Both the position numbers and the translations under genes were made by a program. The notes under the pieces are model-generated. The model was not told where the DNA came from, ran no database searches, and saw only the letters and a program-made list of their open reading frames with translations. Of a DNA stretch of 37,151 nt, positions 1 to 37,151 are shown in pieces (position 1 is the stretch's first letter; every line of letters starts with the position of its first letter). This DNA is from Flavobacteriales bacterium (GTDB lineage Bacteria > Bacteroidota > Bacteroidia > Flavobacteriales > UBA7430), in the NCBI GenBank assembly GCA_022425195.1, contig JAKMFX010000047.1, positions 1 through 37,151 on the forward strand, read 5' to 3'.

Positions 1-786
1 GTTTAAAAATGATACTTCATCATCAATACTAACGAAATTCTCTTTACTGATTTCTAAATTTTTTCGAATCAAATTTGAGAAAAGACACAAACTCCTTTCT
101 GCTTCAACTTGTCGGTTCGTAAACAAATGAAACTGAATGGAGTTTAAAATATTAAATATGAAATGTGGACTCATCAAAGAGTGAAGCATCCTGCTTTCAA
201 TGATGCCCATTTCGTATTTATGGTTCTTGTAAATCAGCTTTCTAGTATTTAAGACTCTAAAGTATTTAAAAGAAGCAAGAAGGGTGAAAAATAAAGCTAT
301 GCTGGTAAAAATGATGGTATATGTTGGCTTGGTCCAATAGGGTGTCTCTATGACAAATGAATATACTGCCGGATTGCTCCAGAAGCTTAATTGAGATTTA
401 ACTCTGTATTCAAAGTAATATTTACCTGGAATCAGGTTCTTAAATTCAAAGTGTTTTGAATCTGTTTCTTTCCATTCGTTGTTATCACCGATCAAACGAT
501 ATTCTGAAGAAACCTTATTGCTTTCTTTTGAATTAGAAATAATGCAATCCAATATCAAGCAATCGTTATAGGATAATGTATCTCCATTTAAACATAGATT
601 TCTTTTATCTGTATGTACATTAGCAATATATACATGATAAAGGTTTGGGGTTTCATCAATATAAATCGGTTCTGATGATTTCTTATTCTCAATGAAAAAA
701 GACTCGGTAATAGAGGAGCTATTGGTAAATAAGGTCAGCGATAACAAACTTAAAACAATACATCTAACTCTTCTACAAACAATCAT
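1..786 (-). CDS. LytS-type sensor histidine kinase (partial, 3' end outside window)
   Basis: Membrane sensor kinase expected to phosphorylate the response regulator encoded just before it. The 262 visible codons show an N-terminal hydrophobic signal or anchor (about residues 5-23). A periplasmic segment with a Y_Y_Y-like end follows ('IPGKYYFEYRVKS'), then one transmembrane helix at about residues 155-177 and the start of a His_kinase (LytS/YehU type) domain. The phospho-acceptor motif is 'SPHFIFNILNSIQ' with His208. The ATPase part lies beyond the left edge. The ATG overlaps the regulator's TGA by one base (TGATG), so the two are translationally coupled. Compared with the two-component proteins of this class that carry long beta-propeller sensors, this sensor region is short. 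The gene is truncated by the window edge, not visibly broken. The stimulus is unknown. Confidence 0.88.
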   Translation of the reverse strand, partial: MIVCRRVRCIVLSLLSLTLFTNSSSITESFFIENKKSSEPIYIDETPNLYHVYIANVHTDKRNLCLNGDTLSYNDCLILDCIISNSKESNKVSSEYRLIGDNNEWKETDSKHFEFKNLIPGKYYFEYRVKSQLSFWSNPAVYSFVIETPYWTKPTYTIIFTSIALFFTLLASFKYFRVLNTRKLIYKNHKYEMGIIESRMLHSLMSPHFIFNILNSIQFHLFTNRQVEAERSLCLFSNLIRKNLEISKENFVSIDDEVSFLN

Positions 787-1541
787 CAATGAGACATGTA
801 TTGGTTAAGAAAGAATCCTTGTTTCCTTCTAGATACAGGAACAAATGCACCAATGTCTAATTGTATCTGAATTCCATTTGACCGATGGTAGCTTACGATA
901 CACTGTTTGTTGACGAGGTAAGATTTGTGAACTCTTAGAAATTCATGATTTAGTAATGACTCAAAATCTTTTAAGGTTTTAGAGGCAACGAATTCACTAC
1001 CATCTTTCATGTATATGATGGAGTAATTATTAGAAGCTTCTAGATAACATATGTTTTCATATTTTAATTTTACCGCACCTCTGTGTCCAGAAAGTAAAAA
1101 AGCATCTAAAGCATTAAAATTGTTTTCTAATTCTAGGTTGGGATTTTCCATAGAATCCTTGATGTTATGTCCACGAATGTCAACCGCTTTTTGGACAGAA
1201 GCAATGAATTTATCCTTGCTCAAGGGCTTTAACAAATAATCTATAGCATTAACCTTGAATGCTCTAAATGCATATTCGTCATAAGCTGTGATGAAAATTA
1301 CTTGAAAATTTCTTTCTGGAAAGTACTTTAATAAATCAAACCCTGTTTGGTTGGACATTTCTACATCTAAAAACAAAAGATCAATCTTATTGTATTCTAA
1401 TTCCACCTTTGCTTGTTGTATAGAATCGCATTTTGCTATGACTGATAACTCGGGACAGAATTTTTCAATCAGCACCTCAACAAGGTCTCTACTAAGCCTG
1501 TCGTCATCAACAATTAAAGATCTTAAACAATCCATAAACAA
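786..1541 (-). CDS. LytTR-family response regulator
   Basis: A 251-aa DNA-binding response regulator. The receiver domain (about residues 5-122) has the acidic pocket D12-D14, phospho-acceptor D59 in 'LLFLDVEMSNQTG', switch residue T85 and conserved K105 ('DYLLKPLSKD'). The LytTR DNA-binding domain occupies about residues 155-251 ('ICYLEASNNYSIIYMKDG', 'FLRVHKSYLVN'). It is first in a two-gene operon with the LytS-type kinase, overlapping it by one base. An alternative start is Met3. It diverges from a MarR gene across a 226-bp A+T-rich gap. In the family such pairs control cell-surface or export genes; the target here cannot be read from the sequence. Confidence 0.93.
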   Translation of the reverse strand: MFMDCLRSLIVDDDRLSRDLVEVLIEKFCPELSVIAKCDSIQQAKVELEYNKIDLLFLDVEMSNQTGFDLLKYFPERNFQVIFITAYDEYAFRAFKVNAIDYLLKPLSKDKFIASVQKAVDIRGHNIKDSMENPNLELENNFNALDAFLLSGHRGAVKLKYENICYLEASNNYSIIYMKDGSEFVASKTLKDFESLLNHEFLRVHKSYLVNKQCIVSYHRSNGIQIQLDIGAFVPVSRRKQGFFLNQYMSH

Positions 1542-1767
1542 TTAAATTCAAATTAATAAATTAGGATGCTTGCATTTTAAAATACTAAAAATCAGATTTT
1601 TATAATTTATTAAATATAGTTATTAATATTTCAATAAACGAATTCATTGACATCAAGTTTGGATTGTTAGGATTAATTGTTAATATTAAATGAGATTATT
1701 TAGATATGAAATCAAAAATACAGCAGAAATTAATTTTTACTTAGTTACTTAATGGTTACTTTTATTT
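1542..1767. other. Divergent intergenic region between LytTR regulator and MarR gene
   Basis: 226 bp, very A+T-rich, which must hold the promoters of both divergent genes. Close to the MarR start is a short direct repeat, GTTACTT-N4-GTTACTT, at about 1744-1761, with a TACTTTTA stretch that fits the Bacteroidota -7 box in 7 of 8 positions. A TTAATTTG box lies only 8 bases before the regulator ATG. No -33 partner is convincing for either box, so no promoter is called. No RNA gene or ORF is seen. Confidence 0.4.
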
Positions 1768-2238
1768 ATGGATGAATTTAAAAAAAATGCAGAATTGATT
1801 ATTGTTCACAAAATTCGATCGGCATGGTTTGAAATGTCTCGAATCTTCAACAGCATCGGTTCAATTTATAATATATCGCTACCAGTTGGGCTAACGCTAA
1901 TGTCAATTTACGAAGAAGAAGGAACTCCGGTAACAAAAATAGCACCTCGCATGGGTATGGAACCGAATAGCCTTTCCAGAATTCTTAAAACTATGGAAAA
2001 AGATGCTTTTGTAGTGCGTGCAAAAGACACCATTGATAAACGTAGGGTAATGGTTAAGCTCACAAATAAAGGGCAAGAAGCCAGAAATATTTGCTTGAAA
2101 TCTGTGTATCGCATGAATGACGCTATGCTAGAAGGACTTGATCCAATTAAAGTAAAGCATTTTTATGAAGTCATGAATTCATTCCCCAAGTCCATGGCTT
2201 TGACCCTTGATGAAATGCTCGATGAAAGAAAAGCATGA
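1768..2238 (+). CDS. MarR-family transcriptional regulator
   Basis: A 156-aa winged helix-turn-helix regulator. The HTH spans about residues 53-76 ('TPVTKIAPRMGMEPNSLSRI') and the wing about 82-99, with the family pattern 'DKRRVMVKLTNKG'. N- and C-terminal helices form the dimer interface. It is divergent from the LytTR regulator and convergent with the large exported protein, with only 16 bp between their ends and no hairpin. MarR proteins of this kind in Bacteroidota often sit next to fatty-acid oxidation genes; none is present here, so the regulon is unknown. Length and domain layout are normal. Confidence 0.9.
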   Translation: MDEFKKNAELIIVHKIRSAWFEMSRIFNSIGSIYNISLPVGLTLMSIYEEEGTPVTKIAPRMGMEPNSLSRILKTMEKDAFVVRAKDTIDKRRVMVKLTNKGQEARNICLKSVYRMNDAMLEGLDPIKVKHFYEVMNSFPKSMALTLDEMLDERKA

Positions 2239-2254
2239 GGTTAGTGTGAATTTG

Positions 2255-5200
2255 CTAGAAGTTATCAGTACGGGTTTTGTCAGCATCCCAATGCATTCTT
2301 TTTAAGAATTTTTGGATTTGTTTTACATTCCCCAATTGGTATCTAAATGAACCTGTTTCAGTTGTTCCCTTTCGATAAGACAAACGTTTTGGTGAGTTTG
2401 TAATAAGCTGGTTGAATTCTTGATTCGAGCTAATGACATTCATTACCCCTCTCCGATAATTGAAATAGTAGTATTCTTCATCAGAGAGATGAAGGTAAAT
2501 GTGAACCTCATCTCCTAATCCACGCGGTATTACCTCAATAATACCGGGTACCATACGATCAATTTTACGCCCAATGATGTTGTTTAATGGGATTTCAAAA
2601 TTTGAAACAAATGATGTTGTTTTACGGTCCCAATACAAATCGAGTTGTGGAAAATAAAAGGTATGCTTTAGTTCATCCGGCAAAAACCGTTTCCCTTTTT
2701 GTTTTTTACGATTGTACTTCTTGAGTTGCTTCTCTCCTATTTTATGACCTAACATCCTCTGATGAAGCTCATTAGATTGATCTACTAATTTGTTAAACGA
2801 AGCTTTTTTCAAAGATTTATAAATGAGTTTTGTGGCTTTTTTATGGATTAAAAAATCAAGTCCTAAATCGACTACTCCATCAATCTCCTCTTGATCTATA
2901 GAAGACATCAACCACCCCTCACCAGTTATTCTGACAAGCCCTGCATTCTCCCCAAGATTTATATTTCCCTCGGAATACAAACTACAAGAATCAGGATTGT
3001 ATATGGCCTGGTTGCCAGGGTGATAAGGGTCTTCAATTTTCTGTTGTGATCCAATCACATAATGACGACTTAAATCGTCAAAATGAACAAATCCATTTAC
3101 CCCCATAATTTCATAATCATTCACGCGTTTTGGGCTGCTTAAGAAAGCGGGATAACAAACGGTAGGTTTTTGACTGAGCATTAGCCCTGCATGCCATTGC
3201 TGCCTGTCAGTAAGTCGAATCTCTGGGTTTAAATTGATGAATACGTCATCGGGGTCAACATCGTCAATAAACGGAATCCAAGCTCGATTCAGGGCACTAC
3301 ATACTTCATGAATTCGCGTATCTCCGTTAAAGTTCAAAAAATCCTTAGAGCTGTCTAAATTTACCTTACCTCTGTAATCAAAATGCTGATCTAAGTGAAA
3401 ATCGTCTTCCTCTTTAAGATATGCCCGACCATAGACATTCGCTCCTTGTTTTTTTAATTGTGAAAAATAAATAGGCTGCACTTCACCCTCAGTGCTGTAA
3501 TAGTCAAACCACCCCGAACCAACAAATTCAGCCCCATTTAAAATATCTAGTTTCGTTTGGTAAAAGCTATATGCTGTCTTAGTATTCGACGCTATAAGGA
3601 CTTCAGTGTTGTTCAATGATTTCATTTTTCCAGTAGAAAGAATTTGAACTCTGGAGGAATCGGGAAGAATGGTGGCAGGTGGCATCAAAATCTCACGAAC
3701 ACCCGCTACATCCAATTCGTAAGTCGACAAATCGTAATTGGCCTTTGTTCCATGAAACGATAATGAATCTTGGGTGTTGTCGACAGACAGCAACCATCCT
3801 TTGTCTTGACTAAATTGTGAGAAGTTCATCCTAAAATCAACCATATCCCATTCCATAAGATCAAAGTACAGGTGATATTTATTAGGTCTCAATTCAAAAT
3901 TTGCCGAATCGGATAAGGTCTCAAATGAAGCAAAATCATCTTCGAAGCTCACTGCTGTATAGAGTTCTTTACCTGAAATTATTTTCTGATCATCTATTTC
4001 ATCAAATAAGTTAAATTGAGAATGATGTGCCGTAAAATCATTGCTTTGAAGTATAAAATGATCAGATACTGATAAAGCATTATCGAAGTATAATTCTCCA
4101 GAAGCTTCAAGGGCCTTTGGACTTAGAGTCACTGCCCCCTCAAAAAGATATTTCTCTCGATATAGGCTGAAGAAAGTATCTCTATTCTTAGAGATCATTT
4201 TATCCTTAAAAGCCTGCCAATCTATGCTTGCATTTTCCACGTAAGCTTCTGGACAGCTTGTGGGTGATTCTTGCTCATAGATCTGTTGTGATTTTGCAAA
4301 TGCCAAAGCATGGTAAGGGTAAAAGTATATGGAATCAGTGACAGTCATTGAGTTCAAATAATAGACAGCCCCTTTCCCCTTCAAGCCATTGTTGTCTAAA
4401 TATAGGTCATTGGTAAAAGCTCCTCTTCCATCATAAGCAGGATACCGACTCGGGATTTTGTGCGAAAGACTCAGTTCTAAATTGTCATTCAGACGCATTG
4501 TATCTTTAAATGACGGAAAGATGGTAGGTGCATTCAAACGCCCTGTAAATTCAATGTTTTCTGTATTTATACTCAATAATGAATCCCATTGAAAAGGATC
4601 GGTTTGAAATGAAAACAACTCACGTTTATAAACACCATTTTTAATCTTATCGTAATAAATATGGGCCTTCTCACGACTGTATAGTTTTGGAAACTCCGAT
4701 AGTGAATCGAGACCTGACTTATTGCTTGGATCATCTACATAAAGGGTTCCGGTGATGTCACAAATAACAGTTTTAACCGTTTCGGTAAATTCCTCAAGGC
4801 CTTGACTGATTGCTCCATTAGACACTTCATATTGTAAGGAGTCGATCTTATTTAAATCAAGCTCAAAGAGATCATATCTAAATTTCATTTCCTTTCCATA
4901 AAGTGCAAAATTCCCTGTTTGAATGATGCCATCAAAAGTAAAGTCTCGATTTTGATGAACCACCACATCACTTTCATAAGGGAAAATAGCCACATCATTA
5001 GAATCGGAGATTTCTACCATATTCACTCCTTGGACAGCTAAATCTCCAGATGATAAGTCCATTTTCGCATAGGGTTGACGGTCACTTCTTGAAACCATTC
5101 TCAAACCATCATAATCGCGATTCCCCAATCTAAAATCCAAGAAATGATACAATCTATCTTTGATAACGATCACCTCTTTGGTAGTATGATAATCAACAAA

Positions 5201-6664
5201 TCCAAGTACGGCAAAATTAGTCATTAGCACGTCTGCATCTTTCAACGAACAATTATAAGCGTCAGCAATATCGCTCAACAGAAAACCTCTTTTATTCCCT
5301 GAGTTGTTGCTTAATGTTTTAAGTATAAACGCTGGGTGACGTTTATCCATAGTGGAAACATCTTCATATCGTGACTCCTTGTAATAATCATAAGACTCAA
5401 CAAGGGCTGGGTTTCGAAATGGATTATCATCATTACTAAAAAATAATGCTGTTGAATCTCTATTCCAGCTCATTCGATCGAAATAACAATCCAATTGATG
5501 AAAAGAAGAACGTATTGGACTCATCCCCATGTTTTTTTTCGAACGTTCAAAGCTTGTCACTTTAGTACTGTCGTCATAATATAAATTCAATTGTGGATGT
5601 ACTATAGAATCGTTATTCCACATGAGATTAATACTGACATCTTCAGCATATATTCTAGCATCTTGTAATCTATACCTTTTTGCTAAGGCTTTGATGAATG
5701 GCACATCGTTGTGAAAGAACATCAATTGAGTTGTTTTGTTGTCTTTGCCAAATAAAAACATTCGTTTTCCACGTATTTCAAGTCGACCTTTAACTTCTAC
5801 ATCCTTGAATATGTTTTTAAAGTTTACCCCGACTTTATCAGAAATAAAATTGGGGTAAACGGCTCCTTCTCCACTTGAATTTGAGCTTAAACCATTGCTA
5901 AATACTCCCAATAATTTACCTTCATCATGTGGTAAGTTTCCTATCAATTGTGCCCCTTCAACATCAAAATAAGGTTTTCTTAGGTCAATGAAATAATCAT
6001 CAACGATTACGCTTATCGAGTCCTTTGAAATCCCATGCTTTGTCCAGTCAGACTGACCTCCATCTCCATGCCAACTATGACTGAACAGGTCTAAATAACC
6101 ACTCGTGTGCATGAGCTTAATGGTATCTTGCCTAGAAATACAGCTTAGCTCTAAATCCGTTCCAGTAAGGATAGGCGTTGAGTCGTTGGTGAAAACAAAA
6201 TCTCCGGCAGTAAACTTCCATTCAAAAGTTTTAGTACTGTGCAAAACGCTATCTACCAATAAGCTTGAACATTTTTTTAGGTATGACTTTGCCGATTTGT
6301 GTTTTAATTTTGGAACATGACTTATCGATGAGGTTAGGAAGTTATCTAGGTTTTCGTCTTTAAGAGCACCCTCACCATAATGATTTAAAAGACGAAATAA
6401 GGGATAAAAATCCTCAGCATCGTTAAATCTTTTTTTCCTTAGTTTGTTTACCAATAAATAAAGACGTTCTTCTTGAGCATCGTCATAGCTCGCCTTTTCA
6501 AAATAACGTATAAATTGTTTCCCAGTTCGCCTGTGATTTTTATCATCATTATCTTTAATGTCTTCACGAATTTCTTCAATGAAGTCAGCTCTACTCCACT
6601 CTACTTGAGCTGTAGTTAGACCCACAAAGGTGAACAAAAATATAAACAGAAATAGTGGTTTCAT
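2255..6664 (-). CDS. Large exported protein of unknown function (1469 aa)
   Basis: Not recognised with certainty. Residues 1-19 form a clear signal peptide, with likely cleavage after 'GLTTA'. An alpha-helical, Lys/Glu-rich segment follows to about residue 150. The rest, over 1,200 residues, looks beta-rich, with many short alternating strands and recurring phrases such as 'FDVEGAQLIG', 'VKGRLEIRGKRMFLFG', 'FHGTKANYDLSTYELDVAGV' and 'FTGRLNAPTIF'. That pattern resembles the repeated strands of OstA/LptA-like or AsmA-like lipid-handling proteins; this is inference only. Residues from about 1240 on are basic and mixed helical/beta, ending 'KFLKRMHWDADKTRTDNF'. There is no T9SS sorting tail, TonB box or lipobox, so a periplasmic or outer-membrane-associated location is likely. 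It is transcribed alone, with 126 bp between it and bshB1. Confidence 0.8.
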   Translation of the reverse strand: MKPLFLFIFLFTFVGLTTAQVEWSRADFIEEIREDIKDNDDKNHRRTGKQFIRYFEKASYDDAQEERLYLLVNKLRKKRFNDAEDFYPLFRLLNHYGEGALKDENLDNFLTSSISHVPKLKHKSAKSYLKKCSSLLVDSVLHSTKTFEWKFTAGDFVFTNDSTPILTGTDLELSCISRQDTIKLMHTSGYLDLFSHSWHGDGGQSDWTKHGISKDSISVIVDDYFIDLRKPYFDVEGAQLIGNLPHDEGKLLGVFSNGLSSNSSGEGAVYPNFISDKVGVNFKNIFKDVEVKGRLEIRGKRMFLFGKDNKTTQLMFFHNDVPFIKALAKRYRLQDARIYAEDVSINLMWNNDSIVHPQLNLYYDDSTKVTSFERSKKNMGMSPIRSSFHQLDCYFDRMSWNRDSTALFFSNDDNPFRNPALVESYDYYKESRYEDVSTMDKRHPAFILKTLSNNSGNKRGFLLSDIADAYNCSLKDADVLMTNFAVLGFVDYHTTKEVIVIKDRLYHFLDFRLGNRDYDGLRMVSRSDRQPYAKMDLSSGDLAVQGVNMVEISDSNDVAIFPYESDVVVHQNRDFTFDGIIQTGNFALYGKEMKFRYDLFELDLNKIDSLQYEVSNGAISQGLEEFTETVKTVICDITGTLYVDDPSNKSGLDSLSEFPKLYSREKAHIYYDKIKNGVYKRELFSFQTDPFQWDSLLSINTENIEFTGRLNAPTIFPSFKDTMRLNDNLELSLSHKIPSRYPAYDGRGAFTNDLYLDNNGLKGKGAVYYLNSMTVTDSIYFYPYHALAFAKSQQIYEQESPTSCPEAYVENASIDWQAFKDKMISKNRDTFFSLYREKYLFEGAVTLSPKALEASGELYFDNALSVSDHFILQSNDFTAHHSQFNLFDEIDDQKIISGKELYTAVSFEDDFASFETLSDSANFELRPNKYHLYFDLMEWDMVDFRMNFSQFSQDKGWLLSVDNTQDSLSFHGTKANYDLSTYELDVAGVREILMPPATILPDSSRVQILSTGKMKSLNNTEVLIASNTKTAYSFYQTKLDILNGAEFVGSGWFDYYSTEGEVQPIYFSQLKKQGANVYGRAYLKEEDDFHLDQHFDYRGKVNLDSSKDFLNFNGDTRIHEVCSALNRAWIPFIDDVDPDDVFINLNPEIRLTDRQQWHAGLMLSQKPTVCYPAFLSSPKRVNDYEIMGVNGFVHFDDLSRHYVIGSQQKIEDPYHPGNQAIYNPDSCSLYSEGNINLGENAGLVRITGEGWLMSSIDQEEIDGVVDLGLDFLIHKKATKLIYKSLKKASFNKLVDQSNELHQRMLGHKIGEKQLKKYNRKKQKGKRFLPDELKHTFYFPQLDLYWDRKTTSFVSNFEIPLNNIIGRKIDRMVPGIIEVIPRGLGDEVHIYLHLSDEEYYYFNYRRGVMNVISSNQEFNQLITNSPKRLSYRKGTTETGSFRYQLGNVKQIQKFLKRMHWDADKTRTDNF

Positions 6665-6790
6665 TCAGACAGAAACAATTTACTTGTTCTACAAATTAAC
6701 TGAAAACCGAATAGATAAGCTAACTACAAGAATTGAAAAGGAAAATGCAACAAGGACAAAAGAAATGAAGCACCTATCATGATGTTGGAT

Positions 6791-7516
6791 TTACAACAAC
6801 TGATCCAATCGATCTAATCCTATACATTTATCACTGGTAAAGCCTTCAGCATAGTCAACTCCTATAATTCTTCCTAGGTCTTGAGCTCGATAGGTAACCG
6901 AATCTATAAACTGCTTCGAGGAAATTGGAGTTTCAGCTTCTTTGGAGTTTGGGTCAAAAAACTGAGAGCTGTAAGCCATTACAACATCCATCTTTGCGCT
7001 TATATACCCAGTGATGTCAATGACAAAGTCAGGGTTCACAGGCTTCCATTGTATGTAGTGAAGAACCTGCTTAGGTCTAAAAGAAGCTTGAGTATTTCCT
7101 TCAAACTGAGTTTCAATCTTTTTTAATCCTGATAGAAAGCACGCTGTAGAAACCAATTCAGCAGCACGAGGATGATCTGGGTGGCGGTCATCTATGGCAT
7201 TGCACAACACCATGTCGGGCCGATATTTTCGTATGCGCTTTACGATTTCAATTTGATAGTCTTTATTATTTGGCGTTACGAAACCATCCTCAAAACCTAA
7301 ATTTTCCCGAAATTTCACTTTCATGATTTTTGCTGAATTGGCTGCTTCCTTGGCTCTTATTTCTGCGGAGCCTCGAGTACCTAACTCGCCTTGAGTTAAA
7401 TCTATAACGCCAACGCTAAAGCCTAAATCAATATGTTTTATGATTGTACCACCACATCCCAACTCAACATCATCAGGATGAACACCAATGGCCAGTATGT
7501 CAACTTTATTAGTCAT
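6791..7516 (-). CDS. bshB1: Bacillithiol biosynthesis deacetylase BshB1
   Basis: A 241-aa zinc-dependent LmbE/PIG-L family deacetylase. BshB1 removes the acetyl group from GlcNAc-malate, the second step of bacillithiol synthesis. The first metal motif is at residues 13-16 ('GVHPDDVELGCGGT', H13, D15, D16). The second is 'RHPDH' at 111-115, where H115 completes the site. 'LTQGELGTRGS' is typical of the BshB1 group. Length is standard. The start codon lies inside the end of ettA (8-bp overlap, ATGACTAA), so the two are co-transcribed. The BshA and BshC partners are not in the window. This implies the cell makes bacillithiol or a related thiol. Confidence 0.93.
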   Translation of the reverse strand: MTNKVDILAIGVHPDDVELGCGGTIIKHIDLGFSVGVIDLTQGELGTRGSAEIRAKEAANSAKIMKVKFRENLGFEDGFVTPNNKDYQIEIVKRIRKYRPDMVLCNAIDDRHPDHPRAAELVSTACFLSGLKKIETQFEGNTQASFRPKQVLHYIQWKPVNPDFVIDITGYISAKMDVVMAYSSQFFDPNSKEAETPISSKQFIDSVTYRAQDLGRIIGVDYAEGFTSDKCIGLDRLDQLL

Positions 7517-9197
7517 TCATTAGTTTTTTGTAACGAATTCTTTTCGGTTCGGTAACACCCAGACGCTTTAATTTATTCTCTTCATAATCTGAATAAGACC
7601 CTTCAAAGTAATACACTTCAGAATCTCCCTCAAAAGCAAGTATATGGGTACATACACGATCTAGAAACCATCTGTCGTGAGAAATGATCACCGCACAGCC
7701 CGCAAAATTCTCAAGCCCTTCTTCAAGTGCTCTAAGTGTATTGACATCTAAATCATTCGTTGGCTCATCCAATAATAAAACATTTCCTTCTTGTTTTAAG
7801 GCCATGGCCAAATGCAGGCGGTTTCGCTCACCACCAGAAAGTACTTTCACCTTTTTATTTTGATCCTGCCCTCCAAAATTAAATCTGGAGACATAAGCTC
7901 TAGAGTTGAGTTTCACCCCTCCCATTTCTATATTCTCTAATCCATCGGCAATATTCTCCCAAACGGTTTTTTCAGCATCTATAGAATCATGCTGTTGATC
8001 TACATAAGAGACTTTAACGGTCTCCCCGACTTCAAAAGAGCCAGAATCGGGTTTGTCAAGTCCCATAATCATTCGGAACATGGTTGTTTTACCTGCTCCG
8101 TTGGGCCCTATAATCCCAACAATTCCTGCTGGAGGAAGATTGAAATTCAAATCTCCATAAAGTAATTTATCTCCAAAGCCTTTGCTTACATTTTTCGCCT
8201 CTATGACATTGGTCCCTAGGCGTGGGCCCGAAGGAATAAATATTTCCAATTTCTGTTCCTTATCTTTAGTCTCCTGAGCCAATAGTTGCTTGTAACTGTT
8301 CAAACGAGCTTTACTTTTCGTTTGACGTGCTTTGGGTGCCATACGAACCCATTCAAGTTCGCGCTCTAAGGTTTTCTGTCTTTTAGAGGCATCTTTATCC
8401 TCCTGAGCCAAGCGCTTTGATTTTTGATCAAGCCATGAAGAATAATTTCCTTTCCAAGGGATTCCTTCCCCTCGATCCAACTCGAGAATCCACCCCGCCA
8501 CATTATCCAAGAAATATCGGTCGTGAGTAATGGCTATCACGGTTCCTTTGTACTGTTGTAAATGTTGTTCTAGCCATTGAACGGATTCGGCATCTAAATG
8601 GTTAGTAGGCTCATCGAGTAGAAGCACATCAGGCGCTTTAAGCAATAGGCGACATAGAGCAACACGCCTTCGTTCCCCACCAGACAGGTTTTTTACTGGG
8701 GTGTCACCGTCAGGAGTTCTCAAAGCATCCATTGCTCGTTCTAGCTTGCTATCCAACTCCCAAGCACCTTTTGCATCGATTACATCTTGTAGTTCACCTT
8801 GGCGATCAATGAGTTTTTGGAAACCCTCAGGGTCATCCATCACATTTGGATCAGCAAACTTGTCATTGATAGCATTAAATTCATCCAAAACATCTACAAT
8901 ATCCTTTACACCTTCACGTACAATCTCTATCACTGTTTTTGACTCGTCCAATTGAGGCTCTTGCTCTAAGAGACCTACACTAAACTCACTATCAGAATAT
9001 ACTTCCCCTTTGAAATCCGTATCTAATCCAGCAATAATCTTCAATAAGGTTGACTTCCCTGAACCGTTCAATCCAATGATTCCAATCTTTGCGCCATAAA
9101 AAAAGGAGAGGTTTATATTTTTGATGATCTGTTTTCCACTCGGAATGACTTTGGAAACTTTGTGCATTCCAAAGATGATCTTCTTATCGTCAGACAT
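7509..9197 (-). CDS. ettA: ABC-F ATPase EttA (energy-dependent translational throttle)
   Basis: A 562-aa cytoplasmic ABC-F protein that binds the ribosomal E site and links translation to energy state. There are two ATPase domains. The first has Walker A 'GLNGSGKST' (42-50), signature 'LSGGE' (171-175), Walker B 'VLLLDEPTNHLD' and switch 'THDR'. The second has 'GPNGAGKTT' (364-372), 'LSGGE' (453-457) and 'VLLLDEPTNDLD'. The arm insertion in domain 1 and the basic linker 'MAPKARQTKSKARL' (about 286-299) mark the EttA subgroup. Length matches the family. A consensus Bacteroidota promoter lies directly upstream, and bshB1 overlaps its 3' end. Confidence 0.95.
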   Translation of the reverse strand: MSDDKKIIFGMHKVSKVIPSGKQIIKNINLSFFYGAKIGIIGLNGSGKSTLLKIIAGLDTDFKGEVYSDSEFSVGLLEQEPQLDESKTVIEIVREGVKDIVDVLDEFNAINDKFADPNVMDDPEGFQKLIDRQGELQDVIDAKGAWELDSKLERAMDALRTPDGDTPVKNLSGGERRRVALCRLLLKAPDVLLLDEPTNHLDAESVQWLEQHLQQYKGTVIAITHDRYFLDNVAGWILELDRGEGIPWKGNYSSWLDQKSKRLAQEDKDASKRQKTLERELEWVRMAPKARQTKSKARLNSYKQLLAQETKDKEQKLEIFIPSGPRLGTNVIEAKNVSKGFGDKLLYGDLNFNLPPAGIVGIIGPNGAGKTTMFRMIMGLDKPDSGSFEVGETVKVSYVDQQHDSIDAEKTVWENIADGLENIEMGGVKLNSRAYVSRFNFGGQDQNKKVKVLSGGERNRLHLAMALKQEGNVLLLDEPTNDLDVNTLRALEEGLENFAGCAVIISHDRWFLDRVCTHILAFEGDSEVYYFEGSYSDYEENKLKRLGVTEPKRIRYKKLMND

Positions 9198-9224
9198 AAA
9201 TGTACTTTGTTTATCAGTGAATCA

Positions 9225-9253
9225 CAAATTTAGCATAAAATACCCTGAATCAA
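9225..9253 (-). promoter_or_regulatory. Bacteroidota-type promoter of ettA-bshB1
   Basis: On the minus strand: TTG (9253-9251), an 18-base spacer, then TAAATTTG (9232-9225), a full match to the Bacteroidota -33/-7 consensus TTG...TAnnTTTG. It ends 27 bases before the ettA ATG, giving a leader of about 20 nt. This is the best promoter in the window. Confidence 0.65.
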
Positions 9254-9338
9254 ATAAATGCTTGAGGAATTGGGCCAGCAAAGTTTGAATATATCATAAG
9301 ACCCTAATAATCAAACCATAAAAAAGATGATATTGAAG

Positions 9339-10412
9339 CTAAGCTCTCAGTCTTGGGTCTAGGAGGTAGTATATCATATCCGTGATGATGGTGATGATGA
9401 CAAAGCAAACAGAAAGGGTCAACACAGCTCCCATTACAAGAGGTAGGTCAAGATAGTTAAGTGCATGAACGATTTCCTTACCCAAGCCGTTCCATCCAAA
9501 AATATATTCCACAAACACAGCTCCAGCCAACATGGAAGCCAACCATCCTGACAGTGATGTGATCACGGGGTTAAGCGCATTGGGCAGCGCGTGAATGAAT
9601 AAGATTCGTAAAGAAGACAGCCCTTTGGCTTTAGCAGTTATGATATAGTCCTCATTTAAAGTATCCAAAAGTGAATTACGCGTCAATTGCGTAATCACAG
9701 CCAAAGGCCTAATGCCAAGGGTGATCGCTGGTAGAATCAAATTTCTCCAGGCGATGTAATCTCCACGACCATAATCGTCTACTTCATAAAGGCTACCTGT
9801 CATGGATAAACCCGTGTATTTTTGCCATTCAAAACCAAATAACCAGGCGATAATAATCGCTGAGAAAAATGAAGGTAAAGCCATACCTAACACGGATATG
9901 CTGGATAAAAAATGGTCGATAAATTTGTGTTTGTAGAGCGCGCTATACATACCGAGAATGATTCCTAAGAAAAGTGCCAAGGTGATGGCGCTTAATGCTA
10001 GGATAAATGTATTGGGTAAGGCGTCAGAAATAATTTCTGATACAGAAGTCCCCTTCCTAACAAATGATGTTCTGAGATAGGGTTGCTTCAAAACAAGCTG
10101 GAATTCCGAGAAATTTAATGAGGTGTATATGTGATAATCGTGATGCTTGGTATTTGAAAAATCCTTTTCTCCCCTAGAGTGGAATGATAATGGAGATAAA
10201 TCATTCAGATAAAGAACATATTGATCTGATAGGGGTTTATCAAATCCATATTTTTTCTGAATGTTCAAGCGAAGCTGTTCATCATCTCTCTGCCCGAGCA
10301 TCATGCGAGAAGGGTCACCAGGTAATATAGAGAACAGGCAGAACACTAAACTTGCTACTCCCCACAACACAAGTAGGCTGTAGGCAAATTTATATGCTAC
10401 AGATCTAAGCAA
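9339..10412 (-). CDS. DppB/OppB-type ABC transporter permease
   Basis: A 357-aa inner-membrane permease of a peptide/nickel-type ABC importer. The N-terminal helix is followed by the conserved 'ILPGDPSRMMLGQ' segment (29-41). There are about six membrane segments, and the cytoplasmic coupling (EAA) loop is 'DYIITAKAKGLSSLRILFIHALPNA' across about 255-279. The C-terminus 'YLLDPRLRA' is typical. A hydrophilic periplasmic insert (about 72-125) makes it longer than enterobacterial DppB. The partner permease, ATPases and binding protein are absent, so it either works with subunits encoded elsewhere or has another job. It starts 1 bp after the BT_3928-type gene, hence is co-transcribed with it. Confidence 0.9.
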   Translation of the reverse strand: MLRSVAYKFAYSLLVLWGVASLVFCLFSILPGDPSRMMLGQRDDEQLRLNIQKKYGFDKPLSDQYVLYLNDLSPLSFHSRGEKDFSNTKHHDYHIYTSLNFSEFQLVLKQPYLRTSFVRKGTSVSEIISDALPNTFILALSAITLALFLGIILGMYSALYKHKFIDHFLSSISVLGMALPSFFSAIIIAWLFGFEWQKYTGLSMTGSLYEVDDYGRGDYIAWRNLILPAITLGIRPLAVITQLTRNSLLDTLNEDYIITAKAKGLSSLRILFIHALPNALNPVITSLSGWLASMLAGAVFVEYIFGWNGLGKEIVHALNYLDLPLVMGAVLTLSVCFVIITIITDMIYYLLDPRLRA

Positions 10413-10413
10413 T

Positions 10414-11676
10414 TTATGGTAAATAAAGTTGCACTAAATCTTCTGCAGACGGAAAGTCATTGTAATGAAACTTACCTACGATAGTACCTTCTTTAAGCCA
10501 AAGCATTCCGGGATTAGAACGAATGATGGTCTTTAAAGTCGTTTCATCTGTAAAGTAAAAAGGTACGGATAAGTCTAAATCGTCTTTTACCGCTTGCATT
10601 TGTGCTTCTGTCGTTGCTGACAATCCGGCAATGGTAACATTTTCAACCGACAAAGCACGAGCAAGTACATTGACCTTTTCAAGAGCGGCTTGATTCGATT
10701 TCGTCAAGTCATAAGTGACAAATAAAACCGCATTCGCTGATGACAGTACACTATCCGTTATATCACCTATAAGGTCTGATTCTATTGAAAAGTCATGTAT
10801 GGGTGGGTAGTCTCCTTCGATCACAAGTTTGGTTTCGCGATCTACAAATTTAGCGCCTGCAATTTCCCAAGGTTTGTCAGAGGTCGCATAGTCGTTAACC
10901 ACGCCATTAACTTCGTATTTCCACACATCTTCATAAACATCAGCTTGAGCGCCTTCAGGAAGCGTCATCCCTTCAGGAATGCTTTTGCCCAATGCATAAG
11001 GCCTGTAGTCTTTTACAGGGAGATGAGAATAAGTATGGTAAGTAAATGCAAAGCAGGTGATGAAGGTTAATGTCGCTAGGGACCATTCTCTTCGTTCAGG
11101 CAGAAGGAATCGATTGACCAATCTGACCAGTAAAAAGAGAACCAAGGTGAAATAAACAGGAAACAACCAATCTAACATGAAATAGGAAAATAAACCTACC
11201 ATCAGTAAAGCCACCGGTAAAATTCTCCAATTTTCTTTATTGGATTGATAATTCACCTTATTCCGAAAAGCGAAAATGATGAAAATCAAAATACTCAAAA
11301 CCACATCTTTGGCGAAGGATTCCCATGGTGTTAGTTTGATGGCGTCACCAAAACATCCACAATCAGTTACTTTGTTAAAGTAGGCTGAGTAAAAAGTCAG
11401 GGCATCAAAAAATAGAATCATTAGTAATAAGGACCATACAGTAAGTCGCATCTTCGCCCCCACAAGAACAGATAAACCCAACATGATTTCAGCAATACAT
11501 ATAAATACCGCTAAAGGATAGGTGTAGTCCAGAAGAAAAGGAATGTCCAGGACATCAGCAGCAAAATAGTCATTGAGTTTGAATGAAAAGCCTACAGCAT
11601 CGTTGGCTTTGATCAATCCCGACACTATAAATAGTGCGCCAACAATGGTACGTGAAAAGTCGTTAAGTTTATTCAT
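10414..11676 (-). CDS. BT_3928-type membrane protein: DoxX/MauE domain plus thioredoxin-like C-terminus
   Basis: A 420-aa protein. The first ~145 residues are a four-helix DoxX/MauE-like domain with the diagnostic 'DCGCFGD' (C106, C108) before 'AIKLTPWESF'. Further membrane helices follow to about residue 215. The C-terminal ~140 residues are soluble and thioredoxin-like in layout ('ANAVLFVTYDL', 'GMLWLKEGTIVGKFHYNDFP') but lack a CxxC pair, so the domain is probably not redox-active. The gene lies between DUF1599 and a permease with 1-bp gaps. DUF1599-DoxX next to folP is a familiar Bacteroidota arrangement, usually followed by tpiA; here a permease takes that place. The molecular function is unknown. 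Confidence 0.85.
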   Translation of the reverse strand: MNKLNDFSRTIVGALFIVSGLIKANDAVGFSFKLNDYFAADVLDIPFLLDYTYPLAVFICIAEIMLGLSVLVGAKMRLTVWSLLLMILFFDALTFYSAYFNKVTDCGCFGDAIKLTPWESFAKDVVLSILIFIIFAFRNKVNYQSNKENWRILPVALLMVGLFSYFMLDWLFPVYFTLVLFLLVRLVNRFLLPERREWSLATLTFITCFAFTYHTYSHLPVKDYRPYALGKSIPEGMTLPEGAQADVYEDVWKYEVNGVVNDYATSDKPWEIAGAKFVDRETKLVIEGDYPPIHDFSIESDLIGDITDSVLSSANAVLFVTYDLTKSNQAALEKVNVLARALSVENVTIAGLSATTEAQMQAVKDDLDLSVPFYFTDETTLKTIIRSNPGMLWLKEGTIVGKFHYNDFPSAEDLVQLYLP

Positions 11677-11677
11677 T

Positions 11678-12217
11678 TTATTCTAATTCTAGATGGATTA
11701 ATGCAAAGATCGCATAATTAACCATGTCAAAATAATTTGCGTCAATTCCTTCGCTAACAAGGGTCTTTCCTTGGTTATCTTCAATTTGTTTGACGCGAAG
11801 TAATTTCTGTAAGATAAGATCTGTCAGAGAGCTTACACGCATCTCTCGCCATGCTTCTCCATAATCGTGATTTTTCGCCTCCATCAATTCTTTAGAGCGT
11901 TGGGCGAAATCGTTATAGGCATGCATGGCTTCTTCGACGTTTAAATCTGCTTGATCTACCACCCCCCTATCCAATTGAATCAGGGCCATGATAGAATAGT
12001 TAAGGATACCGATGAACTCAGAAGCAATCCCCTCATCAATCTTCTGTACCCCCTTATTCTCAATACTCCTTATGCGCTGCGCTTTTATAAAGATTTGATC
12101 TGTTAAAGAAGTCAGACGCAAAATGCGCCATGCACTTCCATAATCCTTCATTTTTTTCTCAAAAAGAGAAGTACTTCTTTTTAAAATTTGATCGTATTGT
12201 TCGGAGGTTTTACCCAT
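11678..12217 (-). CDS. DUF1599 (nucleotide-modification-associated domain 1) protein
   Basis: A 179-aa protein made of two tandem copies of one ~85-residue helical unit: 'KKMKDYGSAWRILRLTSLTDQI...GILNYSIMALIQL' and 'AKNHDYGEAWREMRVSSLTDLI...DMVNYAIFALIHL'. The 'DYG.AWR..R..SLTD' motif in both halves defines DUF1599, a family suspected of acting on modified nucleotides; no reaction is proven. I place the start at the ATG at 12217 ('MGKTSEQYDQ'). The frame stays open to 12307, but that extension would run into the divergent folP gene and has no conserved content. It is first gene of an operon with the BT_3928-type gene. Confidence 0.88.
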   Translation of the reverse strand: MGKTSEQYDQILKRSTSLFEKKMKDYGSAWRILRLTSLTDQIFIKAQRIRSIENKGVQKIDEGIASEFIGILNYSIMALIQLDRGVVDQADLNVEEAMHAYNDFAQRSKELMEAKNHDYGEAWREMRVSSLTDLILQKLLRVKQIEDNQGKTLVSEGIDANYFDMVNYAIFALIHLELE

Positions 12218-12246
12218 TGTAAAGGAATCTGTAGGAGAATTATTTT

Positions 12247-12254
12247 TACTTTTG
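12247..12254 (+). promoter_or_regulatory. Possible -7 element for folP-cdaA
   Basis: TACTTTTG matches the Bacteroidota -7 box (TAnnTTTG) exactly and lies 40 bases before the proposed folP start. The nearest upstream TTG on the same strand (12217-12219) is 27 bases away, too far for the usual spacing, so only half of the promoter is supported. Confidence 0.3.
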
Positions 12255-12294
12255 ATGCTAAAGTAATGGTTTCTTGTTTTAAAAAAAATATTCT

Positions 12295-13125
12295 TTGAAA
12301 AGAACAATCAATTGTAAAGGCAAACTCATAGATCTAAGGACGCCCAAAGTCATGGGCATCTTAAATGTAACACCCGACTCTTTTTTTAATAAAAGTCGAG
12401 TTGCATCAGATGAAAAGATGCTTAATAAAGTAGCGTCTATGCTCAGTGATGGAGCAGCATTTATTGATATAGGCGCCTACTCCTCGAGACCGGGAGCTCC
12501 TTTTGTTACTGAATACGAAGAGCAAAGTCGATTATTCCCTGTCCTTAAGCTTGTTCTTAATGAGTTTCCAGATGTGCTCATTTCTGTGGACACCTTTAGG
12601 TCAAAAGTAGCGTCCTCGGCAATCGACATGGGTGCTGCAATCATTAACGACATTTCTGCTGGAGATATGGATGCAGGTATGTTCGATGTGATTGCAGAAC
12701 AACAAGTACCTTACATCATGATGCACAAAAGGGGAACACCGCAGACCATGAATTCGCTTAACAATTATAAGGATCTGATTCTTGACATCACCGATGAACT
12801 TCAGTTAAAAATCAATCGACTTGAAAAAAAAGGCGTAAACGATATTATTGTAGACCCTGGCCTTGGCTTTGCCAAGGATACAAAGCAGAATTATGAGATC
12901 ATCAAGAAATTAAAATCTTTTGAAATCCTAGGCCACCCCATCCTTATTGGAGCGTCACGGAAATCAATGATTTACAAAGTATTAGAATGTGCTCCAGATG
13001 AAGCTTTAAATGGATCAACAGTGGTTCACACAGCAAGCTTACTCGGAGGTGCATCCATTTTAAGGGTCCACGATGTCAAAGAAGCTGTAGAAGCAGTAAA
13101 AATTACTAACTTGTTGAAAAAATAA
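12295..13125 (+). CDS. folP: Dihydropteroate synthase
   Basis: A 276-aa TIM-barrel enzyme joining p-aminobenzoate to 6-hydroxymethyl-dihydropterin pyrophosphate in folate synthesis. It has both family signatures: 'GILNVTPDSF' (21-30) and 'DPGLGFAK' (187-194). It also has 'SVDT' (97-100), 'NDISAG' (118-123), 'MMHKRGTP' (142-149) and the pterin/phosphate-binding 'GASRKS' (219-224). The start is unusual: the frame has a stop at 12280-12282 and no ATG before codon 20, which would cut the first strand, so a TTG at 12295 is the best start. Four bases separate its stop from the GTG of cdaA, so they form an operon, a pairing common in Bacteroidota. Confidence 0.93.
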   Translation: MKRTINCKGKLIDLRTPKVMGILNVTPDSFFNKSRVASDEKMLNKVASMLSDGAAFIDIGAYSSRPGAPFVTEYEEQSRLFPVLKLVLNEFPDVLISVDTFRSKVASSAIDMGAAIINDISAGDMDAGMFDVIAEQQVPYIMMHKRGTPQTMNSLNNYKDLILDITDELQLKINRLEKKGVNDIIVDPGLGFAKDTKQNYEIIKKLKSFEILGHPILIGASRKSMIYKVLECAPDEALNGSTVVHTASLLGGASILRVHDVKEAVEAVKITNLLKK

Positions 13126-13129
13126 AACA

Positions 13130-13906
13130 GTGGGTTTTCTTGACTTAGATATTTTTGATTTTTTAGACATTTTGCTGGTTACAGCACTTTTATTCCAGTT
13201 GTATAAATTGGTAAAAGGTACGGTGGCCATTAAAATTTTCCTTGGATTGGCTTTCACCTATTTGTTTTGGAAATTGGTTGGAGCCCTACAAATGGATCTA
13301 CTCAGTGAAATTTTGGGACAATTCATTGGTGTGGGGGTCCTTGCGATCATCATTGTTTTCCAACAAGAAGTCCGCAAGTTCTTACTGATGATTGGTACGA
13401 CAAGTTTCCAAAATCGTAAAAACTTCCTAAAGCACTTATTGAAACCTGAAAATAAACTTAGCCTGAATATTAAAGATTTGATACTTGCATGCTTAAGTAT
13501 GTCAGACACAAAAACAGGAGCCTTAATCATCATCACGAGAAATACCGAACTGGGTTCCTATGAGCGAACTGGAGAAAGGATGAATGCTCAGTTAAGTAAA
13601 TCCTTATTAGAGAGCATATTCTTCAAGAACAGCCCCCTACATGATGGCGCAGTTATATTAAGTAAAAATAGCATCACTGCAGCTCGGTGTGTCCTTCCCG
13701 TGTCCGAACTGGTCTCTCTACCCGTACACATGGGCTTGAGACACCGAGCAGCCGCTAGTCTGACCGAAATGACTGATGCCTTAGCCATTACTGTATCTGA
13801 AGAAACGGGTAAAATTTCTTATCTAAAGCAAGGTCGACTGAGTGAAAATGTGAATTCAGAAGATTTAGAAAAATTCCTAAAGAGAGACCTAAAAAACAAT
13901 GGCTAA
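13130..13906 (+). CDS. cdaA: Diadenylate cyclase CdaA (c-di-AMP synthase)
   Basis: A 258-aa membrane enzyme that condenses two ATP into cyclic di-AMP. Three hydrophobic helices lie within about residues 12-90. The DAC catalytic domain follows with 'NSPLHDGAVIL' (DGA, 172-174) and 'GLRHRAAASL' (RHRAA, 204-208), the two defining motifs. It begins with GTG four bases after folP. Its TAA overlaps the TAG of convergent pdxH, leaving no room for a terminator. No CdaR-type regulator (YbbR) or GlmM gene is adjacent, unlike the Firmicutes cluster. c-di-AMP usually controls potassium and osmotic balance and cell-wall stress. Confidence 0.95.
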   Translation: MGFLDLDIFDFLDILLVTALLFQLYKLVKGTVAIKIFLGLAFTYLFWKLVGALQMDLLSEILGQFIGVGVLAIIIVFQQEVRKFLLMIGTTSFQNRKNFLKHLLKPENKLSLNIKDLILACLSMSDTKTGALIIITRNTELGSYERTGERMNAQLSKSLLESIFFKNSPLHDGAVILSKNSITAARCVLPVSELVSLPVHMGLRHRAAASLTEMTDALAITVSEETGKISYLKQGRLSENVNSEDLEKFLKRDLKNNG

Positions 13907-14544
13907 GGTGCCAAACGATTAATTTCCCAAGTATCATTTACTTTCTCGTATAAGAAACGATCGTGTAAACGAGAAGACCTACCCTGCCAAAACTCTATTT
14001 TATGGGGCACCAGCAAATACCCTCCCCAATGTTCAGGCCTTACTATGGTGTTATTTTCATAGAGCTTGTTCAAGCGATCTACTTCCTCTGTAAGTTCTTC
14101 TCTGCGATTTACTTTCGAACTTTGATTGGAGGCTATGGCTGATATTTTACTTCCTTGAGGTCTAGAATCAAAATAGTCATCTGAAGCCTTTGGGTCTAAT
14201 TTCTCAACACATCCATTGATGCGAATTTGCTGTTCCAGTTCAGGCCAGAAAAAAGTCATGGATGCATTCGGGTTTTGCATCAATTCTTTTCCCTTTGAGC
14301 TGTTGTAATTTGTGAAAAACCTAAACCCAAGTGCATCTACGCCTTTTAGTAAGACAACTCTGGCGCTTGGAAATCCATCATGGGAAACTGTTGAAAGTAT
14401 TAAAGCATTGGGCTCTTTTACCTCAGAATCTATGGCTTGCCCAAACCATTCATTAAATTGATCTATAGGGTTCGAGGCCAAATCACTTTTCATCAAAACA
14501 TCTTTGACATAATCTTTCCTAAGATCCGCTATATTTCTTTTCAT
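13903..14544 (-). CDS. pdxH: Pyridoxamine 5'-phosphate oxidase
   Basis: A 213-aa FMN-dependent oxidase forming pyridoxal 5'-phosphate from PNP or PMP. The FMN-binding split-barrel shows 'RVVLLKGVD', 'FFTNYNSSKGKEL' and 'MTFFWPELEQQIRINGCVEKL'. The substrate-binding end has 'RPEHWGGYLLVPHKIEFWQG' and 'SRLHDR', and the protein ends 'WEINRLAP' as in the family. I start at 14544 ('MKRNIADLRKDY'), which gives the normal length and leaves a -7-like box upstream; the open frame to 14595 adds 17 unconserved residues. Its stop codon overlaps that of cdaA. PLP made here serves enzymes such as the nearby class IV aminotransferase, although no operon links them. Confidence 0.94.
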   Translation of the reverse strand: MKRNIADLRKDYVKDVLMKSDLASNPIDQFNEWFGQAIDSEVKEPNALILSTVSHDGFPSARVVLLKGVDALGFRFFTNYNSSKGKELMQNPNASMTFFWPELEQQIRINGCVEKLDPKASDDYFDSRPQGSKISAIASNQSSKVNRREELTEEVDRLNKLYENNTIVRPEHWGGYLLVPHKIEFWQGRSSRLHDRFLYEKVNDTWEINRLAP

Positions 14545-14560
14545 ATTAATCTGTTTACTA

Positions 14561-14568
14561 CAAAAATA
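14561..14568 (-). promoter_or_regulatory. -7-like box before pdxH
   Basis: TATTTTTG on the minus strand matches TAnnTTTG and ends 16 bases before the ATG at 14544. No TTG lies at the expected distance. Its position supports the shorter pdxH start. Confidence 0.3.
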
Positions 14569-14578
14569 CTCATAGAAT

Positions 14579-14609
14579 TTGGATAAAGCGATCATAAAGC
14601 CTAGATTTA
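14579..14609 (+). promoter_or_regulatory. Possible promoter of the YqgE/AlgH gene
   Basis: TTG (14579-14581), a 20-base spacer and TAGATTTA (14602-14609, 7 of 8 to the -7 consensus), ending 24 bases before the ATG. It is back to back with the pdxH promoter region. Confidence 0.35.
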
Positions 14610-14633
14610 TAATTCACCAGTCCATTAAAATAC

Positions 14634-15194
14634 ATGGGAATTTCTAATAAGTCGAGCTTAAAAAAAGGAAATGTATTAATTTCTAGACCCCTCCTTAACG
14701 ATGATTATTTTCATAAATCAGTAGTGCTGCTAACAGATTATCATGAGGAGGTTGTGGGCTTTATCATCAACAAGCCCTCAAAGTTAAATCTTTGTGATCT
14801 AATTGCTGACTTTCCTGAATTCGATTCAAAAGTTTATTACGGAGGTCCAGTTGCCCCTGATAATTTATACTTCATTCATCGGGTTCCCGAAAAAATTGAA
14901 GGTAGTATTCCTATCGTTAATGACTTGTATTGGGGGGGAGATTTCGACCAGGTGAAATCACTCATTTTAAAAGGAGAATTGATGTCAGATGACATTCGTT
15001 TTTTTCTGGGTTATTCAGGTTGGGGATTAAATCAACTCGACGAAGAGATTAGTTCCAATGCATGGATCATTGACGAATTAGAGGGTTCACTATTTCATTG
15101 GGAAACCCCTGATTTATGGAAAAAGTGCATATCCAAAAAAGAATCGGATTTCGAAATATGGAAAGATGCACCTAAAGATATTCGACTTAATTAA
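14634..15194 (+). CDS. YqgE/AlgH family (UPF0301) protein
   Basis: A 186-aa cytoplasmic protein of a widespread family without an agreed biochemical function; in Pseudomonas AlgH is linked to alginate regulation. Recognised by 'KGNVLISRPLLNDDYFHKSV' near the N-terminus, then 'VVGFIINKPS', 'VYYGGPVAPDNLYFIHR' and 'RFFLGYSGWGLNQLDEEI'. Full family length. Pdx oxidase, YqgE and class IV aminotransferase genes are often neighbours in Bacteroidota. It is divergent from pdxH, and its TAA overlaps the convergent aminotransferase stop by 3 bases. Confidence 0.92.
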   Translation: MGISNKSSLKKGNVLISRPLLNDDYFHKSVVLLTDYHEEVVGFIINKPSKLNLCDLIADFPEFDSKVYYGGPVAPDNLYFIHRVPEKIEGSIPIVNDLYWGGDFDQVKSLILKGELMSDDIRFFLGYSGWGLNQLDEEISSNAWIIDELEGSLFHWETPDLWKKCISKKESDFEIWKDAPKDIRLN

Positions 15195-16030
15195 GCTTTT
15201 GTTTGCGCTAAAAATTTACTGAATAGATCTTCAATGATTTTACTTCCGTATGCCTTATTTTTATAATTAGAAACCCATTGAATCCCCTTAACTGAATTGG
15301 TGATGAATACTTCATCTGCCGTAATAAGCTCGAAAGGTTTCATGTCTTTTTCTACCAAAGAGTAGCCCCAAGAGCTCCCATTTTCTAAAATGTTTTTCCG
15401 AATAACTCCGTCTACACATCCTGAATCTATAGGGGGAGTATATATCGTCTTTTCAGAGACAACAAATAGATTTGATGCAGTTGTTTCACATAAATTGGAT
15501 TCCGAATTCAAAATAATTGATTCGTTTAAGTCATTTTCTTTAGCATAGATCGAGGATAATACACTTATCATAGAATTACCCCCTTTAAAATTTGAAAGGG
15601 CTTGTTTGGGCTTTAAATGATCATAAAAAACATCTAGAACCAAGCCCTTTGCATTCAATTCGTAAGCGTGAGTGTCGGCTTCTGTAACTTCTACTAGAAA
15701 TTTAAAGGTATTGTTGGTAGGCAAATAAAGGCCTCCGTCAACTCTATGAATACTCAAACGAACTCGAGCAGATGAAGATTTAAGATCAGACGCTTCAAGA
15801 GTTTTTAAAATTTCTGCTTCTAAGAAATCCATATTTAAGTGATTGGGAATGTCCATTCTGAGAATGCAAGCCCCTCCCATCATTCTGAAATAATGATCTT
15901 CCCAAAACAACAGGCGCCCATTTTGATAACGAATGGTTTCGAAGATACGGTCTGCATAGAGGAAGGCTCTGTTGCCGGGCTTAAACAAATGCTGATCATC
16001 AGGGGTGAGTGTGCCGTTGTAATTAACCAT
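15191..16030 (-). CDS. Class IV aminotransferase (IlvE/PabC family)
   Basis: A 279-aa PLP enzyme of fold type IV. The N-terminal part carries 'GNRAFLYADRIFETIRYQNG', as in 4-amino-4-deoxychorismate lyase and branched-chain aminotransferases. The PLP lysine is K149 in 'LSNFKGGNSMISVL'. The cofactor glutamate is E182 in 'NLCETTASNLF', followed by 'YTPPIDSGCVDGVIRK', and the phosphate-binding end is 'EVFITNSVKGIQWV'. Sequence alone does not settle transaminase versus aminodeoxychorismate lyase; proximity to folP makes the lyase (PabC) role attractive but unproved. The start overlaps the upstream phosphatase gene by 8 bases. Confidence 0.9.
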   Translation of the reverse strand: MVNYNGTLTPDDQHLFKPGNRAFLYADRIFETIRYQNGRLLFWEDHYFRMMGGACILRMDIPNHLNMDFLEAEILKTLEASDLKSSSARVRLSIHRVDGGLYLPTNNTFKFLVEVTEADTHAYELNAKGLVLDVFYDHLKPKQALSNFKGGNSMISVLSSIYAKENDLNESIILNSESNLCETTASNLFVVSEKTIYTPPIDSGCVDGVIRKNILENGSSWGYSLVEKDMKPFELITADEVFITNSVKGIQWVSNYKNKAYGSKIIEDLFSKFLAQTKA

Positions 16031-16505
16031 ACGGAAGATTTAGGTCATTTAAATTTGAATTTGCTTTTACCAGAAAGCCCTGAAGACCAACCTTATTGGC
16101 TGCATCTACATCTCTTTGACTGTCTCCTAACAAAAAAGAATCTTTTATAGATACATTGAAACGAGCTATGATTTTTTCAAGCATCAGTGAATCAGGTTTT
16201 CTACAGATACAGGACTCTAATGCGTCATGGTGAGGACAGTAGGCTATCGTAAGAAGGTTTAAGTCATGAGAATTGAACCAATTTAACAGATAGTCATTAA
16301 TGATAGCCACGTCCTTGTGCCCATAGGTTTGTTTTGAAATTCCACCTTGATTGGTAACAATGGCAAAAGAATAGCCCAATCGTTTCCAATGTGTCAGAGC
16401 TTTCTCCAGACCGTCATTCAAAATGAACTCATTCATAGAAAAAACATAAGTACCCATTTCTCGATTGATGATACCATCGCGATCTAAAAAAACGACTTTC
16501 TTCAT
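16023..16505 (-). CDS. HAD-IIIA phosphatase, GmhB-like
   Basis: A 160-aa HAD hydrolase close to D-glycero-D-manno-heptose 1,7-bisphosphate 7-phosphatase and histidinol-phosphatase. Motif I is 'FLDRDGIIN' (nucleophile D8, acid D10), motif II 'IVTNQGG' (T51), and motif IV 'LLGDSQRDVDAA' (D128, D132). A zinc loop is present: C90, H92, C99, C101 in 'YCPHHDALESCICRKP'. In the family the zinc loop marks the GmhB group, acting in heptose or nucleotide-sugar synthesis for surface glycans; the substrate here is inferred. Overlaps the aminotransferase by 8 bases. A TATTTTTG box at 16517-16510 ends only 5 bases before the ATG, so a very short leader is possible. Confidence 0.88.
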   Translation of the reverse strand: MKKVVFLDRDGIINREMGTYVFSMNEFILNDGLEKALTHWKRLGYSFAIVTNQGGISKQTYGHKDVAIINDYLLNWFNSHDLNLLTIAYCPHHDALESCICRKPDSLMLEKIIARFNVSIKDSFLLGDSQRDVDAANKVGLQGFLVKANSNLNDLNLPYG

Positions 16506-16762
16506 AGCACAAAAATAGTTTTATTTTTTTGCAATCGTTCCATATCAATCACTGACATTCCTATGAATTCGTCAACTTAACCAATATCATTAATTACTGT
16601 ATTTATATTCAAATTCATAAATTCACATAAAAATACATACTAATATATCTTACTTATTTATTTAGTGTTTAATTTTTTTCAGACTGAAAATAGTGTTAAA
16701 TTCGCATGTAATTAATGATTAGAGTTCAATAATTTATATAAACCCAAAACGCCCCACATTAT
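16506..16762. other. A+T-rich divergent intergenic region
   Basis: 257 bp between the phosphatase gene (minus) and the NYN gene (plus). It holds a perfect 15-base inverted repeat, TTTTCAG-A-CTGAAAA (16676-16690), about 70 bp before the NYN start; this could be an operator or chance in A+T-rich sequence. No ORF or RNA gene is visible, and no full TTG/TAnnTTTG pair was found for the NYN gene. Confidence 0.4.
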
Positions 16763-17566
16763 ATGTCTGTAAAAACACACGTTTACATCGATGGATCGTG
16801 GATGTTCCACAATAAAAAATATTTAATAGAAGCCTATGGCGAGGAGGATTACGATATAGATTACAAGAAAATATCACTGATTATACAAGAACATCTCCTC
16901 AACAATTTAACCATAGATGTAGATATTGTCCGCACCTATTTTTACGGAACCATGCCGGTCAATAAGCCGGGATTTGCCCCCACCAAACAAAAAGCTTTTT
17001 ACAAATACCTTAAAGAAGAGTGTTATTTCGTAACGGATGTCTTTGAAGTTGATTACCAAGAGGATGAGTTGTCGAAACCACAGAACAACTCCTTACCTAT
17101 TGCCCTAGCCTCATCATTGCTTTACAATGCCGGGTTGAACACCTCTTACGACATTGCAGCCATCGCTTTAGGTGACCCAGATTACATATCAATGATTAAA
17201 CGGGCTCGAATGCTAGGTAAGCGAATTCTTCTCATAGGAATCAAAAACACCCCTGACACCCGTTTGCGAACACGTACGGCATTATTGGATTATCCTGTCT
17301 TGTATTTAGACGATCACCTTGAAACATTAAAACTAGATCGTCACGAGCATTTTAGACAATGTATGAGCTGTGATAACGAGGAAATGACGAATTGGCATGG
17401 TGCTGATTTTTATTGCTCAGAATGCCGTGAAAACGACTCTAGAGCACAATTGAGATCTTGTAATAATTGTGGTAAAGAAGAAGAAACCACTTGGTCTGAG
17501 CCCTACTATTATTGTTTTGATTGTAGAGAATCTCATCGAAAAAGCCAGAACACATTTAGTCTATAG
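16763..17566 (+). CDS. NYN (PIN-like) nuclease-domain protein with two C-terminal zinc ribbons
   Basis: A 267-aa protein. Residues 5-185 form a NYN/LabA-like domain of the PIN nuclease fold: 'THVYIDGSWMFHNKK' (catalytic-type D10) and 'DIAAIALGDPDYISMIKRAR' (D138, D140), then 'GKRILLIGIKN'. NYN domains are often RNases. The C-terminus holds two similar zinc ribbons: C200/C203-C218/C221 and C233/C236-C251/C254, each with a 'W...(D/P)(F/Y)YC' core, probably nucleic-acid binding. It is monocistronic, with a 257-bp gap in front and a strong terminator behind. The target RNA is unknown. The family call is secure; the activity is inferred. Confidence 0.87.
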   Translation: MSVKTHVYIDGSWMFHNKKYLIEAYGEEDYDIDYKKISLIIQEHLLNNLTIDVDIVRTYFYGTMPVNKPGFAPTKQKAFYKYLKEECYFVTDVFEVDYQEDELSKPQNNSLPIALASSLLYNAGLNTSYDIAAIALGDPDYISMIKRARMLGKRILLIGIKNTPDTRLRTRTALLDYPVLYLDDHLETLKLDRHEHFRQCMSCDNEEMTNWHGADFYCSECRENDSRAQLRSCNNCGKEEETTWSEPYYYCFDCRESHRKSQNTFSL

Positions 17567-17583
17567 AAACCGTATAAAGTTTC

Positions 17584-17615
17584 AATAAAAGCAAGCCCTA
17601 GGGCTTGCTTTTATT
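17584..17615. terminator. Bidirectional rho-independent terminator
   Basis: A perfect 32-base palindrome centred on CCCTAGGG at 17599/17600, with A-rich left and T-rich right flanks (TTTTATTTTTAT follows). It lies between the convergent NYN gene and the DUF4177 gene and can stop transcription from both sides. Confidence 0.9.
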
Positions 17616-17616
17616 T

Positions 17617-17832
17617 TTATAGTTCTCTAGAAAAGGTGATTACCGCAGCTTCTCTGGTCCAAAAGAAAAGCAATCGATGTTGTTCAATTACCTGAAAACA
17701 AACATCCCATCCTTCACGCCCATATCGATTCATGACTTCTTCCATTTTCTCAACAGGCATTTTACTTGCTCCCAAGAATAGTGAACTTAAAGCATTTTCT
17801 TTAATCACTTCTACTTTGTATTCCTTTCTCAT
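17617..17832 (-). CDS. DUF4177-like small protein
   Basis: A 71-aa soluble protein with the DUF4177 layout: an N-terminal strand 'KEYKVEVIKE', a helix with 'VEKMEEVMNRYGREGWDVC', then two strands 'QVIEQHRLLFFWTREAAVITFSR'. The 'GREGWDV' core is the family hallmark. Function unknown. It begins 37 bp after the end of the 2412-aa surface protein gene and precedes the shared terminator, so it is probably the last gene of that operon. Why a small cytosolic protein would be read with surface proteins is unclear. Confidence 0.75.
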   Translation of the reverse strand: MRKEYKVEVIKENALSSLFLGASKMPVEKMEEVMNRYGREGWDVCFQVIEQHRLLFFWTREAAVITFSREL

Positions 17833-17869
17833 AAAACATCAATCAACTAGAATTACTAATAGTTTTGAA

Positions 17870-20800
17870 TTATCGATATAAAACAATGCTTGTTTGATCT
17901 CTGATGACTGTGCCATCGAAGCCTACAAGCTCAAACTCCATAATGTATGTACCCATAGGGCAATATTTACCTGAATTGTTATAGGTGCCATCCCAAACAA
18001 AATCTATATCATTACTCGTAAAGACAAGGCTCCCCCAACGATCGTAAATATTTACTTCAATGGCCTTACCAAAAAGACCTGAATAAGAATAATGGTCATT
18101 GACACCATCTCCATCAGGGGTAAATGCATTCGGGAAATACTTCTTTGGAGACGGAACAAAACAAAAATCGTTCGAGATGCTATAATTATTTGACATGCTC
18201 TGAGCTACGACTCTATAACAGTAACTGGTATCAATTCCATTCTTTACCAAGTCTTGATCTGTGTATTCAAACGTAGAATTTGATAAAGTTTTCAGGTTGA
18301 CATAAGAACTGTCATCACTATTGTAATATTGGAGAGTGTAGTGCCTTACCCCTTCCTCCCAATCTTCATAGGGATTCCAGTGCAGGTAATAGTGTTCTGG
18401 GAATTGCACCCCTTTAAGTAATATATTAGCACCAATTCCACTATTAGGTCCTTCATTTCCACACTCATCAGCGTATGAAGCTCTATACTTATACCTCCTT
18501 CCTTTAGGGTTAGCGGTTACATCTACGAATAATGAATCTCTAGCAGCAGAGTAATCAGAGATCCACCCAAAATATTCATCCCAACGATGAATGTTGTAAT
18601 AGGTCATTTCGTGCGTGTAAAACTCATCCCATTCCGTGGTTAAATATTGATCATTGACAACTGTTGTTCTCACCAAATTCAAGGGTTGTGTAAAATCAAT
18701 GAATAAAGGTTCTTTTGATTTACTTACGTTCGAATTTGATTTATAAACGCCGTTAGGATGATGAGCTAGTACATAGTGAGTATAACTTGTATTACACAAA
18801 TTCGTGTCTGTGTAAAATGATACATCGCCAGCTACTGTATCTACCAGTTTATATTTTAACCCATCATCAGACCTGAAAATATCATAACGTAAAACTTCTT
18901 CCCAACCAACATAAGGAGTCCAACTTAAGTCCATCGTCTGATAGTCTGTGCTCTGAGTTTCCAAAAATATAGTGGAATGAACTAAAGATGTATCGGATGA
19001 AAATCCGCAACTGTCAAATTGTAGAATACTGTACTGGTTTAATTCATATTTGTTGACAGAATCATGGAGGTATAAATTATTCAAATCATCAAGTAACGAT
19101 ATTTCCTCCCATGGTCTAGAAAGAGTACGGTGGTAAATTTCTAAGGATTTAAAATTACTGTCTATTGAAAAACCTGACCAATACAACTCAATCCCAGTAT
19201 CTTCAACGCTGACATAAGCAATTTCAGGTTTTGTTACTATATCGTTTAAAATGACAATATCTACTGATTGAATACTCTCATCGGTACATCCTCGCATATC
19301 GGTTACAAAAAGTTCTATGTCGTAAACTCCAGAAGAATCAAACTCTTGAGTATAAGACGAATTGTCATCTAATAACTTGGAAACTGAATTGAATGTCCAC
19401 AGAGATGAAATTGAATCTGTTTCATATGATGAATTGTTGTTAAAACTCACAACAGGAGCATTAAAACATAAATCAGAAGTTGCATAATCGAAGGAAGCAA
19501 CTGGATTATCAAACACCTTAATCTTTTCAGGAATTAGGGTATCTGAGAAACACCCATTTTCAGATGTGATGCTGTGATAAACATCATACTCACCTGCTGT
19601 ATCATAAAGGTTTGTATTTTGGAAATTTTCATTTACAACAGCATTACCTATATCCCATACGAAGGAAGATAATTCTAAATCAAAAAATGAACTGTTATTT
19701 TCGAAACCAACCTCAAATGGAGGGCATCCAATGGAATCCGTAATAACAATATCAATGATTGGATTTGGATAGATCGTAAGGGTATCTTTAAAACTTGCAG
19801 CGCACTGACCCAACAATGCATTTAGGGCAATAGGGTATTCCATATACAAATCCTGAGTTTTTGAATAGGGAAAAGAAAATTCAATTTCATTGGTTTCATT
19901 CAAAACATAATTAACAGAATCGTACACTTTCGTTGCAAGTACATCCGTGACAGGGTCATATGAAAGAAATTGAAATTTTATATCCGAGGAAAACTCAGAC
20001 TCATCAATAATTTTAACAATCGTTCCGTCACAACCATAATCACTTTCAAAAGTAAACTTTGGATAGGGCCTTTTAACCTCATAGAGACTATTTTTTGTCA
20101 TCTGGTCTGCACATCCATGAACCGAGTTTACCTCAAGTGTCACATCATAAATCCCCATTTCAGTATAGAAAAAATCAACTTCCGAAGTCTCGTTGGAAGA
20201 TATCGGATCTGGTAGATTTCCTCCTTGGTAATCTTTACCCGTTGACGACCAAGAAAATGATGAAACGAAATCGTTATTGAGACTATTCAAATTTACAGGT
20301 TTAAAAGCGCAGATATCCCCTGTGTTGGAAGCTTCGAAATCAGCAAAAAGTCTATAAACCTCAATCGTTGTATCCTTTTGTAGGCTACAACCCAAATCAT
20401 TCGTAACACTCATGCTAAGCGGGTAAAAAACCGTTTGATTAATAGCGGATGAGTCCGTAGCTTTAATGTAAGTCCCTGTGGCTTGTGGGTCTTCAATAAT
20501 AAATTCATCATTAGAAATCCAACTAAAAAAAGTAGCTTCACCAATACCAACAGATAAATCGGCACTGATAGGAAAATCCTCTCCAACACAGACAATTTCT
20601 GGAAGGTTCAAATCTGCTTTAACACCGAATTGTATTTTTTTAGATGTTTGATAAACACATGGGGCTTCATCACCATTATCGACAATCAATTCACATGTAA
20701 GCTCATAAACTTTGGGCTCGTCAACTACAAACCGAATATTTCCTTGATCTTCAATGAGAGGGATGTTGGGCTCAATCGACCAGTTGAAATCTGTAACATT

Positions 20801-23800
20801 TAGTGGGGTATTTAGTACAGATTGATAATTGATCTGGTAATGCTTATCAATGGTTGACTTGTTATCAAAACAAACTACACCATCGACATCTTGAATCGTC
20901 ATCTCTAAATCATCAACAACAACTACAGAATCGCGATAGATCAGATCTGTACAACCTATATTATTGGTTGTCTTCAAGGAGACACCATAGGCCGTCAAAG
21001 GTTCAAGAGAAAATTGTGGATTGGTGTTAGTAGAACTATTATCTGGAATAACGGCATCATTATCATGAACAAAAAGTTGCCAATCCCAAGACTCAATATT
21101 GTCATTATTTAAGCTCGTAAGTTTAAAATCCTGGCCACTGCAAAGAAGCAAAGAGTCTGATCCGACAAAGTCAGCTATCACTTGTTTAACTTCTACATCA
21201 ACAGTATCAATAATCCAGCATCCCTCAGCATTTGTGAGTTTTAGGCTCATATTTGAACCTTCTAAAGAAGTGGGCATTGTATTAAATAATGGTGATTGCT
21301 TGGAAGAATCGTCAACGATTAACCCTGGACCTAGAGTCCACATGTAGTCGTAAGAATCTGAAAAATCATCTTTACTTACGGAAACTTCAAAAGCTTCTCC
21401 TAAACATACCGCTATAGGACTCTCAATCTCTGCTTCGATACCTACACGAAATGTTTTAGAATCTTCGAAAAGGCAAATGTCAAACAATCCATCTATGCTT
21501 ACCCTATAATTTAGAGTGTACAATCCAGAAAGCTCAAATTCATAAGAGGAGTTTGACACCAAAGCTTCTGACAAGGCTTCACCAGAAACTAAATTACTGT
21601 TTGAGCCAAGTAGTTTTTTCGTTCCATCCGGGAGTGTCAACTCCCATGATTCATCTAGTGGAATATAATCATAACCATCAAACTCCGGAATCGTCCTAGC
21701 TATAAAATTTTGGCTGACTCGTTCTTCGCCATTAAAACATATGTTTTCTGGAATGGGATCAATGGATATGATGTAATTGTTTAACAAAATCATCTCTTCG
21801 TAGAGCTTGAAGTCGGAACATCCCTCAAATGAAGTGACTTTTAAGCCAACATCAGAAAAACCCATTTCTGTAAACGGACGGGTTATCAATGAATCTCCAT
21901 CAGTATTGACTGGGCTAAGATTGGGTTCCTGAAAAGTCCATTCCCAAGTATTGATACGGTTGTTATTCAAGCTCTCAAATGCCACCTCCTCTCCATTACA
22001 ATAAAGAATTGTATCAGAAGCAGTAAAATCTGCTGATACATCGTATATCTCTACTGTTTTTGTGAGATTTGCAGTACATCCGTTTGGATTGCTTAACATC
22101 AAATTGATTTGAGAATCCCCAGCATAGAATTCATCTATACTAACCTTTGGGTTTGCAGAAAAAGGATCACTTAGGGACAAGCCCTCACCAACACTCCATT
22201 GGTAGTTGTTGGCTTCATCTACAGGAGTATTTTGACGAATAGAAACCTCGAAATCTTCACCATCACAAACCGCTTCAGGGGAAATAATTTCAGTATTCAA
22301 GCCAATAAAGAAATTCTGCGAATCTTGATACCTGCAGAAGTCATTACCCGACGTATAAGTAAATATGTATCTGATGGTATATTCTCCAGTAACCGTAAAG
22401 TCGTAAGATGAAGTCGATTTTATGAATGGCGTATAGGTTTGTGCGATTGTGAGGGGAGTTTCGACACTGCCATCAGGCAATACCAACTCCCAAGTATCTC
22501 CGAGTGCATTAAAACTGTATTTATCTAAATCTATGACTGTATTGGCTATAAATTCTTGACTTACACTTTGAGCTCCATCAAAACAAATATTGTCAGGCAC
22601 AGGCTCTAAATTGGTGGTAAAAGTATTCGTTAAAACGGCATTTTCAATGCTCTTCGTGTTTTCACAGCCTTCTTCTGAGATGAGCTTTAAACTCACTGTA
22701 GATTGACCAGCATCTGTAAATCTATGGGTGAAGTTTGGGTCAGATTTTATTTGATTTGTTGTTGAATTTGTCTCTTCGATGGTCCAAATCCAACTGGCAA
22801 TTCTATCGTTATTTAAACTGGAAATTTCTACATTTTGATCTGTACAATATAGAATGGATTTGGATACATTAAAATCGGCGACCACATCGTATACCTCTAT
22901 ACTTTTGGACACCTCCGTCCAGCAACCATTAGAATTTGTTAATCTCAAAGAAATCTGCTGTGTGCTTTGCTCGGGTTGGATCCCGGCAGACACTTTAGGC
23001 AAAGCAGATGATGCATTGTCTATCGTTAATCCTGAACTTGCCGTCCAATCGTATTGATATACGTTTGAAGGATTGTCGGTGTTAAGTAAGATGTCAAATT
23101 CATTACCCACACAAATAATCGATGGTTCCGTAATTTCAGCATTTAAGCCCACATCAAAAGTCTTGGAATCTTGGTATGAACAGATTTCATTTTCCCCATC
23201 AAAAGTGATGAAATACGTAATGGTGTAGGTACCAGGAATGGTAAAGTCATACGAAGTCTTTGATTCTATGAACTCTAAAGGATTGATAGATTCAAAGGGA
23301 GTACTTGAAACAAGTTGTTCCTTACTGCCGTCTGGTAAAGTCAACTCCCATGACTCAGAACCAGCCACATATGCATAAGCTGTCGAGGCAGGGACAGTCA
23401 TTGCCGTAAATTCATAAATTACGGATGGGTTACCATTAAAACAAATGTTATTGGGAGGTGTGTTGATTGTGGTTGTATATTCATTAAAGACAATCATATC
23501 GTCCACAGAATCTGAGGACTCGCAGCCATCTTGTGATTTTACATTCAATGAAACATCGTAGGCTCCAAATTCATCCAATTGAATCAAACTGGAAAAGGAA
23601 TCGTTTGATGCTTGCTCAATATTGTTTTGTTTGAATGACCAATTGTAGTCTAAGTCATTCACCTTATTCATTGGGGTTAAATCAGCAGTATTAATTTGCT
23701 TTAGTCCGCAATACTTTATCGTAGATGAATTAATCTCCGCAACAGGACCTCCTATGGAGAAATAATCAGCAAATATTTTACTTCCTGAACAACCGGTTGA

Positions 23801-25108
23801 GCTATTTTCGATAAGTAGTGTAAGATCGTAGCTCTGCGCATCGGAAGACGCTAGCAAAAGTGAAGCGGCAGGGTTTGTACTTGTGAGGGTTTCAGAAGCA
23901 TCCCAAGCTCCATTTTCTGGGATTATGCTCCACAAGTAATTGTAATCATTTCTTTGGTTGGCAAGTTCCGTCATATCAGATAATTCTGTCGGAAGAGAAA
24001 AATCGCATGTGAACCGATTGATGTTCTCCGTCAAGACAGGATCTATGTAATCAAGACGCACATTTAAAGGACTTGAATAGGAGGAACTACAAATACCCGT
24101 GTAATCAAGCTGAACCGTATAATCTCCTTCTGTAGCTGGTATAAAAGTAATGGCATTGGAACTGGATGAAACCACCTCCCCTGCTGGGATTCCCGACCAA
24201 CTAAAATTAGAGGCATCCGACTTGTGAGCACTGCTGTTCGTCAAGGTAATACTTTCGTCGGAGCATAAAACACCATCATAATTCGTATCGAAACTAACGT
24301 TATGTGCAATGTCATGGCTATAATCCAATTGAGTATTGATAACACATTCACTGTTGTCAAAAGATATAGACAAGGGTATGGAAAAGTTTTCGCTGAGAAT
24401 ATCGCCGTTAACACTTGTTTGAATAGGGAATTCTACAGGGTCTAAATAGCTGTTTGAATAGCTGGATTCATGAGAAAATCGAAGGGTATAATCAAGACCT
24501 GAAGCCACACAACCTTCTTGGGCGTCAATTCGCTCTGTGGTAATATCTTCAAGAACGGGTCCATCATTAATTGTAAAGGCAAAAGTTTTTTTATCAAAAC
24601 ATTCGTTTTGATCTGTAACGCGGAGTAAAACATCTTTTTGAACGGGCTCAGTAAAGGATAAATTTAGTGATGTTGTGTTGTAAAGATTGTTTTCAAATTC
24701 CCAAGTGCTTGAAATAAAGTCATTGGCATTAAGGATTTGAAAATCTAGTTCTAGAATCCCATCACAGAGATAATAATCAGATTTGATGTTCGTGGTTATA
24801 TCAGTTTTTGGATAAACGGTAAAATTGTACACCTCTGAACATGCCTCTGAAATACTGGTGATTTGGTAATCTCCAGCGTTTTCAAAGGTTGCGTAATATT
24901 CCTTACCGGCCGATCCTTCTACGACTCCTTCCACAACCCCTTCTTTTGGTGATATATCCCAAACAGCTTCACTAGGAGCGGTCAAACCTATACTTGCAGT
25001 GACTTCACTTGATAAACACAAATTTGTAGTAGAAGATACTTCCAACCCACATTGCGCGTAAGCTGAAAATGGTAATAAGAAAAAAAATGTAACAAATAAG
25101 TACTTCAT
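17870..25108 (-). CDS. Giant T9SS-secreted repeat protein with type B (CHU_C) sorting domain
   Basis: 2412 aa. Signal peptide at residues 1-18 ('MKYLFVTFFFLLPFSAYA'). Residues to about 550 are Ig/PKD-like. Residues about 550-1720 are four super-repeats of about 285 residues (starting near 556, 839, 1121 and 1411). Each begins 'NICFNG...', then 'WELTLPDG', then 'AEI..P..VC.GE.F', then 'ADF..S...C...SLNND.I.SW.W'; the fourth is the most diverged. More PKD-like units follow ('SFVWDIGNA', 'SSLWTFNS'), then about four fibronectin-III-like domains (about 1960-2310). The last 90 residues are a type B sorting domain: 'KYFPNAFTPDGDGVNDHY', 'YDRWGSLVF', 'WDGTYNNSGKYCPMGTY'. It is expected to be exported by T9SS and held at or shed from the cell surface; adhesion is inferred. 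Third gene of its operon. Confidence 0.93.
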   Translation of the reverse strand: MKYLFVTFFFLLPFSAYAQCGLEVSSTTNLCLSSEVTASIGLTAPSEAVWDISPKEGVVEGVVEGSAGKEYYATFENAGDYQITSISEACSEVYNFTVYPKTDITTNIKSDYYLCDGILELDFQILNANDFISSTWEFENNLYNTTSLNLSFTEPVQKDVLLRVTDQNECFDKKTFAFTINDGPVLEDITTERIDAQEGCVASGLDYTLRFSHESSYSNSYLDPVEFPIQTSVNGDILSENFSIPLSISFDNSECVINTQLDYSHDIAHNVSFDTNYDGVLCSDESITLTNSSAHKSDASNFSWSGIPAGEVVSSSSNAITFIPATEGDYTVQLDYTGICSSSYSSPLNVRLDYIDPVLTENINRFTCDFSLPTELSDMTELANQRNDYNYLWSIIPENGAWDASETLTSTNPAASLLLASSDAQSYDLTLLIENSSTGCSGSKIFADYFSIGGPVAEINSSTIKYCGLKQINTADLTPMNKVNDLDYNWSFKQNNIEQASNDSFSSLIQLDEFGAYDVSLNVKSQDGCESSDSVDDMIVFNEYTTTINTPPNNICFNGNPSVIYEFTAMTVPASTAYAYVAGSESWELTLPDGSKEQLVSSTPFESINPLEFIESKTSYDFTIPGTYTITYFITFDGENEICSYQDSKTFDVGLNAEITEPSIICVGNEFDILLNTDNPSNVYQYDWTASSGLTIDNASSALPKVSAGIQPEQSTQQISLRLTNSNGCWTEVSKSIEVYDVVADFNVSKSILYCTDQNVEISSLNNDRIASWIWTIEETNSTTNQIKSDPNFTHRFTDAGQSTVSLKLISEEGCENTKSIENAVLTNTFTTNLEPVPDNICFDGAQSVSQEFIANTVIDLDKYSFNALGDTWELVLPDGSVETPLTIAQTYTPFIKSTSSYDFTVTGEYTIRYIFTYTSGNDFCRYQDSQNFFIGLNTEIISPEAVCDGEDFEVSIRQNTPVDEANNYQWSVGEGLSLSDPFSANPKVSIDEFYAGDSQINLMLSNPNGCTANLTKTVEIYDVSADFTASDTILYCNGEEVAFESLNNNRINTWEWTFQEPNLSPVNTDGDSLITRPFTEMGFSDVGLKVTSFEGCSDFKLYEEMILLNNYIISIDPIPENICFNGEERVSQNFIARTIPEFDGYDYIPLDESWELTLPDGTKKLLGSNSNLVSGEALSEALVSNSSYEFELSGLYTLNYRVSIDGLFDICLFEDSKTFRVGIEAEIESPIAVCLGEAFEVSVSKDDFSDSYDYMWTLGPGLIVDDSSKQSPLFNTMPTSLEGSNMSLKLTNAEGCWIIDTVDVEVKQVIADFVGSDSLLLCSGQDFKLTSLNNDNIESWDWQLFVHDNDAVIPDNSSTNTNPQFSLEPLTAYGVSLKTTNNIGCTDLIYRDSVVVVDDLEMTIQDVDGVVCFDNKSTIDKHYQINYQSVLNTPLNVTDFNWSIEPNIPLIEDQGNIRFVVDEPKVYELTCELIVDNGDEAPCVYQTSKKIQFGVKADLNLPEIVCVGEDFPISADLSVGIGEATFFSWISNDEFIIEDPQATGTYIKATDSSAINQTVFYPLSMSVTNDLGCSLQKDTTIEVYRLFADFEASNTGDICAFKPVNLNSLNNDFVSSFSWSSTGKDYQGGNLPDPISSNETSEVDFFYTEMGIYDVTLEVNSVHGCADQMTKNSLYEVKRPYPKFTFESDYGCDGTIVKIIDESEFSSDIKFQFLSYDPVTDVLATKVYDSVNYVLNETNEIEFSFPYSKTQDLYMEYPIALNALLGQCAASFKDTLTIYPNPIIDIVITDSIGCPPFEVGFENNSSFFDLELSSFVWDIGNAVVNENFQNTNLYDTAGEYDVYHSITSENGCFSDTLIPEKIKVFDNPVASFDYATSDLCFNAPVVSFNNNSSYETDSISSLWTFNSVSKLLDDNSSYTQEFDSSGVYDIELFVTDMRGCTDESIQSVDIVILNDIVTKPEIAYVSVEDTGIELYWSGFSIDSNFKSLEIYHRTLSRPWEEISLLDDLNNLYLHDSVNKYELNQYSILQFDSCGFSSDTSLVHSTIFLETQSTDYQTMDLSWTPYVGWEEVLRYDIFRSDDGLKYKLVDTVAGDVSFYTDTNLCNTSYTHYVLAHHPNGVYKSNSNVSKSKEPLFIDFTQPLNLVRTTVVNDQYLTTEWDEFYTHEMTYYNIHRWDEYFGWISDYSAARDSLFVDVTANPKGRRYKYRASYADECGNEGPNSGIGANILLKGVQFPEHYYLHWNPYEDWEEGVRHYTLQYYNSDDSSYVNLKTLSNSTFEYTDQDLVKNGIDTSYCYRVVAQSMSNNYSISNDFCFVPSPKKYFPNAFTPDGDGVNDHYSYSGLFGKAIEVNIYDRWGSLVFTSNDIDFVWDGTYNNSGKYCPMGTYIMEFELVGFDGTVIRDQTSIVLYR

Positions 25109-25128
25109 AAGGGAGAGGTTTGATTACT

Positions 25129-26544
25129 CTATCTGTAAATTTGAAAGTAACCTGAAATATCGTGTTTCACATCTGGCGGATACGTATTCAATTTATATTG
25201 AATATGATAATAATAGAGGCCTTCTAAACGATTCTTACCTCGAGCATTTTTGCCATCCCAGTTAGGAAGCTCATCATTCGTGTTGGAGGAGTAAATATTT
25301 TTACCCCACTGGTTAAATATTTGGAGATTGTAATCCGTTGAGGTACACAACTCTTGATTTTCGGCATCACTATGGATGTAAAACGGTTTGAAAACATCGT
25401 TGTTGTTATCCCCATTTGGAGAAAAGAAATTCGGCATTTCAATTTGACAATCACAACCATCAAATTCGGAGTAACTTACCTCAAAATTTCTAATCAATGT
25501 GTCACATCCATAAAATTCTATCTGATAAGAACCCACCTCATTTGTCGACAGTGAACTGTCTTCAGAAAACAAAATACCATCGCGATACCAAGAAATACTT
25601 GGATATAACTGATGTGTTTTAGCTGTGAAATCAATAAATATAGAATCGCCAAGACAAAGGGGCGAAAAATCAAACTCTGGAACAGGCGTATATGGAAAGG
25701 ATACTTGAAAGGTTTCAATCCTATCGTAACATCCCGTAAAACTCAAACCGTAAACACCTTCCCTATCAATGAGTATTGTACTGTCTGTGGAATAAAACTC
25801 CCCATTGTATACCCAGGTAAATTCTTTGTAGGAGGAGAAATCTCCCTCAGGAAAATCAATGTAATTGTCTTCTACTGGACAAATAATGGTATCTGGAAAG
25901 CTATAAGGAGTAGTATTAACCTCAGTAGTGGTTAATACAAATGAATCACGAATTGTATCACATCCATATAATTCCAAGGAATAGGTGCCTTCTTCGGATA
26001 TCTCTATGGACCCTAAGGAACTTTTCATGTACACGGAATCTTGATAAAACCATCGATATGCGGTGTAACCCCCAGTCAATCCTTTTGGATACTTTACTTC
26101 TACGACATCGCCTTCACAGATGTTTAGGTCAGGCAATAATGAGTCTCCCTGATTAGACACATGATAAATCAATTCAAATGTCTTTGACAGGGTGTCGCAC
26201 CCATACAATTCAAAACGGAAGGTGTCTTCTTCATTAATGATTATAGAACTGTCTGAGCTCAAAACTTGATCCCCTTGGTACCATGAGAAAGATTGATATC
26301 TAGAAAAATCTCCATCAGGAAAATCAACTTGAATGGAATCTCCGAAACATACGTATTGATTTGATAAGACCAAATTAATACTGTCATTGGGAATGACAAA
26401 CCCTCCTGATAATGTATCACAAGCACTGGGATCGTTGCTCTCATTTAACATTTGTTCATCTAAAGACGGAAACTCACTTGATTGAGCAACAAACATGTTT
26501 AGTGATAAAATAAGAAGGAAAACGAAGTTATATATTGGTTTCAT
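25129..26544 (-). CDS. T9SS-secreted Ig-repeat protein with type B sorting domain
   Basis: 471 aa. Signal peptide about residues 1-20. Four ~70-residue Ig-like repeats (about 58-127, 137-204, 216-282, 292-357) share 'C.GD.I.(V/I)DF..G....Y..F.W(Y/V)..(G/D)', then 'S.DSSI.I.E.GTY..ELYGCDT...F.V'; the two cysteines of each repeat probably form a disulphide. Residues 370-471 are a type B T9SS sorting domain ('MPNFFSPNGDNNNDVFKPF', 'QIFNQWGKNIYSS', 'WDGKNARGKNRLEGLYYYHI'). It lies between the DUF1566 gene (36 bp upstream) and the 2412-aa gene (20 bp downstream), so the two cargo proteins are probably made together. Ligand unknown. Confidence 0.93.
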   Translation of the reverse strand: MKPIYNFVFLLILSLNMFVAQSSEFPSLDEQMLNESNDPSACDTLSGGFVIPNDSINLVLSNQYVCFGDSIQVDFPDGDFSRYQSFSWYQGDQVLSSDSSIIINEEDTFRFELYGCDTLSKTFELIYHVSNQGDSLLPDLNICEGDVVEVKYPKGLTGGYTAYRWFYQDSVYMKSSLGSIEISEEGTYSLELYGCDTIRDSFVLTTTEVNTTPYSFPDTIICPVEDNYIDFPEGDFSSYKEFTWVYNGEFYSTDSTILIDREGVYGLSFTGCYDRIETFQVSFPYTPVPEFDFSPLCLGDSIFIDFTAKTHQLYPSISWYRDGILFSEDSSLSTNEVGSYQIEFYGCDTLIRNFEVSYSEFDGCDCQIEMPNFFSPNGDNNNDVFKPFYIHSDAENQELCTSTDYNLQIFNQWGKNIYSSNTNDELPNWDGKNARGKNRLEGLYYYHIQYKLNTYPPDVKHDISGYFQIYR

Positions 26545-26580
26545 GAAATGGGTTTAAGTTTAAGTCAAATGAAAAAATGA

Positions 26581-27198
26581 CTAGAAGGAACGAATCGCTC
26601 TTACTTTATGGTTTGATGATTTAAGACTAAATGTGGAATAATCTTCAATGAGATTAAAAGTCCACGCGTAATTACTTTGATATTTTTCATCTTTAAGTTG
26701 AGAGGAAGAAAAATAATTAGTTCTATCAAAATTCACAAGTTCAGAGAATTCCGAACCACCTCCTAAGTGTTTAGATATCAGCTCTAACTCTTCTAAAGAA
26801 GGTAAATACCAATCTTCATAACCGTCCTTCTTATAATCGAGGCAAGCCTGAGCGGCATTCATTTGATCTTTGCATGATCCTGCTATCGAAGTAGTGTTAG
26901 ACAGTCCTGTCCCGACTTTCGACCCATTGGCACCTAGGACTTTGGTGCCTGCGCATCCCCACTGATATTTACTAGAGCGATACCCAACATTTTCTGTAGC
27001 CACAACTAGACCATGGGTTCGAGACTTGTCAAGATGGAAGACAACACCACCATGTGCCTCCATGCCGATAGACATTTTTGACACTTTGGGCTGAGTATCT
27101 CCAGAGGTAATTCCACAGCGCTCTGAACTAAAGTTAAAACTGGAAAACAATACAACTAATAGGATGGGGATTGCTAAAAGAAATCTTTTCAAAACCAT
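26581..27198 (-). CDS. Exported DUF1566 (Lcl-like) domain protein
   Basis: 205 aa. Signal peptide about residues 1-25 ('FLLAIPILLVVLFSS'). Residues about 48-205 match the DUF1566/Lcl C-terminal domain: 'GGVVFHLDKSRTHGLVVA', 'WGCAGTKV', 'AAQACLDYKKDGYEDWYLPS', 'LEELELI', 'YFSSSQ', 'AWTFNL' and the terminal 'VRAIRSF'. The family occurs in extracellular and adhesin-like proteins with a C-type-lectin-like fold. No T9SS tail is seen, so it may stay in the periplasm or be a partner of the two downstream T9SS cargoes. First gene of the operon, preceded by a good promoter. Confidence 0.85.
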   Translation of the reverse strand: MVLKRFLLAIPILLVVLFSSFNFSSERCGITSGDTQPKVSKMSIGMEAHGGVVFHLDKSRTHGLVVATENVGYRSSKYQWGCAGTKVLGANGSKVGTGLSNTTSIAGSCKDQMNAAQACLDYKKDGYEDWYLPSLEELELISKHLGGGSEFSELVNFDRTNYFSSSQLKDEKYQSNYAWTFNLIEDYSTFSLKSSNHKVRAIRSF

Positions 27199-27250
27199 AT
27201 ATTTTTAGAAGCCCTTATTTAGGGTAGGGTTAACAACTAAATGTTACTAC

Positions 27251-27279
27251 CAAATTAAAGAATTTATTAATGGTTACAA
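27251..27279 (-). promoter_or_regulatory. Promoter of the DUF1566 / type-B cargo operon
   Basis: Minus strand: TTG (27279-27277), 18-base spacer, TTAATTTG (27258-27251; 7 of 8 to TAnnTTTG). It ends 52 bases before the ATG at 27198. Same geometry as the ettA promoter. Confidence 0.5.
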
Positions 27280-27407
27280 TAAAAACACAAATTCATTTAA
27301 GCTACTCTATATCAGTAATATAAAAAGTTACTGAATATTTCTTCATATCATATGTATTACAAAAACACCCCAAACCATTAATAGGCATTTAACATCAACA
27401 GATTGTT

Positions 27408-28139
27408 TTACTCTGTTAAAAGGTTCAACTTCTTGTGAAGATCATTAGCGTCAACAAAACCTACAGATCGCCATAATTCTTTTGACTGGCTCAAAAAAAC
27501 AAGCGTAGGAATGCTAGATACTTTATAATGCTCAGATACATCTATATTAATATCGACATCTATTTTTATGATCTCAACTTCATCACTAAAATCCCTTTCC
27601 ATTTGCTCAATGATCGGCTCTAATTTTCGACAAGGAACACACCACAATGTTTTGAAATATAGTAATACATGCTGATTGTCCACAATGGATTTAGCAACAT
27701 CTTCTGGAGAAATTGACAATCCGTTTTCAACTTCATTGTGAGTTAAACGAACAAAGGGGTAATCATGCTTCATCCAGCTCATAAAACCACCCGACAAATT
27801 ATAAACATCATTATGCCCTAAATCCACCAGCAACTTTGCTGCTGCGCTACTCCTTCCCCCGCTTTTACAGTAGACCAATACGGGTTTATCTTTCTGAATA
27901 AGGCTTAGCTTTCTCGCAAAATCCGAATCATAATAATTGAGAGCACTGGCATCTTTAATAAAACCTTCAGAAATTTCATTATGTGTTCTTACATCTAATA
28001 AGACAACCTCTTTTTCTAATATCTTTTGAAAAGAAGCCGGTGAAATGTTGTGTACAGCATGCCCACTATCACAAGAAGAAAGACATGTGAAGAACAAAAT
28101 AAGAATAGAAATCGAAAGAGGAAATAATTTCATATACAC
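27408..28139 (-). CDS. Rhodanese-thioredoxin fusion lipoprotein
   Basis: 243 aa. The N-terminus is a lipoprotein signal with lipobox 'LSSC' (C23). A rhodanese domain spans about 31-130, with active loop 'CKSGGRSS' (C91) and 'LLDVRTHNE'. A thioredoxin domain spans about 140-243, with 'FKTLWCVPCRKLEP' (C167, C170) and cis-proline 'SIPTLVF' (P211). The pair suggests a periplasm-facing enzyme handling sulfane sulphur or thiol-disulphide exchange; the substrate is unknown. It is transcribed alone (about 200-bp gaps on each side). A link to disulphide formation in the cysteine-rich neighbours is attractive but only positional. Met3 is an alternative start. Confidence 0.92.
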   Translation of the reverse strand: MYMKLFPLSISILILFFTCLSSCDSGHAVHNISPASFQKILEKEVVLLDVRTHNEISEGFIKDASALNYYDSDFARKLSLIQKDKPVLVYCKSGGRSSAAAKLLVDLGHNDVYNLSGGFMSWMKHDYPFVRLTHNEVENGLSISPEDVAKSIVDNQHVLLYFKTLWCVPCRKLEPIIEQMERDFSDEVEIIKIDVDINIDVSEHYKVSSIPTLVFLSQSKELWRSVGFVDANDLHKKLNLLTE

Positions 28140-28186
28140 TTGGCTTTTTCTTAAAATTACGAAATCTAATTCATTTAAAAGTCACT

Positions 28187-28240
28187 AAAAAAAGTGCAAC
28201 CGAAAGGTTGAGCTTTAGATTGCTTTGTGGAAAAGAGGGA
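28187..28240 (-). terminator. Terminator element with tRNA-3'-end-like tail (copy A)
   Basis: Read on the minus strand, 'TCCCTCTTTTCCACAAAGC' leads into a hairpin (28213-28194, loop TTTC) with a run of seven T. It follows the 975-aa repeat-protein gene and is homologous to copy B after the 983-aa gene. One stem pair is mismatched, so this copy looks weaker. Confidence 0.6.
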
Positions 28241-28325
28241 TACTTCAAAATCATCACTTCAGAGAGAACGAATGATTGAGCACATAAGACTACACAGTGT
28301 TAATCATGTAGCTTTTTGGGTTTAA

Positions 28326-31253
28326 TTACTTTTTAATTAGTTTACCGTATGAAAGGTTGCCATCAACATCCATAATCATAAGCGTGTATATACCATTGGA
28401 CAGGTGCGAGATATTAATTTCTTCACGATAAGAGTCTATATGCACCATTAACTGCCCAGTTAAGCTGTATATATCAATTTCCTGGTAATTTACATCAGAG
28501 ATGCTAAAGTAAGAGTCAGTAGGATTCGGATATATGTATATACCCTTAGCTTCAGTTTCAGTAACGTTTAAACAGAATCCACTTTCATCGTCTTTGAGTT
28601 CATACTTAATTGTTCCTGAATCATAGTGTAAGTATCCAATACATATTTCACATTTACTTGGAATTAGACACGATTGATCATCGTCAGTAGCGTCCATCTT
28701 GAAATTACATGCTGATTCGACGGTACATCCGAGGATAACACAAGTCCCATCATCGATTCCAGCATCAGAATTGTAGTTTTCTGCTTTGGCATTCATACAG
28801 CCTTCAATCAAACAGCTACCATCATCTGAATTGGCCATCTCGTCAAAATTCACGGCTGACTGATCGGTACAACCGTAAAAGATGCATGAGCCATCATCTG
28901 TGTTTGCTTCAGAATTATGATTATCTGCTGAAGAATCTGTACAACCCAAAATGATAAGAGTGACACATAGACTCTCATCATAATTCAGGGCTGGGCTGTA
29001 ATATTCAACAAACAAAGAGTCAGGGCAAGCATTAAGTTTATTCGCTTCACAATCGAACCCATCCTCTGCAAACGTACAGTTTCCGACATCTGTAGCGCTT
29101 TCATTGTAGTTGCAAGCCGTTTCATTTTGACAGCCAACGATTTCGTCTACATCACAAACGCCATCATCATCTGCATCGTTATCTACAATGACACCTATTC
29201 CATCTTGTTCACCAGAACAGGTCTCACATCCCATTGGATATTCGCATATTGTATCGTCTGTATCAGTTGTGGGTCTTTGATCGAAATTACATGCTGTGTC
29301 ATCTGTACAACCGCTAATTTCATTGGCATCACAAACACCATCACCATCACTATCATCAGTAACAGATGAGCTCTGTCCTACACATGTCTCACACAAAGAA
29401 ATATCTGGAATATCACACAAAGTATTGTCTGCATTCACTGTTGGTGAGGCATCATAGTTACATGATAAAGGATCCGTACAACCTGATAAGGTATCTGCTT
29501 CGTTACATAAGCCATCATCATCTGCATCATTGTCTACAATGACACCTATTCCATCTTGTTCACCAGAACAGGTCTCACATCCCATTGGATATTCGCATAT
29601 TGTATCGTCTGTATCAGTTGTGGGTCTTTGATCGAAATTACATGCTACTTCATCTTTACAACCGCTAATTTCATTGGCATCACAAATACCATCACCATCA
29701 CTATCATCAGTAACAAATGAACTCTGTCCTACACATGTCTCACACAAAGAAATCTCTGGAATATCACACAAAGTATTGTCTGCATTGACTGTTGTTGAGG
29801 CATCGTAGTTACATGATAAAGAATCCGTACAACCTGATAAGGTATCTGCTTCGTTACATAAGCCATCATCATCAGAATCGTTATCGACAATCGTTCCGGT
29901 TCCATCTTGCTCACCTGAACAGCTTGCACAAGCATCAAGATCTGTAGAATAAGTACAAAGCGTATTATCCGTATTCACTGTTGATGAGTTGTCGTAGTTA
30001 CATGCTGAGTCATCTGTACAACCGCTAATTTCATTGGCATCACAAACACCATCAACATCAGAATCGTTATCGACAATCGTTCCGCTACCATCTTGCTCAC
30101 CTGAACAGCTAGCACATGTATTTAAATCGGTTGAGTAGATACACACATCTGGATCGGTTGCAGCATTACTAAAGTTACATGCCGACGAATCTTGACAACC
30201 AAGTATCTCATCTTCATCACAAACACCATCATCATCAGAATCGTTATCGACAATCGTTCCGGTTCCATCTTGCTCACCTGAACAGCTAGCACATGTATTT
30301 GAATCGGTTGAGTAGATACACACTCCTAGATCGGTTGCAGCATTATTAAAGTTACATGCCGACGAATCTTGACATCCAAGTATCTCATCTTCATCACAAA
30401 TACCATCATCATCCAAATCATTCAAACAAACACCTGAACAATCTTTAACAGGACCTCCGAAAATACAAGAACCGTCGTTGGCATTGGATGCTGAATCGTA
30501 ATTACAAGCATTAACATCATTACAACCCGGAACGGTTTGATTTTCACAAAGAGGAGCCGAACCACAAAAAACATCTCCTACGGTATAGTCGAAATATTTG
30601 GTGACAGCCATGCCCCCTGCAAAAGCAAATTTACACGCATAAGTAATCGTAGAACCTATAGCTTGATTGGTAAATGTCCTAGTGAATAGTTTATCGCTAG
30701 TTTTAGTCATAGAAGTCTCAGAAAAATTTGGATCAGGAGTCCACAAGTAAGCAATAACCCCGTTTACATCATCCAAAAGCTCACATGTGATGGTAACATC
30801 AGACCCATCCGTAGAGAAATTCATCGTATAACCCACTGAAAAAGATTCCTGTTCTGCTTCAGTATAAACTTCATCACAGGGAGTGGAGGCCTGATTGTCT
30901 GGGATCGATTCCACCACCGTTCCGGTCCCGTCTTGTTCACCCGAACAGGTTTGACAATCCCCAGCATAAAAACAATAATCAACAGATTCTGTTGCACTTT
31001 CATTGTAATTACATGCAGTGATATCCATACAACCCGGGAATACACATGTACCATCATCTTCGGTCGCAGATGAATCGTAATTATTGGCCTTACTATCAGT
31101 ACAACCCAGATTACTTAATGAGGAAAAATATTCATGGTCTGTATTAGCTAATGAATTGTAATTTATCACATTTGAATTCGCTGATGCTTGAGCGCCTATC
31201 GAAACACATACATAACAAAACAGAATAAAAACTAAGCTAAATCGCTTTTTCAT
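28326..31253 (-). CDS. Cys/Asp-rich repeat surface protein with type A T9SS sorting domain
   Basis: 975 aa. Signal peptide about residues 1-23. Most of the protein is a run of 'GC.D..ACNYD..AT..DGSC' units (from residue 50), alternating with acidic loops such as 'DNDSDDDGVCDEDEI' that resemble thrombospondin type 3 calcium loops, and with 'C.SCSGEQDGTG' spacers. Residues about 138-230 are a distinct beta-sandwich-like module ('SDVTITCELLDDVNGVIAYLW', 'GGMAVTKYFDYTVGD'). The last ~75 residues (901-975) are a type A T9SS tail: 'IYIYPNPTDSYFSI', 'SLTGQLM', 'LSNGIYTLMI', 'GKLIKK'. The repeats differ between copies by recent tandem duplication. Role inferred: calcium- and disulphide-stiffened stalk or adhesin on the cell surface. 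Confidence 0.93.
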   Translation of the reverse strand: MKKRFSLVFILFCYVCVSIGAQASANSNVINYNSLANTDHEYFSSLSNLGCTDSKANNYDSSATEDDGTCVFPGCMDITACNYNESATESVDYCFYAGDCQTCSGEQDGTGTVVESIPDNQASTPCDEVYTEAEQESFSVGYTMNFSTDGSDVTITCELLDDVNGVIAYLWTPDPNFSETSMTKTSDKLFTRTFTNQAIGSTITYACKFAFAGGMAVTKYFDYTVGDVFCGSAPLCENQTVPGCNDVNACNYDSASNANDGSCIFGGPVKDCSGVCLNDLDDDGICDEDEILGCQDSSACNFNNAATDLGVCIYSTDSNTCASCSGEQDGTGTIVDNDSDDDGVCDEDEILGCQDSSACNFSNAATDPDVCIYSTDLNTCASCSGEQDGSGTIVDNDSDVDGVCDANEISGCTDDSACNYDNSSTVNTDNTLCTYSTDLDACASCSGEQDGTGTIVDNDSDDDGLCNEADTLSGCTDSLSCNYDASTTVNADNTLCDIPEISLCETCVGQSSFVTDDSDGDGICDANEISGCKDEVACNFDQRPTTDTDDTICEYPMGCETCSGEQDGIGVIVDNDADDDGLCNEADTLSGCTDPLSCNYDASPTVNADNTLCDIPDISLCETCVGQSSSVTDDSDGDGVCDANEISGCTDDTACNFDQRPTTDTDDTICEYPMGCETCSGEQDGIGVIVDNDADDDGVCDVDEIVGCQNETACNYNESATDVGNCTFAEDGFDCEANKLNACPDSLFVEYYSPALNYDESLCVTLIILGCTDSSADNHNSEANTDDGSCIFYGCTDQSAVNFDEMANSDDGSCLIEGCMNAKAENYNSDAGIDDGTCVILGCTVESACNFKMDATDDDQSCLIPSKCEICIGYLHYDSGTIKYELKDDESGFCLNVTETEAKGIYIYPNPTDSYFSISDVNYQEIDIYSLTGQLMVHIDSYREEINISHLSNGIYTLMIMDVDGNLSYGKLIKK
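29160..29861 (-). repeat. Two tandem 351-bp repeats inside the 975-aa gene
   Basis: Copies at 29160-29510 and 29511-29861 differ at about 14 positions by eye (about 96% identity); a stretch of over 100 bases is identical. The unit is exactly 117 codons, so the duplication keeps the frame. It spans two GC-D units plus two acidic loops. Confidence 0.92.
29875..30414 (-). repeat. Three diverging tandem repeats of 186, 177 and 177 bp
   Basis: Units start at 29875, 30061 and 30238, each opening on the plus strand with GAATCGTTATCGACAATCGT. All lengths are multiples of three (62, 59 and 59 codons). Each encodes 'C.SCSGEQDG.GTIVDNDSD' plus one GC-D unit. Confidence 0.9.
30564..30842 (-). repeat. 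Single beta-sandwich-like module in the 975-aa protein
   Basis: Encodes residues 138-230, the only non-repeat folded segment of that protein. The strand pattern 'DVTITCELL', 'IAYLW', 'FTRTFTN', 'STITYACKFA', 'AVTKYFDYTVG' is seen. I think similar modules occur in other secreted flavobacterial proteins, from memory only. A carbohydrate-binding role is speculation. Confidence 0.5.
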
Positions 31254-31688
31254 TGGGGGGGAATTAGAGTATTAAAAAGAGGCATAATTGAGAACACTAA
31301 CAACACAGTGGTTGTCAAAAAAGACAAATCAAACCCTGTTATAAAAACTTAAGCTAAAATAGAAATTTATTCATAATTAGTGTTCTAGAGAGTTTCAGCT
31401 TTCTAAATATAGGCTAGAGAAATCTATACAAGCTGAAGCAATTGAACAAAAAAAGCCCAACCCTTCGGTTGAGCTTTCAATCGCTTTGCGGAGAGAGAGG
31501 GAACAATAACCACAGCCCTATCCTACTATTTTCAATACTTTACAATATTCAATCTTCTTAAGACACCCCCTGGACACTGTCGCAAGATTTGGTTGTCTAT
31601 TTAGGTAAATTTAGCATAAATTTTTGAAGATTAAAATTATTTAGCACATGTGTTTAGCTTTCTATGTTACTAAACAAAGCATAGATAA
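31254..31688. other. 435-bp intergenic region between two repeat-protein genes
   Basis: Holds terminator copy B (31448-31502) and the leader/promoter of the 975-aa gene. An 8-base inverted repeat, TTCAGCTT / AAGCTGAA (31394-31401 and 31430-31437), could form a hairpin in the minus-strand transcript. Seven C residues sit just before the 975-aa ATG. No ORF and no clear TTG/TAnnTTTG promoter was found. Confidence 0.5.
31448..31502 (-). terminator. Terminator element with tRNA-3'-end-like tail (copy B)
   Basis: Minus strand: 'TCCCTCTCTCTCCGCAAAGC' runs into a hairpin (31474-31455, stem GCTCAACC/GGTTGGGC with one G-T pair, loop GAAG) and seven T (31454-31448). It terminates the 983-aa gene. The segment before the hairpin looks like the acceptor end of a tRNA-Ser, but the rest of a tRNA is missing. 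Confidence 0.75.
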
Positions 31689-34640
31689 TTAATAAATACA
31701 AAAATCATGATGATATTCAACAGTGATGTTCACATTGGCATCAGGATTGAAATTAGAGGCTGCAGGATTGGTACATCCAGTAACAATTTTAGTAGTACAT
31801 GAGTTGTCATCAACTTCATGACCTGCTCTGTTGTCATATAGTAAGTCATCATAAGATGGGAAAGAAACATAATACTCAGCATACCCAGAGTCTGTACAAC
31901 CTAAAAGGCCTGAACATGTACCTGCATCAGTTGCAGAAGCATCATAGTTATCGTATACTTCGTCTTGACATCCTTCAACCTCAAGCTCATCACATACACC
32001 ATCAGCATCTACATCACTAATACATTGACCTGCACAATTGTAGTACATATCTGGGTAATCACATGAACCATCAGAATCTGTAGCCAAAACGTTATAGTTA
32101 CAAGCAGACGCATCTTGACAACCTGCAACCTCAAACTCATCACAAACAGTATCACCATCAACATCATTCAAACAAACCCCATCACAGTCATAACCTGTAG
32201 TAGCGAACGTACACGAACCATCATCAAAATAGGTAACATCTGCATACATGGTCATAGTGTTACAAGCGGAAGAGTCAGTGCATCCATCCTCAACTCCAAA
32301 TAGATTTGCATCAGTAATGTTAGCCATACCATTGGTAACATATCCAGTAAACTGAGGGAGCTCAATTAAGTTACCATTGTTTAAATTTGTGTGGACTAGA
32401 TCAATCAAAATTACATCTTCATCGTAGAGGATTGCAAATTGTGGAACAGCACCAGAGGCAAGACCATCTGTTTCAGGAGTAGAAGAGTCATCACCCCAAA
32501 TGGAAAGACCAAAAAATCCTGTTAAAATAGCTTCAGAACCTACACATTTTAGCACACCATCACCATTTAAATCATAAAAAGCACCGATAGTTCCGCCATA
32601 GAATTGATCGAATTTAGTGGCATATATACCAACGGTCATGTTTGCACCTGTATTGATAGGTGTCGTGAACATATTACTGCTTACGAATTCTATACATGAA
32701 CCGTCATCAGTGTTGGCCATATAATCAAAGTTTATCCTTGTAGAATCAATACAGCCGTAAATATAAGACTCACAGGAGTCGTCATCAGTATTGGCCGTAT
32801 CATCATAATTGTACATTGTAGAATCTATACATCCATATCTGAAAGGAATGCAAAGTCCTGCATCAATATTTGCAATGGGATTGTAATTGAACATTGTTGT
32901 ATCGAGACAACCAAAGTTAAAATCATGCAGAAAGGTAAATGCCGGGTAGGCTCGTGATACTTTTAGCTGGTAGCCTTGTCCGGGTATTAAATTACCTATA
33001 CCGTTAAAACTGTATTCCGGCATATAAAAATTGGCGTTGTTGTTTTTGATGATTATCAAGTCATCCAGCATCGTACTCATTGCTTCTTCGGCGTCAGTTT
33101 CAAGATGATGTGTATAGCCCAGGATGTTCCATCCTTCTTCAATGTCAACAAAAATGGCTAAAGATTGAACGGCTTGATACGCTGACTTCCAAGTGACTGA
33201 ACACTTAGATTGATCATTGCATCCGAAGTTAGCATCGTATTCTATATAGTTCTCATCCATACAACCGTAAAAACCAATACAGGTATTGTTTTCAAGGGTT
33301 GCTAATGGGTCGTAGTTACAATAATCAAGCTGCATACATCCCAATCTGAAACATGAACCATCATCATCTGTGGCTATGTCATCAAAATTGTCGGCCCACT
33401 TAGACATACATCCATACTTCACGCAAGAAGAAGAATTATCAATAGTGGCCAATTCATCATAGTTGTCGGCCCATTCAGACATACATGCATATCTATAACA
33501 TTCATTACCATCAACAAGTGTTATACTTGCTGCAGAAGTCTGAACAACTAAACTATTTAGAATGTAAGAAACTGGAGTAGGCATTTCTAAATCATACAAT
33601 TGATCACCCTTAACCAACTGAAATGAAATTGGCACATCATCCAATGCTCCGTCAACTTCAGGCGTAGCATAATCATCACCCCAAACTGCAATAGAAGTTT
33701 GACTGACCCCTGCAACCACCTCACTACCCACAACCAAACCATTGGGGTCGAGTGCTACTATATAGTCACCCATATGAGTAACATTCAATGATTCAATAAA
33801 AGACTGAGTAAAAAAAACCACCATATTCGCTCCTGTATTGACTGAGAATGGCTCCGGAATATCGTAAGTTGAATGGGTTGCATAAGGATGATAGTTGTCT
33901 GCCCATTCAGACTTACAACCATATTTATAGCAATAACCATTATCATCCGTTGCCTGAGCATCGAAATTATCAGCCCAATCAGCCATACATCCCCGCCTGT
34001 AGCAAGAACCATCATCATTGGTAGCCAATGCATCGTAGTTGATTGCCCACTCAGAAGTACATCCGTTTCTTATGCAAGAACCGTCATCACCAGAAGCAAG
34101 GGTAAAACTCGCTGCAGATGAGATAGACATAATTCCATTCGTTATATAAGAAACTGTAGTAGGCATTTGAATATCATACAAGGTTTCGCCATCCACCAAC
34201 TGAAAGGAAATCAACTCATTTTCTATTGCCCCATCAACTTCATCAGTAAAAATATCATCTCCCCAAACTGCAATAGAAGTTTGAATTACCCCTGCAACTA
34301 CCGCACTACCCGCAACCATACCGTTGGATGATTTCGCTACAACATAAGCGCTACTCGTTGATATCTGTAATGAAGAAATGAATGACTGTGTTAACAACAG
34401 AATCATGTTTGAGCCTGTATATTCGGTAAATGGCTCTGAGCTTGAAAAAGTTGCGTGTGCATCGTAGTTGTCTGCCCAATAAGCCATACATCCGCCTCTG
34501 TAGCAAGACCCATCATCTTCAGTAGCCGATTCGTTGTAATTATCTGCCCACGCTGATGTACATCCAGAAATGACATACTGAGCTTGTGCAATGCAAAGGC
34601 AGTGAACAAAAAATAGTAAGACAAAAAGTATGTTTTTCAT
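31689..34640 (-). CDS. Cys/Asp-rich multi-module secreted protein (no clear sorting domain)
   Basis: 983 aa. Signal peptide residues 1-20. GC-D repeats start at once, many of a 'GC.S.WADNYD..AT.DDGSCYR' type. Three ~120-residue WGDD modules are inserted at about 64-187, 256-379 and 654-783. One GWN module ('EEGWNILGYTHH...NGIGNLIPGQGYQLK') lies at about 482-577. Thrombospondin-3-like segments ('DCDGVCLNDVDGDTVCDEFE') lie at 818-890. The protein ends inside a GC-D unit ('HHDFCIY') with no type A or B T9SS tail, unlike its neighbours, so it may be 3'-truncated, or released or anchored differently. It is flanked by a terminator of its own. Role inferred: surface or matrix protein. Confidence 0.9.
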   Translation of the reverse strand: MKNILFVLLFFVHCLCIAQAQYVISGCTSAWADNYNESATEDDGSCYRGGCMAYWADNYDAHATFSSSEPFTEYTGSNMILLLTQSFISSLQISTSSAYVVAKSSNGMVAGSAVVAGVIQTSIAVWGDDIFTDEVDGAIENELISFQLVDGETLYDIQMPTTVSYITNGIMSISSAASFTLASGDDGSCIRNGCTSEWAINYDALATNDDGSCYRRGCMADWADNFDAQATDDNGYCYKYGCKSEWADNYHPYATHSTYDIPEPFSVNTGANMVVFFTQSFIESLNVTHMGDYIVALDPNGLVVGSEVVAGVSQTSIAVWGDDYATPEVDGALDDVPISFQLVKGDQLYDLEMPTPVSYILNSLVVQTSAASITLVDGNECYRYACMSEWADNYDELATIDNSSSCVKYGCMSKWADNFDDIATDDDGSCFRLGCMQLDYCNYDPLATLENNTCIGFYGCMDENYIEYDANFGCNDQSKCSVTWKSAYQAVQSLAIFVDIEEGWNILGYTHHLETDAEEAMSTMLDDLIIIKNNNANFYMPEYSFNGIGNLIPGQGYQLKVSRAYPAFTFLHDFNFGCLDTTMFNYNPIANIDAGLCIPFRYGCIDSTMYNYDDTANTDDDSCESYIYGCIDSTRINFDYMANTDDGSCIEFVSSNMFTTPINTGANMTVGIYATKFDQFYGGTIGAFYDLNGDGVLKCVGSEAILTGFFGLSIWGDDSSTPETDGLASGAVPQFAILYDEDVILIDLVHTNLNNGNLIELPQFTGYVTNGMANITDANLFGVEDGCTDSSACNTMTMYADVTYFDDGSCTFATTGYDCDGVCLNDVDGDTVCDEFEVAGCQDASACNYNVLATDSDGSCDYPDMYYNCAGQCISDVDADGVCDELEVEGCQDEVYDNYDASATDAGTCSGLLGCTDSGYAEYYVSFPSYDDLLYDNRAGHEVDDNSCTTKIVTGCTNPAASNFNPDANVNITVEYHHDFCIY
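32292..32681 (-). repeat. WGDD module 3
   Basis: Residues 654-783 of the 983-aa protein: 'FTTPINTGANMTVGIYA', 'GLSIWGDDSSTPETDG', 'QFAILYDEDVILIDL', 'GYVTNGMANIT'. This is the copy most like the remnant at 34668-34799. Confidence 0.8.
32910..33197 (-). repeat. GWN module 1
   Basis: Residues 482-577 of the 983-aa protein: 'EEGWNILGYTHH', 'IIIKNNNANFYMPEYSFNG', 'IGNLIPGQGYQLKVS'. It is paralogous to the module at 35115-35354. Confidence 0.8.
33504..33875 (-). repeat. WGDD module 2
   Basis: Residues 256-379: 'VNTGANMVVFFTQSFIESL', 'QTSIAVWGDDYATPEVDGA', 'ISFQLVKGDQLYDLEMPTPV'. It is close to module 1 at the DNA level as well. Confidence 0.85.
34080..34451 (-). repeat. WGDD module 1
   Basis: Residues 64-187: 'YTGSNMILLLTQSFISSL', 'QTSIAVWGDDIFTDEVDGA', 'ISFQLVDGETLYDIQMPTTV'. 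Confidence 0.85.
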
Positions 34641-34667
34641 AATTATTTGATGACTAGAATTGGTTTG

Positions 34668-34799
34668 TTAAATAATGATTCCAAAAAACATATTTGCACC
34701 TGTATTCACTGGAGTAGTGAATCAGTCAAACGTAATCTGAGCGTTCGCAGAAAAAATGGTGAACATGAGAATGGTTAAAACTAAAATAAAGTACCTCAT
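34668..34799 (-). pseudogene. Remnant of a WGDD-family secreted protein
   Basis: Minus strand from the ATG at 34799: a 20-residue signal peptide ('MRYFILVLTILMFTIFSANA'), then 'QITFD' and an in-frame TGA (34724-34722). Reading on in the same frame gives 'FTTPVNTGANMFFGIII', then TAA (34670-34668). The second part matches the opening of WGDD module 3 ('FTTPINTGANMTVGI') in the next gene. So this is the head of a lost paralogue, broken by a stop and a deletion. The 25-codon signal-peptide ORF might still be translated. Confidence 0.8.
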
Positions 34800-34830
34800 A
34801 ACGAATTACGATTTAGAATTGTAAAAAAAT

Positions 34831-34858
34831 GAAAAGCAGTCCTGAGACCGCTTTTCAC
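34831..34858 (-). terminator. Rho-independent terminator of the right-edge repeat-protein gene
   Basis: Minus-strand hairpin with arms TGAAAAGC/GCTTTTCA and an inner GTC/GAC pair around a CTGA loop, followed by seven T (34830-34824). It lies 62 bp past the stop codon at 34920. Confidence 0.8.
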
Positions 34859-34865
34859 CCACCCC

Positions 34866-34898
34866 CACGTATGCCTGTAGGAAATGATGACATACGTG
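34866..34898. repeat. Inverted repeat CACGTATG / CATACGTG
   Basis: Perfect 8-base arms (34866-34873, 34891-34898) with a 17-base loop, in the 3' UTR between the stop codon at 34920 and the terminator. It could be a second hairpin protecting the mRNA end; function unknown. Confidence 0.5.
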
Positions 34899-34919
34899 CG
34901 TATTGATTGTCAATTTTAT

Positions 34920-37151
34920 CTATTTCGATAGTCTCTTTTCTACAGATCCGTCATTGTATAAATAAAGCAATGGCGTATCTGTTTCCTGATTGTCTATAGA
35001 TACCTCCTGTCCTAGCATGTTCACCACACGAACTAAAGTTCGCTTATCATTTGGATGAACAGGGGCTATTTCATGCGCCCATTGTGGTGCCTTTTCTTGC
35101 ATCTCAATACGCATACCACCCAGGTCAACAAAGGAAAAATCGTCCACCTCACCTCGCATATATACTTGATAACCCTGTCCTGGTACTAAATCTCCAATAC
35201 CATTCCAACCAAACTCAGGCCAATACATGGTTCCGTTGTTGTCTTTAGCCAGGGTAATAAGATGAGAGATGGCATCAAAACATGCCGCTGTATTTTGCGG
35301 GTAGTTCAGATTGTATCCGATGATGTTCCAGCCTTTGTATAAATCCAAAGGAATCGGATTCAGTCGACGTGTCATTTCTGAGTTCTCCAACAGTAATTCT
35401 TCGTGTGCAATTTCAGTCGCTTCCAAATCCGATATTCGTTCCACGGAGTAAACACAAGAGCTGTCTTTTTCGGTGGCCAAAGGATGGTATTCCACATACA
35501 AGCTGTCGGTACATCCGTAAACGATCAGATTTTCACAAGCACCATTATCTACGCTTACTTCTTCGGTGTATTCATAAAACACATCATAGGTACAGCCTTC
35601 GAAAATACAGGAACCATCGTCGGTTGTTGCAGCGGGCACATAGTTAATGGCTAAGGCATCTGTACAAGCTTCCATATAAACCACTTTCCCATTTGCACAT
35701 AGACTTTTTACCGAAGCGGCATCTTTATACACCAACATACCATTACTTTGGTAGGTGTTGGCCTGGTATGGGCTAAGATCATAAAGGTTCCTTCCATTGA
35801 CCAAGTACAAATCATAAGATTCCCCTTCTGTAGCACCATCAAGTTCTTGGGTACCCGTATCATCACCCCATAACGTCAAAGAAATGATGGACGTCCCAAA
35901 TACAGCTACCGAACCAAATGAAGTATTCTCTTGATTGGCAGCAACGATGTAAGCACCTTCTTGAAGATTCGGTAGCGAACCCATAAAGTTTTCTGTAAAC
36001 AAGATGTTCATGTTGTTTCCAGTAATGGTACCCGGGTAAACGCTAGGGAAAACACAATTGCTGGACTCGTCATACAAACAGGTGCCATCTTCGGTATTCA
36101 CATCTACACTGGCATCTCCTGTGGGCTGAATGTAATTCGTAGCTAAAGGATCTGTACAGCCGTATATTGGCAATTGAGTGTAATACCCTTGCATGCAAAG
36201 CGTGGTTAACTCCGTAAAGTCGTGTAAAATAAGTGTTTTGTTTTCTGAATAATTCAGGGGGTCATTTAAAGTAATGCGATGTAAATCATTACCGTCTACC
36301 AAGAACAGGCGAATGCCCTCCCAACTCACTGCTCCGTCAATAGGATCCGTTTGCACATCATCTCCCCATAAGGTAATCGATTCTACAGCTCCTTGTTGAA
36401 TGGATGTTGAACCCACAATTCGGTCAGAATCAGTCATACCCACCAGGTACGCATTGTTTGAATTGATATTGATTTGTGAAGTAAAATCAGCGGTAAACAA
36501 AATGTTCATATTGGAGCCGGTGATCAGTCCTGAATAGCGTTCTGGGATGTCACAACCGAAATTGGCTACGTTGTATACACAGATCGATTCGTCATTTTTG
36601 GTGGCACTGGCATCATAATTCAATGCATCTTGACTCATACACCCTAGGTAATAACAAGAACCGTCTGAAGTGTTCGCATTTGGATTGTAATTGTCTGCCT
36701 CTACTTCCATACATCCGAAGTAAACACAAGCACCGGGATCAGTCGCCAGTGGGTTGTAATTGTTAGCATTGACTTGTTGACAACCTACCACTTCTAATTC
36801 ATTACAAACACCGTCAGAATCTGTATCGTTCAAACATTGATCATTACAGTCGTAATAGATCTCTGGAAATTCACAAGATCCATCGTCGACATTTGCAGTT
36901 GTATTGTAATTACAAGCTGTATTGATCGTACAGCCCGAGTACAAACAAGAACCATCTTGATCAGTGGCTAACGAGTCATAGTTATCAGCTGTAGAATCAG
37001 TACAGCCATTTCGAATACAGGAGTTGTCATCATCAGTGGCTAAAGGATCAAAATTATCTGCCCAACTGGAAACACAACCCAAACGTGAACATGAACCGTC
37101 ATCAAGGGTTGCCTGAGCATCGTAATTGTCTGCCCAATCGGATGTACAACC
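34920..37151 (-). CDS. Cys/Asp-rich multi-module T9SS-type protein (partial, 5' end outside window)
   Basis: 743 visible residues, open through the right edge; the apparent TTG start at 37082 is internal, since GC-D repeats continue upstream of it. Order: 'GC.S.WADN(Y/F)D' units; a thrombospondin-3-like stretch ('DCNDQCLNDTDSDGVCNELE'); WGDD modules 4 and 5; further GC-D units; a short charged helix ('LEATEIAHEELLLENSEM'); GWN module 2; and a C-terminal tail 'LVRVVNMLGQEVSIDN...PLLYLYNDGSVEKRLSK'. That tail resembles the short type A-like T9SS ends of flavobacterial surface proteins. It ends with its own terminator. It is a paralogue of the 983-aa protein downstream and probably a surface protein; the role is inferred. 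Confidence 0.9.
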   Translation of the reverse strand, partial: GCTSDWADNYDAQATLDDGSCSRLGCVSSWADNFDPLATDDDNSCIRNGCTDSTADNYDSLATDQDGSCLYSGCTINTACNYNTTANVDDGSCEFPEIYYDCNDQCLNDTDSDGVCNELEVVGCQQVNANNYNPLATDPGACVYFGCMEVEADNYNPNANTSDGSCYYLGCMSQDALNYDASATKNDESICVYNVANFGCDIPERYSGLITGSNMNILFTADFTSQININSNNAYLVGMTDSDRIVGSTSIQQGAVESITLWGDDVQTDPIDGAVSWEGIRLFLVDGNDLHRITLNDPLNYSENKTLILHDFTELTTLCMQGYYTQLPIYGCTDPLATNYIQPTGDASVDVNTEDGTCLYDESSNCVFPSVYPGTITGNNMNILFTENFMGSLPNLQEGAYIVAANQENTSFGSVAVFGTSIISLTLWGDDTGTQELDGATEGESYDLYLVNGRNLYDLSPYQANTYQSNGMLVYKDAASVKSLCANGKVVYMEACTDALAINYVPAATTDDGSCIFEGCTYDVFYEYTEEVSVDNGACENLIVYGCTDSLYVEYHPLATEKDSSCVYSVERISDLEATEIAHEELLLENSEMTRRLNPIPLDLYKGWNIIGYNLNYPQNTAACFDAISHLITLAKDNNGTMYWPEFGWNGIGDLVPGQGYQVYMRGEVDDFSFVDLGGMRIEMQEKAPQWAHEIAPVHPNDKRTLVRVVNMLGQEVSIDNQETDTPLLYLYNDGSVEKRLSK
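35115..35354 (-). repeat. GWN module 2
   Basis: Encodes 'LYKGWNIIGYNLNYPQNTA', 'LAKDNNGTMYWPEFGWNG', 'IGDLVPGQGYQVYM', ending 'DDFSFVDLGG'. It lies just before the sorting tail. Confidence 0.8.
35694..36056 (-). repeat. WGDD module 5
   Basis: 'ITGNNMNILFTENFMGSL', 'ISLTLWGDDTGTQELDGA', 'LYLVNGRNLYDLSPYQ', 'YQSNGMLVYKDAASV'. Confidence 0.85.
36192..36554 (-). repeat. WGDD module 4
   Basis: 'ITGSNMNILFTADFTSQI', 'ESITLWGDDVQTDPIDGA', 'LFLVDGNDLHRITLNDPLNY'. Adjacent to module 5 with one GC-D unit between. Confidence 0.85.

Follow-up and report, generated by a model that had tools for sequence, protein, structure and literature searches.

Two neighbouring genes at one end of the window (the whole 37,151-nt stretch of DNA analysed, which is the entire contig C6 of a 1.77 Mb Flavobacteriales genome in 48 contigs) carry five copies of a ~120-residue module whose family is real, uncatalogued and widespread, constituting a new building block and not a new kind of system. 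The module is probably a non-catalytic, all-beta extracellular domain representing an uncatalogued Bacteroidota beta-sandwich family, borne by proteins that most likely serve as stalks or adhesins at the cell surface and equipped with a loop that most likely binds Ca2+. As a type, an extracellular beta-sandwich module is ordinary; what is new is the family.

Module copies, Cys beads and gene history

The five copies, located in the preliminary description, all translate in frame from the minus strand as the module described there. They are distributed over two open reading frames, the second of which has its 5' end cut by the contig end:

31689..34640 (-): ORF P0001, 983 aa, with a signal-peptide-like start, 24-residue Cys beads, three modules, one GWN-GYQ module and no recognisable sorting tail
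31695..32669 (-): paralog-like segment carrying module copy 3; its 981-nt alignment with a contig C39 paralog (L053:1289-2269) shows 81% identity
32292..32681 (-): module copy 3, in P0001, of the divergent IGAFYDLNGDG..CVGS subtype
32934..33149 (-): GWN-GYQ module of P0001
33267..33488 (-): Cys beads in series, following module copy 2
33504..33875 (-): module copy 2, in P0001, interrupting a Cys bead; the copy modelled with AlphaFold2
33921..34064 (-): pair of intact 24-residue Cys beads separating module copies 1 and 2
34080..34451 (-): module copy 1, in P0001, interrupting a Cys bead
34689..34760 (-): broken module start containing the end of a signal peptide, FTTPVNTGANM and an in-frame stop
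34920..37151 (-): ORF P0002, 743 aa, with Cys beads, two modules, a GWN-GYQ module and a conserved C-terminal tail
34926..35057 (-): C-terminal tail NMLGQEV...LLYLYNDGSVEKR, at the end of P0002, with five copies in the genome
35136..35348 (-): GWN-GYQ module of P0002
35694..36056 (-): module copy 5, in P0002, with its own flanking Cys pair
36192..36554 (-): module copy 4, in P0002, flanked by a Cys pair of its own
36558..37151 (-): Cys beads in series, preceding module copy 4

A profile HMM built from the five copies recovered each of them, its own training set, with E-values of 1e-40 to 1e-54, and yielded no other significant match within the window. The broken copy reported between the two genes, which scored below threshold with this profile (E 0.02-0.5), is present: its translation, '..NAQITFD*FTTPVNTGANMFFGII', comprises a signal-peptide end and a module start with a stop inside, and at the DNA level the broken copy shares 85% identity with the beginning of a paralogous gene located on a different contig.

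Tree inference placed copies 1 and 2 as mutually nearest sisters, copies 4 and 5 each next to their counterpart from a different genome of the family, and copy 3 closest to the contig C39 paralog. The bases at 34689-34760 match those lying just upstream of the paralog-like segment in that same C39 paralog, and the broken start and the segment both contain AATACAGGTGCAAA, the codons of NTGAN. On this sequence comparison, the broken copy is the severed 5' end of a recombined C39-type paralog segment, the one holding copy 3. Because both pieces match one C39 paralog and share the NTGAN codons, P0001 looks like a fusion, a chimera in which ~2 kb (with a start of its own, beads, two modules and a GWN-GYQ module) would now part the front of an older gene from its body. 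The C39 paralog continues roughly 600 residues past the P0001 stop, so that P0001 is possibly a decaying gene; given its rearranged structure and lack of a recognisable sorting tail, it may be dead or may fail to arrive at the surface. Decay of module genes is seen elsewhere as well: a copy in a relative (G008:C3:271325-271681) contains six internal stops. A stretch of contig C39 at about 67700-82900 (L053) harbors a cluster of large module-bearing genes, with one 1689-aa ORF consisting mostly of a long Cys-bead run.

Most Cys beads in P0001 are 24 residues long and follow the pattern GC..(W)ADNY...AT.DDGSC... The module had been described as sitting between such cysteine-linked units, like beads on a stiff string. 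The placement is accurate for most relatives, in which the module has its own flanking Cys pair (CDLP...NC) and lies between beads, but not for copies 1 and 2 (two of the five window copies), which are devoid of the first Cys and interrupt a 24-residue bead, with GC..WADNY...AT preceding the module and DDGSC following it. The split-bead junctions in P0001 read GCMAYWADNYDAHAT-module-DDGSC and GCKSEWADNYHPYAT-module-ECYRY. In a structural model of a construct comprising two beads, a half bead, the module, the second half bead and two further beads, the module reached pLDDT values of about 82-95 and the intact beads of about 80-92; the leading half-bead fell below 50 and the overall pTM was 0.53. 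The beads therefore look ordered in this prediction, but neither a rigid rod nor the stiff string is supported. A neighbouring 975-aa protein in the window (28326-31253), from which the module is absent, consists largely of Cys beads and ends in a T9SS type A sorting tail.

Predicted fold, conserved core and search for a named family

The AlphaFold2 model of copy 2, generated with 38 relatives, was obtained with a mean pLDDT of 94.4 and a pTM of 0.87, and contains nine strands (eight of at least three residues) and one short helix. The model predicts with confidence an all-beta domain without a close solved relative, which we read as a beta-sandwich because of its strand order and the kind of weak Foldseek matches it returns. 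This predicted two-sheet all-beta architecture, which is that of Ig-like beta-sandwiches, agrees with the fold initially proposed for the module, and the high pLDDT leaves no indication of disorder. Foldseek searches with the copy 2 model returned no match at E <= 0.001 in the PDB, and hence no significant match to a solved member of a known Ig-like superfamily, nor any at that threshold among viral models; the construct of beads and nested module likewise had no significant match in the PDB. The ligand-binding regions of the staphylococcal surface adhesins UafA (3irp) and SdrD (4jdz) provided the best TM-scores among the PDB matches listed (0.41 and 0.39, respectively), but with TM below 0.5, E above 0.1 and about 10-12% identity they are not evidence of kinship. 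Ig-like and fn3-type sandwich modules (Pfam Big_9, fn3, PKD, Cadherin_4) resemble the module in being ~100-120 residues long, predicted all-beta and repeated in exported proteins, some of them co-resident with it. The module differs from them in its specific motif (NTGxNM / GDEIGVF / CVGA / WGDD..T...DG) and in the absence of any profile match or significant structural match.

In the five-copy alignment, 18 columns are invariant (T12, G13, N15, M16, F24, Y36, G48, S49, W63, G64, D65, D66, T69, D73, G74, L91, Y102 and N105), including TG.NM and WGDD..T...DG. Over 120 close and 25 distant copies, and numbering by copy 2 (whose own residue 78 is Val), the positions mostly kept are W62, G63, D64 (D/N), D65 (D/N), T68, D72 (D/E), G73, E78 (E/D) and N104 (N/D): positions 64, 65, 72 and 78 are mostly Asp, Asn or Glu, T68 and G73 are nearly fixed, and position 104 is mostly Asn or Asp. 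The motif of the distant copies can be written as TGNNATI...GDEIGVF...G.CVGA.VW.G...ITVWGDD..T...DGF..GE. In the model, the conserved residues map to the loop that joins strands 57-63 and 79-86 and to the position just before strand 106-109. Since the WGDD..T...DG loop keeps its acidic residues in close as well as distant copies, a putative Ca2+ site is the simplest reading of this conservation.

Sequence searches corroborated the view that the module lacks a recognised name. No Pfam, NCBIfam or PHROGs model reached its curated cut-off (Pfam and NCBIfam were scanned with the whole proteins and 22 diverse copies, PHROGs with the whole proteins), and no PDB sequence meaningfully matched the module or the whole window proteins. 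Only scattered single-member hits were obtained, the best being Peptidase_C25_C in Pfam (0.0077, in 1 of 22 copies) and an unrelated reductase subunit in NCBIfam (0.00098, in 1 of 22). Neither these searches nor the fold search, the latter proposed earlier as a check, yielded a strong match to a named, characterised domain. None of the papers listed for the motifs WGDD and DDGSC was related, and none of the T9SS papers retrieved by topic describes the module in its title or abstract.

Distribution across Bacteroidota and the GWN-GYQ partner

The preliminary description reported the module from these two genes, which proved too narrow, as profile searches trace the family across Bacteroidota. 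The five-copy profile detected 24-26 copies in the source genome, on contigs C6, C10, C16, C37, C39, C40 and C47, and identified the module in each of the 11 further genomes sampled from the source family. Among 196 sampled genomes of the order, matches at E <= 1e-10 occur in the source family, in one other small-genome family and in one genome elsewhere. A broader form of the module, captured by a 22-row profile (A3, E <= 1e-5), is present in at least 31 of 395 sampled Bacteroidota genomes (~8%), a lower bound because candidates were scored in part in some genomes; this profile also matches one metagenome-assembled genome labelled Caldithrix (L093). Scanning genome contigs with a further alignment (A2) returned 27 loci, and a single window copy used as query against genome contigs returned none. 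The named loci belong to metagenome-assembled and single-cell genomes of marine Flavobacteriales and 'Cryomorphaceae', and the window copies form a divergent branch of the wider module family. No relative of the module turned up among viral contigs (queried with a single copy and with alignments), phage records or plasmid records, and these collections thus leave a phage or plasmid origin unsupported.

Both window genes also carry a ~73-residue stretch, GWN..GY...Y.PE(F/Y)..NGIG(N/D)..PGQGYQ, which has no Pfam name. This GWN-GYQ module is present in 19 copies in the source genome and in 32 of the 395 sampled Bacteroidota genomes. The two modules co-occur in 22 genomes (22 of the 31 module-bearing ones) against 2.5 expected (hypergeometric 1.6e-21, ignoring the relatedness of the genomes). 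Their adjacency is stronger evidence than this genome-level co-occurrence: for 29 of 74 module copies outside the source genome, in 14 genomes, a GWN-GYQ module lies within 300 nt on the same strand. We tentatively consider, while doubting it, that the two together might constitute a conserved two-domain unit for recognition, so far undescribed, in T9SS surface proteins throughout Bacteroidota. A Ca2+-dependent ligand site of a new kind would then sit on the beta-sandwich at its WGDD..DG end, and one streamlined marine family would have amplified the unit to more than 20 copies per genome.

Export setting, proposed role and rival explanations

P0001 and P0002 are predicted to be exported, signal peptides of module proteins having been judged by eye only. 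The source genome encodes SprA, the T9SS channel, and contains 33 sorting-tail hits; T9SS sorting tails are present in the related proteins L096, L101, L103, L113 and L116 and in two paralogs from the source genome, L054 and L056. P0002 ends in the NMLGQEV...LLYLYNDGSVEKR tail, which is matched by no sorting-tail model and is absent from P0001; it looks like the latter half of a sorting tail and may be an uncatalogued sorting signal. The same tail is also found on contigs C39 and C16. Elsewhere in the window, a 2412-aa protein (17870-25108) combines PKD domains with a CHU_C (T9SS) tail. Outside the source family the module lies in predicted type IX-secreted proteins, and the domains found beside it in these distant relatives are cohesin, dockerin, fn3, Cadherin_4/Big_9, SBBP, BNR and CarboxypepD_reg, and a Pfam scan of ten module-bearing proteins detected no enzyme catalytic domain, glycoside hydrolases included.

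We infer a role in display or adhesion for the module proteins. The Cys beads and other linker domains would hold the sandwich modules away from the cell, and the variable loops of the sandwich could then contact a partner, be it a polysaccharide, another cell or another surface protein. The WGDD..T...DG..GE loop, together with the late Asn/Asp, would most likely bind Ca2+ and so stabilise one end of the sandwich outside the cell.

The partner could be a glycan bound by the conserved core itself, in which case the module would be a carbohydrate-binding module, its sandwich holding a marine polysaccharide through the WGDD/DGA residues and anchoring the cell to algal or detrital glycans. The weak Foldseek matches, among them the beta-sandwich parts of CGTase, beta-glucuronidase and rhamnogalacturonan lyase, point in this direction, as do the cohesin and dockerin of one relative (L096, with two module copies), although these are separate domains in that protein and the module matches neither. 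This explanation appears unlikely, as neither PDB fold search produced an E-value below 0.01 or more than a low TM-score, no Pfam CBM family profile matches the module, and none of the ten Pfam-scanned proteins contains a glycoside hydrolase. A purely structural spacer without ligand, multiplied by recombination to lengthen the protein, would account for the widely varying copy number, for the movement of copies by recombination and for the fact that beads and modules make up most of these proteins. Positions D64, D65, T68, D72, G73 and N104 of the loop are, however, conserved above the level of the domain, which makes a mere spacer quite improbable, even if Ca2+ stabilisation alone would also explain that conservation.

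The module is strongly associated with sorting-tail proteins, and PMC11285876 describes known sorting domains as Ig-like beta-sandwiches. Both domains being all-beta, the module might be conceived as a variant T9SS type A sorting domain (PF18962 / TIGR04183) or as a platform for processing such a domain. That domain is C-terminal and about 75 residues long, whereas module copies are internal or N-terminal and match no sorting-tail model, and a separate tail matching PF18962/TIGR04183 follows in the same proteins (L054, L056, L096 and L103). Position and lack of profile match rule out the module as a sorting domain proper, and make a variant or platform extremely improbable. A surface stalk or adhesin module with a putative Ca2+-binding loop remains our preferred explanation.

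Models of the module and of the GWN-GYQ module accompanying it would allow many large secreted proteins now labelled 'hypothetical' to be annotated. The domain, absent from both Pfam and NCBIfam, is expanded to more than 20 copies in a small marine genome of about 1.8 Mb, and identification of its ligand would reveal how these cells hold particles or each other.
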